This document shows, in pieces, positions 1 through 64,000 of a stretch of DNA of 64,000 nucleotides. The number at the start of each line of letters is the position of its first letter. The first letter of the stretch is position 1. A model generated the notes under the pieces. It was not told the DNA's origin. It did not search any database and worked only from the letters and a program-made list of their open reading frames with translations. Source of the stretch: Natronorubrum tibetense GA33 (GTDB taxonomy: Archaea; Halobacteriota; Halobacteria; Halobacteriales; Natrialbaceae); assembly GCF_000383975.1 (NCBI RefSeq), contig NZ_KB913017.1, positions 1,185,133 to 1,249,132 of the forward strand, given 5' to 3'. Both the position numbers and the translations under genes were made by a program.

Positions 1-225
1 GGTAATCAAACGGACGGTGCTCTCGGCCAGGGAAACGCTAGCCAACCCGGTCAGGCCGACCCCGGCAACCAGTCGGACAACGAGAACCCGGGTCAGGGAA
101 ACGCTAGCCCGCCAGGACAGAGCGATTTCGACGAGCAGACCGACGACGATGAAGGACAGGCGGACGACGGAACTCCTGGGCAGGGAAACGCTACCCCATC
201 CGATCACGCTGACGCTGGCAACTAA
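1..225 (+). CDS. C-terminal fragment of an acidic, Gly/Asn/Gln-rich repeat protein (5' end outside window)
   Basis: Frame 1 is open from the first base to a TAA at 223-225, giving 74 residues with no start codon inside the window. The tail carries the motif GQGNA three times (LGQGNAS, PGQGNAS, PGQGNAT), spaced by Asp-, Gln- and Asn-rich linkers, with no hydrophobic segment and almost no basic residues. Such a low-complexity acidic tail would be soluble and disordered in high salt. The overlapping frame-2 reading from base 17 is rich in Arg and Thr and is a shadow. I do not recognise the family. It may be the C-terminal stalk of a secreted or surface protein, but the domain that would show this lies upstream. 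Confidence 0.6.
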   Translation, partial: GNQTDGALGQGNASQPGQADPGNQSDNENPGQGNASPPGQSDFDEQTDDDEGQADDGTPGQGNATPSDHADAGN

Positions 226-353
226 CGGGCGATTCGAACACCGACTCGAGCGATACTCCACGCGTTCCCACGGATCGGTACCGACCCAGACCCGGACTCC
301 GCGTTCATACCGAGCAGACACCCTTTTCAGCGGCGACCGCTAACCCTCTCACG

Positions 354-1010
354 ATGGACTCCGCCGCGTTGCTGGATTTGTTAGGGAACGAAAACCGGAG
401 ACGAATCCTCCGGTTGCTCGCCCGCAAACCCTGTTATGTAACCGAAATTTCGGAGTACCTCGGCGTGAGTCCCAAGGCGGTCATCGAACACCTCCGGAAA
501 CTCGAGGAGGCAGGCCTGATCGAGAGCCGGGTCGACGACCAGCGCCGGAAGTACTTTCATATCGCTCGCCACGTTCGCCTCGAGGTAAACGTCTCGCCCT
601 ACGGCTTCGCGAGCAAGAGCGCCTATCCCGCCAACAGCAGCTTCGACATCACGACCTGTCGGCACCTCACGCTCGACGTCGCCTGGGACGAGGGCGAGGA
701 TCTCGACGACCTCCTTCACGCGCTGGAAGACCTCGAGCAGCTCGAGAACGAACTCTCGCTGGCCCAGCGGTGGGTCCAGGGGCGACTCTGTGACGTCCTC
801 GACGGTATCTCCGAGACGGTCGGCACCGGCCCCGAGAGTCGGATCTACGCCGACGTACTGGCGAGCATTCGCTCCGAGCCGAAATCAGTCGGCGAACTCG
901 GCGAGGATGTCGACGCGCCGCGGGAACTCGTCGCCGAACTGCTCGAGTCGATGGCCGATGAAGGGATCGTTCGCCGGACCGAGCGGGGTTGGGAGCTGAC
1001 GACGGCGTAA
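354..1010 (+). CDS. ArsR-type winged-helix transcriptional regulator
   Basis: 218 residues. Residues about 1-75 form a winged helix-turn-helix: LLGNENRRRILRLLARKP, then a recognition helix around VSPKAVIEHLRKLEEAGLI, then a basic wing (DDQRRKYFHI). The middle (about 75-120) resembles an archaeal ArsR effector region with CRHLTLDV, followed by a coiled stretch (about 120-150). A second short helical module at the C-terminus (about 165-215, VGELGEDVDAPRELVAELLESM) looks like another winged helix. It probably acts as a DNA-binding dimer. Ligand and target are unknown. It is a stand-alone gene, divergent in position from the membrane protein downstream. Confidence 0.85.
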   Translation: MDSAALLDLLGNENRRRILRLLARKPCYVTEISEYLGVSPKAVIEHLRKLEEAGLIESRVDDQRRKYFHIARHVRLEVNVSPYGFASKSAYPANSSFDITTCRHLTLDVAWDEGEDLDDLLHALEDLEQLENELSLAQRWVQGRLCDVLDGISETVGTGPESRIYADVLASIRSEPKSVGELGEDVDAPRELVAELLESMADEGIVRRTERGWELTTA

Positions 1011-1037
1011 AAGGGCCTGACACCGCACGCCGGCCAC

Positions 1038-1655
1038 TCAGTCGATATCTCGGACGAGCCCATTACGGAGGTCCCGACCGAAGTAGTAGCCGATGAGACA
1101 GCCCACCAGCCCGGCGGCTACGCCGACGGCGACGACGGCCTGATAGGAGCCGGCGACCGCGAGCACGGTGTAGCTGGCCAGCGCGGAGAGTCCGCCGACC
1201 GTCGTCCCCGCGGCGGCCATCTCGAGGTAGCGCCGTTTCGATGTGAGTAATCCGACCGCGAAGGCGACGCCGAACATCCCGAGGACGCGGCCGGCGAACG
1301 GAATCGTCATTCCCCCAGCGACCAGTCCGGTTCCGGCCAGCAGGACGAACGCGAAGAACGCTCGCGGCGAGAAGTACTGCTCGAGCGAGGGTCCAGACGT
1401 GGGGATCGAGAGTCTCGATTTGAGCCTCGAGAATCGCGACGAACTCGAGTTTGCGTCGGGTTCGGCGGAGGGATCGATCGACGTGGATGCCGGCTTCTGG
1501 TCCGCGTCGACCGACCGCCGTGGCTCGCGCTCCGCTGGGGGCCGTGACTCGTCGGTATCGACGCCGCCCCCCGTTCCCGAGAGCAGTTCCTCGGTCTCCG
1601 CGAGGAGATCCTCGGTGTCGCGGCTCTCGGTCACTTCTTCCGAGCGGTCGCTCAT
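1038..1655 (-). CDS. Membrane protein with acidic disordered N-terminus
   Basis: 205 residues if started at the ATG at 1653-1655 (MSDRSEEVTES). The open frame runs further up to 1790, but that extension is Arg/Pro-rich and lies over the start of the opposite gene, so I trimmed it. Residues 1 to about 95 are acidic and Ser/Glu-rich and predicted to be disordered and cytosolic. About 105-195 hold four closely spaced hydrophobic helices (FFAFVLLAGTGLVAGGMTI, VLGMFGVAFAVGLL and two more). No catalytic motif is visible. It converges on the ArsR-type regulator with about 27 bp between the stops. Function unknown. Confidence 0.7.
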   Translation of the reverse strand: MSDRSEEVTESRDTEDLLAETEELLSGTGGGVDTDESRPPAEREPRRSVDADQKPASTSIDPSAEPDANSSSSRFSRLKSRLSIPTSGPSLEQYFSPRAFFAFVLLAGTGLVAGGMTIPFAGRVLGMFGVAFAVGLLTSKRRYLEMAAAGTTVGGLSALASYTVLAVAGSYQAVVAVGVAAGLVGCLIGYYFGRDLRNGLVRDID

Positions 1656-1737
1656 ACTCGTTCGTTGCATTCGAGAGCGCATGGGTTTTTCGCCGTCCGG
1701 CCACAGGGTATACGACCCCGGCACCCCCACCGAAGTC

Positions 1738-1947
1738 ATGGCGTGGCTCGCGCCGGCGACGTTCGGGCTATTCGCGGCCGGCGCCGGCACGCTGTGTTAC
1801 GTCCTCGTCGCGAACCTCGAGCCCCAACCGGAGTATCCGGCGCTGATGACGGACCTGATGCGACTGCTCAGGGCCGGCATCGCGATCTGCGGGCTCGCGA
1901 TCGGCGGCGTGTTTCTGTACGCGGCGGCGGGGCTGTATCTCGGCTAG
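1738..1947 (+). CDS. Small two-helix membrane protein
   Basis: 69 residues starting at ATG 1738 (MAWLAPATFGLF). Two hydrophobic helices (about residues 3-24 and 44-66) are separated by a short acidic/amphipathic loop (LEPQPEYPALMTDLMRLL). It is divergent from the acidic membrane protein, whose start is 82 bp away. Small proteins of this two-helix form are common in haloarchaea and mostly uncharacterised. No motif hints at a function. Confidence 0.6.
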   Translation: MAWLAPATFGLFAAGAGTLCYVLVANLEPQPEYPALMTDLMRLLRAGIAICGLAIGGVFLYAAAGLYLG

Positions 1948-2104
1948 TCGTGGGCTCGAGGCCGGTGCCACGTCGACCATATCTCGTCAATTCTACCGGC
2001 AGTCTCGATGTCGCTCCCGTAGTCCGATACCCGGCGGAGCGACGATTCTCGAGAGCCGATAGGAGGAGGCCGTTTTTTCACCACGGAGCCAGTATCCGTG
2101 AGCG

Positions 2105-2302
2105 ATGAACGCCGAACTGCTCGCGTTCGGTGTCAGTGCAATCGCCCTGGGGATCGGTGCGTTGGTGGGTGCTCGACACCTCTATCCGCGACTCGAACTG
2201 GACGAGGATGCCGAGTCCTCGCTGCAGTTGCTGACCGCGATGATCGCGGGCGTTCTCCTCTTGACCGGGCTGGGGCTGGTACTGGTCGGATTGTTCGGCT
2301 AA
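2105..2302 (+). CDS. Small two-helix membrane protein
   Basis: 65 residues (MNAELLAFGVSAIALG...). One helix lies at about residues 4-26 and another at about 44-64, joined by an acidic loop (LELDEDAESS). The gene ends 7 bp before the stop of the convergent siroheme decarboxylase gene. It has the same overall shape as the 69-residue protein just upstream but is not clearly similar in sequence. Function unknown. Confidence 0.6.
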   Translation: MNAELLAFGVSAIALGIGALVGARHLYPRLELDEDAESSLQLLTAMIAGVLLLTGLGLVLVGLFG

Positions 2303-2309
2303 CGTAGCG

Positions 2310-3350
2310 TCACTCGCCGACGAGTTCCTCGTAGCGCGCGCCGGTCTGCTTCAGGGTCTCCGTCGAGTAGAGCCGCTCGTGATCGACCGGAAGGTAGTCA
2401 GTCGCCAACTCGTCGATTTTCGCGTCGACGGCGTCGGGATCGCGGCCGTGGATCATCGTGAACAGGTTGTACGACCAGTCCTGCTCGGGCCGGCGCGGTC
2501 GGTGATAACAGAGCGTGACGTAAGGCAGGCCGCCTGCGCGCTCGCCCCACGCATCGAGGTGGTCGTCCGGGACGTCCCAGACGACCATGCAGTTCGAGTC
2601 GAAGCCGGTGACGACGTGATTGACCACGCAGCCGATGCGCTTGATGCAGCCGTTGTCGACGAGCCGGTCGATCGACTCGAGTACGTCATCGACGTCCGCC
2701 TCCAGTTGGGCCGCGATGTCCCGGTAGGGCGTCCTCGAGAGCGGGAACCCGTCCTGGATCGCGAGCAGGAGGTCGGCGTCGAACGCGGAAAGGTCGCCGG
2801 TGGCCTCCTCGCTCATGCGGGTCGCGGAGGAGTCGGTGCCCTCGTCTATCGATTCACGTGCGAACCGATCCGCGTTGACGACCGGAAACTCGAGGTTGAT
2901 GTAGTAGTCCGTCAGCATCGGCAGGTTGAGCACCGCACAGCCGGTTCGCTCCTCGATTTCCGCGAGGAGTTCGTCCCGCGTCGCCCGCGAGCCCGCGGTG
3001 ACGACGAACCACATGTTCCACTCGTGGTCGCGGGCGTAGTTGTGGTTGACCTGCTGGTACTCGTTGATTGTCGCGGCGATCTCGTCGAATCGATCGTCGG
3101 GTGCCTGCACGGCCGCCAGCGTCGACGACCCAATCACCGGCGGGTTGAGAACGGCTCCAAAGCGCCGGACGATGCCGGCATCGTGGAGTCGACGAACCCG
3201 CTCGAGCGCGTCGTCCTCGTCGATACCGAGATCCGATCCGATGTGGCGAAAGGGGCGTTCCGCGACGGGAACGCCGCTCTGGTAGCCGTCGATGATGGCC
3301 GCGTCGACGTCGTCGATCGACTCGCGCCAGTCCCCCGAGAGGCTGCTCAT
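2310..3350 (-). CDS. ahbAB: Fused siroheme decarboxylase (AhbA/AhbB-like), Lrp/AsnC fold
   Basis: 346 residues from the ATG at 3348-3350 (MSSLSGDWRES); the longer frame to 3464 is Arg-rich and rejected. The protein is a tandem of two AsnC/Lrp-like units, each with a helix-turn-helix half (VAERPFRHIGSDLGI near 30 and LSRTPYRDIAAQLEA near 205) followed by an alpha/beta RAM-like half (NHNYARDHEWNMWFVV near 120 and VTLCYHRPRRPEQDWSYN near 275). The CYHRxRR signature with a conserved tyrosine is characteristic of siroheme decarboxylases, which remove two acetate carboxyls to give didecarboxysiroheme in the archaeal haem pathway. AhbA and AhbB are usually separate subunits, so the fusion is notable but seen in haloarchaea. 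It is often misannotated as an AsnC regulator. Confidence 0.8.
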   Translation of the reverse strand: MSSLSGDWRESIDDVDAAIIDGYQSGVPVAERPFRHIGSDLGIDEDDALERVRRLHDAGIVRRFGAVLNPPVIGSSTLAAVQAPDDRFDEIAATINEYQQVNHNYARDHEWNMWFVVTAGSRATRDELLAEIEERTGCAVLNLPMLTDYYINLEFPVVNADRFARESIDEGTDSSATRMSEEATGDLSAFDADLLLAIQDGFPLSRTPYRDIAAQLEADVDDVLESIDRLVDNGCIKRIGCVVNHVVTGFDSNCMVVWDVPDDHLDAWGERAGGLPYVTLCYHRPRRPEQDWSYNLFTMIHGRDPDAVDAKIDELATDYLPVDHERLYSTETLKQTGARYEELVGE

Positions 3351-3598
3351 TGGGTGGGCTAGGGAGAACACGACCGTATTGTTTTCGGGTCGGTTCGAGT
3401 GCTGCGGGTGTCGCGTCCGGTCCGAATCGGACGGAACCCTGATCCAGCCGCGTCGCTCGGCCAACAGCGACGCGGACCCGGTAGCGACCGATCCGATTTC
3501 TGGGACTGTTCGCGTTGTTGGCCGAAAAACCCGTCATTCGTCGGCGAGACGAGACCGGAAACGGGAGGTTTTTGCGCCGGCCGTCCCAACGATCGCGT

Positions 3599-4669
3599 AT
3601 GGCGAAGGCAACCCAGGAGTTCGGCGAGTGGCCGCTCAAACGGCTGATGACGGAGATCGTTGGCTCCGGTCCGAAGTCCGCCGACGACATGACTCGCGAG
3701 CAGGCTCGAGAGGCCTTCCAGCGCATTCTGGCCGGCGAGCCCGACGAGACGACCCTCGGCGCGTTCTGGCTGGCCAACCGCTGGAAGCGCAACAACCCCG
3801 AGGAACTCGCGGGCTACACGGACGTCATGCTCGAGGAGTCGGTCGAGACGGCCGAACCCGACGCGAACCCCGTCGACTGCGGCGCGAACTACGACGGCAA
3901 GCACACCTCCGCCGTTCTCGGCGTCGGTGCCGGCCTCGTCGCCGCCGCCGCGGGAACCCCCGTTGTCGTCCACTCCGGCGATCGGGTTCCGACCCAGAAG
4001 GCGACGGCGTACAAACACGTCCTCGACGAACTCGGCGTCCGGACGGAACTCGATCCATCGGAGAGCGCCGACATGGTCGACGAGACCGGCTTCGGCTTCT
4101 ACTACCAGCCCGCCTTCAATCCCGGCATTCAGGACCTCTACGAGCGACGCGACATGATGGGCGTCCGGACGTTCGTCAACACCATCGAGACCGTCGCCAA
4201 CCCCGCCAACGCCGACGTTCACCTCGGCTCGTTCTACCACCTCGCGTTCGCGAAGAAGATGACCGACCTGATCGAGGAGAGCGACCACCTCTCCTTTTCC
4301 CGCGCCATCTTCTTCCAGGGGATGGAGGGCTACGACGACATCCGACCCGGTTACACGAAGGTGGCCGAGTGGGACGAGGGTGAAGACGAACTCGAGGATT
4401 ACGAGATCGAAACCGCGAACTACGGCATGGAGATGGAAGCCGAAGACCTCGCGGTCGACGACGTCACCGCGGATTCGGCGTCGATCACCGAGGAAGTTCT
4501 CGCCGGCGAACGCGACGACCACTTCGCCGACGCCATCGCGCTCAACGGCGCGTTCCGGATGTACGCCCGACAGGACGTCGAGAGTTTGGAGGAAGGGCTG
4601 GAGAAAGCGCGTGACGTGATCGCGGACGGCAGTGCAGAAGCGGTGCTCGAGGACCTTCGCGCCTTCTGA
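3599..4669 (+). CDS. TrpD2-like glycosyltransferase-family protein (anthranilate phosphoribosyltransferase homologue)
   Basis: 356 residues from ATG 3599; the upstream extension to 3515 is basic and unlike the rest. The N-terminal helical domain (about 5-75, MTREQAREAFQRILAG with DETTLGAFWLANRWKRNN) matches the family-3 glycosyltransferase N-domain, followed by the larger alpha/beta domain (VLGVGAGLVAAAAGTPVVVHSGDR interrupted at the usual loop). In true TrpD the first loop reads GTGGD and the second KHGNRS; here they read GANYDGKHTS and HSGDRVPTQ. This fits the TrpD2/YbiB side branch, which binds nucleic acid or has no known substrate, so tryptophan synthesis should not be assumed. No trp genes are nearby. 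Confidence 0.7.
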   Translation: MAKATQEFGEWPLKRLMTEIVGSGPKSADDMTREQAREAFQRILAGEPDETTLGAFWLANRWKRNNPEELAGYTDVMLEESVETAEPDANPVDCGANYDGKHTSAVLGVGAGLVAAAAGTPVVVHSGDRVPTQKATAYKHVLDELGVRTELDPSESADMVDETGFGFYYQPAFNPGIQDLYERRDMMGVRTFVNTIETVANPANADVHLGSFYHLAFAKKMTDLIEESDHLSFSRAIFFQGMEGYDDIRPGYTKVAEWDEGEDELEDYEIETANYGMEMEAEDLAVDDVTADSASITEEVLAGERDDHFADAIALNGAFRMYARQDVESLEEGLEKARDVIADGSAEAVLEDLRAF

Positions 4670-4844
4670 GCCACATCGGTTTCCGTTCATCGACGCCGGT
4701 TATCCGATATCGATCCAACGGCGACGACGCTTCATTTCTGAGCGCACTCGAGTTCACAGCCGATTAGGATCGAACCTTACCACTGTTTGTGAATCGTAGC
4801 TATTCGCCGAACAAAGACACTATCTAAATCGCAAATAATGAACG

Positions 4845-4856
4845 AATTTATGTAGC
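4845..4856 (+). promoter_or_regulatory. TATA-like box of the SDR gene
   Basis: The AT-rich run AATTTATGTA lies about 26 bases before the ATG at 4877, the usual archaeal TATA-to-start distance for a leaderless transcript. The preceding 40 bases are also AT-rich against a GC-rich background. Confidence 0.5.
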
Positions 4857-4876
4857 CGCCCTCCGATATCGCGAGT

Positions 4877-5638
4877 ATGCGACTGGAAGACAAGACGGTA
4901 GTCATCACGGGTGCGGCATCGGGGATCGGCGAGGAGACAGCAAAGCGGTGTGCCGAGGAGGGCGCACGCGTCGTCGTGACGGACGTCAACACGCCGGGTG
5001 GCGAGGAGACCGTCGCCGACATCGAGGACGCCGGCGGCGAAGCCGAGTTCCGCGAACTCGATGTCACCGACAGCGAGCGGTTCGACGAGGTCGTCGACGC
5101 CGTCGCCGAGGAGTACGGCATCGACGTGATGGTCAACAACGCCGGCACCGGTCACCCCGGCGGGAGCCTCGAGGACGTCGACGACTCCGTTCGAGATTTC
5201 GTTATCGACGTCAACATCAAGGGCGTCTGGAACGGCTGTGCCGCCGCGCTTCCCCACATGAAAGAACAGGGCCACGGCTCCATCGTCAACGTCGGCTCGC
5301 TGGCCTCGATTCTCGGGCTCCCGAAGCAGGCCGCCTACTCGACGACGAAGGCCGCCGTCCTGAACATGACCCGAACGATCGCCGCCGAGGCCGGTCCCTA
5401 CGGCGTCCGCGCCAACGCCGTCTGTCCCGGCTTTACGGAAACCCAGATGCTCGATCAGTACGTAGCAACGCAAGACGATCCCGAGGCGGCCCGGCAAGCG
5501 ATGGCCGAGGACTACCCGCTGAAGCGACTCGGTAAACCGGAAGAGATCGCCGACTCGATTCTGTTCCTCGCCAGCGACGAAGCGTCGTTCGTCAGCGGCC
5601 ACGGGCTGGTCGTCGACGGTGGCTTCTCGACCTGCTGA
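4877..5638 (+). CDS. Short-chain dehydrogenase/reductase (glucose-1-dehydrogenase/3-oxoacyl reductase type)
   Basis: 253 residues. A classical SDR: nucleotide loop TGAASGIGEE at about 12-21, acidic residue after beta-2 (VTDVNTPG, favouring NAD over NADP), NNAG at about 90, catalytic Ser in NVGSLASI, YSTTKAA at about 155-161 giving Tyr and Lys, and the C-terminal substrate-loop signature (LVVDGGFST). It sits alone behind a leaderless promoter. The substrate cannot be read from the sequence. It is distinct from the two other SDRs in this window (10971 and 33329). Confidence 0.88.
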   Translation: MRLEDKTVVITGAASGIGEETAKRCAEEGARVVVTDVNTPGGEETVADIEDAGGEAEFRELDVTDSERFDEVVDAVAEEYGIDVMVNNAGTGHPGGSLEDVDDSVRDFVIDVNIKGVWNGCAAALPHMKEQGHGSIVNVGSLASILGLPKQAAYSTTKAAVLNMTRTIAAEAGPYGVRANAVCPGFTETQMLDQYVATQDDPEAARQAMAEDYPLKRLGKPEEIADSILFLASDEASFVSGHGLVVDGGFSTC

Positions 5639-5738
5639 CGGATTTGGCCGCGAACGCTGCCGGACGCGCAAATCGAAACCGGTTTTTCGCCGACGGTCGT
5701 TTAGGGCTACTAACACGTCCATCAGGCGGACGGCTTCC

Positions 5739-6239
5739 ATGACGCTCGTTCCAGCACTCGTCGACGTCGGCGCGACCCTCGAGGAGGCTACCGGCCTCGG
5801 CCGCTACCTGCTCGTCTTCCTGCTCGCGATGATTCCGGCGATCGAACCGTTCGTCGTCATCCCGGTCGCCATCGGACTCGGACTCGATCCGGTCGCGACG
5901 GGGCTCGCCGCCTTCGCTGGCAGCGCCACCGCCGTCGGCGCGATCGTCGTCGCCCACGAGCGACTCGTCGCCTGGTGGGCCCGCCGGACCGGCACCGACC
6001 TGACCGACTCGAGCGACCGATACGGACGCGCGCGACGGCTCTGGAAGCGCTACGGACTCGCCGGTCTCGCGCTCGCCGGCCCGATACTCGCGGGCATTCA
6101 CCTCGCGGCGCTGCTCGCGGTGATCGCCGGTGACGACACGCGGGCGATCTTCGGGTGGCTCACGGTCGGACTCGGCGTCTGGACGGTCGCGCTCGTCGTC
6201 GTCTCGACGGTCGGCTTCTCGCTGTTGGGGCTTCCCTGA
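5739..6239 (+). CDS. Small multidrug export-like (Sm_multidrug_ex/COG2426) membrane protein
   Basis: 166 residues from ATG 5739 (MTLVPALVDVG). About five hydrophobic segments are visible, including MIPAIEPFVVIPVAIGLGLD, which has the E-x-x-x-P pattern typical of this small integral membrane family. Despite the family name, transport has not been shown for archaeal members. It ends 4 bp before the stop of the convergent M14-like gene. Confidence 0.7.
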   Translation: MTLVPALVDVGATLEEATGLGRYLLVFLLAMIPAIEPFVVIPVAIGLGLDPVATGLAAFAGSATAVGAIVVAHERLVAWWARRTGTDLTDSSDRYGRARRLWKRYGLAGLALAGPILAGIHLAALLAVIAGDDTRAIFGWLTVGLGVWTVALVVVSTVGFSLLGLP

Positions 6240-6243
6240 GCCG

Positions 6244-7215
6244 TCACTCCTCGCGGACCAGCGCGACGCTCGCGAGCTGGTCGCCGCCGACGACGGTCGC
6301 CTCCTGCGTGAGCGCGTAGAGGATGCCATCGCGATCCGCCGCCGCCTCGTGGAGTGGTTCGTACGTCGTCGGATCGTACACCGTGCCGATCGAGGTTCCG
6401 GCGGTGATCTCCTGGCCCACGTCGAGCGAGGGCTCCGGATGAAACAGGCCGCCGTCGTCGGCGGTGACCTGCCCGAGGTGGTTGCGAGCGACGGTCTGCT
6501 CTCGATCGGGTACCTCGCCGGGGAGCATCCCGAGATACCGACAGACGTCGAGCAGGCCGTCGACGCCGATCTCGACGGCGTCCTCGAGGATGTGTTTGTT
6601 GTGAGATAACTCGGGTGTGATCGACGGAATCCCCTCCTGGGCGGCAGCGACGCGGAGCTTCCCCCCGAACCCGCGTCGGTGCCACTCGTCGGAGGCGTCG
6701 TCATCGGCCTCTTCGGAGAGCAACAGGTCGGTCCCGAAGGCTTCGGCGAGGTTTCGGGCCGCCTCGTCACCCTCTCGATAGACGACGTGCGGGAGCATGT
6801 CGGGGCTGCCCGTGTGGAGGTCCACGATCGCGTCGGCCGCCTCGATCTCCGCCCAGAGCGTGGCGGCCATCCGCTGGTGGAGGCTGCCGTCCGCGTTGCC
6901 CGGCCAGATTCGGTTCATGTTGGGGTTGACGCTGTCGAACTCCTCGGGCGTGATGTAGGAGACGAGATCGAAGGTGAGCGGGTTCGCGACGGGAACCGCG
7001 ACAATGGTTCCCGATACGGACTCGAGTGGCAGTCGCTCGTGAAATCGCCTGAGGGCCTCCGTCCCGTTGATCTCGCGGCCGTGCTGGGCCGCCTGGACGT
7101 AGAGCGTCGGTCCGTCTCCACCGCCCTGGTATGTATGAACTGTCGTTGTGAGTTCCACACCGGAGGGGAGCCGGGCAAGCATTACGTCCTCGGCCGTGTG
7201 CGTTCCTGCGGTCAT
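6244..7215 (-). CDS. Succinylglutamate desuccinylase/aspartoacylase (M14-like) family zinc hydrolase
   Basis: 323 residues from ATG 7213-7215 (MTAGTHTAEDVM); upstream frame to 7575 runs antisense over the cyclophilin gene and is a shadow. The zinc-site pattern is visible: H and E in QHGREINGTEA (about 50), R/N in NPNMNRIWPG, and H in DLHTGSPDMLPH (about 130). A catalytic Glu candidate is in ITPELSHNK. A C-terminal beta-rich biotinyl-like tail follows (VTADDGGLFHPEPSLDVG). It hydrolyses an amide or acyl-amino acid bond; the substrate is unknown. It is divergently arranged with the cyclophilin gene, 154 bp apart. Confidence 0.82.
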   Translation of the reverse strand: MTAGTHTAEDVMLARLPSGVELTTTVHTYQGGGDGPTLYVQAAQHGREINGTEALRRFHERLPLESVSGTIVAVPVANPLTFDLVSYITPEEFDSVNPNMNRIWPGNADGSLHQRMAATLWAEIEAADAIVDLHTGSPDMLPHVVYREGDEAARNLAEAFGTDLLLSEEADDDASDEWHRRGFGGKLRVAAAQEGIPSITPELSHNKHILEDAVEIGVDGLLDVCRYLGMLPGEVPDREQTVARNHLGQVTADDGGLFHPEPSLDVGQEITAGTSIGTVYDPTTYEPLHEAAADRDGILYALTQEATVVGGDQLASVALVREE

Positions 7216-7369
7216 AGGTCGCCGTTCTACGTCCCGCGGTATGTAGCTGCGGCCGTCTGTCGTCACCCGAACATGACATCCGATCGGGTTCGCGACCGCT
7301 CGAGATTCCGCTCGGTCGCCGCGGCTCGAGACCACTAGCGTTTTCTGTCGGCCCGCCGTCCCCGAAGGT

Positions 7370-7888
7370 ATGGGAGATGTTACTGCGACCCTCCACACTA
7401 ACAAGGGAGACATCGATGTCGAACTGTACGACGAACGCGCACCGCGGACCGTCGACAACTTCGTCGGTCTCGCGACCGGCGGAAAGAGCTGGGAGGACCC
7501 CGAGACGGGCGAGGAGGTCGACGGCGAACCGCTGTACGACGACGTCGCGTTCCATCGCGTCATCGAGGACTTCATGATTCAGGGCGGCGACCCAACCGAA
7601 ACCGGTCGCGGTGGTCCCGGCTACCAGTTCGACGATGAGTTCCACGACGACCTCCGCCACGACGACGCTGGCATCCTGAGCATGGCGAACTCCGGACCGG
7701 ACACCAACGGCTCGCAGTTCTTCATCACGCTCGACGCCCAACCGCACCTCGACGACCGCCACTCCGTCTTCGGGAAGGTCACCGACGGGATGGACGTCGT
7801 CGAAGAGATCGGGAGCGTCAACACCGGCCGAAACGACGAACCCAAAGAGGACGTCGTCCTCGAGTCGGTCTCCGTCGACTACGAGTAA
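7370..7888 (+). CDS. Cyclophilin-type peptidyl-prolyl isomerase (cytosolic)
   Basis: 172 residues with no signal peptide. Cyclophilin core: FHRVIEDFMIQGGDP (catalytic Arg and the FMIQ strand), GPGYQFDDEFH, MANSGPDTNGSQFFITL (Gln and Phe of the active site) and HLDDRHSVFGKV. The tryptophan that binds cyclosporin in eukaryotes is replaced by His, as in many prokaryotic forms. It catalyses cis-trans isomerisation of peptidyl-proline in folding. A Tat-lipoprotein paralogue with nearly the same core lies 1 kb downstream, with an acyltransferase gene between them. Confidence 0.93.
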   Translation: MGDVTATLHTNKGDIDVELYDERAPRTVDNFVGLATGGKSWEDPETGEEVDGEPLYDDVAFHRVIEDFMIQGGDPTETGRGGPGYQFDDEFHDDLRHDDAGILSMANSGPDTNGSQFFITLDAQPHLDDRHSVFGKVTDGMDVVEEIGSVNTGRNDEPKEDVVLESVSVDYE

Positions 7889-8041
7889 TCGATTCCAAGC
7901 TCGAGCGGCGCTCGAGTGTATAGCCCCCGACGTCACCGAACGGAGTTTTTCGACGTCGCGACACCGTACGACGTTCCTGCGGGCGGGAGTGTTACCGTTC
8001 GAGCAGATGCATTCGTCAGTACGGTTGTGAATCGAACGACA

Positions 8042-8050
8042 TTTTTATAC
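8042..8050 (+). promoter_or_regulatory. TATA-like box of the acyltransferase gene
   Basis: TTTTTATAC lies 25-33 bases before the GTG at 8075. This spacing fits a leaderless mRNA beginning at the GTG and supports that start choice. Confidence 0.5.
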
Positions 8051-8074
8051 TAATCTTCCGTAACACTGACTACG

Positions 8075-8779
8075 GTGACTCTCGATACCCTTGTGGAACG
8101 CTCGCTGTCGGTGCTAGGCTATCCGTCCGTGACACACGGGTTCGTTGACCGGTATCTCGATTCGACGGCTCTCGAAATCGCCCCCTCCGCTCGCATTGCG
8201 ATGGGGTGTCTGCTTCGAGGCGCGATCGATCTCCGCCCGCATACGAGGCTGAGTCGGGGCTGCATCCTCGCCGGTGACGTGACGGTCGGAACCCGGACGA
8301 ACCTCGAGCCGAACTGCGATCTCGTCGGAGCGGTCGAACTCGGTAAATACTGCGCTATCGCCCGTGAGACGACGTTCCAGCAGACGAACCACGAGACGAC
8401 GAGACCGTCACAACAGATCCGCTTTTACGACGAGGTGCTCGACAGCGACCTTCCGCCGACGGGGAAGGGGCCGATCACGGTCGGTAACGACGTCTGGATC
8501 GGGACGAAGGTGACGGTCCTCTCCGGCGTGACGATCGGTGATGGTGCCATCGTCGGGGCCGGGTCGGTCGTCAGTTCCGACGTCGAGCCGTACGCTGTCG
8601 TCGCCGGAGTCCCGGCCGAACGGATCAAGTGGCGATTCCCCCGGGCGGTTCGTAAGAAGCTTCTGGAACTCGAGTGGTGGAACTGGGACGAGGAGACGAT
8701 GCGCGCTCGTCGAGCGTTCTTCGAGCGCGATCTCCAGACCGTCGACGACGTCGCGGAGATAGCAGACCTCCTCGAGTGA
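8075..8779 (+). CDS. Left-handed beta-helix (hexapeptide) acyltransferase, WbbJ/WcaF-like
   Basis: 234 residues with a GTG start supported by a TATA box 25-33 bp upstream. Repeating hexapeptide units run from about residue 30 to 175, for example VTVGTRTNLE, ITVGNDVWIGTKVTVL, VTIGDGAIVGAGSVV and the terminal AVVAGVPAERIKWRF. His in QQTNHETT (about 110) is the probable catalytic residue. Such enzymes O- or N-acetylate sugars in lipopolysaccharide, glycan or exopolysaccharide pathways. A short helical C-terminus follows. No glycosyltransferases are nearby, so the acceptor cannot be inferred. It separates two cyclophilin paralogues. Confidence 0.85.
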   Translation: MTLDTLVERSLSVLGYPSVTHGFVDRYLDSTALEIAPSARIAMGCLLRGAIDLRPHTRLSRGCILAGDVTVGTRTNLEPNCDLVGAVELGKYCAIARETTFQQTNHETTRPSQQIRFYDEVLDSDLPPTGKGPITVGNDVWIGTKVTVLSGVTIGDGAIVGAGSVVSSDVEPYAVVAGVPAERIKWRFPRAVRKKLLELEWWNWDEETMRARRAFFERDLQTVDDVAEIADLLE

Positions 8780-8828
8780 ACCTGTCGACGAAAAGCCGTG
8801 CTCGCGTGGTCACGCCCGAGGGAGCACA

Positions 8829-9599
8829 GTGCGACAGTCCCGAGTCGTACTGCGCGCCCGCGGACCGCCTCGAGTCGGGTTTGAAACCCGATATTGTTAT
8901 TTTCCTACGAGACTCACGAGCGGTATCGCTCCATACCGACCGCTCCGTCGACGAACGCTGCTCGCTGGAACCGCCTCGAGTCTCGGCCTCGCACTCGCCG
9001 GTTGCGTGAATCCCGCTGATGACGACGTGGGACGCAACTCGGACGCGACCGACGGCGGATCGACTGCGGACTCGAGCCCCGACGACGTGCTGACGGCGAC
9101 ACTACACACGAGCATGGGCGAGATCGATGTCGAACTATACGCCGACCGCGTCCCGCGAACCGTCGAGAACTTCGTCGGTCTCGCGACCGGCGAACGGCCC
9201 TGGATCGATCCCGTAACGGGTGCGGAAGTCGACGGCGAACCGCTGTACGACGACATCGTGTTCCACCGCGTCATCGAGGACTTCATGATCCAGACCGGCG
9301 ATCCGCTCGGCACCGGCCGCGGCGGTCCGGGCTACCAGTTCGACGACGAGTTCCACGAGGATCTGCGCCACGACGGCGCTGGCATCCTGAGTATGGCCAA
9401 CTCCGGGTCGGACACCAACGGTTCGCAGTTCTTCATCACCCTCGACGCCCAGCCCCACCTCGACGGCAGACACGCCGTCTTCGGCAAGGTGACTGCGGGG
9501 ATGGCTGTCGCCGAGGAGATCGGCGGCGTCGACACCGACGCGAACGACCGGCCGCGGGAGGATGTCGTGCTCGAGTCGGTCTCCGTCGGCAACGAATAA
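8829..9599 (+). CDS. Tat-exported lipoprotein cyclophilin (peptidyl-prolyl isomerase); start uncertain
   Basis: The frame from GTG 8829 gives 256 residues. A twin-arginine signal (RRRTLLAGTASSLG) and lipobox ALAGC lie at residues about 41-59, followed by an acidic linker (DDDVGRNSDATDG) and a full cyclophilin domain (FHRVIEDFMIQTGDP, NGSQFFITL). This predicts export by Tat and lipid anchoring outside the membrane. The 40 residues before the Tat motif are unlike a signal region. The only AT-rich promoter lies at 8891-8903 inside this stretch. There is no ATG, GTG or TTG between the promoter and the Tat motif; an ATC at 8925 would sit exactly where a leaderless start is expected. So the true start may be non-canonical or the start may have been lost. 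Confidence 0.8.
   Translation: MRQSRVVLRARGPPRVGFETRYCYFPTRLTSGIAPYRPLRRRTLLAGTASSLGLALAGCVNPADDDVGRNSDATDGGSTADSSPDDVLTATLHTSMGEIDVELYADRVPRTVENFVGLATGERPWIDPVTGAEVDGEPLYDDIVFHRVIEDFMIQTGDPLGTGRGGPGYQFDDEFHEDLRHDGAGILSMANSGSDTNGSQFFITLDAQPHLDGRHAVFGKVTAGMAVAEEIGGVDTDANDRPREDVVLESVSVGNE
8891..8903 (+). promoter_or_regulatory. Probable TATA box lying inside the 5' part of the lipoprotein cyclophilin frame
   Basis: ATATTGTTATTTT is the only strongly AT-rich stretch around the start of the lipoprotein cyclophilin. Transcription would begin about 25 bases further on, near 8921-8930, which is after the only standard start codon of that frame (GTG 8829). Confidence 0.4.
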
Positions 9600-10041
9600 C
9601 AACAGCCGGGAGCCGGATCCGTTGTTCAGAACACTCTCGCGAAACTCGGAGTGCGTACAGGCCAAGAACGCACCGTTCAGTACAGGGCAAGGCATTACCG
9701 CTGCGGTTGAGCCAAAGCTGCAGCACCCGCGAGCGACCATCGGGAGCGAGCGGCCTTTTTAGCGTAGACTTTTGGAGTTGAGCGGGACCGGCGGTCCCGC
9801 TAACCGTGCGAACGGACGCAAAGCGTCCGTGAGCAGAGAGCGGTGAGCGAGCCACACGAGCGAACCCGACGAGAAAAAGGTACTTCTGCAGACGTACTCA
9901 CCGAATCGGAGGGCTCGGTTTCACACTCCTGTCCAAACGATACCAATCGCACCACCAACCGCTGATGCCGTGAATCCGCGGTGTCTCGAGTTCGAGAGCC
10001 CGTTGCACGTTCCGAACGCTGTCGCCCCAGCGGTAGATATA
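9600..10041. other. Long intergenic region with paired GC-rich hairpins
   Basis: No convincing gene in 440 bases; the open frames here are Arg- or Ser-rich shadows. Two perfect adjacent hairpins are present: 9782-9800 (8-bp stem, GGC loop) and 9812-9830 (8-bp stem, AAA loop). They follow the AT-rich motif GCCTTTTTAGCGTAGACTTT (9752-9771) and precede a GAGCGAGC-rich stretch. The arrangement resembles a multicopy intergenic element or a small RNA gene, but no second copy is visible in the window. Confidence 0.45.
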
Positions 10042-10117
10042 GTATTAACTGAAACGATTCACACACTGATCGCCGACACAGCTGGTGGTCAGGCGTGCAA
10101 TGGCGTGCAGTGGCTAC
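10042..10117. repeat. 76-bp palindromic intergenic repeat, copy 1 (diverged)
   Basis: Begins GTATTAACTGAAACGATTCA and ends CAGTGGCTAC. It is exactly 76 bp, as are the copies at 34251-34326 and 53865-53940, and matches the last copy at about 54 of 76 positions, with the outer arms best conserved and the centre diverged. It lies 5 bp beyond the 3' end of the DUF192 lipoprotein gene. Confidence 0.75.
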
Positions 10118-10122
10118 TATAA

Positions 10123-10722
10123 CTACAGCTCGAACTCGAGGACGTCACCTTCCTCGACGTCGCGCTTGGCAGTCCACTCGTAGACGACTTCCAGTACGTA
10201 CTGTCCGCGGCCGGCATAGGTCTGGTCCCTGCCGTCCTCGTCCGGTCCGGGCTCCGGCGCGTGGTGAATATCCGTGATCACGCCTTCGTCGTCGGCGAAG
10301 ACGATGTCGATCCCGAACGACATCTCCCGCATGAAGAACTCTCGGTCCTCGACCGTCTCGTAGACGAACAGCATGCCGCGGTCCGCTGGTAACGCCTCGG
10401 TGTCGCTCAGTCCGAGCTGTTGCAGTTCCGGTGCGTCGGCGATCGCCGCCGTCACTTCGCCCAGTTCCTCGCCGTCGGCGTCCGTCACCGCTACCTCGGT
10501 GGTCTCGTACTCCGCGTGGACCTCGGACGAGGAGTCGTCCGTATCGTCGTCGCTCGAGTCTGAATTCTCCGCCGTCTCTTCGAGTTCGTCTCCGTCATCA
10601 TCGGCCCCCTCGTCGTCGCCGGTATCGTCGGCACAGCCCGCGATTACGAGCGTACCGAGGCTCGTGGCGGCTCCTGTCAAAACGGTCCGTCGGTCCACGG
10701 TCGACGGTTGTCGCGAAGTCAT
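10123..10722 (-). CDS. DUF192-family Tat lipoprotein
   Basis: 199 residues from ATG 10720-10722 (MTSRQPSTVDRRTVL). Twin-arginine signal DRRTVLTGAATSLG with lipobox VIAGC, then a very acidic linker (about 27-65), then a DUF192 domain in the C-terminal 120 residues (LGLSDTEALPADRGMLFVY, FFMREMSFGIDIVFAD, YVLEV). DUF192 proteins are small beta-rich domains of unknown role, usually secreted or lipid-anchored. The gene ends just before a 76-bp hairpin repeat on its 3' side. The frame extends to 10812 but the added residues lack signal-peptide character. Confidence 0.82.
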   Translation of the reverse strand: MTSRQPSTVDRRTVLTGAATSLGTLVIAGCADDTGDDEGADDDGDELEETAENSDSSDDDTDDSSSEVHAEYETTEVAVTDADGEELGEVTAAIADAPELQQLGLSDTEALPADRGMLFVYETVEDREFFMREMSFGIDIVFADDEGVITDIHHAPEPGPDEDGRDQTYAGRGQYVLEVVYEWTAKRDVEEGDVLEFEL

Positions 10723-10970
10723 TTCGATACGCAACCGACCACAAAGGCGCTGATAAGTGTTTGTCGACCGGTTCGTGAATATATGTCCGCAGACCAGGTT
10801 CGGATCAGCCATCGTGCGGGCCGATCGGCTGCATGTCCCGAAGTTGGAGCCGTTTGCGACAGACCGCCGTCACCTGAAGGTTCCGAGCGGCGTATTCGAA
10901 CGGAGACCGACAGCCGTCGGTGGGAAACGCAGTGCGTACGTTTAGGGGTCGGGCACGCGTTAGCGTCGGT

Positions 10971-11921
10971 GTGAACTGGACAGTTGACGACGTTCCCGAT
11001 CAGGACGGCCGAACGATCGTCATCACGGGAGCCAACAGCGGGATCGGTCTCGAGGCAACCCGCGAACTCGCCCGACACGGGGCGAACGTGATCATGGCCT
11101 GTCGAAACACCGAGCGTGGCGAGGACGCCGCAGCGGACGTCCGTGCGGGCGTTCCCGACGCCGACCTCCGCGTCGAGGTCTGTGATCTAGCGAGCCTCGA
11201 GTCGATCCGCGCGTTCGCCGATCGGCTCGAGGACGAACCGATCGACGTCCTGATCAACAATGCCGGGACGATGGCGATTCCGTGGTCGGAGACCGAGGAT
11301 GGCTTCGAGACCCAGTTCGGCGTCAACCACCTCGGTCACTTCGCGCTCACGGGACTGGTGCTCGAGGGACTGCATACGGCCCCCGAATCGGAACCCGCGC
11401 GGGTCGTGACGGTCTCGAGCGGCCTCCACGAGCGCGGCGAGATCGACTTCGACGATCTCCAGGGCGAACAGGCGTACGACAAGTGGGACGCCTACGGCCA
11501 GTCGAAGCTCGCCAACCTGCTGTTCGCGTACGAACTCGAGCGTCGGTTCCTCACGGCCGGGCTGTCCGCCAAGAGTCTCGCGGTCCATCCCGGCTACGCG
11601 GACACGCAGTTACAGTTCCGCGGAATCGAGGGCCGTGGCTCCCGAATCCGGTTGCTGGGCAGACAGCTTATGAACGCCGTGTTAGCCCAGCCGGCCGAGA
11701 AGGGCGCGCTCCCGACGCTGTACGCGGCGACCGCGCCGGATGCGGAGGGCGGCGCGTACTACGGCCCCGGCGGACTGCTGGACATGCGCGGCACTCCCGA
11801 ACGACAGGCCTCCTCGGACCGGTCGTACGACCGCGGGACGGCCCGTCGGCTGTGGGAGGTTTCGAGCGAACTGACCGGTGTGACGTACGATCTCCCCGAG
11901 CCAAAAGCTCCGTCGTCGTGA
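10971..11921 (+). CDS. Short-chain dehydrogenase (retinol dehydrogenase/WW-oxidoreductase type)
   Basis: 316 residues from GTG 10971 (VNWTVDDVPDQDGRT); the frame is open from 10920 but the extra 17 residues are basic and atypical. SDR features: TGANSGIGLEATREL at about 17-31, RNTE after beta-2 (favours NADP), NNAGTMAIP at about 93, Ser in TVSSGLHERG, YGQSKLAN at about 171-178. The long C-terminus (PAEKGALPTLYAATAP, GGAYYGPGG) is typical of the retinol-dehydrogenase-like group. The substrate in haloarchaea is not established. Confidence 0.87.
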   Translation: MNWTVDDVPDQDGRTIVITGANSGIGLEATRELARHGANVIMACRNTERGEDAAADVRAGVPDADLRVEVCDLASLESIRAFADRLEDEPIDVLINNAGTMAIPWSETEDGFETQFGVNHLGHFALTGLVLEGLHTAPESEPARVVTVSSGLHERGEIDFDDLQGEQAYDKWDAYGQSKLANLLFAYELERRFLTAGLSAKSLAVHPGYADTQLQFRGIEGRGSRIRLLGRQLMNAVLAQPAEKGALPTLYAATAPDAEGGAYYGPGGLLDMRGTPERQASSDRSYDRGTARRLWEVSSELTGVTYDLPEPKAPSS

Positions 11922-12015
11922 GCCGCTGACTCGAGACCGCTCGATGTAGTGTTCGCTCGGGCCCCGTCTCGCGTCGACCGTAACGCGAAAGGCGACGCAG
12001 CCGAACTGTCGAGTA

Positions 12016-12357
12016 ATGAGCGACGACGACGGTATCCAGCGCGCGAGCGACATCGGCTCGTCGGACGCGCCACCGATCGAGGAGAAGCCCTACAAGATCA
12101 TCTTCGAGGCCAACAAGTGCTTCGGCGCGGGCAAGTGCGCCGAGGTCAGCAGCAACTGGGAGATGTCCATCAAGTCCGGCATCGCCCAGCCGAACACGTA
12201 CTTCTTCGACGAAGAGGATCTCGAGCACAACGTCCGCGCGGCGGAGGTCTGCCCGGCGAAGAAAGACGACGGCTGCATTCACGTCGTCGACCGCCGCACC
12301 GACGAGGAGATTGCGCCGGACCCCCACGGCGACGGGACGTTGAGCGTCGACTGGTAG
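12016..12357 (+). CDS. Single-cluster ferredoxin
   Basis: 113 residues. Cys pattern: ANKCFGAGKC at about 39-45 and AEVCPAKKDDGC at about 77-86, where a CP pair closes the cluster. This resembles small [3Fe-4S]/[4Fe-4S] ferredoxins rather than the plant-type 2Fe-2S ferredoxin that haloarchaea use as the main carrier. N- and C-terminal flanks are acidic. The upstream SDR gene ends 94 bp before it. The redox partner is unknown. Confidence 0.75.
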   Translation: MSDDDGIQRASDIGSSDAPPIEEKPYKIIFEANKCFGAGKCAEVSSNWEMSIKSGIAQPNTYFFDEEDLEHNVRAAEVCPAKKDDGCIHVVDRRTDEEIAPDPHGDGTLSVDW

Positions 12358-12503
12358 GGCTCGCCTTCGGGTACCAACAGAGATGGGATCTCAACCGCGA
12401 TCCGGTCGCTCGAGGGAATCGTGAAACTCGTTCGCGAAAGATAACTCGAAGCAACACCGAAACGCACATCCCACCACACGGTCAACGGTCGAGTGCCTTC
12501 TGT

Positions 12504-12587
12504 GCGAGGGTAGCCAAGCAGGCCAACGGCGGTGGGCTTAAGACCCGCTCCTGTAGAGGTCCGAGGGTTCAAATCCCTTCCCTCGCA
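12504..12587 (+). tRNA. tRNA-Leu (anticodon UAA)
   Basis: The 84-nt sequence folds as a class II tRNA. Acceptor stem GCGAGGG pairs with CCCTCGC, followed by discriminator A at 12587. The anticodon arm GTGGG-CTTAAGA-CCCGC gives TAA. There is an extended variable arm (CTCCTGTAGAGGTCC region) and a T-arm GAGGG-TTCAAAT-CCCTT. The A box is TAGCCAAGCAGG. CCA is not encoded. A near copy of the 3' 20 nt lies about 80 bp downstream. Confidence 0.95.
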
Positions 12588-12667
12588 TGTCACCGCGAAC
12601 ACTCGTGAGCGGTGACTGCGAGCAGAGGGATTCGAATCAGGGAGTGGAGCGAGGCGAAACGACCGTG

Positions 12668-12688
12668 GTTCGAATCCCTTCCCTCGTT
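12668..12688 (+). repeat. Duplicate of the tRNA-Leu 3' end (att-like)
   Basis: GGTTCGAATCCCTTCCCTCG matches GGTTCAAATCCCTTCCCTCG at the 3' end of the tRNA-Leu gene with one mismatch. Direct repeats of tRNA 3' ends are what tRNA-targeting integrases leave. Only about 80 bp separate the copies and no integrase is present. An inverted partial copy (AGAGGGATTCGAATCAGGGA, 12624-12643) lies between them. Confidence 0.55.
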
Positions 12689-12739
12689 CACTTACACTCG
12701 TCGTGTCGAGTCGCTCATCCAACGCTGCGTTTCCGTCAC

Positions 12740-13444
12740 CTACGACTCCGACCTCGAGTCCACGCCAATCCCCCTCGCAGCCGTCGCCTTGAACGATGCC
12801 GTGATCGATCGGCCGGTCTCGAGCCCCAGTCGCTCCGCGCTGGCTCGAGTGACGAGCGCCTGAAGTGTCGTCTCGTCCGCGAGTCGAACCGTCACCCGAT
12901 CGATCGCGTCTCCCGGTTCGACCTCGACGACGGTCCCCGAAAACCGATTTCGAAGGCTGGTATCGTCGCCTCGAGGGGTCTCGGTGGGATCGGTCAGCAC
13001 GACGGCGTCCGAGCGGACGCTGACCTGCACTTCGCCCGCGTCCTCGGGAACCAGCGCCAGTATCGAGCCGACGGCCGTCTCGACGGTCGCGAGTTCGCCC
13101 GTTCGGTCCCGGACGGTGCCCGAGATAACGGACTCCGTCACCCGGGCGACGCCGTCGAGTTCGGCGGCGTGTCGGTCAAACCGCTGGCAGAGGTCGCAAG
13201 CGGTGTCCGTCAGTTCGGTGCCGCCGCCGCCGCGGCCGCCGCGTTGCCGTTCGGTGAGTGGCCCGACGGCGTCTTCGATCTCGACGATCCGATTCTGCAG
13301 ACGCGCGTACGACCGGCCCAGTTCGTCGGCCGCGCTGTGCATCGAGCCGTGGTCGTCGATCGCCTCGAGCATCTCGATATCGCGGCGGTCGATCGTCACG
13401 CCGTCGACCGCCAGCGTCGTGGTGTAGCCCTTTTCGATCGTCAT
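12740..13444 (-). CDS. ModE-like regulator: LysR-type winged helix plus TOBE domain
   Basis: 234 residues from ATG 13442-13444 ([11 protein letters not shown]). Residues about 15-90 are a ModE-type winged helix (RRDIEMLEAIDDHGSMHSAA, SYARLQNRIVEIEDAVGPL, then a Gly/Arg-rich wing). The C-terminal half has a TOBE oxyanion-binding region (LRNRFSGTVVEVEPGDAIDR, TLQALVTRASAERLGLETG). It should sense molybdate or tungstate and repress transport genes. It overlaps the stop of the ABC ATPase gene by one base (ATGA), so it is the last gene of the tungstate operon and probably controls it. Confidence 0.85.
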   Translation of the reverse strand: MTIEKGYTTTLAVDGVTIDRRDIEMLEAIDDHGSMHSAADELGRSYARLQNRIVEIEDAVGPLTERQRGGRGGGGTELTDTACDLCQRFDRHAAELDGVARVTESVISGTVRDRTGELATVETAVGSILALVPEDAGEVQVSVRSDAVVLTDPTETPRGDDTSLRNRFSGTVVEVEPGDAIDRVTVRLADETTLQALVTRASAERLGLETGRSITASFKATAARGIGVDSRSES

Positions 13445-14211
13445 CAGTAGATCAGCTCCCCGTCGATGAACTGTTGTGTTCGTTCGTCGGTCGGCTCCTC
13501 GAACACCGTTTCGGTTGGCCCGACCTCGATAATCTCGTCTTCGAGAAGCACCGCGACCCGATCCGCGATCCGTTCGGCCTGGTGCATGTCGTGGGTGGCG
13601 ATCGCGACGCCGATGCCGCGGTCCCGCGCGTTGCGGATCGCCTCCTCGAGGACGGCCGTGTTTCGCGGGTCGAGATCCGACGTCGGCTCGTCGAGGAGGA
13701 GCGCGTCGGGTTCGTACGCGAGCGCCCGAGCGAACGCGACGCGTTGAGCTTCGCCGCCCGAGAGCGACGACGCGTCCTGATCGGCCTTGTCGGCCAATCC
13801 GACGGCGTCGAGCGCGTCGATCACTTCGATGGTGCCGTTTTCGGCCCCGACGAGACTCGCGAGTTCGTGTCGAATGCGGTCCGTCCACGACTGTCTGACC
13901 CGGAGCCCGTACTCGGCGTTACGAACGACGCTCGCGTCGAACAGGCTGGCCTCCTGGAAGACCATCCCGATCCGACGACGGTACTCGAGGCGCTCGCGGT
14001 CGCCGACCGCCCAGACGTCGGTTCCGTCGTACTCGATCGAGCCGTCGTCGGGCGCGTCGAACAGCGCGAGCAGCCGCAGCAGCGTCGACTTCCCGACGCC
14101 GGAGGGCCCGATGATGGCGACGACCTCACCGGGCGAGATCGACAGCGAGACAGCCTCGAAGACGGTTTCGTCGCCGTAGGCGTGATAAACGTCCGTCGCG
14201 CGTAGCGTCAT
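13444..14211 (-). CDS. tupC: Tungstate ABC transporter, ATP-binding protein
   Basis: 255 residues. ABC ATPase motifs: Walker [10 protein letters not shown] (35-43), Q-loop [10 protein letters not shown], signature [15 protein letters not shown], Walker [13 protein letters not shown] and switch His in [11 protein letters not shown]. It powers oxyanion import at the cytosolic face. It overlaps the permease gene by 4 bases (ATGA) upstream and the regulator gene by one base downstream, showing translational coupling. Tungstate rather than phosphate or molybdate is inferred from the neighbouring binding protein. Confidence 0.88.
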
Positions 14212-14927
14212 CGGTACCGCCCTCCCCCGTCGTTTCCGAGCCGAACGACAATCGCGTTGACGGCCAGGACGAGGACGAGCAGGATCGCGCCGAGGAGCAT
14301 CGCGGTCTCGAACCGGCCCTGTCGGGCCTCGAGCTGGATGGCCGTCGTGAGCGTCCGAGTGACCGACGTCCCGTCCGAACGGGCGATGTTACCGCCGACG
14401 ATGAGAACGGAACCGACTTCGCTGATCGCGCGGCCAAAGCCCGCCAGCACGGCCGTCGCAATCCCGTAGCGCGCTTCTTTGATCGTGACGAACGCGACGT
14501 CCGTCCGCGTCCCGCCCATCGCGTACGCCGCGTCTCGAACGTTCTGCTCGACGCTGCTGACGGCGGCGAGACTGACGCCAGCGATGACGGGCGCTGCAAG
14601 CACGAACTGCGACATGATCATCGCTTCGGGGGTGAAAACGAGGTCGAACGAGCCGAGTGGCCCCTGATTCGAGACGGCAAAGAGGACGACGAGACCGACG
14701 ACGACGCTGGGAAAGCCCATCCCGGTGTTGATAAGCGACGTGAGCAGCGTCTTCCCGCGAAACTCTGTGAAGCCGATGAGGAGGGCGACCGGGAGGCTGA
14801 ACAGCGTGCTCAGCGCAACGGCAACGAGGCTGACGTACAGCGAGACCGCGATGATGCTTCGGATGTAGTGCCACTCGAAGGGAAAGTCGACGACCAGCGG
14901 CGCGACCGGGGTGAGTTCGAGTACCAT
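14208..14927 (-). CDS. tupB: Tungstate ABC transporter, permease
   Basis: 239 residues with five to six hydrophobic segments. The coupling (EAA-like) loop reads [20 protein letters not shown], close to the TupB/ModB consensus. The start [12 protein letters not shown] at 14927 lies 12 bp after the binding-protein gene, and the stop overlaps the ATPase start. It forms the membrane channel of the importer. Confidence 0.87.
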
Positions 14928-14939
14928 CCAGAATCAGTC

Positions 14940-15863
14940 TCAGTCGTCGCCCGCGCCGTCCCAGCCCTCGGGGACGTACTGCTGGAAGTTCGGTTCCTCG
15001 GAGACGGCCTCCGGAAAGAACAGCTGTTCGCCCTCGACCGCGTACTCCTCGATCCGTTCGCGGCTCTCGAGTCCCGTGAGATACCCAATGTACGCCATCG
15101 CGAGGTCGTAGTTCACGGTGTCGTGGACGGCCGGATTGACGGCGACGATGCCGTACGGATTCGCGAGCAGGTCCGGCCCGTCTTCGATCGGGCCCTCGAC
15201 GTGGATCTCGAGGCCGATATCCGACCGCATCGAGAGATACGTGCCGCGGTCGGCGAGCGTGTAGCCGCCACCCTGATTCGTCTGGGTGAGTATCTCGCCC
15301 ATGCCGCCGCCCCCGTCCAGATACCACTCGCCGAATTCGCCGTCGCCGACGCCGGCGGCGTCCCAGATCTCGAGTTCTTTCGCGTGCGTTCCCGAGTTGT
15401 CCCCCCGTGAGACGAACGTCGACTCCGCGTCGGCGATCTCGGCGAACGCCGTTTCGACATCCGCGCTCCCCGAAATCCCCGCCGGATCGTCGGCGTCGCC
15501 GGCGACCACGAAGTCGTTGAACATGAGGTCTCGGCGATTGATGCCATAACCCGATTCCAGAAACTCGTCCTCGAGCGAGCGGGCGTGGACCATCACGACG
15601 TCCGAGTCGCCGCTGCGGGCAGTCTCGAGTGCGGCTCCAGTCCCCTGCCCGATCGCCTCGACGGTGACGCCGTATCGGTCCTCGAACGGCGCGTTGAGTT
15701 CGTCGAGCAGCCCCGTATCGTAGGTGCTCGTCGTTGTCGTGAGCCGGAGCGTTTCGCCGGTGATCCCCCCGTCTTCCCGACTCCTAAACGCCGTACAACC
15801 GGCGATCCCGGCAACCGCCGCGGAGCCGACCGCTGCGACGAACTGCCGGCGTTGTATCGACAT
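14940..15863 (-). CDS. tupA: Tungstate-binding Tat lipoprotein of an ABC importer
   Basis: 307 residues. N-terminus [19 protein letters not shown] is a short Tat-like signal with lipobox IAGC (Cys23). The mature protein begins with [19 protein letters not shown]; the TTTS stretch is the oxyanion-binding motif of TupA-type tungstate receptors. Later motifs [17 protein letters not shown] and [10 protein letters not shown] also match TupA. It is the first gene of the operon. Tungstate is needed by aldehyde:ferredoxin oxidoreductase-type enzymes. Confidence 0.88.
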
Positions 15864-16104
15864 GGATACTACGACAGATGCTGACGACTAATAGCTTTGG
15901 ATGATGAAGTAACTGAATCTGGTTATGAGTCTCACTGAGGATTACTAACTCGTATGAGATGGAAGTATGCGTAACCGAAATTGGGCACATTCACAGTCAC
16001 CAACGATGTTGGTCCTGAGAGATCGACCGGCCGACCGGCATCGCCCCGGAGCCTGCAGGTACAACTGATTCCCTACCCCCGCCGGTAGAACAGTCGGTAC
16101 TCCG

Positions 16105-16347
16105 ATGTCCAATCCGGATCGATCGCAGTCACAGATTGCCGACAATCGGCTAGCGATCGCCGTCGTCGTCGGCTCGCTGCTCGTCGCAGCGTTCGCTATC
16201 CTGATCGTCCGGGCGGGACTGATCGACGCGCTCCTCCCGGCTCACGGCCCGCCAGCCGACGCGGCGCCGCTGTACTTGCTGGCGCTCGTCGCGGCGGTCG
16301 CGCTCGCGGCCTGGAGTTGGAACCGGTTTCTCTCCTGGTTCCAGTAA
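16105..16347 (+). CDS. Small two-helix membrane protein
   Basis: 80 residues (MSNPDRSQSQIADNRLAI). Two hydrophobic helices, about 17-37 and 54-72, with a proline-rich linker (LPAHGPPADAAP), ending in an aromatic tail (SWNRFLSWFQ). Divergent from the tungstate operon (241 bp between starts) and convergent with the aldehyde dehydrogenase. Function unknown. Confidence 0.6.
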   Translation: MSNPDRSQSQIADNRLAIAVVVGSLLVAAFAILIVRAGLIDALLPAHGPPADAAPLYLLALVAAVALAAWSWNRFLSWFQ

Positions 16348-16365
16348 TGAAATCCGCGACCGCCG

Positions 16366-17838
16366 TCAGAACGGGTACTCTCGAGACTCGCGCTGGACCG
16401 AGATCCACTTCGTCGTCGTCAACTCCTCTATGATCGACTCGCCGTTGTACCGGCCCAGTCCGGACTGTTTCATCCCGCCGAAGGGAACGTGGGGCTCGTC
16501 GTTGACCGGCTGATCGTTGATGTGGATCATGCCCGTCTCGATGCCGTCGGCGATCGATCGGGCCTGGGCGAGGTCCTCGCTGTGGACCGACCCCGAGAGG
16601 CCGTGGATCGTGTCGTTGGCCAGTTCGATCGCCTCCTCGTCGCTCGAGTACGGGATCACCGGCGCGACCGGGCCGAAGTGTTCGTTACACGCCGCGGCCA
16701 TGTCGTTGTCCGCGTCGGAGAGGACCGTCGGCTGGACGACCAGCCCGTCGTGATCGCCGCCAGTCTCGAGGGTCGCGCCTTCATCGACTGAGGTCTCGAC
16801 GTACTCGAGGATCTGATCGCGCTGGCTCTCGTCGATGATCGGTCCGACGACCGTCTCATCGTCGGTCGGATCGCCGGTCGGGAGGTTCGCCGCGCGGTCT
16901 GTGAGCATCCCCACGTAGTCGTCGTAGACATCCTCGTGGACGAGGTGGCGGTTGATCGAGATACAGATCTGGCCCTGGTGGAGGAACGAACCGAATGTTC
17001 CGCCGTCGACCGCGCGCTCGAGGTCAGCGTTCTCGGTGACGACGTGGACGTTGTTCCCGCCGAGTTCGAGCGCGGGAAGCGCGCAGTTGCCGGCCGCGTT
17101 CGCGGCGACTCGCTGGCCGATCTCGGTCGACCCCGTGAAGGCGAGCACCCGCGGGATCTCGTGGTCTGAGATCGCGTCCCCGATCTCGGAGCCGCTGCCG
17201 GTGACGACGTTGAGGACGCCCTCCGGCACCCCGGCTTCCTCGAAGATCCGCGCGAGGAGCAAGCCGCCGGTGATCGGGGTGTTCGAGGCCGGTTTGAGCA
17301 CGACCGCGTTCCCGGTCGCGATGGCCGGCGCGACCGCCCGCATCGAGAGATGCAGCGGGAAGTTCCACGGCGAGATGACGCCGACGACGCCGGCCGGTTG
17401 GCGCTCGACGACGTTCTCCTTCCCGGGAATGGTCGACTCCATCTGTTGGCCGTCCATCCGGAACGGGTAGCTCGCCGCCTGCTGCATCATCCCCGTCGCC
17501 GTCTGCAGTTCCGCCCCGGACTTGACCCGCGTACTGCCGGACTCGAGGGCCAGCAGTTCGACGATGGCCTCGCGATTGTCGCGGACGAACTCGGTCGCCG
17601 CGGTGATCACCTCCGCTCGTGCCTGCGGCGGTTGCTGGGCCCACTCTTTCTGGGCCTCGTTCGCCGCCTCGTAGGCCCGGTCGACATCGTCTTCTGTCCC
17701 GGCCGGAACGGTCGCGATCTCCTCGCGCGTGTAGGGGTTCTCGACCGCGAGCGTATCCCGATCGTCGGGTTCGATCCAGTCGCCGGCGAGATACTGGGCG
17801 TTCCAGCCCGATTCGGGCGGTAGTGGGAGCTCCATCAT
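16366..17838 (-). CDS. NAD(P)-dependent aldehyde dehydrogenase
   Basis: 490 residues, normal for the family. Catalytic residues: Asn159 in SPWNFP, Lys182 in LKPASNTP, Glu258 in LELGGNN, and nucleophile Cys292 in HQGQICISINR; the nucleotide region reads FTGSTEIGQRV. It oxidises an aldehyde to a carboxylate in the cytosol. The closest look is to benzaldehyde/vanillin- or lactaldehyde-type enzymes, but the substrate cannot be read. The start could be the first or second Met (17838 or 17835). It is a single gene, 92 bp from nadC and pointing the same way. Confidence 0.92.
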   Translation of the reverse strand: MMELPLPPESGWNAQYLAGDWIEPDDRDTLAVENPYTREEIATVPAGTEDDVDRAYEAANEAQKEWAQQPPQARAEVITAATEFVRDNREAIVELLALESGSTRVKSGAELQTATGMMQQAASYPFRMDGQQMESTIPGKENVVERQPAGVVGVISPWNFPLHLSMRAVAPAIATGNAVVLKPASNTPITGGLLLARIFEEAGVPEGVLNVVTGSGSEIGDAISDHEIPRVLAFTGSTEIGQRVAANAAGNCALPALELGGNNVHVVTENADLERAVDGGTFGSFLHQGQICISINRHLVHEDVYDDYVGMLTDRAANLPTGDPTDDETVVGPIIDESQRDQILEYVETSVDEGATLETGGDHDGLVVQPTVLSDADNDMAAACNEHFGPVAPVIPYSSDEEAIELANDTIHGLSGSVHSEDLAQARSIADGIETGMIHINDQPVNDEPHVPFGGMKQSGLGRYNGESIIEELTTTKWISVQRESREYPF

Positions 17839-17930
17839 ACGGAAATCTATCAGTCGAACGTCTAAAAGTGAGACACACGCAGATGCAACGGGCTGTTATC
17901 CCCACGTCCGGCCTCGAGCACGATGGCCGG

Positions 17931-18746
17931 TTACTCGCCGGTCCGAAACGACAGATCCAGCGACGGCGCGGAGTGGGTCAACGACCCCATCGAAATCACG
18001 TCGACACCCGTCGCGGCGTAGTCGTCGACGGTCTCGAGCGTGATCCCACCACTAGCCTCGGCCAGCACGCCGTCGTACTCCGCAAGCAGGTCGACGGCAT
18101 CCCCGGTCTCGGCGGGCGTCATGTTGTCGAGCAGGATGATATCCGCACCGGCTGCGGCCGCCCGCGGCGCGTCCGCGACGGACTCGACCTCGACGTCGAG
18201 TTGGGTCGCGAACGAGGTCCGTTCTTGAAAGTGGGATATCGCGCCCTCGAGGCCCATCTCGGCGATGTGGTTGTCCTTTACCATCACCATGTGAGAGAGA
18301 TCGAGTCGGTGGGTATCCCCGCCGCCCGCGACGACGGCGCGTTTCTCGAGCCCCCGAAGTCCGGGCGTCGTCTTGCGGGTCGCGGCGATCCGAACGTCGT
18401 CGGATTCGGTCCGAGCACGATCGACGACCCGCCGGGTTCGCGTCGCGATTCCCGACGCGTGGCCCGCAAGGTTTACTGCGACGCGTTCGCCCCGCAACAC
18501 CTCGCGTGCGGGCCCCTCGACGCGGAGGAGTTCGGCCCCTGATTCGGCGTGGGTGCCGTCCTCGAGCGTCTCGAGCACGTCGACGCCGAGGTAGTCGAAG
18601 ACGGCCGTCGCGGCCTCGAAACCGGCGACGACGCCGGACTCCTTCGCGACGAGGCGCCCCGTGGTTTCGCCCGGAACCTGGTTCGTCACGTCGTGGTGGC
18701 CGACGTCTTCGCGGAGCCAGCGTTCGACCTGTGCGTTGGTGATCAT
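17931..18746 (-). CDS. nadC: Nicotinate-nucleotide pyrophosphorylase (carboxylating)
   Basis: 271 residues. Quinolinate phosphoribosyltransferase: N-terminal MITNAQVERWLREDVGHHDVT, then the barrel with ATRKTTPGLRGLEKRAV, GGGDTHRLDLSHMVMVKDNH, EVESVADA and IILLDNMTP, EASGGITLETV. It converts quinolinate and PRPP to nicotinate mononucleotide with loss of CO2. It is last in the nadA-nadB-nadC operon, 6 bp after nadB. Confidence 0.95.
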   Translation of the reverse strand: MITNAQVERWLREDVGHHDVTNQVPGETTGRLVAKESGVVAGFEAATAVFDYLGVDVLETLEDGTHAESGAELLRVEGPAREVLRGERVAVNLAGHASGIATRTRRVVDRARTESDDVRIAATRKTTPGLRGLEKRAVVAGGGDTHRLDLSHMVMVKDNHIAEMGLEGAISHFQERTSFATQLDVEVESVADAPRAAAAGADIILLDNMTPAETGDAVDLLAEYDGVLAEASGGITLETVDDYAATGVDVISMGSLTHSAPSLDLSFRTGE

Positions 18747-18752
18747 TGTGGT

Positions 18753-20294
18753 TCAGTCGTCCGCCGGCTGTTCGGGTTCGCCGGGCGTCTCGTTCGCGTC
18801 GTTCACGACGTAGTGACAGCCCGTCGATTCCGTATTCTCGCTCGCCGCTCGAGCGATCAGTAGGGCTGTCACGCTCGCGTTCCGGAGTTCGTACAGGTCC
18901 CGCGCCGTCCGGGTTCGGATGTAGGCGTCGACCTCGCCCTTGAGTCGCCGGAGGACGGCGCTCGCACGGGCGATCTCCTCGGGATCGCGCTCGAGGCCCA
19001 GATACTCGTCCATCGTCCGCTTCAGGCGGATCGACTTCTCGGCGGCGAAGCGCTCTGGAAGGTCGGGATCGCTGTCGCGGAGGTCGGGTGCCTCGACGGT
19101 TTCGGGGTCCGCGTCCAGACCCGCAGCGTCTTCCCCTGCGCGGAGCCCCCAGACCAGCCCCTCGAGCAAACTGGTGCTCGCCAGCCGGTTCGCACCGTGG
19201 ACGCCGGTTCGGGCACACTCGCCGACGGCATACAGTCGGTCGAGGTTCGTCCGTCCGCGGCCGTCGACGTCGATACCGCCACACAGGAAGTGCTCGCAAG
19301 GTTCGACAGGAATCTCAGCGCCCTCGATGCCGCGGTCGCGACACTTCTGTGCGATGGCAGGGTACTCCTCGGCGAACTCGCCTTCGAGCGTGCTCACGTC
19401 TAAGACGACTTCACCCGTCTCCGCCCGCTCGGTCTCGACGGCGCGGGCGACGACGTCTCGCGGCGCGAGTTCGGCATCGCGGTGGTAGTCGTCCATGAAC
19501 CGCTCGCCGTCCCCGTTCCGCAGTACTGCACCCTCGCCACGCAACGCTTCGGAAAGCAGAAACGGGTCGTCACCGTCGTAGGCCGTCGGATGGAACTGCA
19601 CGTACTCGAGGTCCGCGACATCCGCCCCAGCGAGGGCGGCCATCGCGATCCCGTCGCCCGTCGCGTCGTCGGGGTTCGTCGAGCGCGTGTAGAGCGCGCC
19701 GATGCCGCCGGTTGCGAGGATCGTCGTCCCGGCGAAGATCGGATACCCCGTCGGATCTTCGTCACTCAAAACACCGTGGACTCGTCCTTCGTGCGTAATC
19801 AACTCGAGCGCGGCGGTATCCTGCCGAACCTCGATACGGTCGTGGTCGGCGACGTGGTTCAGGAACGGCCGCAAGATGTGGGTCCCCGTCGCAGCGTCGA
19901 CGTGAAGAATGCGATAGTTCGAGTGTGCGGCCTCCCGCGTGTAGTCGAACTCGCCGTCGCTCGTCTCGTCGAACTCGATCTCGAGCGTCTCGAGCAGCAC
20001 GTCCTCGACGGCGTCGTCAGCGTTCTCGACGAGCACGTCGACCGCGTCGGGATCGGCGGTACCATCGCTGGCTGCGATAATATCTGCTTTGAGGCTCTCC
20101 GGATCGCCTCGAGTCGTCGAGATGCCGCCCTGGGCCCAGTCGGTGCTGGCGTCGTCTGGTTTCGTGGCTTTCGTCAGGAGGAGGACGTCGCTCCCCTCGC
20201 GGGCAGCCTGCAGCGCGGCCGCACAGCCGGCGATGCCGCTGCCGACGACGAGCACGTCCGCAATTTCGTGGTCGTGGTTGTGAGTTTCGGTCAT
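18753..20294 (-). CDS. nadB: L-aspartate oxidase
   Basis: 513 residues. FAD-binding motif VVGSGIAGCAAALQAARE at about 15-32, then STDWAQGGIS, HILRPFLNHV, HPTAYDGDDPFLLSEALRGE, active-site GGIDVDGRGRTNLDRLYAVGE and GANRLASTSLLEGLVWG, with a C-terminal helical domain. It oxidises aspartate to iminoaspartate. It is the middle gene of the NAD operon, 6 bp from both neighbours. Confidence 0.95.
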   Translation of the reverse strand: MTETHNHDHEIADVLVVGSGIAGCAAALQAAREGSDVLLLTKATKPDDASTDWAQGGISTTRGDPESLKADIIAASDGTADPDAVDVLVENADDAVEDVLLETLEIEFDETSDGEFDYTREAAHSNYRILHVDAATGTHILRPFLNHVADHDRIEVRQDTAALELITHEGRVHGVLSDEDPTGYPIFAGTTILATGGIGALYTRSTNPDDATGDGIAMAALAGADVADLEYVQFHPTAYDGDDPFLLSEALRGEGAVLRNGDGERFMDDYHRDAELAPRDVVARAVETERAETGEVVLDVSTLEGEFAEEYPAIAQKCRDRGIEGAEIPVEPCEHFLCGGIDVDGRGRTNLDRLYAVGECARTGVHGANRLASTSLLEGLVWGLRAGEDAAGLDADPETVEAPDLRDSDPDLPERFAAEKSIRLKRTMDEYLGLERDPEEIARASAVLRRLKGEVDAYIRTRTARDLYELRNASVTALLIARAASENTESTGCHYVVNDANETPGEPEQPADD

Positions 20295-20300
20295 CGTAGA

Positions 20301-21434
20301 TCAGATCTCGAGCATCCGATCGAGTGCGACGCCCGCGAGTTCTTTCTCCTCGGGGGCGACCTCGATGACGTTGCGTTCGCGACCTTCGACGAGTTCCTCT
20401 AACACCCACGTCAGATAGTTCGGGTCGATCTGACGCATCGCATTGCAGTCCATGCAGGCGTCACCACAGAGCGGGAGGACGTTCACCTCGGGGTGCCACC
20501 GTTGCAAGTGATTCGTCAGGTGGATTTCGGTGCCGATGGCCCACGTGTCGCCGGGGTCGGCGTTTTCGACGGTCTCGCAGATCGTCGCCGTCGAACCCGC
20601 TTTATCGGCAACCTCGACGACCTCTCGACGGCACTCGGGGTGGACGATGACCTTCGCATCGTCGTGTTCGGCACGCACCTGCTCGATGTGATCGACGCGG
20701 AACCGCTCGTGGACCTGGCAGTAGCCGTCCCAGAGGATGATGTCGCTCTCGGCGACTTCTTCGGCGTCTTTCCCCTCGGGATCCCACGGATCCCACTCCG
20801 CAATTCGGTCTTCCATCCCCATCCGGTGAGCCGTGTTCTCCCCGAGGTGTTTGTCGGGGAGGAAGAGGACTTTGTCACCCTTCTCGAAGGCGTACTCGAA
20901 CGCTTTGTGCGCGTTCGAGGAGGTACAGACGAGTCCGCCCTGGCTCGCACAGAACGCCTTCAGGTCCGCGTAGGAGTTCATATACGTGATCGGGATGATG
21001 TTCGCGTCGGGCGCGGCCGCCGTGATTTCGGCCCACGCGCTGTCGACCTGGAGCGCCTCAGCCATCCCGGCCATCGGGCAGGAGGCCTCCATGCTCGGCA
21101 GGATGACGGTCTGCTCGTCGTCGGTGATGATGTCCGCGCTCTCGGCCATGAACGTGACGCCGCCGAAGATCACGTACTCGGCGTCCGCCTCGGCGGCCTC
21201 CTTCGAGAGCTGATAGGAGTCACCGATAAAATCGGCGTGCTCGACGATTTCGCGTCGCTGGTAGTTGTGCCCGAGGATGACGACGTCGTCGCCGAGTTCG
21301 GAGAGCGCCGCCTCGATGCGTTCGGTCCGTTCGTCCTCCTCGAGGTCCCGGTAGCGGGGCGGCAACTGCTCGAGGTTGTCGTATTTGAACAGACTCAGAT
21401 CGGTCTCCAGCTCTGCCGTTTCCATTTTGACCAT
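20301..21434 (-). CDS. nadA: Quinolinate synthase
   Basis: 377 residues. Motifs VILGHNYQRREIVEHADFIG, GGVTFMAESADII, MEASCPMA (Cys119), LWDGYCQVHERF (Cys239) and the C-terminal LCGDACMDCNAMR (Cys 323/327/330), which supply the ligands of the 4Fe-4S cluster. It condenses iminoaspartate with dihydroxyacetone phosphate. It leads the operon nadA-nadB-nadC. The start is either Met at 21434 or the Met at 21425 (METAELETD); the second is the more usual N-terminus in haloarchaea. Confidence 0.95.
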   Translation of the reverse strand: MVKMETAELETDLSLFKYDNLEQLPPRYRDLEEDERTERIEAALSELGDDVVILGHNYQRREIVEHADFIGDSYQLSKEAAEADAEYVIFGGVTFMAESADIITDDEQTVILPSMEASCPMAGMAEALQVDSAWAEITAAAPDANIIPITYMNSYADLKAFCASQGGLVCTSSNAHKAFEYAFEKGDKVLFLPDKHLGENTAHRMGMEDRIAEWDPWDPEGKDAEEVAESDIILWDGYCQVHERFRVDHIEQVRAEHDDAKVIVHPECRREVVEVADKAGSTATICETVENADPGDTWAIGTEIHLTNHLQRWHPEVNVLPLCGDACMDCNAMRQIDPNYLTWVLEELVEGRERNVIEVAPEEKELAGVALDRMLEI

Positions 21435-21465
21435 ATTACGTCACCTGTGGTTGACTACACATCAC

Positions 21466-21482
21466 AGCCCGCTATTGAATAA
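21466..21482 (-). promoter_or_regulatory. Probable TATA region of the nadABC operon
   Basis: On the minus strand AAAGTTATTCAATAG lies about 35-45 bases before the nadA start. An imperfect inverted repeat (TGTG...CACA, about 21446-21462 on the plus strand) lies between this box and the start and could be an operator, but this is weak. Confidence 0.35.
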
Positions 21483-21637
21483 CTTTTTCCTTCGATACGC
21501 ATTCATGGCGGAATACTACCGGCTGATACAGCTATTGAAAACTCGAGGTCAGTTTTTCAACGTTGCGAACAGGATCGCGGAGACAGCTCCAGTCGAGCCG
21601 CCGCCGATGACTTTTCTCTCGGGCCCATAGAGTACGT

Positions 21638-22708
21638 ATGGCACTCGAGGACGCCTTCGCGAACTTCACACGGAGAGACTGGGATCAGGAGTCACCCGAC
21701 GGAACGGTTCGCCTCGCCGTGATCGGCGTCGGCGATTTCGCGCGGAATCGCGCACTCCCTGGCATCGCTGACGGGAGCTACTGCGAGACGACGATGCTCG
21801 TCACCGGCTCGCCCGACCGAACGCGGACCGTCGCAGAGTCGTTCGACGTCCCGCACGTCGTCGACTACGACGCGTTTCTGGCCGGCGACCACGCGGAGAC
21901 GTACGACGCTGTCTACGTCGCGACGCCGAACGCAACCCACGGCAGGTACGCTACCGTGGCCGCGGACCACGGGAAACACGTCATCTGTGAGAAACCCCTC
22001 GAGACGAGCCTCGAGCGCGCTCGAGAGGTCGTCGACGCCTGTGCCGACGCCGGCGTAACGCTGATGACTGCGTATCGCCTCCAGACCGAGCCGACGGTCC
22101 GTCGCATGCGGGAACTCGTCGACGACGGCGTCGTCGGCGACGTTGTGCAGGTCCACGGCGGCTTCTCGCACCCGCTTGTAGCGCACGCGGGTCCCGACAC
22201 CTGGCGGCTCGATCCCGACCTCGCGGGCGGCGGCGCGCTGGTCGACCTCGGTATTTACCCCCTCAACACCACTCGGTTCGTCCTCGAGTGCGATCCCGAG
22301 GGCGTGTACGCGACGACGCACTCGAGCGGCGAGCCGTTCGATGCCGTCGACGAACACGTCGCCTTCCAACTCGAGTTCGATACCGGCACGACGGCTTCCT
22401 GTACGGCGAGTTTCGACGCCCACGCCAGCAGCCGGCTCGAGCTGGTCGGCACCGAGGGAAAAATCCACATCGAATCGCCGTTCGGCGGCGTCGTCCCACA
22501 GGAGATGGTCGTCGAGAGCGGCGACGTGCGCATGGAGTATACGGGACCGCCAGTGGACGAGGTCTGCGAGGAGTTCGACTACTTTGGCTACTGCGTACTG
22601 ACAGATACCGCACCCGAACCCGACGGTGCGGACGGACTTGCCGATCTGCGAACGGTCGAGGCCGCCTACGAATCGGCAGAGACGGGATGTCGGGTGGAAC
22701 TCGAGTGA
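21638..22708 (+). CDS. gfo6: Gfo/Idh/MocA oxidoreductase, D-xylose 1-dehydrogenase-like
   Basis: 356 residues. The N-terminal Rossmann domain (VIGVGDFARNRALPGIADG) is followed by VATPNATHGRYATVAADHGKH interrupted at the loop, EKPL (catalytic-dyad Lys) and MTAYRLQTEPT. The C-terminal beta-sheet domain holds GGGALVDLGIYPLNTTRFVL. The opening MALEDAFANFTRRDW and the region around RNRALPGIADGSYCETTML look like the haloarchaeal D-xylose dehydrogenase that starts the oxidative xylose pathway. No other xylose-pathway gene is nearby, so another sugar is possible. Confidence 0.75.
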   Translation: MALEDAFANFTRRDWDQESPDGTVRLAVIGVGDFARNRALPGIADGSYCETTMLVTGSPDRTRTVAESFDVPHVVDYDAFLAGDHAETYDAVYVATPNATHGRYATVAADHGKHVICEKPLETSLERAREVVDACADAGVTLMTAYRLQTEPTVRRMRELVDDGVVGDVVQVHGGFSHPLVAHAGPDTWRLDPDLAGGGALVDLGIYPLNTTRFVLECDPEGVYATTHSSGEPFDAVDEHVAFQLEFDTGTTASCTASFDAHASSRLELVGTEGKIHIESPFGGVVPQEMVVESGDVRMEYTGPPVDEVCEEFDYFGYCVLTDTAPEPDGADGLADLRTVEAAYESAETGCRVELE

Positions 22709-22722
22709 GAATGTGAGTCTCG

Positions 22723-22735
22723 AAAAAACAGTGAT
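22723..22735 (-). terminator. T-tract on the minus strand, downstream of the DUF2267 pseudogene
   Basis: The minus strand reads CTGTTTTTTCGAG about 11-24 bases past the pseudogene stop. A run of T of this kind is the normal archaeal termination signal. Confidence 0.4.
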
Positions 22736-22745
22736 TCGTCTCCGG

Positions 22746-23035
22746 TCACTCTGACTGCTCCGGCTGCTCCCACGGCTTTCCCTCGGTGTCGACGAATTCG
22801 AACAGTTCATCGAATTCGTCGGGGAACTGCTGTTCGACGTTCGCGATTCCGTCGCCGGGAACGGTCTCGTTCAACAGCGCGACGACCGCCTTGATGCGGA
22901 ACACCGCGTCGGACTCGTCGACGTCCGACGGGCGGCCGTAGTTCGTCTCGAGGTCGAGGTCTGCGTGCCGGCCTCGATACGGTGCTGTACCTCGCCGACG
23001 AAGTCCGTGTAGCTCGTCTTGTCAGTCTCGCTCAT
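22746..23035 (-). pseudogene. Broken DUF2267 gene (internal deletion with frameshift)
   Basis: From ATG 23033-23035 the frame reads MSETDKTSYTDFVGEVQHRI EAGTQ (about 24 residues, the start of DUF2267) and then loses sense. From about 22960 another frame takes over (DLDLETNYGRPSDVDE..., VVALLNETVPGDGIANVEQQ, FDELFEFVD) and ends at TGA 22746-22748. The total of 290 bp is not a multiple of three and is far shorter than the 400-plus bp usual for the family, so roughly 45-50 central codons are missing and the two ends are out of frame. Confidence 0.75.
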
Positions 23036-23145
23036 CTGGAATCCGAGGCTGGTCCCTCACTCCCCCTCTCGAGCGGTCGGTCGAAAAACGTCGTACCGGG
23101 ATTTGCAGGGGCGTGGGAGACTGCTCGAGTCGAAACGGCTCACCG

Positions 23146-24714
23146 CTACTCGTGCCCGTCAAAAACGATCTCGCCGTCGACCACCGTCGTCGCCACGTCG
23201 ATCTCGTCGATCCGTTCGGAGTGATCCCACGGGGACGCCTCGAGCACCACCAGATCCGCCCGCTTGCCGACCTCGAGCGTCCCGAGTCGGTCCTCGTCGA
23301 ACCCGGCGTAGGCCGCGCCTCGGGTGTACGCACGAAGCGCCTCGGTGACCGACAGCCGCTGGGCCTCGGTGCCCGCGTTCACCGCGTACTGGATCCCGAG
23401 TAGTGGATCGAGGGGCATGCAGTCGGAGCCGAAGGCGAGGGGGACGTCCGCCTCGAGCACCCGCCGAAGCCGATTCGTTCGGTTTCGACGCTCCCGGCCG
23501 AGTCGCTGATCGTAGAGGCCGCCCTCGTCGGCCCAGCGGTGGAAGTTCGGCTGCATCGAGGCCACGATTCCGGCCTCGGCCATCCGCTCGAGGTGGTCGT
23601 CCGTCACCAGTTCCGCGTGTTCGATCCGGTGGCGTGCGGTGGCCGCGTTGGGTGTCTCCTCGAGGAGCGACAGCGTCTCCTCGATCGCTTCGTCGCCGAT
23701 CGCGTGAACGCAGATCTGAAACGCTTCGTCGCTGGCTCGCTCGGTTACAGATGCGAGTTCGTCGGGGTCGACGACCCACTGCCCGCGCGCGTCTTCGGAC
23801 GCCTCTTCGGCCGTCTCGGCGTCCGCGTACGGCTCCCGGACCCGCGCCGTTCGGCTCCCGAAGCTTCCATCAGAGAAGGACTTGATCGCGCCCGTCCGCA
23901 CCCGGTCGCTGCCGGCGTTCGTCGGGAGTCCGACGTCGACGAGCGACTCGAGATGGTCGCTCCAGTAGTCGATCCGGACTCGTAGCGGAAGTGCGTCGTC
24001 GGCCGCCAGTTCGCGGTAGACCTGCGGGGCCCTCGAGCCGCGAACTTTGTCGTGGACGCCGGTAACGCCGAGTTCGACCGCGCGTTCCATCGCCGCGGTG
24101 AGCACCTCGCGCATCTCCTCGCGGCCCGCCGTCAACGCCGACCTGACGGCTTCGGCCGCGTCTTCGACGGCGACGCCCGTCGGCTCTCCGTCTGCATACC
24201 GGAGATCGTCGTCGGGCAGGTCGTCCGCGAACGCCTCGAGCGCGGCCGTATTCAGCGATACCGTGTGGAGATCGACGCGCAGCGCGACGACGGGGCGCTC
24301 CTCGCTGACTCGATCGAGTTCCTCGCGCGTGAGCGGCTTCGTCCGCGAGCCGTCCCACGAACTTTCGTCGTAGCCGAAGCCGAGGACGTGCTCGCGGCCG
24401 GGGTCCGCCTCGGCCTGTCGTCTCAGGAGATCGACGCACGATTCGGCGCTGTCGGCGCTCGAGAGATCCGCGTGGACCAGATGCTGGCCCAATTGCTCCA
24501 TGTGCGTGTGGGCGTCGATAAAGCCGGGGAGAACGACCCGGCCCTCGCAGTCGAGCACGTCGGTCTCGACGCCCTCGAGAAACGCCAGTTCGTCGGCGTC
24601 GCCGAGACGGACGATATCACCGTCGCGGACGGCGACGGCCTCGTGGACGGTGTCGGGGTCGGTAAGAGTGTGAACCTCCGCGTTGGTGACGATGAGGTCG
24701 GCAGCCGCTGTCAT
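23146..24714 (-). CDS. YtcJ-type metal-dependent amidohydrolase
   Basis: 522 residues. Metal-binding HxH in GFIDAHTHMEQLGQHL at about 63-76, HDKVRG near 220, His in ICVHAIGDEAIEETL, HRIEHAELVTDDHLERMAE (catalytic region) and FGSDCMPLDPLLGIQYAV. Start MTAAADLIVTNAEVHTL at 24712-24714. These cytosolic hydrolases cleave amide or N-formyl bonds of unknown substrates. An IS element starts 5 bp upstream of the ATG, so the native promoter has been displaced and expression now depends on sequence inside the element. Confidence 0.88.
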   Translation of the reverse strand: MTAAADLIVTNAEVHTLTDPDTVHEAVAVRDGDIVRLGDADELAFLEGVETDVLDCEGRVVLPGFIDAHTHMEQLGQHLVHADLSSADSAESCVDLLRRQAEADPGREHVLGFGYDESSWDGSRTKPLTREELDRVSEERPVVALRVDLHTVSLNTAALEAFADDLPDDDLRYADGEPTGVAVEDAAEAVRSALTAGREEMREVLTAAMERAVELGVTGVHDKVRGSRAPQVYRELAADDALPLRVRIDYWSDHLESLVDVGLPTNAGSDRVRTGAIKSFSDGSFGSRTARVREPYADAETAEEASEDARGQWVVDPDELASVTERASDEAFQICVHAIGDEAIEETLSLLEETPNAATARHRIEHAELVTDDHLERMAEAGIVASMQPNFHRWADEGGLYDQRLGRERRNRTNRLRRVLEADVPLAFGSDCMPLDPLLGIQYAVNAGTEAQRLSVTEALRAYTRGAAYAGFDEDRLGTLEVGKRADLVVLEASPWDHSERIDEIDVATTVVDGEIVFDGHE

Positions 24715-24784
24715 CTTGCGGTAGCGAGGAAACCGCGTGCTTTAGCACGGGGAGGAATCGCGTTCGTTCGTGTCTCGACTCGCC

Positions 24785-24919
24785 CTAGAGCGGCCCCTCG
24801 GTGTCCAACGACTTCGCGCCTTGGAGTAAGACCCCTTTCCAGGTGAGGCCATGTGCGTCTTTGATTTCGCTCAGCCGGTCGTACTCGTCTTGATCCACTT
24901 CGATGTTTAGGTTGGGCAT
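24785..24919 (-). CDS. 44-residue IS-encoded small protein, ribbon-helix-helix-like
   Basis: Reads MPNLNIEVDQDEYDRLSEIK followed by DAHGLTWKGVLLQGAKSL and stop. The layout (short beta strand, helix, turn, helix) is like a CopG/antitoxin-type ribbon-helix-helix N-terminus. It is divergent from tnpB: the two starts are 58 bp apart and share an AT-rich segment (24918-24960). It reads toward the amidohydrolase gene and ends 70 bp before it. Likely a regulator or companion of the element; function not established. Confidence 0.65.
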   Translation of the reverse strand: MPNLNIEVDQDEYDRLSEIKDAHGLTWKGVLLQGAKSLDTEGPL

Positions 24920-24921
24920 CT

Positions 24922-24960
24922 ATATGCATGGTTAGCTTTTCATTAATTTTAACTATTACT
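24922..24960. promoter_or_regulatory. Shared AT-rich promoter between the 44-residue gene and tnpB
   Basis: TATATGCATGGTTAGC and CATTAATTTTAACTATTA occur between two divergent starts. The second stretch is 18-35 bases before the tnpB GTG and fits a TATA box for it. The first lies just before the small gene. Confidence 0.45.
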
Positions 24961-24977
24961 CTCCCGTACTCGTAGTT

Positions 24978-26213
24978 GTGACGACGACCGCCACGAAAAC
25001 GCTCGAAGCCACGCTTGCTCCGCCCACGAAAGGTAAGGAGCAACGCCTTGAGCGAACCGTGGCGACCTACCGTCGTGCCCTCTCGGAGGCCTTCGAGAGT
25101 GACGCGGATACGCAGACGGCAGTCAACGATATCGTCACGCCGTACACGCTCACGTCTTACGCCAAGGACGCGCTCAAGAACTACGTCCCGAAGCTTCGAG
25201 ATACCTACAACGCGTCGGAGATCAAGGACGACCACCCGGTTCGATTCACGAACCGTGGCTTCCGAATCGATCACTCTGACGATCGAACGTACGAGTTCTG
25301 CTGGCGCGTTCCACAGGCCGGGCGTGGTAATGCGTTCTGGATTCCGCTTCGGATCAATCCCGAACAGGAATCGCTCTGGTTCGACCTGTTCGACGAGAGT
25401 GCAACAGTCGGTGAGTTCCGACTGCAACAGCACCGCACGAACTGGGTGTTGAACGTCACTGTCGAGTACAATGTAGCCGAACCAGAGATCCCAGACGACC
25501 CGACTCGAATTGGTTTCGATATCGGCGAGTCCAAGCTTCTGACCGGCTGTGCCCGTCAGAATGACACTCCGACACAACCGTACATCTATGACGGCGGTCG
25601 TGCTCGAGCACTCCGAAAGGAGATGTACACGACGCTGAAGCGTCTGCAAGAGCGTGACGCCGCCGAGTGGCGCGTCGATGAGCGATTCGACCACTACCAG
25701 AACGCCCTGACGGATATCGTCGAAAAGGCGTCTCACGAGGCCGTCGAGTACGCCGAGTCGTTTGATAACCCAGTGATCGTGCTCGAAGACTTGTCGTACA
25801 TCCGTGGGAACTTGGACTACGGGAAGTACATGAACCGACGCTTGCACGCGTGGACGTTCGCCCGATTCACCGACCGCATCGAGGACAAGGCCCTCGACGC
25901 CGGCATCCCGGTCGAATTCGTGAACCCGCGCTACACGAGTCAAACGTGCCACGCTTGCGGGCACATTGGTTCTCGTGGGTCTCAGGCGGAGTTCAAGTGT
26001 ACGAACAGCAAGTGTTGGATTACGGAGTACCAAGCAGATATCAACGCGGCGGCGAACATCGCTGGTCGCGTTGATCCGTGGGGAGAGAGCGTTCCTTGGA
26101 AACCGGAGCGCGATGACTCGCCACGGAATGGGAGTCGTTGTGACACGGCCGCAGGACACCGCACGCCGAGTCGGCAATCCCGACAGACGACGCTTGCGGC
26201 CTTCGAGTCCTGA
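24978..26213 (+). CDS. tnpB: TnpB-family RNA-guided nuclease (IS605 OrfB)
   Basis: 411 residues with a GTG start. The RuvC catalytic triad is complete: Asp181 (GFDIGESK), Glu270 (VIVLEDLSY) and Asp354 (YQADINAAAN). The zinc ribbon is CHAC (324-327) with CTNSKC (341-346). An N-terminal helical/wedge region precedes, and the basic tail (RTPSRQSRQTTLAAFES) is typical of haloarchaeal members. TnpB proteins use an RNA made from the right end of the element to cut DNA next to a short motif. The 3' end of the gene is 37 bp from the right-end hairpin. Confidence 0.9.
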   Translation: MTTTATKTLEATLAPPTKGKEQRLERTVATYRRALSEAFESDADTQTAVNDIVTPYTLTSYAKDALKNYVPKLRDTYNASEIKDDHPVRFTNRGFRIDHSDDRTYEFCWRVPQAGRGNAFWIPLRINPEQESLWFDLFDESATVGEFRLQQHRTNWVLNVTVEYNVAEPEIPDDPTRIGFDIGESKLLTGCARQNDTPTQPYIYDGGRARALRKEMYTTLKRLQERDAAEWRVDERFDHYQNALTDIVEKASHEAVEYAESFDNPVIVLEDLSYIRGNLDYGKYMNRRLHAWTFARFTDRIEDKALDAGIPVEFVNPRYTSQTCHACGHIGSRGSQAEFKCTNSKCWITEYQADINAAANIAGRVDPWGESVPWKPERDDSPRNGSRCDTAAGHRTPSRQSRQTTLAAFES

Positions 26214-26450
26214 AACCTCCCTCGACGCGAGGCTTCCCTTGTAGGAAGCCCCGCCCTTTAGGGCGGGCGAGGATGTCACAGCAGCAAGCATGCAGGCGAA
26301 GGGCAAAACAGTTGGGTCCGACGGGCCGCGTCCGGTAGCGAGTCGCGACGAAACGGCTTCCGCGGCGGGACGATCCGTCGACCGGTTTCCGGAGATGCTA
26401 CCACTGCATCTCGGCGCAAGGTTGACCTGTGAGCCCGTGGGATTGGCCGT

Positions 26451-26843
26451 ATGATCGATCGCGATAGCCGGATCGTCTTCGGCTCGCTCCTTGTGTTCGT
26501 TGTCGCCCTCACGGGCTCGAACATCGCGGAACACCAGTTCGGGGCGTCGCTGCACGATCACCCGGTACTATCGTTTCTCGTGTTCGGCGGCGTCGCCGTC
26601 GTCGGCCCGCAACTCTACCTCGCCGCGACGGCTGAGGAGCCGTGGTCTCGAGAACGGGTCCAGTTCGTGACGGTTTCGACGGCCGTCTTCGCGACCTTAT
26701 TTGCCGCTGACGCGGCCGGGATGTGGTATCTGATACTCGCGTCGGTCGGTGCCTGCTCGCTGTTCGCGCTCGTCTGCTACGAAGTGTTCCGATGGCACCG
26801 GATGACGGTCGACGAAGTTCGACCGCCGCCGACTGAGCCGTAG
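26451..26843 (+). CDS. Four-helix membrane protein, tandem paralogue 1
   Basis: 130 residues. Four hydrophobic segments: about 9-25 (IVFGSLLVFVVAL), 38-58, 70-88 and 92-112. It aligns along its whole length with the next gene: RIVFGSLLVFVVA with RVILGSFLLLVVA, FLVFGGVAVVGPQLYLA with FLLFAGLAVAVPQLYLA. The PQLYLA motif is conserved. Function unknown. Confidence 0.7.
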   Translation: MIDRDSRIVFGSLLVFVVALTGSNIAEHQFGASLHDHPVLSFLVFGGVAVVGPQLYLAATAEEPWSRERVQFVTVSTAVFATLFAADAAGMWYLILASVGACSLFALVCYEVFRWHRMTVDEVRPPPTEP

Positions 26844-26919
26844 CCGGCGGTCCAACCCAGACGGCCGGATCAGCCGGGAATGACAGAACGCCTAACTGTC
26901 TTCGATCGAATACGCCGAT

Positions 26920-27312
26920 ATGGTCTCTCGTGAAAACCGCGTCATTCTGGGGTCGTTTCTCCTCCTCGTCGTCGCAGCCGCCGCCATTACTGCCACAGAG
27001 CAGTGGCTAGACCTTCGGTACGGCGACAATCCGTTTCTCGCGTTCCTCCTGTTTGCTGGGCTGGCCGTAGCCGTTCCGCAGCTCTATCTCGCAAGGACCG
27101 ACACCGACGTCGACCCACGGAGCAGGGTTCGATTCGCTGTAATCGCCACGATGGTGTTCGCGGCGATGTTCGCGGAGTCGACGGACGAACTCCAGAGTCA
27201 GTTGATTTTAGCGATCGCCGGCGGTGCGTTCCTCGTGCTCGTCGCCGCCGAGTTCGTCCTGGGGTATCGCGGGTCAGCGACCGACGGCGCTCGAGACAGT
27301 TCCGATCGATGA
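26920..27312 (+). CDS. Four-helix membrane protein, tandem paralogue 2
   Basis: 130 residues, the same length as the gene 76 bp upstream and clearly related to it (PQLYLA motif, four hydrophobic helices, Arg-containing loop RSRVRF against RERVQF). This is a tandem duplication with considerable divergence. No catalytic or binding motif is visible. Confidence 0.7.
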   Translation: MVSRENRVILGSFLLLVVAAAAITATEQWLDLRYGDNPFLAFLLFAGLAVAVPQLYLARTDTDVDPRSRVRFAVIATMVFAAMFAESTDELQSQLILAIAGGAFLVLVAAEFVLGYRGSATDGARDSSDR

Positions 27313-27433
27313 CGGGGAGGGACTGCGGTTGGTTCTCGGGAGCCAGACATCGCGTGCGGCTCCGATCCGATGGCCCGCAGTCGAGTCGGAACGATCAGCA
27401 ACCCTTAGGACCGACCGCTGTCTTGGCCAACGC

Positions 27434-28684
27434 ATGACAGACCCCGAGGATCTCGCTACCCAGGTACGCGACGGCGAGCTTCGCATTCACGAACTCGAGG
27501 AGTACGCAGACCACGACACCGCGGCCGAGGCCCGCCGGCTGTACGTCGAGCAGGAAACGGACACCGATCTCGAGTCGATCGGCGACTACACGTTCCCCGC
27601 CGAGCGGGCGGAGCCGAACATCGAGAATATGATCGGCGCGGCCCAGATTCCGATGGGGATCGTAGGTCCGGTCGACGTCAACGGCGAGGAGACCAGTTCG
27701 AACGGCGGCGGTGCCGCCACCGGCGAACACTACCTGCCGCTGGCGACGACTGAGGGCGCACTGCTCGCGTCGGTCAACCGCGGCCTCGGCGTAATCCGAA
27801 CCGCCGGCGGCGCCGACGCTCGCGTGACGAAAAACGGGATGACTCGAGCACCCGTCTTCCGGGTGAAAGGGGTCGCGGAGGCCGCGGAGACTGTCGAGTG
27901 GGTCAACGACAATGTCGACGCGCTGGCCGAGGCCGCCGAGTCGACCACGAGCCATGGCGAACTGCTCGACGTCGAGCCGTACGTCGTCGGCGACTCCGTC
28001 TACCTGCGATTCGCGTACGATACGAAGGACGCGATGGGGATGAACATGGCCACCATCGCGACCGGCGAGGCCTGCGAGATCGTCGAAGCGGAAACGCCGG
28101 CCTCCCTGGTCGCGCTCTCGGGCAACCTCTGTTCGGACAAGAAACCCGCCGCGATCAACGCCGTCGAGGGCCGGGGCCGGTCGGTGACGGCCGACGTCCT
28201 GATCCCCGGCGAACTCGTCGAAGAACGACTGCACACCACTGCCGACGCCATCGCCGAGGCTAACACCCGCAAGAACCTCACCGGCAGCGCCAAGGCCGGC
28301 AGTCTGGGCTTCAACGCCCACGCGGCCAACGTCGTCGCCGCGGCCTTCCTCGCGACCGGCCAGGACGAGGCGCAGGTCGTCGAGGCCGCGAATACGATCA
28401 CGACGATGGACGCACGACAGCGCGAGGACGGTGCCTCCGACCTCTACGCCAGCGTCTCGCTCGCGTCCCTCGAGGTCGGCACCGTCGGCGGCGGGACGAA
28501 ACTGCCGACGCAGTCCGAAGCGCTCGAGATTCTCGGTCTCCGCGGCGGCGGCGAGCCGGCGGGTTCGAACGCCGACGCGCTCGCGGAGATCATCGCCGTC
28601 GGCGCGTTAGCCGGTGAACTCTCTCTGCTCGCGGCGCTGGCCTCGCGTCACCTGGCGAGTGCACACGAAGATCTGGGTCGGTGA
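27434..28684 (+). CDS. hmgA: Hydroxymethylglutaryl-CoA reductase (NADPH), class I
   Basis: 416 residues from ATG 27434 (MTDPEDLATQVRDGEL); the 70 residues before it in frame are not conserved in style. Motifs ENMIGAAQIPMGIVGPV, catalytic Glu in TTEGALLASVNRG, Lys in SDKKPAAIN, DAMGMNMAT, GTVGGGTKLPTQ and catalytic His in SRHLASAHEDLGR. It reduces HMG-CoA to mevalonate, the committed step for archaeal isoprenoid ether lipids, and is the known statin target in haloarchaea. It appears monocistronic. Confidence 0.96.
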   Translation: MTDPEDLATQVRDGELRIHELEEYADHDTAAEARRLYVEQETDTDLESIGDYTFPAERAEPNIENMIGAAQIPMGIVGPVDVNGEETSSNGGGAATGEHYLPLATTEGALLASVNRGLGVIRTAGGADARVTKNGMTRAPVFRVKGVAEAAETVEWVNDNVDALAEAAESTTSHGELLDVEPYVVGDSVYLRFAYDTKDAMGMNMATIATGEACEIVEAETPASLVALSGNLCSDKKPAAINAVEGRGRSVTADVLIPGELVEERLHTTADAIAEANTRKNLTGSAKAGSLGFNAHAANVVAAAFLATGQDEAQVVEAANTITTMDARQREDGASDLYASVSLASLEVGTVGGGTKLPTQSEALEILGLRGGGEPAGSNADALAEIIAVGALAGELSLLAALASRHLASAHEDLGR

Positions 28685-28724
28685 GAGGACCGGGCCATCG
28701 GCCAGGGAGTTCAACAGTCGTCGC

Positions 28725-29081
28725 TTAGCCGGCAGCCTCGCGCTCGGCCCTTCGAGTCCGAATCGTCACGAGCGCGATGTACGCGCCACCAACGACGAGT
28801 AACAGGTAGCCGCCGAGCACCTGAAGAGCGCTCGTAGCCGGAGCGACCAGAACCAGACCGATCGCCGCAACGGCGTGAGCGACGGCGAAATCACGACGCC
28901 CGTACGCCCCGTGGAGAACAGCGATAGCAGCGAACGTCGCAGCGAATGCGCCGATCGCCAGCATCGTCGGATCGAGTCCGAGGATCGTCTCGTCGATGTA
29001 CCTGCCGTACGCGAAGAAGGCGAGCGCGGCGATCGTTCCGACACCGATCGCCGTCCCCTGCACGTCCACCGTCTCGTCCAT
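28725..29081 (-). CDS. Four-helix membrane protein
   Basis: 118 residues. Helices at about 9-25, 40-58, 66-84 and 87-106, with a basic C-terminus (RTRRAEREAAG). It converges on hmgA (40 bp between stops). No family recognised. Confidence 0.65.
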   Translation of the reverse strand: MDETVDVQGTAIGVGTIAALAFFAYGRYIDETILGLDPTMLAIGAFAATFAAIAVLHGAYGRRDFAVAHAVAAIGLVLVAPATSALQVLGGYLLLVVGGAYIALVTIRTRRAEREAAG

Positions 29082-29147
29082 ATGCTCGTCGTTGGGACGC
29101 GCGGTGCAAAGTCCTGACGTTCCGCTCGGTACCCTGTCACCGGCTGA

Positions 29148-29672
29148 CTACAGCGATCGGTATCGGCCGCCGCTCTCGCTCACCCCGCCGCGCCGGACCA
29201 GTTTCTCGAGGGCGTCCCGAACGTACTCGGCCGACACGCCGCGCTCGCCGGCGTACTCGATCACCTCGTCTTCGGTCGGTCGGTCCAGTGTTTTGAGGGC
29301 GCGTTCGACGATTTCCTTCTTGCTCCCGCTGCGACTCGGGTGGCGCGGGTCGCGATCGCCGGCGGCTTCGACCTCGTCGACGTCCAGACCGGACTCCTCG
29401 AGGTACTCCGCGTCGTCGACAACGCCTTCGGCGACATCGCCCTCGAGGGCGTCGAAGGAGTCCAGTTTGGCGAAGGCCTCGCCCTCGCCCTGTCGGTTGG
29501 CGAGCATCGAGGCGCGGACGTCGCGGGCGTGCCCGGCGTCCTCGGTTTCGACGAACTTCTTGCGCTTCTCGTATCCTCGACGCGAGCCACAGCGGGGACA
29601 CTGCGTGGTCTCCGAGCGCCCCTCGATGATCCAGAGGTTCGAACACTCGCTACAGCCGACGACGGCGTACAT
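29148..29672 (-). CDS. Zinc-ribbon protein with C-terminal helical domain (DUF5817-like)
   Basis: 174 residues from ATG 29670-29672 (MYAVVGCSECSNLWII). N-terminal zinc ribbon: CSEC at 7-10 and CPRCGSRRGYEKRKKF at about 25-28. The middle is an acidic linker with a coiled region (GEGEAFAKLDSFDALEG). The C-terminal helical region is winged-helix-like (IVERALKTLDRPTEDEVIEY, VRDALEKLVRRGGV). This suggests a nucleic-acid-binding protein. The role is unknown. The frame beyond 29672 is basic and rejected. Confidence 0.75.
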   Translation of the reverse strand: MYAVVGCSECSNLWIIEGRSETTQCPRCGSRRGYEKRKKFVETEDAGHARDVRASMLANRQGEGEAFAKLDSFDALEGDVAEGVVDDAEYLEESGLDVDEVEAAGDRDPRHPSRSGSKKEIVERALKTLDRPTEDEVIEYAGERGVSAEYVRDALEKLVRRGGVSESGGRYRSL

Positions 29673-29788
29673 GACTCGAACTGGACCCTCCCCGTAGTTC
29701 AAGGTTCGGCAACCGGAGCGAACGTTGTCGGTCGACGCGCTCCGCCGCGAGGTGAACGTATTAGGTTCGTCGTCACCTCTCGAGGCGT

Positions 29789-30127
29789 ATGGAACGTGTT
29801 TCCCTAGATGACCTCGAGCCGTCCGAAGCCGCCGACGGCGTCCACCTGGCACTGATGGCCGGCGCCGACTCGATGAACGTCCAGCACTTCGAGATCGAAC
29901 CCGGCGCGGTGGTCGAAGAACACAGCCATCCCCACGAACAGACGGGGTTCATCTACGAGGGCGAACTCGTCTTCCGCAGCGATGGCGAGGAGGTCGTCTG
30001 TGGTCCCGGCGACTCCTATGCGATTCCGGGTGAACAGCCCCACGCGGCTGAGAACCGCGGGGACGAGACGGTGCGTGGCATAGATATCTTCAGCCCACCG
30101 CGGGAGAATCCGAGCTGGCAGGACTGA
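29789..30127 (+). CDS. Small cupin protein
   Basis: 112 residues forming one cupin barrel: motif 1 HSHPHEQTGFIYEGELVF (two His, Glu) at about 42-60 and motif 2 PGDSYAIPGEQPHAAEN at about 71-87. The metal-binding His and Glu are present. Such single-domain cupins may be isomerases, dioxygenases or sensors. Substrate unknown. It starts 117 bp from the divergent zinc-ribbon gene. Confidence 0.85.
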   Translation: MERVSLDDLEPSEAADGVHLALMAGADSMNVQHFEIEPGAVVEEHSHPHEQTGFIYEGELVFRSDGEEVVCGPGDSYAIPGEQPHAAENRGDETVRGIDIFSPPRENPSWQD

Positions 30128-30136
30128 GACGTCCTA

Positions 30137-30198
30137 CTGTAAGTCATTTCCGGAGCAAAAGCCGGCCGTCTTGCGATTGCTCCGGTAAACAGTTACAG
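30137..30198. repeat. 62-bp hairpin repeat, intact copy (family B)
   Basis: Runs from CTGTAAGTCATTTCCGGAGC to GCTCCGGTAAACAGTTACAG. Ends CTGTAA/TTACAG and inner arms TTTCCGGAGCAA/TTGCTCCGGTAA pair to form one long hairpin around AAGCCGGCCGTCTTGCGA. A second copy at 58969-60507 is split by an IS element. This copy lies 9 bp past the cupin stop. Confidence 0.7.
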
Positions 30199-30371
30199 CA
30201 GACCGGAGGACGACGCTCGCGGGGACCGCGGTTTTCTGTCGCGGTCTACAGGCGACCTCGGTCGAATGTCTCGAGGTTCTTCGAGAGCACCAGCTCTGTG
30301 CCGTCAGCGAACGATGTGGGCGACGTGCAGCTGTCGTGTCACCAACCCACATAATAAATAAACCAAATGAG

Positions 30372-30395
30372 TTATTAATTTCTGCTAATTTTATT
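30372..30395 (+). promoter_or_regulatory. AT-rich promoter of the DoxX-like gene
   Basis: TTATTAATTTCTGCTAATTT lies about 10-30 bases before the ATG at 30403 and is the most AT-rich tract in this part of the window. The TTATTAAT box at 22-31 bases upstream fits a leaderless transcript. Confidence 0.5.
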
Positions 30396-30402
30396 CTATT
30401 GT

Positions 30403-31791
30403 ATGTTAAACGAGTTAGCTGATGCGGACGAAGCGGCATTCGACGAACGAGCGGGACCGTGGATCGCATTCGCACGCGTTTTCGCCGGGTTCTTGCTGCT
30501 GTACGAACTGATGCTTGGCGGCTGGTGGAAACTCGGCTGGATCACCACGGGTCCGAATCCGGGATGGATCGGCTCGGACGCCGGCGCGGAGGTCCTCTCC
30601 GTCGCCGAACAGGCCGTCGATGACGGGACTTTCGGCTGGTTCGCGACGATCCTCGAGACCGTCGTGATCCCCTATCCGGAGCTGTGGACGGCGCTCGCGT
30701 TAGCGGCACAGCTCGCGACCGCCGTCGGTCTGATCTTCGGACTCTGGACGCGACCGGCGGCGCTCCTCGGTGTCCTGTACTTCATCCCCGTCTTTCACTT
30801 CGGAATGATCAGGACCTCGCCGCTGTTCACCGTCCCCATCGCCTTCGCGTTCGTCGCGAACGCCGGTCGGTACTACGGGCTCGACGCCGTCCTCTGGCGG
30901 CGTTCGGACATCGTCGGCCGCCTCACGCGAGCCGTCAACGCACCGCTGCCGATCCGCCGCGCGTGGTATCCGGCACTCGCCGCCGGGTTCGCCATTGTCG
31001 CGGTCTACTACCTGCTTTCGATTCCAGAGATGGTCGATACGCGCGTCCATCTCACGAGTCTCGAGATGACCGTCTTCGCCGGACTCGTCGCCGGCGGACT
31101 CTCGTTCGTCTACCGCGGCGGGAATCCGGTGACGGTCGCTGCGGACGCGCTTCGCGTCTTCGTCGGCTACCGCTTCCTCCAAGAGATCGTCGTCCGGAGC
31201 GAGCCCGGGGCGAACGCGCTTCCCGGCTGGGCGAGTGCGTCTGCCCAGACCGAGGTGTTCGAGGCCATCGCCGAAGCGCACGTCGCGCCGATGAGCGCGT
31301 TCCTCGAGCTCGCGGTCCTCCCCGCGATGACCGCGTGGGTCGTCGCCTTCGCGGTCGTCCAGACGAGCGTCGGAATCGCGCTGCTCGTGGGCTACCGGAC
31401 GCGACTCGCTGGCACCGTCGCTGTCGGCTACCTCGTCGTCCTCACGGCACTCGGACTCGTCCGTCTCGCCCCGCTTATCTTCGCGAGCGCGATCGTCGCC
31501 GCCACGCTCGCCGGCCGACACGCGAGCCTGGATTCGATCGCCGGGCGTGAGCCACGGCCACCGGCGATTCCCGACCGAGTCGCGCTACCCGCCGCCGCCG
31601 GTGGGATCGCGCTCCTCTCGAGTGCCGCCCTGCTCGGCATCGATCCCGAAGCCGGCTACGGCGAAGTCGCCGGCCCCGTCGCCCTCGTCATGCTCGCGTT
31701 CGGTCTCCTCGCGCTCGCGCTGGTCTCGAGTACGGCCACGGAGCGGACGTCGGATCGACTCGAGTCGGTCTCGGCGACGGCCGAGGACTGA
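30403..31791 (+). CDS. DoxX/DoxD-like polytopic membrane protein
   Basis: 462 residues with roughly ten to eleven hydrophobic segments. The N-terminal third (FARVFAGFLLLYELMLGGWW, YPELWTALALAAQLATAVGL, LYFIPVFHFGMIRTSPLFTV) resembles DoxX/DoxD quinone-linked membrane proteins; the pattern is partly repeated in the second half (LELAVLPAMTAWVVAFAVVQ). About twice the usual DoxX length, so it may be an internal duplication. Function unknown; redox chemistry with thiosulfate or quinone is only a family-based guess. Confidence 0.7.
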   Translation: MLNELADADEAAFDERAGPWIAFARVFAGFLLLYELMLGGWWKLGWITTGPNPGWIGSDAGAEVLSVAEQAVDDGTFGWFATILETVVIPYPELWTALALAAQLATAVGLIFGLWTRPAALLGVLYFIPVFHFGMIRTSPLFTVPIAFAFVANAGRYYGLDAVLWRRSDIVGRLTRAVNAPLPIRRAWYPALAAGFAIVAVYYLLSIPEMVDTRVHLTSLEMTVFAGLVAGGLSFVYRGGNPVTVAADALRVFVGYRFLQEIVVRSEPGANALPGWASASAQTEVFEAIAEAHVAPMSAFLELAVLPAMTAWVVAFAVVQTSVGIALLVGYRTRLAGTVAVGYLVVLTALGLVRLAPLIFASAIVAATLAGRHASLDSIAGREPRPPAIPDRVALPAAAGGIALLSSAALLGIDPEAGYGEVAGPVALVMLAFGLLALALVSSTATERTSDRLESVSATAED

Positions 31792-31903
31792 TCGAGGCGA
31801 TCCTGTCCGCAGGGAGCGTCGTTTCGAGCGTAACCGATCAACGCGAAGAGTTATCACCGAGGAATACCACGGAGTTATATGCCGTAGCTTGCAAGGAGAG
31901 CCG

Positions 31904-33280
31904 ATGGCAACCGAATCGAAGGCATCGGATTCGTGGGGGGTCGGACGAGTTGGTGCGTATCTCGAGCGACTGGGGCCGACGTGGCTCGCCGGAGCGATCG
32001 CCGCGGGGCCGGCGACGATGGTCAGCCTGTTGGTCGCTGGTGCGAGTTTCGGCTACGCGCTGTTGTGGGTGGTGGTCCTCTCGGCGATCCTCGGCACCGT
32101 CGGCCAGTATCTCGCGATGCGGCTGGGGCTGCTCACCGAGGCCGGGATCGTTGCGGTCGTCGAGGAGCACCTCGGCTCGTTCTGGGCCTGGGTGCTCGTC
32201 GTCGACGCCGTCCTCGCCGCGGGACTCGCCCAACTCGTGATCATGAAGACGCTGGCGGATGTCAGCGCAACGGTCATCGGGACGGCGGGTGTCGGTATCT
32301 CCGCGCTGGCCGACCCGCGCCTCTGGGGGGTCACCTGGGCGCTCATCCTCGCGCTGGGACTGGCCGGCGGCGGCTACCGAGTGGCCGAGATCGGCGCGAA
32401 GCTGATCGTCTCGCTGGTCGTCCTCGCGTTCGTCGCGTCGGTGTTCGTCGTCCCGATCGATCCGAGCGAGGCCGCGACGGGGCTCGTTCCACAGATGCCG
32501 GCGGGCGTCGGCGGCGCGGTCGTCGTTGCCGGCGTCCTCGGCGGCGCGGTCCACATCACACTCCTGACGATGCAGAGCTACACAATGGGCGCCCGCGGCT
32601 GGACCGAGAGCGATCGCGACATCGCGACCTTCGACGTGGTGAGTTCGATGCTCGTCGCCTTCGGAATCTTCAGCCTCGCCGTCTTCCTCGTCGCAGCGAG
32701 CGTGCTCCCCGACGCGGGCGTCGATCCGGCGACGCTCGACGCGATCCAGGCCGCCGAGGTCCTCGGTCCGGTCGCCGGCGAGTACGCGACGTGGTTGTTC
32801 CTCCTCGGCCTCCTCGGGGCGGCCGTCTCGACGCTGGGCGGGAACACGATCGTTCCGCCGTACCTCCTCGCCGACAAACTCGGCTGGGAGCAGTCTGTCG
32901 AGGATTCGCGCTACCGAGCCGCGATCGTTGCGGTCGCACTCGTCTCGGCCGTCGGCGCGTTTCTCGAGGGAGCCTTCTTCGAACTGCTCGTCCTCGTGCT
33001 CGCCTTCGGGCTCGTCGGGACGCCCTTCGTCCTCGCCGTGATCCTCTATCTGTTGAACGACCCCGACGTCGTCCCCGAGACGAACTCGCACCTGTTGAAC
33101 CTCGGCGGGATCGTCCTGTTCGCCATCGCGACCGTCCTCGCGGGCGAGTTCGTCCTCGAGGAACTCGAGACCATCACTGAACCAACCTCCGCGTTCGTCG
33201 TGGTCTTCGCGGCCGCAATGGCGCTGGCAATCGTCGGTCTCGTCGGGCGGTACGTACGAGAGCGATTCGGTGCCGAGTGA
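31904..33280 (+). CDS. Nramp-related divalent metal transporter homologue
   Basis: 458 residues with about eleven hydrophobic helices, from ATG 31904; a Shine-Dalgarno-like AAGGAGAG lies about 3-11 bases upstream, unusual here because most genes look leaderless. The fold pattern (AGAIAAGPATMVSLLVAG in helix 1, GGAVHITLLTMQSYTMGARG near helix 6) matches Nramp. The canonical metal site residues DPGN (helix 1) and MPHN (helix 6) are not present, so the ion and even the transport role are uncertain. Nramp-related magnesium transporters also differ here. Confidence 0.75.
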   Translation: MATESKASDSWGVGRVGAYLERLGPTWLAGAIAAGPATMVSLLVAGASFGYALLWVVVLSAILGTVGQYLAMRLGLLTEAGIVAVVEEHLGSFWAWVLVVDAVLAAGLAQLVIMKTLADVSATVIGTAGVGISALADPRLWGVTWALILALGLAGGGYRVAEIGAKLIVSLVVLAFVASVFVVPIDPSEAATGLVPQMPAGVGGAVVVAGVLGGAVHITLLTMQSYTMGARGWTESDRDIATFDVVSSMLVAFGIFSLAVFLVAASVLPDAGVDPATLDAIQAAEVLGPVAGEYATWLFLLGLLGAAVSTLGGNTIVPPYLLADKLGWEQSVEDSRYRAAIVAVALVSAVGAFLEGAFFELLVLVLAFGLVGTPFVLAVILYLLNDPDVVPETNSHLLNLGGIVLFAIATVLAGEFVLEELETITEPTSAFVVVFAAAMALAIVGLVGRYVRERFGAE

Positions 33281-33328
33281 CGCCCGTTCGAACCAATCTT
33301 CAAGCCGGTCGAGGGTAATTGATCCGCT

Positions 33329-34054
33329 ATGCCAGTACTCGAAGACGAAGTCGTAATCGTCACCGGCGCGAGTCGCGGCCTCGGCCGCTCGATGGTCGAA
33401 CGCTTTTCGGCGGAAGGCGCTCGAGTCGTCCTCACCGCACGCGACGAGGACCGATTGAACGAGGTCGCCGCCGATCTCCCGACCGAGTCGCTCGTCGTGC
33501 CCGCAGACGTCCGGGATAGCGACGCGGTTGCAAACGTGATCGAGCGGACGCTCGAGGAATTCGGCCGTATCGACACGCTCGTCAACAACGCGGGCGTGGC
33601 GCCGATGGACTCTGACGGCGGTCTCGTAAACGTCACCGACGAGGAGTGGGAGGCCGTCCTCGAGATCAATCTCACCGGCGTCTTCCGCTTTACTCGCGAA
33701 GCCCTGCCCCACATGTACGACCAGGAACGAGGGAACGTGATTAACATCTCATCGGGGCTCGGCCGGCGAGCGATGGCTGGCGTCGGCCCCTACGTGAGTT
33801 CGAAGTGGGGACTCGAGGGACTTACCCGAACGACGGCGCTCGAGGGTGAGGAGCACGGCGTCAACGCCAATGCCCTGGATCCGGGTGGCCGGGTCGACAC
33901 CGACATCTGGGCGCACCTGCCCGACGAAGAGCGCGAGCAGATTCTCGATCCGGACGTGATGGACGATGCAGCCGTTCTGCTCGCCGCCCAGGACCCCGAC
34001 GGCGTCACCGGCGAGTCGATGGACGCCGAGGCGTGGGAGAGCCGACTCGGTTAA
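33329..34054 (+). CDS. Short-chain dehydrogenase/reductase
   Basis: 241 residues. TGASRGLGRSMVERF at about 12-26, NNAGVAPMDSD at about 87, Ser in NISSGLGRRAMAG, YVSSKWGLEG giving Tyr and Lys at about 151-155. The usual PG motif at the C-terminal end of the active site reads LDPGGRVDTDI. Close in form to 3-oxoacyl-ACP-reductase-like SDRs. Substrate unknown. Confidence 0.87.
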   Translation: MPVLEDEVVIVTGASRGLGRSMVERFSAEGARVVLTARDEDRLNEVAADLPTESLVVPADVRDSDAVANVIERTLEEFGRIDTLVNNAGVAPMDSDGGLVNVTDEEWEAVLEINLTGVFRFTREALPHMYDQERGNVINISSGLGRRAMAGVGPYVSSKWGLEGLTRTTALEGEEHGVNANALDPGGRVDTDIWAHLPDEEREQILDPDVMDDAAVLLAAQDPDGVTGESMDAEAWESRLG

Positions 34055-34250
34055 TCGCGTCGTTTAGATCAGTACATCCCTACGGATGGCGCACGCTGAA
34101 TCACGGTGACCGACAGGGAACCGTGATTCGAAGGCGTGCGAGGGATGAGCGAGTGACTGAAAGGAACGAGCGAATCGGCTGGGGAGGACGTGGAAACCCC
34201 TAGCCGTCAGAATCTGCCGTATAATTTGACACCACCCCCTCTCTGTTATG
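34055..34250. other. Intergenic region with two nested hairpins
   Basis: No gene seen. An extended hairpin spans 34075-34147: outer arms CATCCCT/AGGGATG, middle CGCACGC/GCGTGCG, inner GAATCACGGT/ACCGTGATTC. A smaller one (GGCTGGGG/CCCCTAGCC) lies at about 34178-34206. Directly after comes a 76-bp palindromic repeat, so three hairpin elements follow one another. Together they may end transcription of the SDR gene or be decayed mobile-element ends. Confidence 0.5.
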
Positions 34251-34326
34251 GTAACAACTGAAACGATGTACACGCTGATCGGACAGCCGTCGTGCGATCA
34301 GGTGTGCAGTGACGTTCAGCGGCTAC
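34251..34326. repeat. 76-bp palindromic intergenic repeat, copy 2
   Basis: GTAACAACTGAAACGATGTA at the start, GACGTTCAGCGGCTAC at the end. It differs from copy 3 (53865-53940) at only 9 of 76 positions, five of them in the centre. The centre ACAGCCGTCGT is the exact reverse complement of the centre of copy 3 (ACGACGGCTGT). The arms pair across the centre (CTGATCG/CGATCAG). Confidence 0.8.
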
Positions 34327-34441
34327 GATAGTGATACGTCTCGAGAGCGTCCCACTCGCGTCGCATGAGTTCGCGAACACCGTGTTCCAGAACGACATCT
34401 CCGAGAGATGTGGCCCCGAGAAACCGAATCCCAACGATTCG

Positions 34442-34873
34442 TCACTCGAGCGATTTCCGCATCTTCACGTGCGGAATTCCGGCTTCCTCGAACACCTCGC
34501 CGTAGCGTTCGTACCCCAGACGGCCGTAGAACGGGGCGGCGTGCGTCTGGGAGTGCAGTTTCAGCGACTCGAGTTCCTCCCCACGCGCCCGCTCCTCGAG
34601 CGCGTTCATCACTGCCAGACCGACCCCCTCCCCGCGTCGCGACTCGAGAACGGCGACGCGTTCGACCTTCCCGAGCCCCGGTTCGGGTTCGCGCAGTCGG
34701 GCGGCTCCGATCGGCTCGTCGCCGTCGTAGGCGACGAAGTGGATCGACTCCTCCTCGTACTCGTCGTACTCGAGTTCCTCGTCGACGTCCTGTTCCTCGA
34801 CGAACACCGTCCGGCGGACCGCGAAGGCGTCCTCGCGTTCGTCTGCCGACTCGACCGCGCGTACGTCAGTCAT
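34442..34873 (-). CDS. GNAT-family N-acetyltransferase
   Basis: 143 residues from ATG 34871-34873 (MTDVRAVESADEREDAF). ElaA/YjdJ-like GNAT layout: FAVRRTVFVEEQDVDEELEY, FVAYDGDEPIGAARLREPEP, the acetyl-CoA loop VAVLESRRGEGVGLAVMNAL and the C-terminal strand SQTHAAPFYGRLGYERYGE. The acceptor amine is unknown. Confidence 0.85.
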   Translation of the reverse strand: MTDVRAVESADEREDAFAVRRTVFVEEQDVDEELEYDEYEEESIHFVAYDGDEPIGAARLREPEPGLGKVERVAVLESRRGEGVGLAVMNALEERARGEELESLKLHSQTHAAPFYGRLGYERYGEVFEEAGIPHVKMRKSLE

Positions 34874-34956
34874 GCGAGCGAGTTCGGCCCGTCGCGACGA
34901 GAGCGTTACGACACGGCCGAGAGCCGTTTCGTGGGTGAGTCGCAACTCGAGTGGGG

Positions 34957-34967
34957 TCGAAAAAAAT
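34957..34967 (-). terminator. T-tract downstream of icd
   Basis: The minus strand reads CATTTTTTTCGAC about 110 bases past the icd stop. An eight-base T run fits an archaeal terminator for icd. It lies about 85 bases before the GNAT start. Confidence 0.45.
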
Positions 34968-35020
34968 GCAGAAATACGAGTTCGACGGCCGATCGCTACG
35001 CTGACTGCCCGAAAAGCGGT

Positions 35021-35044
35021 CTACGACAGCTTTTCGATGTTCTG
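35021..35044 (-). pseudogene. Duplicate 3' tail of icd
   Basis: On the minus strand, 30 bases past the icd stop, the sequence reads AACATCGAAAAGCTGTCGTAG, encoding NIEKLS and stop. This is the same C-terminus as icd itself (AACATCGAGAAACTCTCGTAG) with three synonymous changes. It is a leftover gene end rather than a gene. Confidence 0.6.
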
Positions 35045-35061
35045 GCGGTTTCACCGCCAGA
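35041..35061. terminator. Perfect hairpin downstream of icd
   Basis: TCTGGCGGT-TTC-ACCGCCAGA: a 9-bp perfect stem with a 3-base loop, 15 bases past the icd stop and between the real icd end and its duplicated tail. It could stabilise the 3' end of the mRNA. Confidence 0.5.
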
Positions 35062-35075
35062 GGACGAGAAACTCT

Positions 35076-36338
35076 CTACGAGAGTTTCTCGATGTTCGCG
35101 ACGACTTCCTCGGCGTACTCGCTCGTCGCGAGCTTTTCGGCGTCCTCGAGCTGTCGTTCGAGGTCGTAGGTGACCTTGCCGGAGGAGATGGTCTCCTCGA
35201 CGGCGTCGACGACGAGGTCGGCGGCGTCGTTCCAGCCCATGTATTCGAGCATCATGCGACCCGAGAGGATCATCGCGGTCGGGTTGACCTTGTCCTGACC
35301 CTCGTACTTCGGCGCGGAGCCGTGGACGGGTTCGGCGAGCATACGTCCCTCACCGAAGTTCCCACCGGGGGCGATGCCGAGGCCACCGATCTGTGCGCCG
35401 GCGGCGTCGGACATGTAGTCCCCGTTCAGGTTCATCGTGGCGATGACGTCGTAGTTGTCCGTCCGGGTCAGGAGCTGCTGGAGCATGTTGTCCGCGATGC
35501 GGTCGTTGACGACGAGCGTGTCGTCGTCGACTTCGCCGTCTTGCTCCTCCCAGAGGGTGTCCTCGGTGATGACCTCGTCACCGTACTCCTCTTCGGCGAC
35601 CTCGTAGCCCCAGTCACGGAACTGGCCTTCGGTGAACTTCATGATGTTCCCCTTGTGGACCAGCGTAACCGAGTCGCGGTCGTTCTCGAGGGCGTAGTCG
35701 ATGGCCTCGCGGACGAGTCGCTTCGTTCCGAACTCCGTGATCGGCTTGATGCCGATGCCGACGGGGCCGTCGTGGATGGTGTTGTCGAAGCCCATGTCCG
35801 CTTCGACGAACTCTTTGACCTGCTCGACTTCGTCGGTGCCGGCCTCCCACTCGATGCCGGCGTAGACGTCTTCCGTGTTCTCACGGAAGGTGACCATGTC
35901 CATCTCGCCAGGATTCTTGACGGGCGACGGCACACCCTCCATGTGGTAGGTCGGTCGGACGTTCGCGTAGAGGTCGAGCAGCTTTCGCAGGCCGACGTTC
36001 AGCGAGCGGAAGCCGGCGCCGACGGGCGTCGTCAGCGGACCCTTGATCGCGACGCGGTGTTCCTTGATGGCCTCGACGGTCTCGTCGGGAAGGTTCTCGT
36101 CGTACTTCTCGCGGGCGGACTCGCCAGCGTAGACGCGCATCCAGTTGATGTCGCGGCCGGTCGCCTCCGCGGCGGCTTCGAGCACCTTCTGTGCGGCAGG
36201 ACCGACGTCACTGCCGACACCGTCACCGTAGATAATCGGGATAATCGGGTTGTCAGGCACCTCGAGTTCGTTCTCGGTACCGTCCTTCAGCGTGATCTTC
36301 TCCCCGTCTTCCGGGACCTCGATCTTGTCGTAGCTCAT
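35076..36338 (-). CDS. icd: Isocitrate dehydrogenase (NADP+)
   Basis: 420 residues from ATG 36336-36338 (MSYDKIEVPEDGEKI); the frame extends 14 residues more but the shorter start is the familiar one. Motifs: IIYGDGVGSDV, KGPLTTPVGAGFRSLNVGLR (substrate Ser and Arg), RENTEDVYAGIEWEAGT, LVHKGNIMKFTEG, NGDYMSDAAGAQIGGLGIAP and AEPVHGSAPKYEGQDK. It decarboxylates isocitrate to 2-oxoglutarate in the citric acid cycle. Monocistronic; the 3' side carries a hairpin and a duplicated gene tail. Confidence 0.97.
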   Translation of the reverse strand: MSYDKIEVPEDGEKITLKDGTENELEVPDNPIIPIIYGDGVGSDVGPAAQKVLEAAAEATGRDINWMRVYAGESAREKYDENLPDETVEAIKEHRVAIKGPLTTPVGAGFRSLNVGLRKLLDLYANVRPTYHMEGVPSPVKNPGEMDMVTFRENTEDVYAGIEWEAGTDEVEQVKEFVEADMGFDNTIHDGPVGIGIKPITEFGTKRLVREAIDYALENDRDSVTLVHKGNIMKFTEGQFRDWGYEVAEEEYGDEVITEDTLWEEQDGEVDDDTLVVNDRIADNMLQQLLTRTDNYDVIATMNLNGDYMSDAAGAQIGGLGIAPGGNFGEGRMLAEPVHGSAPKYEGQDKVNPTAMILSGRMMLEYMGWNDAADLVVDAVEETISSGKVTYDLERQLEDAEKLATSEYAEEVVANIEKLS

Positions 36339-36536
36339 CTCGTCTGTACGGTTCTTCGACGGGGGTAAAAGGTCTACCATTTCTATCGACGGACGACGAA
36401 ACGTGGAGGGGTGAAATCGAATCGAGACGGAGATGCGACGCGAACGCGGACTGTAGCCCGTTCGGTCGCTCGATGCGCACTGTCAGCCCTGTACGGTCGG
36501 TTACCGTCCGGCCTCAGACGGCGAGACGATCGGATG

Positions 36537-36818
36537 CTACGAGCAGTTGGGCTCCGGGGGGTCGTCCCAGTAGCGGACCATCATTACGATACCAGCGCCG
36601 ACGAGACAGGCACCGACGACGCCCAGCGTTCCCCGTCCCGCCGCCGTCAACCACCCTTCCTCGAGGGCGGTCCACAGGACGGCCAGTACGGTAATTCCGA
36701 CGACGGTGAGCGCCGACCCGACGTCGACCCGGTCCCGGCGGTCGTCGGTCGCCAGTCGCCAGACGGCGATGGCAGCCATCGTCGCACAGAAGGCGGCGAG
36801 TATCGCGACTGGCGTCAT
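36537..36818 (-). CDS. Three-helix membrane protein
   Basis: 93 residues. Helices at about 4-20, 34-51 and 60-82, with a short charged loop (ATDDRRDRVD) and a soluble tail (WDDPPEPNCS). Divergent from the asparaginase gene, with 100 bp between the starts. No family recognised. Confidence 0.6.
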   Translation of the reverse strand: MTPVAILAAFCATMAAIAVWRLATDDRRDRVDVGSALTVVGITVLAVLWTALEEGWLTAAGRGTLGVVGACLVGAGIVMMVRYWDDPPEPNCS

Positions 36819-36918
36819 TGTCGTCAGCGGTACACAGGCTGCTGTGGTAAGTGTACGGGATTCAGTTCCGCCGATCGATCACGAAACGCTCTCCTATCCC
36901 GCGCTCGCTCGAGAGCGT

Positions 36919-37845
36919 ATGCAGGTGCTCGTCCACGGTGGAACCGGTAGCGATCCCGAGGAGCCCGAACCCAGACAGAACGTTCTCGAGCAGGCCGCCG
37001 ACGCCGGCGCATCGGAGTCGGACCCCGTCGACGCGGTCGAAGCGGCGGTAGCGGTCCTCGAGTCCGATCCGCGATTCAACGCCGGCGTCGGCAGTGCGGT
37101 TCAGAGCGACGGCGAGATCCGAACCGACGCGGGGCTGATGACCGACGACCGATCCCTCGGCGCCGCCTGTTCGATGCCGGGCGTCGAACACGCGCTTCGC
37201 GTCGCCCGCGTCGTCATGGAGGAGACGCCCCACGGCTTCGTTTCCGGGGATCACGCCGTCTCGCTGGCCGACGCGTTCGGCGTCGAGACGGGCGTCGATC
37301 TCTGGTCCGACCGCACGCGTGAGAAGTGGAGCGACCTCGAGCCCCCGGCGGGTGATTCCAGCGCGCACCTCGAGTGGATCCGCGAGCGATACGGCCGGTC
37401 CGATCCCGACGGCCGAGACGAAGACGAAAACCCGAACAGCGACCCCGAACGGCCCGACAACGACCTGGATCACGATACGGTCGGTGCCGTCGCGTTCGAC
37501 GGCAACTCCCTCGCCGCGGCGACCTCGACCGGCGGCCGGTGGCTCGCGCTCGCGGGCCGCGTCGGGGACGTCCCGCAGGTCGGCTCGGGCTTTTACTGTT
37601 CACCCGCCGCGGCGGTCAGCGCGACCGGTGCCGGCGAAGACATCGCCCGCGTGACGCTCTCGAGACGGGTCGCCCGCCACGTCGAGCGCGGCTGTGACGC
37701 CGACGAGGCGACCTCGCTCGCGATCGAGGAGTTCGGCGAACTCACCGGCTCGAAGGCCGGCGTCATCGCGATCGATTCCGACGGAACCCTCGGCTCGGCG
37801 TACAACAGCGACGCGATGCAGACGGCTCGAGCGGACCGTCGGTAG
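36919..37845 (+). CDS. Isoaspartyl peptidase/L-asparaginase (Ntn hydrolase, type 2)
   Basis: 308 residues from ATG 36919 (MQVLVHGGTGSDPEE). Family motifs: AVEAAVAVLESDPRFNAGVG and TDAGLMTDDRSLGAACSMPG in the alpha chain, an acidic variable linker (about 157-184), then HDTVGAVAFDG with Thr187 as the predicted self-cleavage nucleophile, STGGRWLALAGRVGD and GTGAGED-like ATGAGEDIARV. It autocleaves before Thr187 and hydrolyses beta-aspartyl peptides or asparagine. The long frame start at 36706 is rejected. Confidence 0.9.
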   Translation: MQVLVHGGTGSDPEEPEPRQNVLEQAADAGASESDPVDAVEAAVAVLESDPRFNAGVGSAVQSDGEIRTDAGLMTDDRSLGAACSMPGVEHALRVARVVMEETPHGFVSGDHAVSLADAFGVETGVDLWSDRTREKWSDLEPPAGDSSAHLEWIRERYGRSDPDGRDEDENPNSDPERPDNDLDHDTVGAVAFDGNSLAAATSTGGRWLALAGRVGDVPQVGSGFYCSPAAAVSATGAGEDIARVTLSRRVARHVERGCDADEATSLAIEEFGELTGSKAGVIAIDSDGTLGSAYNSDAMQTARADRR

Positions 37846-37880
37846 TCGAGATATGGTTTTCGACGATTGACGTGAGGTAC

Positions 37881-37890
37881 TTTTAATATC
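37881..37890 (+). promoter_or_regulatory. TATA box of the 44-residue zinc-finger gene
   Basis: TTTTAATATC lies 23-32 bases before the ATG at 37913, fitting a leaderless mRNA. This supports the small gene being real. Confidence 0.5.
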
Positions 37891-37912
37891 GTCGTGATCC
37901 TCGTCGCACTCG

Positions 37913-38047
37913 ATGCTCGAAGCCCCATACCACGCGGCCCGGCACTGTCCGGAGTGCGCCTCGAGGCTCTCGAACGTACAAGGCGTCGACGCCTGTCCCG
38001 AGTGCGACTGGGTCGATACCGACCGTTCGACGACACCGCCGGCCTGA
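37913..38047 (+). CDS. 44-residue CPxC zinc-finger micro-protein
   Basis: [20 protein letters not shown] then [17 protein letters not shown] and TTPPA, ending at TGA 38045-38047. Two CPEC knuckles (Cys12/15 and Cys28/31) would bind one zinc. Micro-proteins with this pattern are common in haloarchaea and several are known to affect motility or biofilm. It has its own TATA box and stops 68 bp before the methionine aminopeptidase gene. Confidence 0.7.
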
Positions 38048-38114
38048 GCGGGACCATCGGAGCGAGTCGACCGGAGACGGAACCTCTTTTTGTCGACCGG
38101 TACAACCCCGGTGC

Positions 38115-39011
38115 ATGGCCGAATCCGAGGTGGACCTCGAGTCCGAGAAGTACGAAAAGCACCGCGAAGCGGGGGAGATCCTCTCCCAGGTCCGCACAGA
38201 GACAGCCGAACGCGTCGAGGTCGGCGCGAGCCACCTCGAAATCGCGGAGTACGCCGAGGATCGCATCCGCGAACTGGGCGGGAAACCGGCGTTCCCAGTC
38301 AATATCTCGATCGACGAGGAAGCCGCCCACGCCACGCCCTCCATCGACGACGAGGAGACGTTCGGCGAGGAGATGATCAACCTCGATATCGGCGTCCACG
38401 TCGACGGCTGGCTGGCCGACACCGCGATCACCGTCGACCTCTCGGGCAACCTCGAACTGGCCGAGGCCTCCGAGCAGGCCCTCGAGGCCGCGATCGACAT
38501 CATCGAACCCGGCGTCGACACCGGCGACATCGGCGCCGAGATCGAGGACGTCATCACCGGCTACGGCTACAACCCGGTCGTCAACCTCACGGGCCACGGG
38601 CTGGGCCACTGGGAACAACACACCAGCCCCAACATCCCGAACCGCGCCGTCTCGCAGGGGACGACGCTCGAGGTCGGCGACGTCGTTGCGATCGAACCGT
38701 TCGCGACCGACGGCGGCGGCAAGGTCACCGAAGGCGCCAGCGAGGAGATTTTCTCGCTCGAGCGCGAGGGATCGGTCAGAAACCGACAGGCTCGCGACGC
38801 ACTCGAGCAGATCACCGAGGAGTTCCGCACGCTGCCCTTTGCAACCCGGTGGCTCGAGACCGACCGCGCCGAGATGGCGCTGCGTCGGCTCAAGCGCAAC
38901 AACATCGTCCACGGCTACCCGGTGCTCAAGGAGGACGACGGCTTCCTCGTCAGCCAGAAAGAGCACACGATCATCATCACCGAAGACGGCTGTGAAGTGA
39001 CGACGGCGTAG
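38115..39011 (+). CDS. map: Methionine aminopeptidase, type II (archaeal)
   Basis: 298 residues. Metal ligands: Asp in LDIGVHVDGWLAD, Asp in TAITVDL, His in GHGLGHWEQHTSPNIPN, Glu in IEPFATDGGGKVTEG and the late Glu in QKEHTIIITEDG. The helical insertion after IEPFAT is the type II mark. It removes the initiator methionine from nascent proteins in the cytosol. Start MAESEVDLESEKYEKHREAG. Confidence 0.96.
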   Translation: MAESEVDLESEKYEKHREAGEILSQVRTETAERVEVGASHLEIAEYAEDRIRELGGKPAFPVNISIDEEAAHATPSIDDEETFGEEMINLDIGVHVDGWLADTAITVDLSGNLELAEASEQALEAAIDIIEPGVDTGDIGAEIEDVITGYGYNPVVNLTGHGLGHWEQHTSPNIPNRAVSQGTTLEVGDVVAIEPFATDGGGKVTEGASEEIFSLEREGSVRNRQARDALEQITEEFRTLPFATRWLETDRAEMALRRLKRNNIVHGYPVLKEDDGFLVSQKEHTIIITEDGCEVTTA

Positions 39012-39170
39012 ACGGGCGCGAAGACCGGTATTTCTCGAGCAGCGTGGATGAAGTCAATCTCGAAAGAGAGCGCACCGTTACACGTGGACGGCGCTGGGCG
39101 TCGGGAGAGCGAGAGTGCGGTATCGAGAGATCCGTTCCGGGCGTCGCTGTATGCGAATCGTATCGTGCGT

Positions 39171-39371
39171 TCAGGCGTTGTTCATCCGCTGGCTCGTCCG
39201 GTTCCCACAGCGCTGGCACTCGGCCACGCGGTAGGGTTCGCGGGAGAACTGGGCGTTCTCTTTCTTGAGGCTCTCGGTCCGAATTTGGACGGACACCTCG
39301 TGAAGCGTGTCCAGATCGCAGTCGTCGCAGTGCTCGGTCATCCCGTTGACAGAGTCGTCAGTCGTTGCCAT
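39171..39371 (-). CDS. Small zinc-knuckle protein (DUF7835-like)
   Basis: 66 residues. Two CxxC pairs: CDDC at about 15-18 and CQRC at about 52-55, with a sheet-like centre (LHEVSVQIRTESLKKEN, EPYRVAEC). It has the shape of a haloarchaeal one-zinc protein with probable regulatory or nucleic-acid role. A TATA-like TTTAAGA lies about 30 bases upstream on the minus strand. Confidence 0.75.
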   Translation of the reverse strand: MATTDDSVNGMTEHCDDCDLDTLHEVSVQIRTESLKKENAQFSREPYRVAECQRCGNRTSQRMNNA

Positions 39372-39622
39372 TAGCGGATGCCTTTCGGTAGTATGGTCTT
39401 AAATCCCTGTTTCATTTCGAGCGCTGAGTCGAACAACTGGACGAAACCTCGCTAGATGGTTTCTCCGGCCACGAGAGCGTTTATTACCGTTCATTCACGG
39501 TTCCCTGAGAGTCGTCCTCGAGCTACAGTCGCTGATTGGAGCAGTACAAGGACCGTTTACGACGGGGCACAGACCGGAGACGGGAGTGAAACGCTTTAGG
39601 GCCGTCTCGAGTGGTGACCGGT

Positions 39623-40165
39623 ATGGAGCAGGTGTTCGCACCGTGGCGGATCGACTGGATCAGACGCGAGGACAAGAACCCCGATATCGACGACTGCGTC
39701 TTCTGTGAGCTGCCGGAGCGAAGCGCGGATCGCGAGAATCTGGTGCTCGCACGGAGCGAGCACACCTTCGTCATGCTGAACAACTACCCGTACAACCCGG
39801 GCCACGCCATGGTGATCCCCCGCGTCCACACCGGCGACTACCGGGAGCTGACCGACGAGCAACTGCTCGATCACGCCCGCTTGAAACAGCGAACGTTCGA
39901 CGCGCTCGAGACCGCCCTCGAGCCAAACGGCTTCAACGCCGGCTTGAACCTGGGTGACGGGGCCGGCGGCTCCATCGACGACCACCTGCACACGCACGTC
40001 GTCCCGCGCTGGGAGGGTGACACCAACTTCATGCCCGTCATAAGCGACACGTCGGTGATCGTCGAGGCGCTCGAGGAGACGTACAGCCACGTGTACGAGG
40101 CGTTCGCCGAACAGGAAGGGGCCGTCGTACCGGACGACGAGGACGAAGCGATCAGGTTCGACTGA
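39623..40165 (+). CDS. HIT-family nucleotide hydrolase/transferase
   Basis: 180 residues from ATG 39623 (MEQVFAPWRIDWIRREDK). The N-terminal DDCVFCEL (one zinc-type pair partner) leads into VLARSEHTFVMLNNYPYNPGHAMVIP, and the histidine triad is DDHLHTHVVPRW (about 128-139). It most resembles the Fhit/AP4A phosphorylase side of the superfamily. It hydrolyses or transfers nucleotide alpha-phosphates. Confidence 0.9.
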   Translation: MEQVFAPWRIDWIRREDKNPDIDDCVFCELPERSADRENLVLARSEHTFVMLNNYPYNPGHAMVIPRVHTGDYRELTDEQLLDHARLKQRTFDALETALEPNGFNAGLNLGDGAGGSIDDHLHTHVVPRWEGDTNFMPVISDTSVIVEALEETYSHVYEAFAEQEGAVVPDDEDEAIRFD

Positions 40166-40256
40166 CGAGCGCGAACGCTCGACGGCGGCGAACTACCGGC
40201 ACGATAGCCCGGTCGACCATACGTTTTTGCGGGGCTGTCTCGTGATATCGAACCAC

Positions 40257-40661
40257 ATGGAGTACGAGGTCGTCCACACCGACGATGTACCGAAGACGGA
40301 TCTCTCGGAGATCGACGAGGTGCCGCCGGACCTCCAGATCCGCGCGTTAGACGAGGTGCTCCCCACCGAGCACGTCCAGCTCAAGCTCTGGTACTTCGAG
40401 CCCGGCGAGGAGATCCAGTACCACGCCCACGCCGAACAGGAGGAGCTCTACTACGTCCTCGAGGGCGAGTTCTCGGTGAAACTCGGCCGTTCCGGCGAGG
40501 AAGAGTACGTCGACGCCGGGCCGGGGACGTTCTGGATGGCGCGCCCGGAAATCGGCCACGGCCATCGCAACGTCGGCGACGAACAGGGCGTCGTCCTCGC
40601 GATCGGGGCACCCGCCGTCGAGGATCCCGGTCTCGACCCGCACGGTCTCGAGGACGAGTAG
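40257..40661 (+). CDS. Cupin-domain protein
   Basis: 134 residues from ATG 40257 (MEYEVVHTDDVPKTDL). Motif 1 EIQYHAHAEQEELYYVLEGEF with two His, Glu and motif 2 PGTFWMARPEIGHGHRNVGD. Haloarchaeal cupins of this kind often have no known substrate. The C-terminus (AVEDPGLDPHGLEDE) is acidic. Confidence 0.85.
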   Translation: MEYEVVHTDDVPKTDLSEIDEVPPDLQIRALDEVLPTEHVQLKLWYFEPGEEIQYHAHAEQEELYYVLEGEFSVKLGRSGEEEYVDAGPGTFWMARPEIGHGHRNVGDEQGVVLAIGAPAVEDPGLDPHGLEDE

Positions 40662-40686
40662 CAGGTTCCAACGGTGACGGAAGACA

Positions 40687-40791
40687 GCGTAGTTCGCCTC
40701 GAGGTCAGGCGTAGTTCGCCTCGAGGTCAGGCGTAGTTCGCCTCGAGGTCAGGCGTAGTTCGCCTCGAGGTCAGGCGTAGTTCGCCTCGAG
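40687..40791. repeat. Minisatellite: 22-bp unit, five copies
   Basis: Unit starts at 40687, 40709, 40731, 40753 and 40775, each GCGTAGTTCGCCTCGAG(GTCAG). The fifth unit is the true 3' end of the glutaredoxin gene (LEANYA codons, minus strand); the other four lie past its stop and each repeats the end of the gene including the TGA. The copies are identical, so the expansion is recent. Confidence 0.9.
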
Positions 40792-41007
40792 ATAGTCGAG
40801 AATCCGTTCGGATTCCGGCATCGTGACGCCGCGCTCGTCGTCGACGATCACCGGGACCTGCCGCTGACCCGAAATCCGTTTGACCTCGTCGCGCTTCGAA
40901 TGCAGCCCTTCCGTCCAGACGCTCTCGTAGTCGACCTCGAGTTCGTCGAGGCGGTCGGCGATGAGTTCGCAGTACGGACAGCCCTCGAGCTGATACAGGG
41001 TTACCAT
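40771..41007 (-). CDS. Glutaredoxin-like thiol protein
   Basis: 78 residues from ATG 41005-41007 (MVTLYQLEGCPYCELIADRL). Active site CPYC at 10-13, cis-Pro in QVPVIV and the GSH/thiol-binding ESERILDYLEANY end. It would reduce disulfides; haloarchaea use gamma-glutamylcysteine rather than glutathione. Its last codons are the source of the 22-bp minisatellite. Confidence 0.87.
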   Translation of the reverse strand: MVTLYQLEGCPYCELIADRLDELEVDYESVWTEGLHSKRDEVKRISGQRQVPVIVDDERGVTMPESERILDYLEANYA

Positions 41008-41134
41008 AGCCGTCCCTTCGGCTGGGGTCGACAAAAGCGTGGGTGCCGGCGCGCGTCGGCGTACGTGCCAACGCACATTGCTGGGGTTCTGCCGGGGAAC
41101 GGAGCTTTTTGTCGCTTCGCGGGGGAGACGGGGT

Positions 41135-41614
41135 ATGCCACCGATCGAGGGCGATATCATTTCCGACTTCGAGGCACTACTGTGTGACGGCGAGACGTTC
41201 CGCTCGACGGCGCTCGAGACGGCGCTCGGAGAGCGGGGCGGCGTTCTGATCTGTACCGGCTTCGCGTTCAGCGCGATCGCACAGAACTGGTGGAAGCAGT
41301 TCGTCCGCTCCGGCTGGGGCGAGTTCGAGGACGTCTCGGTGTTAGGCGTCAGTCGCGACGGACCCTACGCGCAAAACGAGTTCCTGCGCTGGCTGGACGA
41401 GCCCGCGTTCCGCTTCTTCGCGGACGTCGACGGCGCGGTGAGCGAGTCGCTCGACCTGCTCGCCGACCGCGACCACATGGCCAACGTCTCGACGCCGTGG
41501 CGGTCCGCGTTCGTCCTCAACGCCGACAGGGAGGTCCAGTACGCGTTCGTCGCGGACGACTGGATCTCGCCGCTGCCGCGCGAGGAGATCGAAGACGCCG
41601 TCGACGCGCTCTAG
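41135..41614 (+). CDS. Redoxin/peroxiredoxin-like protein without the peroxidatic cysteine
   Basis: 159 residues from ATG 41135 (MPPIEGDIISDFEALLCDGE). A thioredoxin-fold layout is visible (VLICTGFAFSAIAQNWWKQF, VSVLGVSRDGPYAQNEFLRW, RFFADVDGAVSESLDLL, SAFVLNADREVQYAF). Where peroxiredoxins carry the catalytic PxxxTxxC, this protein reads FAFSAIAQN and has no Cys. It may have lost peroxidase activity. Divergent from glutaredoxin (127 bp between starts). Confidence 0.75.
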   Translation: MPPIEGDIISDFEALLCDGETFRSTALETALGERGGVLICTGFAFSAIAQNWWKQFVRSGWGEFEDVSVLGVSRDGPYAQNEFLRWLDEPAFRFFADVDGAVSESLDLLADRDHMANVSTPWRSAFVLNADREVQYAFVADDWISPLPREEIEDAVDAL

Positions 41615-41673
41615 ACTGGATCATCGAAGGCGTCCGTCGTCTCGTGGGCCGTCACCTCGAGGTCGACTCCGTC
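41611..41673 (-). pseudogene. Duplicate 3' tail of the downstream tRNA methylthiotransferase gene
   Basis: On the minus strand 41611-41670 reads DGVDLEVTAHETTDAFDDPV and stop, against DFVDLEVTAHETMYAFGEPV and stop in the intact gene ending at 42172. The alignment fades within about 20 codons upstream. It is a gene end without a body, separated from the intact gene by a small membrane protein gene. Confidence 0.65.
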
Positions 41674-41782
41674 GGCGCTTCCTCTCGGGGGGCCGCTACC
41701 AGGGCGACTCGTCCGATTCGACGGTTCGAATCGCGTGCTCGATCGGTGGTGATGAGCGGTGCGACGTCGTGAGATGAACACG

Positions 41783-42001
41783 CTACCGTCGATGGTGAAA
41801 CACTGCGTACGCGGGAACTCCAACTAACACGAGCACGGTGGCGATCAACAGCAGGTGCGACATCGGTTCGAGCACACTCGGTGCGACAGCTCCAGTTCGA
41901 CCACCAAAGGAGTTCGTCCCATGCCCGATCGCGTACAGGTAAAACCCGATCGCTGCGAGGAGCCACGCGGTGACCGTCTGATACAGTGTGTCCTGCGTCA
42001 T
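41783..42001 (-). CDS. Two-helix membrane protein
   Basis: 72 residues. Helices about 8-26 (TVTAWLLAAIGFYLYAIG) and 46-66 (MSHLLLIATVLVLVGVPAYA) with an HHRR tail. An AT-rich TATA-like stretch (CCATAAAAACGTTTAATC on the minus strand, about 42035-42052) precedes it, at a distance of about 35-50 bases. Function unknown. Confidence 0.65.
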   Translation of the reverse strand: MTQDTLYQTVTAWLLAAIGFYLYAIGHGTNSFGGRTGAVAPSVLEPMSHLLLIATVLVLVGVPAYAVFHHRR

Positions 42002-42171
42002 CTGTTTGTATCGGTGAATGGCTCGAGTACGATTAAACGTTTTTATGGGTTGAATAAACGAACTACCGCACTCGTGTCGTCGACCGTCTACTCGGTGGAC
42101 CCGCTGACAGTACCGGATTAGCCATCACGGACCTGCTCGCTTCTCGAACTGGCTTTGTTAGACGCTGCCCC

Positions 42172-43425
42172 TCAGACCGGTTCACCGAACGCGTACATCG
42201 TCTCGTGAGCCGTCACCTCGAGGTCGACGAAATCGCCGGGCTCGAGGCCGTGCTCGGTCGCGTTTTGTACGATTATCTGCCGGTAGGCCGAGTCCCGACA
42301 CTTCAGCGAGTCGGCGGTGCCCTCCTCGACGACCAGCACGTCTTCGCGGGTCTCGCCGACCATGTCGGCGTAGGCCTCGCCGACGATGTCGCGTTTCGCC
42401 GCGCTCATCTCCTTCGAACGCTCCTTCTTGAGCGTCCCGCCGAGCCCCTTCATTTCGGCGGCGTCGGTGCCCGGCCGCTTCGAGAATCGGGTGACGTTGA
42501 CTTTTTCGGGTCGCGTCTCGCGCAGCAGGGCCATCGACTGGGCGTGGTCGTGGTCCGTCTCCGTCGGGAAGCCGACGATGAAGTCCGTCGAGAGCGTCCA
42601 GTAGTCGAGGGCCTCGTCGAAGGCATCGATGATTTCGAGATACTCCTCGACCTGGTGCTGGCGGCGCATGTCCCCGAGCACGTCGTCGCTGCCGGACTGC
42701 ACCGGCGCGTGGAGGAAATCGTAGAGTTCGTCGTACTCGGCGAAGACGTCGGCCAGCTCCTCGCGGATGCCGTGGACGCCCTTCGGGTTGGCCATCCCCA
42801 CGCGAACGCGGAACTCGCCCTCGAGTTCGCAGATCTGCTCGAGCAGGCGGTGCAGTTTGCGTTCGCCCTCGTCCCAGCCGTAGACGCCGGTGTCCTGACC
42901 CGTGATTCGGATCTCCTTCGCACCGGCGTGGATCAGCGCGCGGGCCTTCTCGACGTTCTCCTCGATGGGTGGGGACTCGATTTTCCCCGTCGCGTGCTTG
43001 GTGATGCAGTACGAGCAGTCGGACATACAGCCCCGCGCGATGGGGAGGATGCCGACGACACCGTCCAGAATCGGCTCGGCGTCGGGCGTCGTCGTCGGAC
43101 ACTCGCCGTTCGTGACGGCCTCTGGCACTTCGTCCCAGTGGAGCACCTGCCCGTCGACGTCGGCCTTCGAAAACTCCTCGCCCTGGGCGAGGGCCATACA
43201 GCCCGTGATGAACAGATCCGCAGTTTCGTCGGCCAACTCCTCCGCTCGGCGGAGCATGTTCCGCTCGGTCTTCTCGACGACAGTGCAGGTGTTCAGGATG
43301 GCGACGTCGGCCTCGTCGACCCCCTCGACTCGGTAGTGGCCCGCATCGCGGAGCCGTCGCTCGATTTCACGGCTCTCCCCGCGATTGGACGTACAGCCGT
43401 ACGTCTCGATGTGGTACCGGGCCAT
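42172..43425 (-). CDS. tRNA (t6A37) methylthiotransferase, MtaB/CDKAL1 type radical-SAM enzyme
   Basis: 417 residues. UPF0004 domain at 1-105 with cluster Cys11, Cys47 and Cys76; radical-SAM CxxxCxxC RGCMSDCSYC (Cys133, 137, 140); a TRAM domain at the C-terminus (GEAYADMVGETREDVLVVEE through DFVDLEVTAHE). It adds a methylthio group to N6-threonylcarbamoyladenosine at position 37 of ANN-decoding tRNAs. The archaeal form is nearer to the human CDKAL1 group (e-MtaB). Its 3' end has a duplicate 500 bp downstream. Confidence 0.92.
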   Translation of the reverse strand: MARYHIETYGCTSNRGESREIERRLRDAGHYRVEGVDEADVAILNTCTVVEKTERNMLRRAEELADETADLFITGCMALAQGEEFSKADVDGQVLHWDEVPEAVTNGECPTTTPDAEPILDGVVGILPIARGCMSDCSYCITKHATGKIESPPIEENVEKARALIHAGAKEIRITGQDTGVYGWDEGERKLHRLLEQICELEGEFRVRVGMANPKGVHGIREELADVFAEYDELYDFLHAPVQSGSDDVLGDMRRQHQVEEYLEIIDAFDEALDYWTLSTDFIVGFPTETDHDHAQSMALLRETRPEKVNVTRFSKRPGTDAAEMKGLGGTLKKERSKEMSAAKRDIVGEAYADMVGETREDVLVVEEGTADSLKCRDSAYRQIIVQNATEHGLEPGDFVDLEVTAHETMYAFGEPV

Positions 43426-43575
43426 TCGTTGCTATACGCTCGTCCGATCCGAACGGCCAAAAGCCCGACGGATCGGGGCAGTCCACCGACTGGCGACCGA
43501 ATCCTCCCTCGAGGCCTCCTCGGCGACACGAGAGTGCGATCGCCACGCTCCGACGCACGTCGGTCACGGGAGGCC

Positions 43576-44706
43576 TTAGAACTCGCCTCGAAACTGGGCG
43601 TCAGAGAGCACGCCGGGTCGCCCCATGCCCCCGCCCACGTACTCGCCGCGTTGGACTCGTTCACGAAAGATGTCGTAGACTCGATACCGCTCACCGTCAC
43701 GCGGGTCTTCGAACGTCTCCGTCCCGCGAGCGCCGCCGAACACCGCCCAGTCGGTTTCCTTGTCGACGTTGAACCAGCACGCCATCCGGACGTCGTTCGC
43801 TTCGATGTAATCGAAAGCGTCGTCGATCCACTCGCGTTTGGCCTGGACGTCGTGGTCGCCGTCCCGACTCGAGGTCGTTCCGAACTCGGGAATCGAGAGG
43901 GGACGATCGGTGAGGTCGGCGACTCTGGTTCGCATCGGTTCGAAGGTCGACTCCGGCGACTGCCAGCCCTCACCCATCGGGCTGTCGCCGAAATTGTAGC
44001 CGTCGATGCCGACCCAATCGACGTACTCGTCGCCGGGGTAGCTCGCTTCCGTGGGCACCTCCCCGTGTTCCGTCGCGTTCGGATTCCAGAGCCACTGCAC
44101 CCGATCTCGAGGATCGTCCGCACGGATCGCGTCGATGGCGTCGACCGCGTCCATCAGCCGCTCGTGGACGTACCGCCAGGCGTCGATGAAGGCCTCGGCG
44201 TCGCCGTCCTCGAGGACGCTCCAGGGGAGCCAGTCGCCGTTCATCTCCGGAAACGGTCTGAAGTAGAGTCGCCGCGGCCCGTCGATCACCGGATCGTCGG
44301 TCGCCAACCACGCCGCGAGTTCCGCTACCCACCACTCGAGGACGTCGTCGTACTCGCCATCGCAAACCTGCCGCGTGATCGTCGACGGAGTCTCCGTCTC
44401 CGAGCCGATGTAGGAGAGCCAGGTGACCATCGGCACGTGACCCGTTTGCCAGACCTCGGTCATCCCGGAGAGAAACTGCCGGCGCACGGGCTCGTCGTCG
44501 TCTGCGTTTACGTACAGCGTGAGTACGCCGAAGCGGGTCTCGAGCCACCGTTCGAAGGGACGGAACTGCTCCGGAGACGCGGCGTTTTCGCCCGGATACG
44601 CGCCGAGAATCCGCCGTCGCTCGTCGGTCGTCGGCCCGGCACAGCCGCTGATCGAACTCAGAAACGGGGCCGTGCCGACAGAGCAGAGTACGTCTCGTCG
44701 TCGCAC
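43576..44706 (-). CDS. GH26-like secreted lipoprotein glycosidase
   Basis: 376 residues. A short signal (MRRRDVLCSVGTAPFLSSIS) with lipobox ISGC (Cys22) predicts a Tat-type lipoprotein on the outer membrane face. The barrel shows GH26 marks: acid/base Glu154 in LYFRPFPEMNGDWLPW and nucleophile Glu274 in PLSIPEFGTTSS, with WVGIDGYNFG between. GH26 enzymes mostly cut beta-mannans or beta-1,3/1,4-glucans. Substrate cannot be fixed. Confidence 0.8.
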   Translation of the reverse strand: MRRRDVLCSVGTAPFLSSISGCAGPTTDERRRILGAYPGENAASPEQFRPFERWLETRFGVLTLYVNADDDEPVRRQFLSGMTEVWQTGHVPMVTWLSYIGSETETPSTITRQVCDGEYDDVLEWWVAELAAWLATDDPVIDGPRRLYFRPFPEMNGDWLPWSVLEDGDAEAFIDAWRYVHERLMDAVDAIDAIRADDPRDRVQWLWNPNATEHGEVPTEASYPGDEYVDWVGIDGYNFGDSPMGEGWQSPESTFEPMRTRVADLTDRPLSIPEFGTTSSRDGDHDVQAKREWIDDAFDYIEANDVRMACWFNVDKETDWAVFGGARGTETFEDPRDGERYRVYDIFRERVQRGEYVGGGMGRPGVLSDAQFRGEF

Positions 44707-44801
44707 GAGAGTGGTACGGCTCGAGCGGACATACGTATCGCGGACGGTCGCGGGCGCGCCGAAAGCGTGCCTTCAAGTCCGACGCCGCGCAACGCCACCA
44801 C

Positions 44802-46052
44802 ATGAACCCAGGCGATCGCGTTCGCGTCGACCGCGCGGATCGCACGTACGAAGGCGTGTTGCTCCCCTCGAGTACCGACGACCACCTCGTCGTCAAACTC
44901 GAGGGCGGCTACAACGTCGGCGTCGACCGGGACGGCGCCGACGTCGAACTGCTCGAAGAGGACGTCTACGAGATCGACGGCGACACCGCGGGCGAGGAAG
45001 GGAGCGTCTCCGAGATCGAGTTCGACGACGACCTACCGACGATTTCGCTGATCTCGACGGGCGGCACCATCGCGTCGACGGTCGACTACCGCACGGGTGC
45101 CGTGACGGCCCAGTTCGACGCCGAGGACGTCCTGCGCGCCGTGCCGGATCTCGCTGGCCGCGCAAACTACCGCGGGCGTGTCGTCGCGAACATCCTCTCG
45201 GAGAATATGGAGCCGCCGCTCTGGCAGGACCTCGCCCGCGCCGTCTCCGAGGAGATCGAGGCCGGCGCCGACGGCGTCGTCGTCATGCACGGCACCGACA
45301 CGATGCAGTACTCCGCGTCGGCGCTCGCGTTCATGCTCGAGACGCCCGTTCCGATCGTCTTCACGGGCAGCCAGCGTTCGGCCGACCGGCCCTCCTCGGA
45401 CAACGTCATGAACGCCGTTTCGGCCGTCGAAGCCGCTAAGAGCGACTGCGCAGAGGTGCTGGTCTGCATGCACGGTTCCGAGAGCGACGATGTCTGTGCG
45501 CTGCATCGCGGAACGCGCGTCCGGAAGAACCACACCTCGCGTCGCGACGCCTTCGAGACCGTCGGTGCGGAGCCGCTGGGCGAGGTCGAGTACGAGACGG
45601 AGGCAGTCACGTTTCGACGAGAGTACCAACAGCGAGGCGAGACCGATCTCGAGCTTCGCGACGCCCTCGAGAGCGACGTCGAACTCCTGAAGTTCACCCC
45701 CGGGATGGACCCCGCCTTCCTCGACGTCGTCGAGGGGTCGGCGGGGCTGGTCATCGAGGGCACCGGTCTCGGCCACGTCCACACCGACCTGATCCCCCGC
45801 ATCGAGGAACTGATCGAGGACGGCACGACGGTCGTGATGACGAGCCAGTGTATCGAGGGGCGGGTCTGTGACCGAGTCTACGACACGGGACGGGATCTGC
45901 TCGAGGCGGGCGTCGTCGAGGCCGGCGACACCCTGCCCGGGACCGCGAAGGTGAAGCTGATGTGGGCGCTCGAGCACAGCGACAATGTAGAGGAGGCGAT
46001 GGGGACTTCGCTGGCCGGCGAGATTCAGGAGCGGTCGGTTCCCTGGGAGTAG
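44802..46052 (+). CDS. gatD: Glutamyl-tRNA(Gln) amidotransferase subunit D
   Basis: 416 residues. The GatD-specific N-terminal domain (MNPGDRVRVDRADRTYEGVL, about 1-75) is followed by an asparaginase-like domain with ISLISTGGTIASTVDYRTGA (catalytic Thr), MHGTDTMQYSASALAFML (Thr/Asp) and FTGSQRSADRPSSDNVMNAV. With GatE it makes Gln-tRNA(Gln) in archaea. gatE is not in this window. Divergent from the GH26-like gene. Confidence 0.95.
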   Translation: MNPGDRVRVDRADRTYEGVLLPSSTDDHLVVKLEGGYNVGVDRDGADVELLEEDVYEIDGDTAGEEGSVSEIEFDDDLPTISLISTGGTIASTVDYRTGAVTAQFDAEDVLRAVPDLAGRANYRGRVVANILSENMEPPLWQDLARAVSEEIEAGADGVVVMHGTDTMQYSASALAFMLETPVPIVFTGSQRSADRPSSDNVMNAVSAVEAAKSDCAEVLVCMHGSESDDVCALHRGTRVRKNHTSRRDAFETVGAEPLGEVEYETEAVTFRREYQQRGETDLELRDALESDVELLKFTPGMDPAFLDVVEGSAGLVIEGTGLGHVHTDLIPRIEELIEDGTTVVMTSQCIEGRVCDRVYDTGRDLLEAGVVEAGDTLPGTAKVKLMWALEHSDNVEEAMGTSLAGEIQERSVPWE

Positions 46053-46193
46053 TCGCAAAATCGACCGTCTCGACAGCGGCTCAGGCGAACGCTCCATCCC
46101 ATCACCCCGTCGCCGGTATGCGATTCCACGGCACGCTGCGCCCGTCTGAAAAGCGCTTTCCCGCGTGACTTCCTCAGGTGCGTTCAACGAACC

Positions 46194-47159
46194 ATGGTTC
46201 CCAATCTGGAGACCGAGACGCCGGTCGAGATCCGCCGGGCGACCCACGACGACTACGAGGCCGTCGTCGACTTCACGAGCGACATCTGGCCGGATCGCGG
46301 CGGCGATTACATTCCGAAAATCTACCACGATTGGCTCGAGGACGACGGCGAAGAGGACAGGAAGACGTTCCTTGCGACGGTCGACGGCGAGGCCGCAGGC
46401 ATCGTCCAGGCCGTCATGCTCACCCCCGACGAGGCCTGGTTTCAGGGGATGCGCGTCTCGGCCGACCACCGACGGCAGGGCGTGAGCCACCGGCTAACCG
46501 AGGCCTGCTTCGAGTGGGCTCGCGAACGTGGTGCGACGGTCGGCCGCGTCATGATCTTCTCGTGGAACGCGGTCTCGATCGGGGCTGCCCGTTCGAGCGG
46601 CTACGAGCCGATCACGGAGTTCCGGTTCGCCCAACCCACCCCTGATCCCGATACCGAGGGCCCGAATCGGGTCTCGAACGATCCCGCGGCCGCCTGGCGC
46701 TACTGGACCCACAGCGACGCCCGCGAGCACTTGAACGGGCTCGGACTCGATCCCGACGAATCGTGGGCCGTCCGCGAACTCGCGCGGGAGGACTTCGAGC
46801 GCTTCGCCGACGAGTCGGCCGTCTTCGCGGTCAAGAACGCGGACGGACTCGCGGGGGCGGCCTACCGGAGCCGAACCTACGAGCGGACCGTCGGGAACGA
46901 TGCCGACGCCGACTCGAGCGACGACACGGAACCCGAAACCGAGACGTGGGCCGAATACGGCGTCGGCGCGTGGGAGGACATCGAAGCGGCCCGCTCGTTG
47001 TTCGCGGCGATCGCTCGAGACGCGGCCGACTGCGGGGCCGACGAGACCCGCGTCCTGATCCCCGAAACCGCCCAGTGCGTCTGTGACGTCCCCTACGCCG
47101 GAGCAGGAATTTCCGACGAACCGGACTTCGTACTCGGGATCGATTTGACCGTCGACTGA
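46194..47159 (+). CDS. GNAT acetyltransferase (two-domain)
   Basis: 321 residues. N-terminal GNAT domain with the acetyl-CoA loop QGMRVSADHRRQGVSHRLTE and a second GNAT-like half (AAYRSRTYERTVGNDADADS; FAAIARDAADCGADETRVLI). An acidic insertion (about 235-255) separates the parts of the second half. Acceptor unknown. Start ATG 46194 (MVPNLETETPVEIRRATHDD). Confidence 0.82.
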   Translation: MVPNLETETPVEIRRATHDDYEAVVDFTSDIWPDRGGDYIPKIYHDWLEDDGEEDRKTFLATVDGEAAGIVQAVMLTPDEAWFQGMRVSADHRRQGVSHRLTEACFEWARERGATVGRVMIFSWNAVSIGAARSSGYEPITEFRFAQPTPDPDTEGPNRVSNDPAAAWRYWTHSDAREHLNGLGLDPDESWAVRELAREDFERFADESAVFAVKNADGLAGAAYRSRTYERTVGNDADADSSDDTEPETETWAEYGVGAWEDIEAARSLFAAIARDAADCGADETRVLIPETAQCVCDVPYAGAGISDEPDFVLGIDLTVD

Positions 47160-47305
47160 CTGGAGACGAGCCGTCGGTGTCGGTCTCTACAGGGGATCGG
47201 TCATCGGACGCCCGCGTTTTCGAAGCCCGCGAGACGCCGTTCGTTCAGCGGTGTTGACCGGTGGGGTACCCCTACTTGGTGCGTGCTAGCGTGGGTGAAG
47301 ACGGT

Positions 47306-48571
47306 ATGGTCGCCGAAGCCCCGCGAGAGAGCCGCCACGACGAGATCGAGGCGATAGTGGAAGCGAAAGACGGCGGCGTGAAACCGGTTCGAGACGAGGC
47401 GAACAAGTACACGGTCGTCGGTGCAGCCGAGCGGAGCACCTTCGCGAACTGGTTGACGCCCGTCGAGGAGCACTTCGTTTGCCACCGGAACGACATTCCG
47501 GACGGCGACGTCGACGCGTGGACCGTCTCGCTCACCGGACAGGTCGAGGCGACGCTCTCAGTGAGCGATATCGCAGACGAGCACCCCACCGTCGCGGTCG
47601 CCCACACGATGGAGTGTGCGGGAAACGGCCGCGGACAACACGACCCCGAAACGGGAAGCGTCCAGTGGGGGTTCGAGGCCGCCGCCACCGCAATCTGGAC
47701 CGGCGCGCCGCTCGGGTCGATCCTTCGCGACCACGGCGTGGAGTCCACCGAGGGGAAGTGGTTGACCGCGGTCGGCGGGGACCCCGCCGACGGCGACGAT
47801 GTCTTCGCGCGGTCGATTCCGCTCGAGAAAGCGACCGACGACTGCATCCTCGCCTTCGAGATGAACGGCGAGACGCTCCCGCGGGAGCACGGCTATCCGA
47901 TCCGATTGATCGTTCCCGGCTGGTACGGCGTCAACAACGTCAAGTGGGTCGAGGAGCTCCGAGTCACGGACTCGATGGTGGGTCAGGGCTCGCTCGACCG
48001 GCCGGGCGAACACGCTTACTGGCAGCAGGAAGCCTACCGGATTCACCCCCAGGAGACCGATCCCGACCCGAACGAGACGATCGAGACGGTCGACACCTGG
48101 GAGCAACTCGAGGGCGCAGTCGATCACCCCTACACGTTCGACGCGAACGTGATGTCGGTGATCGGGAGCCCAGACGGGGAGTCACCCGTGACGCCGAAAG
48201 CGGACGGAACAGTCGATATTCGGGGCGTCGCCTGGGCGGGCGACGACGCGGTCGACCGGGTAGAGCTCTCGACCGACCGCGGCGACACGTGGGACGACGC
48301 GGAACTGTTCGGCCCTGACTACGCCGGCGCGTGGCGGCTGTTCCGGTACGGCTGGGACGCAGCGCTCGGACGCCACACGCTCGTATCGCGTGCGACCGAC
48401 GAACTGGGCCGGCGACAGCCGGCGACCATCTCCGCGCCCGACGCCTGGGGCGAGGTGCTCGAGAACGACGAGTTCCCCTGGAACGAGGGCGGCTACGCCG
48501 CAAACGCCTACGAACCAAACGGCGTGACGGTCGAGGTCCGTTCCGCGGACGACTCGACGGAAAACGAGTGA
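47306..48571 (+). CDS. Sulfite oxidase-family molybdopterin enzyme
   Basis: 421 residues from ATG 47306 (a GTG at 47261 is possible but adds an unlike segment). The molybdopterin domain shows VAHTMECAGNGRG with the Cys that binds Mo, WTGAPLGSILRDHGV and GYPIRLIVPGWYGVNNVKW; the C-terminal immunoglobulin-like dimerisation domain has VDIRGVAWAGDDAVDRVELS. No signal peptide, so cytosolic. It oxidises sulfite or a related substrate. The gene beside it encodes a MoaD/SAMP-like protein. Confidence 0.88.
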   Translation: MVAEAPRESRHDEIEAIVEAKDGGVKPVRDEANKYTVVGAAERSTFANWLTPVEEHFVCHRNDIPDGDVDAWTVSLTGQVEATLSVSDIADEHPTVAVAHTMECAGNGRGQHDPETGSVQWGFEAAATAIWTGAPLGSILRDHGVESTEGKWLTAVGGDPADGDDVFARSIPLEKATDDCILAFEMNGETLPREHGYPIRLIVPGWYGVNNVKWVEELRVTDSMVGQGSLDRPGEHAYWQQEAYRIHPQETDPDPNETIETVDTWEQLEGAVDHPYTFDANVMSVIGSPDGESPVTPKADGTVDIRGVAWAGDDAVDRVELSTDRGDTWDDAELFGPDYAGAWRLFRYGWDAALGRHTLVSRATDELGRRQPATISAPDAWGEVLENDEFPWNEGGYAANAYEPNGVTVEVRSADDSTENE

Positions 48572-48602
48572 CCGGACGGGACAACTCGCGGCTCGACGCC
48601 CG

Positions 48603-48884
48603 CTATCCGCCGCTGACCGGCGGGAACAGCGCCAGTTCGTCTCCGTCCTCGAGTTCCGTCTCGAGCCCTTCCTCCTCGACTAAGACGTTCGTCCCGTTGC
48701 GAAGCACGTTGATCTGGGATCGCAACTCGCCGTCGTCCAGGACGCGCGCCTCGAGATCGGGTCGGTCCGCGACGAGTTGCTCGAGGGCGTCTCCGACGGT
48801 ATCACCGGCAGCGGCGTCGACGGTGACGTGTTTGTCGCCTGCGTGCTCCGCGAGGTCGGCAAAGAGCTTCCACTCCGTAGGCAT
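48603..48884 (-). CDS. Ubiquitin-like small modifier/MoaD-like protein
   Basis: 93 residues from ATG 48882-48884 (MPTEWKLFADLAEHAGDKHV). Beta-grasp fold with C-terminal LFPPVSGG: the diglycine tail that is activated as an adenylate, as in SAMP1 and MoaD. It may tag proteins, supply sulfur for molybdopterin, or both. Convergent with the sulfite oxidase-like gene (31 bp apart). The longer frame to 49121 is rejected. Confidence 0.88.
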   Translation of the reverse strand: MPTEWKLFADLAEHAGDKHVTVDAAAGDTVGDALEQLVADRPDLEARVLDDGELRSQINVLRNGTNVLVEEEGLETELEDGDELALFPPVSGG

Positions 48885-48915
48885 ACGTGGCGGTATCGGT
48901 GCCGACGGCAAGTAG

Positions 48916-50232
48916 CTACCGCTCCCGCGTGCGGTTCGCCGGCGACGCCGACTCCGTCCCCGGTGGCCCTCCCGAGGATGCAGCCGAATCCGCGTTCGAT
49001 CCGCGTGTCTGTGCGATCTCGGACACCCGCCGCAGCGCCTCCGGACGACCGAGCACGTACGCCGTGTCGCCGGCCTCGAGCCGCGTTTCTCCGTCGGGTA
49101 ACGCGAGGCGGTCGCCGGCATCGGGTGCCGAGTCCCCGCACTCGACGGCGACGACGAGCACCGGAAGCGAGCCGACGGTCGCTCCCTCGAGTCCGTCGCC
49201 GGCCGCGACGGGGAGCGTCGTCACCGTCTCGTCGGCCGCTCGCAGGAGGGAGACGAGGTCGCGCTCCGCGCCCGGATTTCGGGGCAGGGTCACGAGTCGG
49301 TGGGCGACGTCGGACTCGAGCGCCTCCGCATCGTCGGCGTCGACGGCGACGGTCGCGATGTCGTCGGCCACGCCGCGGAGTTCGCCGCCGGTCACCCGCC
49401 GCAGCGAGTCGCCCTCGCGTCGCCAGATGCGGACCGCATCGCCCGGACTGGCGTCGGGTGCGGGGTCGCCCCGGATCGCAACGGCGACGCTGCCCGGTGC
49501 GAGCGTCGGCCCGATCCCGGCCGGACGACTGCCGAGTCCGAGGTGGGAAATCGTGCCGTCGTCGTCGAACTCGACGTCGACGTGGCCGATCCCGTAATCG
49601 CGTTCCAGACGCTCGATCAGCCGCTCGCGGAGCCGATCGGTGGTGAGCCGTCGCGGGAGGAGGAACGTCTGGCCCGCGAGTTCCGCCTTCGTCGACGGAT
49701 CGACGGGGTCGTAGCCGTCGACGTCCGCGATGGTCTCGGGGAGTTCGACGGTGACGACGCGGCCCGCCGAGCGGACGAGTTGGCCGACCTCCGTCATCGT
49801 TCGAGGGGTCGTCATGGAGAACACGTCCCGTGCGAGGTAGTCGCCCGCTCGGCGACCGCCGTCGGCGGCGATCGCACTCGCGGAGAAGGCGGCGACGGTG
49901 TAGACGGCCGTCGCGGGCTCGAGGAGTCCCGTGTCGCCGATGATCGCGTCCTGCAGGGCGGACTGCGTGTTCAGCCAGATCGCAACCATCGTGACACCGA
50001 GTAAGATCGCGATGCCCTCGGGAATCTCGTCCGCGCTGTACCAGCGGAAGACGAACGCCACCGTCGCCCCCGTTCCGGCCGCGAGCAGGCCGAAGCCGAG
50101 AATGCGAACGGCAGCGTCCACCAGCGTCTCCGAGGGGAGCGTCTGGGCGGCAATGGGGTCGAAGATGGACACTGCGACGACCGGCTCGAGGACGAACAGG
50201 GCGACGACGAAATCGACGAGCGCGGGGCTCAT
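48916..50232 (-). CDS. Membrane protein with C-terminal RCK_C (TrkA_C) domain, second of an operon
   Basis: 438 residues from ATG 50230-50232 (MSPALVDFVVALFVLEPVVA). The N-terminal 130 residues hold about four hydrophobic helices (FVVALFVLEPVVAVSIF, ILGFGLLAAGTGATVAF, EGIAILLGVTMVAIWLN, AVYTVAAFSASAIAADG). The soluble C-terminus has RCK_C-like strands (VVAVECGDSAPDAGDRLALP and LEAGDTAYVLGRPEALRRVS). No nucleotide-binding TrkA_N domain is present. It overlaps the upstream gene by 4 bases. Function unknown, perhaps a ligand-sensing membrane partner. The 884-residue frame around it is spurious upstream of 50232. Confidence 0.75.
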   Translation of the reverse strand: MSPALVDFVVALFVLEPVVAVSIFDPIAAQTLPSETLVDAAVRILGFGLLAAGTGATVAFVFRWYSADEIPEGIAILLGVTMVAIWLNTQSALQDAIIGDTGLLEPATAVYTVAAFSASAIAADGGRRAGDYLARDVFSMTTPRTMTEVGQLVRSAGRVVTVELPETIADVDGYDPVDPSTKAELAGQTFLLPRRLTTDRLRERLIERLERDYGIGHVDVEFDDDGTISHLGLGSRPAGIGPTLAPGSVAVAIRGDPAPDASPGDAVRIWRREGDSLRRVTGGELRGVADDIATVAVDADDAEALESDVAHRLVTLPRNPGAERDLVSLLRAADETVTTLPVAAGDGLEGATVGSLPVLVVAVECGDSAPDAGDRLALPDGETRLEAGDTAYVLGRPEALRRVSEIAQTRGSNADSAASSGGPPGTESASPANRTRER

Positions 50233-51491
50233 CCGGAAACCCCCTCGACGAACTCGTCGATCGTCTTCTCCGGACCCGCGACGAACATCTCGTCGCCGGT
50301 CTCGAGTCGTCGTTCGATGCCGGGGCCGAACACCCAGCCGTGGCGACGACCGCTCGTCTCGCTCCCGTGGCGGCGAATCGCGAGGATCGTCACGGTCCCC
50401 GAGGAGACGGCGTCGACGGTCGAATCGCCGGCACCGGCCGGCCCGACGGTGACGCGCCGGATTGCGTATCCAGCCTGCCTGATCAGGGCGAACGCCTCGA
50501 ACTCGCGGCTGGTTCCGCGCGAACGGACCCGAATCCGCGGTGACTCGGCCTCGAGCAGCGCTTTGGCGTCTCGCCGGGCGACGGAGACGGTGACGCGGCC
50601 GACGCCGCCGGCGCTCGCGGTCGTCGGTTTCGCCGCCGGATCGAGCGGCGGCGCGTCCTCGCCGCCGTCGGTGACCGCCGCTCCGGACGGTTCGTCTCCC
50701 GACTCGTCGGCCGCGGTCTCGGCGTGTTCCGCGTCGATTTCGGTTCGCGCGCTCAGGACCGTCCCGGAGACTGTTCGCTCGCCGGCACGGACGGTCACCT
50801 CGTCCCCGCGGGCCAGCCCCGTCGGAACTAGCGTCGCGAGCGAGACGGCGCGCTGTCCCTCCGAAACGCGCTTCGAGAGGCCGCCCGAGGGCGGTGCTGC
50901 GACGATCGTCGCGCGGGCCTGTTCGTCGATCGTGACGTCGACGTCGGCCAGATCGTGGTCCGTTCGCAGGCGTTCCTCGAGGCGAATCTCGAGCTCCGAG
51001 AGCGGGATGTCGGCGGGGAGCTTCCACGAGCCGTTTTGCAGCGTCTGTCGGAGGGCGGGCGACAGCGCCGGGTAGCCCTCCATGTTCCGGATCTCGCCGG
51101 CAGGCCGAACCGTGACCTGTCCCATCGTCCCGACGAGTTCGACGACATCGGCCGAGAGCGTTCGTTGGCGGATCGAGGTAAAGGAGAGTCGGCGAGGCAG
51201 TTCCGCACCGAGTTTGTCGCCCTGGTTGTGCGCGTAGAGCGCGAGCATGAGGACGACGAGGACCGCGACCAGCAGCCGCGGCGACTGCGCGATGTCGGGT
51301 TCGACGAGACCCAGCAGCCCGCCCTGCACGCTGGCGATCGAGAGCGCGAGGACGACGACACCGAATCCGGGCAACGTGACACCCGTAAAGTAGCGGACGA
51401 GAAAGCCGAGCGAGCCGGCGACGAATGCGGGAACGATTCCCGTTAGAAGACCGAGATAGAGCCCGAGCAGGACTTCGACCGGAAGCGTCAT
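50229..51491 (-). CDS. Membrane protein with RCK_C-like C-terminal domains, first of an operon
   Basis: 420 residues from ATG 51489-51491 (MTLPVEVLLGLYLGLLTGIV). Three hydrophobic helices in the first 100 residues, then a cytosolic region with a helical NGSWKLPADIPLSELEIRLE module, an acidic disordered linker (about 255-290), and a C-terminal region (TVTILAIRRHGSETSGRRHG, LETGDEMFVAGPEKTIDEF) with the GDEMFVAG pattern of RCK_C domains. It is co-translated with the next gene (ATGA overlap). The two proteins are likely one complex. Known RCK_C domains bind c-di-AMP in K+ systems; that is only a family clue. Confidence 0.72.
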   Translation of the reverse strand: MTLPVEVLLGLYLGLLTGIVPAFVAGSLGFLVRYFTGVTLPGFGVVVLALSIASVQGGLLGLVEPDIAQSPRLLVAVLVVLMLALYAHNQGDKLGAELPRRLSFTSIRQRTLSADVVELVGTMGQVTVRPAGEIRNMEGYPALSPALRQTLQNGSWKLPADIPLSELEIRLEERLRTDHDLADVDVTIDEQARATIVAAPPSGGLSKRVSEGQRAVSLATLVPTGLARGDEVTVRAGERTVSGTVLSARTEIDAEHAETAADESGDEPSGAAVTDGGEDAPPLDPAAKPTTASAGGVGRVTVSVARRDAKALLEAESPRIRVRSRGTSREFEAFALIRQAGYAIRRVTVGPAGAGDSTVDAVSSGTVTILAIRRHGSETSGRRHGWVFGPGIERRLETGDEMFVAGPEKTIDEFVEGVSG

Positions 51492-51653
51492 TGGTGGCGA
51501 CAGGCCCGGGAACGATAAAGGCGTACCGACACCGGATGCGCGTTCCCGACTCGATGACCGCCGCGACCACGCGCGAGCGAACGCCGGGCCGCGGTCGAGA
51601 CGTGAGGAGGGCAGGCCAAACGAACTTGGCGACGGACGCGGAACATTCACAAA

Positions 51654-52625
51654 ATGAGCGCCGACTCCGATCCGACGTGCGTCGCCATCGCCTGTCAGGG
51701 TGGCGGCAGCCATACCGCGTTTACCGCCGGCGTCCTCGATCGCCTGCTGAGCGATCCCGCCCTCGAGCGCGAGATCGATATCGTCGGCTTCAGCGGGACC
51801 TCCGGCGGTGCGGTCTGTGCGCTGCTCGCGTGGTACGGCCGCGAACACCCCGACCACGAACCGGAGGACCTGCTCGCCGACTACTGGGCCGATCTGGCGG
51901 CCGAGGGGCCGATCGACCGCGCGGCCAACAGCGCGATCCGCTGGAGCAGCCAACTCGGGCGCATGGGCGTTCCGCTTCCCGATGTCAGCCCGTACCACTC
52001 TCCGGCCGCCTACTGGGGCAAGCGCGAGTTTCTGGACCTGCTCGAGCGCCACGTCGACTTCGAGGCGATTCCGCAGCTGCTGGACGGCACCGAGCCGGCC
52101 CTGTTGATCAGTGCGATCGACGTGCTGACGGGCGAGTTCGAGCTGTTCCGCGAGAACGATCTCTCGCCCGAGGCGATTCTGGCATCGGCCGCGATTCCGT
52201 ACGCGTTCAAGGCCGTCGAAGTGGACGGCAGCTACTACTGGGACGGCCTGTTCTCGAAGAACCCGCCGGTCAAGGACTTCGTGACGAATCGCGAAACGCC
52301 GGATCCCGACGAGATCTGGGTCGTCAAGATCAATCCCGAAGCGCGCGACCGCGTCCCGAAGTCGGCCGACGGCATCGCTGACCGACGGAACGAACTGTCC
52401 GGGAACAAGTCGCTCAACGCCGAGATCAACTTCGTCGAGCACGTCAACGACTGGATCGAGGCGGGCTACCTTCCCGAGAAGTTTACCCACACCGAGATCG
52501 AACGGATCCGGTTCGGCCGGTCGGATCTCGGCTGGCGAACGAAACTCGAGCGCAGCCCCGAGTTCGTCGAATCGCTCTACGCCGACGGCGAGGACGCGGC
52601 TGAAGCGTTCCTCGAGCGGCGATGA
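51654..52625 (+). CDS. Patatin-like phospholipase
   Basis: 323 residues. Oxyanion glycines in ACQGGGSHTAFTAGVLDRLL, nucleophile Ser50 in GFSGTSGGAVC and the catalytic Asp197 in YYWDGLFSKNPP. The dyad is complete. It acts as a cytosolic acyl hydrolase; note archaeal lipids are ether-linked, so the substrate is not the usual phospholipid. Divergent from the RCK_C operon, 162 bp between starts. Confidence 0.9.
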   Translation: MSADSDPTCVAIACQGGGSHTAFTAGVLDRLLSDPALEREIDIVGFSGTSGGAVCALLAWYGREHPDHEPEDLLADYWADLAAEGPIDRAANSAIRWSSQLGRMGVPLPDVSPYHSPAAYWGKREFLDLLERHVDFEAIPQLLDGTEPALLISAIDVLTGEFELFRENDLSPEAILASAAIPYAFKAVEVDGSYYWDGLFSKNPPVKDFVTNRETPDPDEIWVVKINPEARDRVPKSADGIADRRNELSGNKSLNAEINFVEHVNDWIEAGYLPEKFTHTEIERIRFGRSDLGWRTKLERSPEFVESLYADGEDAAEAFLERR

Positions 52626-52675
52626 AACCGTCCGAAGACGGAGCCGTTAACTAACGCCGCCGCGCACCGGTGGGT

Positions 52676-53875
52676 ATGGCTGAGGTCCGAGCGTGGCAAG
52701 ATCGGCTGCCCGACAACTGGCGACGGATCCTCTCGACCCGGGCAGCCGTCGCGCTCGCGCTGACCGTCGCGCTGCTCTCGGTCGCGACGGCGATCGTCAA
52801 CATTGGCACCGATGTCGTCTACGGCCCGCTCGCGCCGTATCTCCCCGACGCTGTCCAAGACACGGCCGGCTTCACCGGCGCGCTGACGGGGTTTATGATG
52901 GTCGGCAGCGCGCTCGCGCTGCGTCGCGGACTCCGCGTCGGCTGGTGGGCGACGTTCCTACTCCTCCCGCTAACCGCTGCACAGGGGCTCCTCCAGGCGA
53001 GTGTCTACTCACTGCCGCTAATCGTCCTCTCGCTCGTCGCGATGCCGGTGCTCCTCGTCAGTCGGAAGCGGTTCACGCAGCCGCTCTCGCTCGGAACGAC
53101 CCAGATCGCGGCCGGCTCGGCGCTGCTCGGCGTGCAGCTGTACGGAACCATCGGCGGCTACGCCCTTCGAGATCACTTCGAGGGGATCGACAGCATCCTC
53201 GACGCCTTCTACTTCACGCTGATCACCTCGAGTACGGTCGGTTACGGCGATATCACGCCGGATCAGGACTCGACGGAGGGGCTGCTGTTCACGATGTCCG
53301 TCCTCGTCCTCGGCGTAGCCAGTTTCGGTATCGCCGTCGGGGCGCTGGTTGGACCGGCAATTCAGGCGCGAATCACGAAAACACTCGGAAAGATGACCGA
53401 CTCACAGCTCGAACTCCTCGAGGACCACCTTCTGGTCCTCGGCTACGGCGAACTGACGGAACCGATCGTCGACGAACTCGCGGCCAACGGGCGCGAGTTC
53501 GTCGTCGTGGCGAACAACCGGGACGTGGCACCCGCGCTCTCCGATCGTGGGATTCCGGTGATCACCGCCGACCCGAGCGACAAAGAGCCGCTTCAACGAG
53601 CGAAGATCGAGCGCGCGAACGCGATTCTGGTCGCCACGAACCACGACGCCGAGGACGCGCTCTCGATTCTCACCGCACGGAGCCTCGCACCCGAGACCCG
53701 CATCGTCGCCGCCGCGACCGACCGCGAGAACACCGAAAAGCTCGAGCGCGCCGGTGCGGATACGGTGATCAGTCCCTCGGTGCTGGGGGGCCACCTGCTG
53801 GTTCGGTCGGCGCTGGGTAGCGACGACAGCGAACTGATCGATCGGATCATCGGCGACAACGATAGTAACAACTGA
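52676..53875 (+). CDS. Potassium channel with cytosolic RCK (TrkA_N) domain
   Basis: 399 residues from ATG 52676 (a GTG at 52670 is also open). The first third holds several hydrophobic helices. The pore signature SSTVGYGDITP (about 188-198) is the K+ filter. After the last helix comes an RCK_N domain: LLVLGYGELTEPIVDELAAN (Rossmann), ADPSDKEPLQRAKIERANAI, ATNHDAEDALSILTARSLAP. A TrkA_C domain is not evident, in contrast to the RCK_C operon next to it. Its last codons (GDNDSNN, stop) are encoded by the start of a 76-bp palindromic repeat. Confidence 0.9.
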   Translation: MAEVRAWQDRLPDNWRRILSTRAAVALALTVALLSVATAIVNIGTDVVYGPLAPYLPDAVQDTAGFTGALTGFMMVGSALALRRGLRVGWWATFLLLPLTAAQGLLQASVYSLPLIVLSLVAMPVLLVSRKRFTQPLSLGTTQIAAGSALLGVQLYGTIGGYALRDHFEGIDSILDAFYFTLITSSTVGYGDITPDQDSTEGLLFTMSVLVLGVASFGIAVGALVGPAIQARITKTLGKMTDSQLELLEDHLLVLGYGELTEPIVDELAANGREFVVVANNRDVAPALSDRGIPVITADPSDKEPLQRAKIERANAILVATNHDAEDALSILTARSLAPETRIVAAATDRENTEKLERAGADTVISPSVLGGHLLVRSALGSDDSELIDRIIGDNDSNN

Positions 53876-53940
53876 AACGATGTACACACTGATCGCACGA
53901 CGGCTGTGCGATCAGGTGTGAAGTGACGTTCAGTGGCTAC
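53865..53940. repeat. 76-bp palindromic intergenic repeat, copy 3
   Basis: GTAACAACTGAAACGATGTA to CGTTCAGTGGCTAC. Long arms CACACTGATCGCAC/GTGCGATCAGGTGTG fold around a short GACGGCT centre. The first 11 bases overlap the end of the K+ channel gene and supply its TGA stop. Only 9 of 76 bases differ from copy 2. Confidence 0.8.
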
Positions 53941-54011
53941 TAGAGCTCTCGGAACGAGGCGTCGCGGGCGGAGTTCTCAGAGCGGATTCCCCCACGGACG
54001 TCGCTTCCGGA

Positions 54012-54647
54012 CTACTCCGGTGCGCCCTCGAGAATCTCGACCCCGCTCGAGGCCCCGATTCGTTCGGCGCCGGCCTCGAGCATGGCCATCGCCTCGTCGT
54101 AGCTGCCGACGCCGCCGCTGGCTTTGACCGGTCGGTACTCGCTCATGAGTTCGACATCGACTACTGTGGCCCCTCCATCCGCAAAGCCCGTCGAGGTCTT
54201 GACCATCGACGCGTCGGCCGCGACGGCAGCCTCGCAGGCGCGGCGTTTCTCCTCGGCGGTCAACAACGCCGTCTCGATGATCACCTTGACGGGAATCGGC
54301 ACCGCGGCGACGAGTTCGGCCAGTTCGGCCCTGACGGCGTCGTCGTCGCCAGCTTTCAGCCGACCGATATTGATCACGACGTCGAGTTCGTCCGCACCGG
54401 CTTTCCAGGCGAGAACGCCCTCCCGACGCTTCATGTCGTGATCGTTCTGTCCGTGAGGGAAGCCGATCACCGTCGCGAGCGTGACGTCCGGCGCGTAGTC
54501 TTCGGCCTCCTCGAGGGCGTACGGCGGGATACAGACGTTCATGCCGTGTTCTCTCGCCTCGTCGAGGACGGTTCGGACGTCGGCCATCGTCGTCTCCGGG
54601 CCGAGGACGGTGTGATCGATCATCGGCGCGAGTTCGCTGCGGTTCAT
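54012..54647 (-). CDS. deoC: Deoxyribose-phosphate aldolase
   Basis: 211 residues from ATG 54645-54647 ([20 protein letters not shown]). TIM barrel with [65 protein letters not shown] (active-site Lys region) and [15 protein letters not shown] (Schiff-base Lys). It cleaves deoxyribose 5-phosphate to acetaldehyde and glyceraldehyde 3-phosphate. Divergent from the R15P isomerase gene (72 bp between starts). Confidence 0.94.
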
Positions 54648-54719
54648 ACGGGGAGACAGTCGCCGGACCATCAAAAACCCGCCCGATCACTTTTGGCCGC
54701 TCGAGTGCAACCAGTTGGC

Positions 54720-55697
54720 ATGAACGACAGTCTGCCTGCCGTCGATCCGGACGTCGCGGCGACCGCCGACGACATCGCCGAGATGGAGATTCGGGGCGCG
54801 GCGACCATCGCGGACGCGGCCGCCGAGGCCCTCGCGAGACAGGCCGAGCGCTCCGAGGCCGCGAGCCCGGAGGTGTTTCGCCGCCAGCTTCGCGCCGCCG
54901 CGAAGACCCTCTACGAGACCCGACCGACCGCGGTGAGCCTCCCGAACGCGCTCCGGTACGTCCTTCGCGGGATGAGCGGCGAGACCGTCTCGGAACTGCG
55001 GGCGTCAACCATCGCTCGCGCCGAAGAGTTTCAGGTGGATCTGTCACAGGCCCAGTCGAAACTCGGCGAAATCGGCTCGAACCGGCTGCGTGACGGCGAC
55101 GTGGTGATGACCCACTGTCACTCGACGGACGCCCTGTCCTGTCTCGAGGCGGCCGTCGAGGACGGCAAGGAGATCGAAGCGATCGTCAAGGAGACCCGCC
55201 CCCGAAAGCAGGGTCACATCACGGCGCGGCAGTTACGCGAGTTGGGGGTACCGGTGACGCTGGTCGTCGACAACGCCGCTCGCCGCTACCTGGACCGGGC
55301 GGATCACGTGCTCGTCGGCGCGGACAGCATCGCCGCCGACGGCAGCGTGATCAACAAGATCGGGACCAGCGGGTTGGCGGTCAACGCCCGCGAGCGCGGC
55401 GTGCCGGTGATGGTCGCCGCCCAGACGATCAAACTGCATCCGGATACGATGACGGGACACACCGTCGAGATCGAGATGCGCGCGGAACGCGAAGTCGTGA
55501 GCGACGAGCAACGGGCCGATATCGCCGGCGAGCGAGCCGACGACGGACTCGTCGTCGAGAACCCCGCCTTCGACGTCACGCCGCCGCGGTACGTCGACGC
55601 AATCGTCACCGAGCGCGGCCAGTTCCCGCCGGAGAGCATCGTCATCCTGATGCGAGAGTTGTTCGGCGAGACGACCGGCGAGCCCTGGGCACCCTGA
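54720..55697 (+). CDS. Ribose-1,5-bisphosphate isomerase (eIF2B-like family)
   Basis: 325 residues from ATG 54720 (MNDSLPAVDPDVAATADDIA). The eIF2B/MTNA-like fold: MEIRGAATIADAAAEALARQ, VMTHCHSTDALSCLEAAVED (the Cys of CHST is the R15P isomerase catalytic residue), ETRPRKQGHITARQLRELGV, VGADSIAADGSVINKIGTSG (Asp). It converts ribose 1,5-bisphosphate to ribulose 1,5-bisphosphate in archaeal AMP/nucleoside degradation. RuBisCO is not in the window. Confidence 0.85.
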   Translation: MNDSLPAVDPDVAATADDIAEMEIRGAATIADAAAEALARQAERSEAASPEVFRRQLRAAAKTLYETRPTAVSLPNALRYVLRGMSGETVSELRASTIARAEEFQVDLSQAQSKLGEIGSNRLRDGDVVMTHCHSTDALSCLEAAVEDGKEIEAIVKETRPRKQGHITARQLRELGVPVTLVVDNAARRYLDRADHVLVGADSIAADGSVINKIGTSGLAVNARERGVPVMVAAQTIKLHPDTMTGHTVEIEMRAEREVVSDEQRADIAGERADDGLVVENPAFDVTPPRYVDAIVTERGQFPPESIVILMRELFGETTGEPWAP

Positions 55698-55823
55698 ACG
55701 ACAGCCGTCAGCGACGAGGATGACGGACGATATCGAGACGCGAGTACTACACTGAAAATGTTTCGTCCGAGCGAATAGTTGACAACCGGAAAGTGTTAGT
55801 CGCTGGTGTGTGCCACTACCCAT

Positions 55824-56645
55824 ATGGTATTACCCGAGGGGTTCGTGCTCCCGCCGTGGTACCTCCTCGTTCCGATTCTCGTGGTACTGGCGGGGGTCAT
55901 CGCACTGCTGTGGGCGCTCGAGCCGCCGGTGACCGACCGGACGGTGCTGGCGTTCGTCCCGTGGATGTTGTTCGGCTCGGCCTTGCACGTCCTTCACCGA
56001 CTCGAGGCGTATCCGGACCAATTCGAAACGCTGTTCGCGACGCCGACCGTCTATCTCGTGACGGCGATCATCGCCGGCGGCAGTTGGATCATCGGGATCT
56101 TCCTCTACGCGGGCGGGTTGCAGTCGACGATCGAGCGGTTCGTCGGCGTCGCCGGAACGGCGTTTTTCGCCGTCTTCACGATGGTCATCCTCAACATCGG
56201 CTGGGAGGAGGGGACGTTCGAACTGTTCTGGCCCGTCATTAGCGTCGTCATCGCCGGAATCGTCACCGCAGTCGCCTGGATCGCGCTCAGCCTCTGGTTC
56301 ACCGACGTCGCCGCGACGACGAGCGCCACCGGCGCGCTTGTCGTCTTCGGACACACCTTAGACGGCGTCTCGACGGCGATCGGCTACGACGTCCTCGGCG
56401 CGGCCGAAGACGTGCCGCTCTCGCGGCTGATCCTCGAGGCCGGCGAGTCGCTGCCAACCGTCGAGTACATCGGCGCCGGCTGGCTGTTCATCCTCGTGAA
56501 GGTCGTCTTGGCGCTGGTAATCGTCGGCCTGTTCAAAGAATGGGTCGAGGAGCAACCACAGCAGGCGCGGACGGTGCTCGCACTGGTCGCCGCGGTCGGA
56601 CTCGGCCCGGGCGTTCACAACGTCTTGCAGTTTATCGTCACCTAG
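55824..56645 (+). CDS. DUF63 family membrane protein
   Basis: 273 residues from ATG 55824 (MVLPEGFVLPPWYLLVPILV). About seven to eight hydrophobic helices; FVPWMLFGSALHVLHRLEAY and LVVFGHTLDGVSTAIGYDVL are typical DUF63 stretches (His, Asp within the membrane). The end GLGPGVHNVLQFIVT is also typical. Function unknown. Confidence 0.85.
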   Translation: MVLPEGFVLPPWYLLVPILVVLAGVIALLWALEPPVTDRTVLAFVPWMLFGSALHVLHRLEAYPDQFETLFATPTVYLVTAIIAGGSWIIGIFLYAGGLQSTIERFVGVAGTAFFAVFTMVILNIGWEEGTFELFWPVISVVIAGIVTAVAWIALSLWFTDVAATTSATGALVVFGHTLDGVSTAIGYDVLGAAEDVPLSRLILEAGESLPTVEYIGAGWLFILVKVVLALVIVGLFKEWVEEQPQQARTVLALVAAVGLGPGVHNVLQFIVT

Positions 56646-56655
56646 ATTTTTTTCA
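56646..56655 (+). terminator. T-tract after the DUF63 gene
   Basis: GATTTTTTTC follows the TAG by 2 bases, a likely U-tract terminator for DUF63. It lies about 30 bases before the PfkB kinase start and may also act as its AT-rich promoter region. Confidence 0.4.
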
Positions 56656-56683
56656 GACGGTACCGTCTTCTCGCTCGTATCGC

Positions 56684-57562
56684 ATGGTTCCCACCGTACT
56701 CACCGCCGGCCACGTCAACTGGGATGTCACGCTCCGCGTCGATCGACTCCCCGAGGCCGACGGTGAGGCGACGATCCGCTCACAGCGCCAGTCCGGCGGC
56801 GGCAGCGCCGCGAACGTCGCCGCCGCACTCGCCGGCCTCGAGGTCGACACGGGCCTGATCGGCAGCGTCGGCGACGACGACAACGGCCTGCTCGCCAGGC
56901 GCGAACTCGAGGACGCGGGCGTCTCGCTCTCGGGGCTGCAGGTCGTCGAGGGAGCCGACACCGCCGTCAAGTACCTGCTGGTCGACGATACGGGCGAGGT
57001 GTCGATCCTCGGCAACGACGGCGTCAACGAGGCCGTCCGGCCGGCCGACCTCGACGCGTCTCGCATCCGATCGGTCGACCACGTCCACCTCACGAGCCAG
57101 CGCCCCGACACGGCCAACGCCATCGCGACCATTGCCTCGGCGGCCGGCGTTACCGTCAGTTTCGATCCCGGCCGCCGGGTCGGCGACCGGGACTACGGCG
57201 AGACGCTCGCGGCGGCCGACGTACTCTTCGTCACCGACCGCGAGGCGACGGCACTCGACGGCGACGCCGACTACCGATCGGCGGACCAAATCCTCGCGAT
57301 CACGTCCGGGGATGACGGCGCGGCGGTTCGAACCCGCGACGGAACCTACACCCACCCCGGGTTCGACGTCGAAGCCACCGACACCGCGGGTGCGGGCGAC
57401 GCGTTCGCGGCCGGCTTCATCGCGTCGCGACTCGAGGGTGGGAGCTTCGACCGAGCGCTCGAGTATGCGAACGCCTGCGGCGCGCTCACCGCGAGTCGGG
57501 ACGGCGCGCGGAGCGCACCGACGGCCGTCGGCGTCGAACGGTTTCTCAATGAACGATCGTGA
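56684..57562 (+). CDS. PfkB-family sugar/nucleoside kinase
   Basis: 292 residues from ATG 56684 (MVPTVLTAGHVNWDVTLRVD). Ribokinase fold: N-terminal GGGSAANVAAALAGLEVDTG (sugar-binding GG), anion hole and catalytic Asp in DTAGAGDAFAAGFIASRL. Its placement between ribose-bisphosphate isomerase and a nucleoside phosphorylase suggests ribose-1-phosphate or nucleoside as substrate, but this is inference. Confidence 0.87.
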   Translation: MVPTVLTAGHVNWDVTLRVDRLPEADGEATIRSQRQSGGGSAANVAAALAGLEVDTGLIGSVGDDDNGLLARRELEDAGVSLSGLQVVEGADTAVKYLLVDDTGEVSILGNDGVNEAVRPADLDASRIRSVDHVHLTSQRPDTANAIATIASAAGVTVSFDPGRRVGDRDYGETLAAADVLFVTDREATALDGDADYRSADQILAITSGDDGAAVRTRDGTYTHPGFDVEATDTAGAGDAFAAGFIASRLEGGSFDRALEYANACGALTASRDGARSAPTAVGVERFLNERS

Positions 57563-57639
57563 CCGACACACATTTGTTGCAGTTCCTTGTAGTCGGCATC
57601 TTCGCAATCCGTCGATTCTCACCCGCCGTTGTCTGACGG

Positions 57640-57651
57640 TAATTATATAGG
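57640..57651 (+). promoter_or_regulatory. TATA box of the HalOD1 gene
   Basis: TAATTATATAGG lies about 55 bases before the ATG at 57703, so a 5' leader of about 25 bases is predicted. This is the best-formed archaeal TATA box in the window. Confidence 0.5.
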
Positions 57652-57702
57652 CGACGCCGTTGGCCACTCGGATAGATAGTCACGGAGACGTGACGGAGAG
57701 AC

Positions 57703-58005
57703 ATGACGGAACGAAGGATCAGCGAGTCCCACGGATGCGAGTTTAAACGCCGCGTCCGGTACGAGCGAGACGCGAACGAATCGCCGAGTATCGCGACTGC
57801 AACGGCGTTGGCGGAGTTCCACGGCGAGGACGTTGCAGCGAGCAGTACTCGACTGTACGACTACATCGATCCGGACGCACTCGATGCCCTCTTCGCGGAG
57901 ACACACAGCGGCACCGCTCGAGCGCCGGGCACCGTCGAGTTCACGGTCGAAAACGTGACCGTGACGGTCGAGACCGACCAGGTGGCGGTGGAGCCGAGCG
58001 ACTGA
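57703..58005 (+). CDS. HalOD1 output domain protein
   Basis: 100 residues. HalOD1 features: SPSIATATALAEFHGEDVAA, LYDYIDPDALDALFAE and the C-terminal strand TVEFTVENVTVTVETDQVAV. This haloarchaeal domain occurs alone or at the end of signal proteins; binding partner unknown. Confidence 0.8.
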   Translation: MTERRISESHGCEFKRRVRYERDANESPSIATATALAEFHGEDVAASSTRLYDYIDPDALDALFAETHSGTARAPGTVEFTVENVTVTVETDQVAVEPSD

Positions 58006-58132
58006 CTGCTGTGCAACGGTTGGTGGACAGTACTCACTGGCGGGTGGGACGGGGGAGATGCAGGTCGCCGGGGCGACGGACTCGGGGCCCGTCCTCGAAC
58101 CTTTTTTCTCGCCGCCACGGAAACGGAGAGGT

Positions 58133-58861
58133 ATGGCAACGCAACCGCACCTGCTGGTAGACGACGGCGATCTGACAGACCGGGTTCTCATTCCGGGCGA
58201 CCCCGGTCGCGTCGACCGGATCGCAAGCCACTGCGACGAGCACGAAACGATCGCCGAGAACCGCGAGTACAAGGTCGTCAACGCAACCTACGAGGGCCAG
58301 GAGCTGACCATTTGCTCGACCGGGATCGGCTGTCCCTCCGCGGCCATCGCCGTCGAAGAGCTCGCGAACGTCGGCGTCGAGAACTTCATCCGCGTCGGCA
58401 CGACCGGCGCGCTCCAGTCGGACATCGAGATCGGCGACATGATCGTTGCGACCGGCGCGGCGAAAAACGAGGGGACCTCGAAACGCTACGAGGCCGTCGA
58501 GTATCCCGCCGTGCCGGACTACGACGTGCTCTCGGCGCTCGTCGATTCGGCTGAGGCGAACGACGAAGAAGTCCACGTCGGCCCCATCGCCTCCGACGAT
58601 GCCTACTACGCAGAGTCCGACGAAGCGGTCGAAGACTGGGAGGCTGCCGGCCTTCTCTCCGTCGAGATGGAAGCCGCCGCCGTCTTCTCGCTGGCCCGCC
58701 GGAAGGGCCTGCGCGCCGGCGCGATCTGTACCGTCGATGGCAACCTCGTCGAGGGCACCCAGAAGGGCACCGACACCGAGGACGACGAACTCCCGGACAA
58801 AGCGAAGAACAACGTCGGCCGCGCGATCGATATCGCGCTCGAGGCCACGACCCAGCTATAA
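58133..58861 (+). CDS. Nucleoside phosphorylase (uridine/guanosine type)
   Basis: 242 residues from ATG 58133 (MATQPHLLVDDGDLTDRVLI). PNP/UDP family: IPGDPGRVDRIASHCDEHET, CSTGIGCPSAAIAVEELANV, RVGTTGALQSDIEIGDMIVA, VEMEAAAVFSLARRKGLRAG (Met-Glu nucleoside pocket). It splits a nucleoside with phosphate to base and ribose 1-phosphate, feeding the kinase and isomerase nearby. Confidence 0.92.
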   Translation: MATQPHLLVDDGDLTDRVLIPGDPGRVDRIASHCDEHETIAENREYKVVNATYEGQELTICSTGIGCPSAAIAVEELANVGVENFIRVGTTGALQSDIEIGDMIVATGAAKNEGTSKRYEAVEYPAVPDYDVLSALVDSAEANDEEVHVGPIASDDAYYAESDEAVEDWEAAGLLSVEMEAAAVFSLARRKGLRAGAICTVDGNLVEGTQKGTDTEDDELPDKAKNNVGRAIDIALEATTQL

Positions 58862-58968
58862 CGGTCGCTCGTCTCCGATTCGGACACTCGATTTTCGTCA
58901 AAACTCCCGCCCGATAGCGGACGCTCGCTTCCACGGGACTCGAAAACGGGACTGAGCCATACGGTCTG

Positions 58969-59015
58969 CTGTAAGTCAGTTCCGGTGCAACCGCGACCGT
59001 CCTGCGGTTGTACCT
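58969..59015. repeat. Hairpin repeat family B, copy 2 left part (split by the IS)
   Basis: Begins CTGTAAGTCAGTTTCCGGTG and ends GCGGTTGTACC. It matches the intact copy at 30137-30198. The remaining 14 bases GTAAATCGTTACAG lie at 60494-60507 on the far side of the IS. Together they make about 61-62 bp, the length of the intact copy. Confidence 0.75.
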
Positions 59016-60493
59016 TTGACATCCTCCCCGCCCTGAAGAGCGAGGATTCCCGCGTTGGGATATTGTGGTTTACGACGTGACCTGTTCTTGAGGTACGAAC
59101 GCACCAGTTTCCTTGTCAAACAGGAATGTCGATGGCTGTGCCAACCAGCCGTTACTCCTATCTCCCCCATCACAGGCGAGACTCGGAGATACTTTCTGTC
59201 GAATGTTCTCAGCACCATTCACATCAGCGTTCGCCACCATATCGCATTCGTCGCACACGTACAACCCACGTTCAACACGGTTCGCGTCACGTTTGCGAGC
59301 ACAACATGAACACGACTTCGATGTATCCCGCTCGGATACCTCCTCAACCGAGATACCTTCCGTTTCGGCCTTGTATTCAAGGAGGTCGGTGAACCGGTCG
59401 AACGTCCACGAGTGCAAGTCGAGGTTGCCGTGCTTCCCCCAGTTCTTCGCCTCACCGTTCTCCTCGTCTTCGCGGATACCAGAGAGGTCGCCAACCGCGA
59501 TGATTCCAACACCCTCGTCAACACACCGCTGGACGATGTGTTTTGAGAGTGTGTGGAAGTAGTGAGTACGGCGAGCTGATTTCTTCTGGTTCAACCGCGT
59601 GGCCTGTTCGGAGTTCGAATCGTCACACCGGGCAATCCGCTTGCTGAAGTAGTAGTCGTCCTGCTTCAGGCAGCTCAGCGGGTACAGTTCGCTGTGGCCG
59701 TCTTCGTAGGCGAGTGCGGCAAAGTTGTTGATGCCGAGGTCAATACCCACCGTCTTCTCACCAGGTGATTCGGCCACTTCGATCTCGACTTTGCACACGA
59801 AGTGTAGTTCCCACTCATCACCTGTCCAGACTGCCCGTACTTGTTGGACGCTCTCTACGGTGGAGAGGTCAACGTCGGGACGAGTCTGGTATTCGCAGAG
59901 GATGAAGTCCGACCAGTGCTCTTTGAGATTCGAGCCTTTTGAGAGCCGAACACGGTCGTACTGGGTATCGAGCTTGAAGCCAGCGGCTTTGAACGTGATT
60001 GTGCTTCGTGGATGTTCGTCACCGTATTTGCGGTAGCCGGGCGGATTCGCCCGCGTGTCTCCGTTGCGCCGTTTGCCGTACCAGCCGTTGAACGCCTCAG
60101 CGAGTTCTTGAAGGACTCGCTGACTTGACTGAGAATGTAGGTCATCGTAGCGTTCGTACGACTTGAGGTACGAGGTGAGTTCGTCGTGTTCTGGGATATA
60201 GTCGATTTCATCCCAGACACGACTAATTGTCCACCGTCCGACGTTCCAGAGTTTGCTGGCGGCGAACCCGAGCGAATCGAGGTCGTCGGACACCCGTGAC
60301 TGGTTTCTGATGGAAGCAGTGTAGGTGCGGGTGACGACCTCTTTCGCCATACGTAACCTATGTAAACAAATCTACTTGAAAGTATGGATTACGCAGCGTG
60401 GCATATCCTGCCGTGCCATCGAGTAGTGGTTGGTGTAGGGTAGTGTCGGATTCATCCCCGCCCTGAAGGACGGGGCTTTCTCCTGGATTCTCC
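59016..60493 (-). mobile_element. IS200/IS605-type element, tnpB-only, inserted in a hairpin repeat
   Basis: On the minus strand the left end follows TTTAC (60498-60494) and holds the hairpin CCCCGTCCTTCAGGGCGGGG (60461-60480 region); the right end finishes GGGCGGGGAGGATGTCAA near 59016. The right-end hairpin is like that of the element at 24720. Only a tnpB gene is present. The host repeat on both sides gives a reconstructed empty site. The 59016 boundary is ambiguous by about 2 bases. Confidence 0.82.
59070..60350 (-). CDS. tnpB: TnpB-family protein with altered RuvC-II site
   Basis: 426 residues. RuvC-I Asp204 (VGIDLGINNF) and RuvC-III Asp376 (ANADVNGAEN) are present, as is the zinc ribbon (CSCC 347-350, CDEC 366-369). 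The usual RuvC-II Glu position (x-E-D-L) reads VGDLSGIRE: Gly287 instead of Glu, with Glu294 and Glu296 a few residues on. It is only distantly related to the other TnpB in the window. It may use a shifted Glu or have lost cutting activity. Confidence 0.88.
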   Translation of the reverse strand: MAKEVVTRTYTASIRNQSRVSDDLDSLGFAASKLWNVGRWTISRVWDEIDYIPEHDELTSYLKSYERYDDLHSQSSQRVLQELAEAFNGWYGKRRNGDTRANPPGYRKYGDEHPRSTITFKAAGFKLDTQYDRVRLSKGSNLKEHWSDFILCEYQTRPDVDLSTVESVQQVRAVWTGDEWELHFVCKVEIEVAESPGEKTVGIDLGINNFAALAYEDGHSELYPLSCLKQDDYYFSKRIARCDDSNSEQATRLNQKKSARRTHYFHTLSKHIVQRCVDEGVGIIAVGDLSGIREDEENGEAKNWGKHGNLDLHSWTFDRFTDLLEYKAETEGISVEEVSERDTSKSCSCCARKRDANRVERGLYVCDECDMVANADVNGAENIRQKVSPSLACDGGDRSNGWLAQPSTFLFDKETGAFVPQEQVTS

Positions 60494-60507
60494 GTAAATC
60501 GTTACAG
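60494..60507. repeat. Hairpin repeat family B, copy 2 right part
   Basis: GTAAATCGTTACAG corresponds to GTAAACAGTTACAG at 30185-30198. It is the far end of the repeat split by the IS at 59016-60493. Confidence 0.7.
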
Positions 60508-60516
60508 CAAACCGTA

Positions 60517-61344
60517 TCAGCCGTCCGAAAGCTGTGCTGCAAGCGCCGTCGCCCGATCGGTCAGCGCTTCGGTCGTCGCGGACGCGTCCTGCAACTCGTC
60601 GTTGATCGCCGAGAAGAGCCGATCGAGCGCCACCTCCCCACTCTCTCGCTCCCAATCAGCCGTCTCGCGGCTCTCGAGTCGACAGGTCGAACAGCGCTCG
60701 CCCTCGAGCGCGTCGAAACAGCCGTGACAGCGCTCGAGACCGGCGACGACCGTTTCGGATCGCTCGACGACGGTTCGAAGCGTCGACTGCAGGTCGGTCG
60801 CCGACGCCGAAAACGCCTCGACCGACGACCGAACGTCGGCGTCGAACGCCGATTCGTCGATTGTCGCGAGGCGCTCGAGCTGTGCGTCGGCGATGTCGAT
60901 CGCGAGCAGGACGTCCTGACGGAGCCGGCGGTACTCCGCGCCCGTGTCGTCGGCTGCGGGCTCGCCGGCGGTCTCGGCCTCGGCGAGCGTCGTCGGAAGC
61001 GAGGTCGCGAGCGACGCGAACGAAGCGGCGTCCGTGATCGCTCCGCCCTGCGTGCGGGTCGTCTCGCGGACGTGATCGAAGAGGGTCTCCCGCGACGTCA
61101 GTGGCTCGAGGGACGCACTCGAGCGGTCTCCGGAAGGCGAGGACGAAAGCGACGCGAAACAGTCGGTACAGACGGTTACGAGCGTGCTCTCGTGGATCGT
61201 CCCCTCGATCGGGATGGCACCGACGGGGTGCACTCGGAGATCCGTCGGGTCGGCGGCGTCGCCGACCGCACCGCAGTGTCGACACGTGTGGTCGTCTCGG
61301 TCGAAGACGGCTCGTCGATCGGCCTGCCAGTCGCGGGAAGTCAC
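60517..61344 (-). CDS. HNH-endonuclease-like protein with C-terminal zinc knuckle
   Basis: 275 residues from GTG 61342-61344 (VTSRDWQADRRAVFDRDD); a TTG at 61371 is possible, but a TATA-like TTTTTG sits where a leaderless start at 61344 would need it. The N-terminal HNH motif is RRAVFDRDDHTCRHCG, RVHPVGAIP (His), STLVTVCTDCF (Asn replaced; Cys pair). The C-terminal part has CHGCFDALEGERCSTC, a second zinc site, and a long helical region. DNA-cutting role likely; target unknown. Confidence 0.7.
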   Translation of the reverse strand: MTSRDWQADRRAVFDRDDHTCRHCGAVGDAADPTDLRVHPVGAIPIEGTIHESTLVTVCTDCFASLSSSPSGDRSSASLEPLTSRETLFDHVRETTRTQGGAITDAASFASLATSLPTTLAEAETAGEPAADDTGAEYRRLRQDVLLAIDIADAQLERLATIDESAFDADVRSSVEAFSASATDLQSTLRTVVERSETVVAGLERCHGCFDALEGERCSTCRLESRETADWERESGEVALDRLFSAINDELQDASATTEALTDRATALAAQLSDG

Positions 61345-61448
61345 GAGCGAGCGAAGACAGCGCGACGACAAAAACGCACCGGCTCCCCGAGAGAGCGGCC
61401 GTCCGACGCTACCTCAATCACTAACCCGCTAGCTGTCGAACGTGACGT

Positions 61449-62117
61449 ATGGCCGATTCAACCGACAAGTTCGACGACGAATTCGAACTCGGGCCCACGT
61501 ACGACCGAGACGAACTCGCCGCGGTGTTCCGGGAGTTCGCGACCGCACTGGCGGACGACCAGCCGCTGCAGTTGACCGACGGCGAGCGAACCGCCACCGT
61601 CAGGATCCCTCCACGGGTGATCGCGGAGTTCGAGGTCGAACGCGACGCCAACGCCGAACCGCCCGTCGCGGAACTAGAGGTCGAACTCGAGTGGGACGAT
61701 GCCGACGGCTCGAGCGTTCGGCTCGAGGAGCACGACGGCGCGGCCGTCGATAGCGCGGACGACAAGGACGGCGAAAGCGGCGACGAAGCGAGCGGGAGCG
61801 ACGATGGGGCGGCCGAAAGCAGCGACGACGTGAGCGAGAACGACGACGAGTCGACCGAAAGCGGTGATGAATACGCCGAGTCCGGGTCCGACGGGGACAC
61901 GGTCGCGGTATGGGCGGGTGAACGGAGCGGGCGAACCGGACGGTTCGAGGTCTACGAGGACCGTGCCGGCGAGTGGCGCTGGCGGTTGGTTCACTGGAAC
62001 GGGAACATCGTCGCCGATAGTGGCGAAGGATACTTCTCCCGGTCGAACGCCAAACGCGCCGCACGAAGCGTCATGGTCACGGCACCAGCCGCGAGTATCG
62101 AGGATCTATCGGACTGA
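61449..62117 (+). CDS. Amphi-Trp domain fused to a DUF1508/YegP-like domain
   Basis: 222 residues. N-terminal amphi-Trp-like domain (about 10-90: DRDELAAVFREFATALADDQ, LTDGERTATVRIPPRVIAEF). The middle (about 98-145) is a very acidic Ser/Glu/Asp linker. The C-terminal DUF1508 part reads FEVYEDRAGEWRWRLVHWNG and GYFSRSNAKRAARSVMV. Domain roles are not known; the fusion is unusual. Divergent from the HNH gene. Confidence 0.75.
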   Translation: MADSTDKFDDEFELGPTYDRDELAAVFREFATALADDQPLQLTDGERTATVRIPPRVIAEFEVERDANAEPPVAELEVELEWDDADGSSVRLEEHDGAAVDSADDKDGESGDEASGSDDGAAESSDDVSENDDESTESGDEYAESGSDGDTVAVWAGERSGRTGRFEVYEDRAGEWRWRLVHWNGNIVADSGEGYFSRSNAKRAARSVMVTAPAASIEDLSD

Positions 62118-62122
62118 CGTGC

Positions 62123-62857
62123 TCACGGCCGAAGGTCCTCGAGTTCGACGTCGAACTCGAGGTCCGGCGGTCCGCTGGCATTCTCGTACTCGAGCGACGG
62201 GTTCGGACCGGTAGGAATCGCGTTGTACTCCCGGAGGAAGTCGACGATGCCGCGCGCGCCCCCGAAGTCGCCGCGGTAGCGCCGGAACAGTCGCGGAATG
62301 GTGGCGACGTCGCCCTCCGGGTCGTATCCGACGTTCTCCTCTAAGAACCACTCGACGGCGATGTCCAGCTCCGCGCCGACGTCGGCCGGCGAGTAGACCG
62401 CCACCGGCGGACAGTGCTCGGCACCGTGACTGATCGCGAAGTGGATCCGCGGATCGCAATCGGGCAGCCGGAACTGGCGTTCGAACGACGAGGGGAGCAA
62501 CCGGGGCAGATAGCCGAGCCCCCAGGGATGTTTCGAGCACCGGAGCATCCCGTGTTTGATGTCGTTGAGGCTCAACCAGACGCCCCCGATCGGGATCCGA
62601 TCACGGGAGACGAACTTCCAGCGCTGGAGGGGACTTCCCTCGAGCGACGACAGATCCGCCTCCTGGAGCAACTGCGCGTAGGCGTTGTAACAGTTGAGCC
62701 AGAAGGCGAGTTTCCCCTCACGAGTGGTGAGCACCCGTTTCAGGTGCGCCTGCTCGAGCGTCGCGAGATGGTCTTGCAACCAGTCGGTATCGCCCTCGGT
62801 TTTGACCGCGTACAGCAGATCCGCCGAGAGGGAGAGGGGATCGAGCTGGGTCGACAT
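62123..62857 (-). CDS. DUF547 family protein
   Basis: 244 residues (MSTQLDPLSLSADLLYAVKT). DUF547 features: REGKLAFWLNCYNAYAQLLQ, GVWLSLNDIKHGMLRCSKHP, LPDCDPRIHFAISHGAEHCPP (Cys/His/Pro core) and FLREYNAIPTG. These proteins have a cysteine-protease-like fold of unknown activity. No signal peptide. Confidence 0.88.
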   Translation of the reverse strand: MSTQLDPLSLSADLLYAVKTEGDTDWLQDHLATLEQAHLKRVLTTREGKLAFWLNCYNAYAQLLQEADLSSLEGSPLQRWKFVSRDRIPIGGVWLSLNDIKHGMLRCSKHPWGLGYLPRLLPSSFERQFRLPDCDPRIHFAISHGAEHCPPVAVYSPADVGAELDIAVEWFLEENVGYDPEGDVATIPRLFRRYRGDFGGARGIVDFLREYNAIPTGPNPSLEYENASGPPDLEFDVELEDLRP

Positions 62858-62894
62858 TCAGTGGTGTGTTAGCGTACCAGACCCTTGAAGACGT

Positions 62895-63998
62895 GTGGCG
62901 AGTGAATCAGACAGTCCCGGCGCTGGATATGTCTGGTCTAGTTTTATCCGGGAGGTCGTGGTCGAAGCCCGTGTGAACCTCAGTAGAGGCTATCTCCTGG
63001 CGCTTTTCCTCATCTTCGCCTACTTGTCGTGGCAGCTCGTCACGCCGTTCGTGCAGTACGTCCTCGGCGCGATCCTCATCGCGTTCGTCCTCTACCCGCT
63101 CCAGGGACGCCTCGAGAACTACGTCTCCTCGACGGTCGCCGCACTCGCGCTCGTACTCCTCGCGGTCGTCGGCTTCATCGTCCCCTTCGTCGTCGTCGCG
63201 GTGGCGGTCGCCGACGACGTGGCGAACATTCTCCAGAGTATCGACCCCGAGACGCTTCAACTGGCGGAGATCGAGGACCGCATCGCGGAAGAGACCGGTT
63301 TCGATATCGACATCACGGAACAGCTGGCCGGCTCGGCCGAACAGATCGGGACGGTGCTGTTAGAGCAGACGACCGCGTGGTTCAGCGCGCTGACCCACGC
63401 CCTGATCGGGCTGGGGCTCATGCTGTTCGTGCTCTACTACCTGCTCAAGGAGGGCGACGCTCTCATCGGATGGCTCCGAGAGATGACGCCGCTGCCCGAG
63501 GACGTGCAGGACGACCTTTACGGCGAACTGAACGAGGTCATGTGGGCGGTGTTGGCCGGCCACGTGTTGATCGCCATCATCGAGGGCGTCATCGCCGGGC
63601 TCGCGCTGTTCGCGACCGGGATCCCGAACGCGGCGTTCTGGACGTTCATCATGGTGATCCTCTCGCTGGTGCCGCTGATCGGCGCGCCGCTGGTGTGGAT
63701 CCCCGCGGCGATCTACCTCTTTGCGATCGGCGAACCCGTCCTCGCCGTGGCGCTCGCCGTCTACAGCGCCATCGTCGTCGGCGTTGCCGACGACTACCTG
63801 CGGCCGATCGTCGTCGACCAGTTCGCCGAGATCAGCCCCGCGGTCATCATCCTCGGCGTGCTCGGCGGAATCTACGCGTTCGGCATCATGGGGCTGTTCT
63901 TCGGTCCCGTCATCCTCGGCGCGCTACTCGCGGTGATCGACGTCATCAACGACAACTACGATCGGCTCGGGGAGGAAGCCAGGACGGCCGAGAACTGA
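62895..63998 (+). CDS. AI-2E family (PerM) membrane protein
   Basis: 367 residues from GTG 62895; another GTG at 62973 would start VNLSRGYLLALFLIFAYLSW, which is close to the usual N-terminus. About eight hydrophobic helices, with the conserved FVLYPLQGRLENYVSSTVAA, PLPEDVQDDLYGELNEVMWA, GLALFATGIPNAAFWTFIMV and YLRPIVVDQFAEISPAVIIL. Members transport small solutes or Na+/H+; autoinducer export is not implied. Ends 2 bp before the window edge. Confidence 0.88.
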   Translation: MASESDSPGAGYVWSSFIREVVVEARVNLSRGYLLALFLIFAYLSWQLVTPFVQYVLGAILIAFVLYPLQGRLENYVSSTVAALALVLLAVVGFIVPFVVVAVAVADDVANILQSIDPETLQLAEIEDRIAEETGFDIDITEQLAGSAEQIGTVLLEQTTAWFSALTHALIGLGLMLFVLYYLLKEGDALIGWLREMTPLPEDVQDDLYGELNEVMWAVLAGHVLIAIIEGVIAGLALFATGIPNAAFWTFIMVILSLVPLIGAPLVWIPAAIYLFAIGEPVLAVALAVYSAIVVGVADDYLRPIVVDQFAEISPAVIILGVLGGIYAFGIMGLFFGPVILGALLAVIDVINDNYDRLGEEARTAEN

Positions 63999-64000
63999 CT

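Follow-up and report, generated by a model that had tools for sequence, protein, structure and literature searches.

A haloarchaeal pair of membrane proteins with RCK_C domains, commonly encoded beside a Kch-type channel and probably involved in K+ regulation

Sequence analysis of a 64,000-nucleotide stretch of the Natronorubrum tibetense GA33 genome (contig NZ_KB913017.1, positions 1,185,133 to 1,249,132; hereafter the window, to which the coordinates below refer unless a locus is named) identified two adjacent genes on the minus strand, designated here A and B. Gene A (50229..51491) codes for a protein of 420 aa in which three predicted transmembrane helices are followed by an alpha/beta segment, then a beta-barrel and, at the C-terminus, an RCK_C domain; gene B (48916..50232) codes for a homologue of 438 aa with the same architecture. 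The stop codon of A and the start codon of B overlap by 4 bases as ATGA (50229..50232, minus strand), from which we infer that translation of the two genes is coupled. Alignment of the two proteins with hhalign showed homology along 350 columns (E 1.2e-31), so that A and B represent a duplicated gene pair and not unrelated neighbours.

Gene B was found immediately after A in all 60 loci fetched from other genomes and in all 31 named loci, a regularity beyond chance. A strict test, scoring a 4-base overlap with B open for more than 330 codons, was positive in 50 of the 60 loci and in 11 of the 31, and an invariable ATGA join was therefore rejected; one of the negative loci, L030, fails the test as its DNA stops inside B.

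A separate short ORF, 14-50 codons in length, is located between A and B in 19 of the 31 named loci (for instance at 9257-9310 in L017). This ORF begins within the ATGA that ends A and, in most cases, its own stop is overlapped by the start of B as GTGA or ATGA; the matching stretch of the window is in frame with B. In L091, L093, L096, L097 and L101 the B protein is longer, at about 580-630 aa, and is extended at its C-terminus by about 200 residues. No Pfam domain was found in the extensions of L091, L093 and L097, the three that were scanned.

Pfam analysis of B detected TrkA_C (PF02080, RCK_C) at residues 341-406, with 27.3 bits against a cut-off of 27. The corresponding region of A (residues 366-414) scored 19.8 bits, under the same cut-off of 27. 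This weak score is a local matter, since a relative of A from another family (L134) reached 47.3 bits and since the alignment showed that the RCK_C helix, degenerate in the family of the window, belongs to a textbook RCK_C in other families. The profile of A matched the RCK_C domains of PH0236, CpaA, KtrC, KhtT and MthK (E 4e-8 to 3e-4), as well as those of BusR and KtrA; the profile of B matched the RCK_C domain of TM1088B and, more weakly, that of MthK. Membership of the RCK_C family is thus given for B by a score over the cut-off and for A by its L134 relative, its profile and its structure.

The nucleotide-binding domain TrkA_N (PF02254, RCK_N) was absent from A and B in searches up to E 1, and the secondary structure predicted upstream of the barrel in both proteins is not a Rossmann repeat. 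A preliminary description of this DNA, which had noted two overlapping genes for membrane proteins with RCK_C ends and no nucleotide-binding domain, was confirmed in these respects: both genes lie where it had placed them, they share the ATGA overlap and each product has three predicted helices.

AlphaFold single-chain models placed the membrane helices at residues 3-97 of A (51201..51485) and 34-141 of B (49810..50133), all segments given here being encoded on the minus strand. The predicted beta-barrels, at residues 204-326 of A (50514..50882) and 239-320 of B (49273..49518), resemble RcpC (9gzr): Z 8.2 over 77 residues, rmsd 2.0, for A and Z 8.2 over 80 residues, rmsd 2.2, for B. The barrel of A contains a disordered stretch at about residues 263-295; the sequence profile of B over its barrel also matched the SMUBP-2 1B barrel (E 6e-5). 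The RCK_C domains, at residues 326-420 of A (50232..50516), where the helix is degenerate, and 319-412 of B (48997..49278), both found their best structural match in KhtT (7ahm), with Z 8.4 over 82 residues, rmsd 2.7, and Z 9.8 over 70 residues, rmsd 1.7, respectively; CpaA, MthK and PH0236 were further matches. Z values near 8 are middling, and the RCK_C assignment therefore rests on sequence and structure jointly.

Mean pLDDT was 82.8 for A and 83.4 for B, and pTM was 0.40 and 0.43, respectively, so that the packing of the domains against each other in these models is unsure. The whole chain of A gave no Foldseek match at E 0.001, in a search that barely probed the parts beyond RCK_C. In both proteins the loop after the third transmembrane helix is the most basic one, with 5 K+R in A and 6 in B; judged by its charge, this loop would be compatible with a cytosolic location of the C-terminal part. 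Conserved residues are found along the entire length of A and B.

On the opposite side of A, a Kch-type K+ channel of 401 aa is encoded on the plus strand (52670..53875), with a pore (TVGYGD filter) and RCK_N. Pfam identified Ion_trans_2 and TrkA_N (residues 255-369) and no TrkA_C in this protein, which ends 32 residues past TrkA_N; as the preliminary description had stated, the channel carries RCK_N with no evident RCK_C, and its start is located about 1.18 kb from that of A. The channel matched the RCK domain of E. coli Kch (1id1) with E 7e-14. Its match to NF007828, a model of 403 positions, gave 189 bits over residues 73-383 (model positions 77-380), the equivalog cut-off of 425 bits not being reached. 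Pore plus RCK_N is the normal build of an E. coli-type Kch, and the lack of RCK_C in the channel is for this reason no clue to a partner by itself.

The gene between A and the channel codes for a patatin-like phospholipase (51654..52625, plus); it has the orientation of Kch and is separated from it by 44 bp. The patatin gene is limited to some Natrialbaceae and is outside the conserved unit; in two loci without A-B (L142 and L150) it remains beside Kch. Downstream from B, a small ThiS-family protein with the C-terminus FPPVSGG, which we take to be SAMP1-like, is encoded at 48603..48887 (minus); its gene adjoins B in most of the loci compared, and only B and Kch are more frequent in the neighbourhood.

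Analysis of 391 genomes of the class showed, with weak matches included (10 for each gene), A in 334 genomes (79 of 86 genera) and B in 330 (80 of 86 genera). Kch was found in 378 of the 391 (E up to 1e-40). Of the 378 Kch-bearing genomes, 324 gave a match to A at E <1e-60; the 13 genomes lacking Kch, three of which have a completeness below 90%, gave no such match (Fisher p 3.9e-11, relatedness ignored). In a search of the phylum (294 genomes, class members included) full-length matches to A were confined to members of the class; outside it just RCK_C-sized matches were obtained, with E near 1e-10, and remote relatives may exist elsewhere.

The distance between A and Kch was determined from matches listed with both coordinates. 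Coordinates were available for A in 228 genomes and for Kch in 163; the 67 genomes with A and no Kch coordinate were left out, leaving 161. In 127 of these, Kch and A were no more than 10 kb apart; the two genes were divergent in 126, and most of the gaps measured 68-350 bp. Proximity was observed in eight of the ten families examined: 62/81 genomes of f1 (Natrialbaceae), 10/11 of f2, 17/21 of f3, 23/27 of f4, 4/4 of f6, 6/8 of f7, 2/2 of f8 and 3/4 of f9, with 0/1 in f10 and 0/2 in f11. The conservation of the neighbourhood, proposed earlier as a check, thus holds in families f1-f4 and f6-f9, and a pair widespread without a nearby channel is not what is seen; yet in 34 of the 161 genomes the pair stands apart from Kch, examples being a paralogous pair in the genome of the window and the Salinarchaeum group. 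Among the 31 named loci, Kch was present in 29. The Salinarchaeum locus L043 is without Kch within its stretch, and in L041 the DNA ends 1.8 kb from A, too near for Kch to be judged.

The channel can persist without the pair. Fifteen Kch loci were fetched from Natrialbaceae genomes in which A is not next to Kch. Eleven of these loci retain the flanking genes of the window, ThiS and DeoC, around Kch but lack A-B, and 4 of the 15 genomes carry a paralogous pair elsewhere. In a tree of 74 A proteins the label for adjacency to Kch changes 7 times, and the paralogues are set apart; L041, with its contig end 1.8 kb from A, was wrongly labelled as Kch-adjacent in this tree. Loss of the pair left no trace in the conserved residues of Kch: of 81 columns conserved in 85 sequences from pair-bearing loci, none deviated in at least 30% of the 15 Kch-only sequences. 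This comparison of sequences speaks against an obligate tight interface between A-B and Kch. Since Kch persists without the pair and its conserved columns stay unchanged, A-B is accessory, and an obligate A-B/Kch complex is unlikely.

Taken together, these results identify A-B as probably an uncharacterised K+-regulatory pair of the haloarchaea. We give an even chance to the reading that the two proteins assemble into a heteromeric RCK_C unit, anchored in the membrane, whose main role is to control K+ flux via the adjacent Kch. In its favour are the genome context, which ties the pair to Kch in most haloarchaeal families examined and to a K+/H+ antiporter in some few lineages, and the RCK_C matches, which are to regulators of K+ transport. 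In the simplest view, the two RCK_C domains would pair with each other under the membrane, by analogy with RCK_C domains elsewhere; the anchored domains would be shifted by a cytosolic ligand or ion bound at this dimer, or by altered K+ or osmotic conditions, and might then alter the gating ring built by the RCK_N domains of Kch. A-B would act as an accessory regulator, Kch being able to persist in its absence.

A split of the gating ring in trans throughout the haloarchaea, in which Kch provides RCK_N and a membrane-anchored A-B heterodimer the ligand-reading RCK_C, is in our opinion conceivable and rather doubtful. The interpretation put forward in the preliminary description is supported in part: genome context links the pair to K+ transport (127/161 genomes), and a physically split ion-sensing system is putative; a channel without RCK_C does not by itself imply a partner.

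Other readings have to be weighed against regulation mainly through Kch. The pair could be a K+ or osmotic sensor, of c-di-AMP for example, which serves several transporters, or could itself be a six-helix transport unit; we hold this to be possible, with the greater part of the probability against it. Some pairs stand apart from Kch, a few of them beside genes resembling khtTU. Two loci of genus g40, L132 and L200, have no Kch beside the pair, which instead adjoins genes for a Na_H_Exchanger protein and a small TrkA_C protein (KhtU-like and KhtT-like, respectively); a protein in which TrkA_N and TrkA_C each occur twice is also encoded in L132. The KhtT-like and KhtU-like genes of L135 (f9) are located between A and Kch, and the gene of the KhtU-like antiporter (11705-14148, plus strand of L135) overlaps the start of Kch by 4 bases, which suggests that K+/H+ antiporter and K+ channel are co-produced. 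A scan of 86 loci thus yielded 3 in which KhtT-/KhtU-like genes adjoin the pair, and these loci point to a link with K+ transport from a second side.

The genome of the window also carries a second A-B pair (43% and 40% identity; L047 8381-10931, C1 about 1850380-1852930); the 20 kb fetched around it contain no channel, and its neighbours include a HerA-like ATPase, a secretion-type ATPase and a PAP2-like protein. As for a ligand, the best structural matches of the RCK_C domains include the c-di-AMP complexes of KhtT, CpaA and BusR, a resemblance of fold, and a gene for a DAC-domain protein is present in the genome (E 1.6e-19). RCK_C domains dimerise, and several K+ regulators bind c-di-AMP through them, as described in PMC8517857. 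Against this reading, most pairs adjoin one channel family, the RCK_C helix of A is degenerate in the family of the window, and the three short helices per chain gave no transporter match in the searches made.

A and B might also be neighbours of Kch merely through an old haloarchaeal gene order and have some other job, which we consider unlikely. The region around A-B is partly syntenic across haloarchaea. In a comparison of 60 loci, hand-chosen across families and mostly from genomes in which the positions of A and Kch were already known, B was present in 60, Kch in 54, ThiS in 48, the gene designated 58058 in 44, memb55806 in 37, asparaginase and DeoC in 27 each and GNAT in 24. The retention of ThiS, 58058 and memb55806, the partial selection of these loci for known A and Kch, and the persistence of Kch without the pair all fit mere gene order. 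Against it, Kch exceeds every neighbour but B, and the trio survives where no other tested flank of the window was found, 58058 included (L089, L090, L103, L104, L106 and L107). Furthermore, in genus g27 Kch, A and B have been rebuilt into an array in this order on one strand (L089 and L218), and strong matches to A are absent from all 13 genomes without Kch. Regional synteny alone was accordingly rejected as the source of the A-B/Kch link, Kch being the top neighbour after B and the trio outlasting the other flanks.

A last reading, in which A-B would be a co-translated remnant or decoy left by an earlier RCK transporter and would do little, would agree with the loss of the pair in many Natrialbaceae, where both flanks, ThiS and DeoC, are kept in 11 of the 15 Kch-only loci, but is highly improbable given the presence of A and B in 79 and 80 of 86 genera and the conservation of residues along their whole length.

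Haloarchaea maintain molar internal K+, and the gating of their K+ channels has, to our knowledge, been little studied. A gene pair that some four fifths of the searched genomes of the class possess, and that is in most cases linked to a single channel, provides a concrete candidate for K+ control which can be deleted. Should its RCK_C domains work in trans while anchored in the membrane, regulation by RCK domains would be of a more modular kind than one would expect from the gating rings known so far.

Comparison with known systems showed that one half of the pair has probably been described in print already, as far as its architecture is concerned. The passage of PMC5992828 (2018) on composite gene family 1329 describes HVO_2617 of H. 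volcanii as a three-pass protein of 403 aa with a C-terminal TrkA domain, conserved in haloarchaea, for which a role in K+ uptake was suggested; A and B show the three-pass N-terminus and C-terminal TrkA domain which characterise this family in haloarchaea. SAMP1 is given as HVO_2619 in PMC4500146. HVO_2617 is probably gene A, by gene numbers and not by sequence, since it lies two locus numbers from SAMP1, as ThiS, B and A follow one another here. The homologous overlapping partner B, the Kch neighbour and the beta-barrel are not named in that passage of PMC5992828. The earlier suggestion that no such system had been described must therefore be narrowed: a three-pass TrkA protein is in print, and it is the A-B pairing and its link to the channel for which no description was found in searches of an open-licence library.

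The window channel resembles E. coli-type Kch (NF007828, PDB 1id1) in consisting of pore and RCK_N only, but stays, with its 189 bits, below the 425-bit cut-off of the equivalog. We know of no A-B-like partner of E. coli Kch. TM1088A and TM1088B of Thermotoga maritima form a two-subunit TrkA ring which, as described in PMC4380455, serves K+ transport; the match of the B profile to the RCK_C domain of TM1088B is a likeness to this system. Both TM1088 proteins are cytosolic, TM1088A having PF02254 only and TM1088B PF02254 and PF02080 (PMC4380455), whereas A and B are membrane proteins with three helices each and no PF02254; they belong neither to the TM1088 type nor to the RCK/KTN proteins with RCK_N. 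A further likeness is to KhtT, the regulator of the K+/H+ antiporter KhtTU, which has RCK_C without RCK_N, acts on a separate membrane protein and is the best structural match for both RCK_C domains of the pair. KhtT, however, is a single small protein of about 160 residues with no membrane helices, and its type combines a soluble RCK_C protein with a CPA2 antiporter encoded alongside; A and B fall outside that type, as a membrane pair with a barrel that adjoins an antiporter gene in just 3 of 86 loci.
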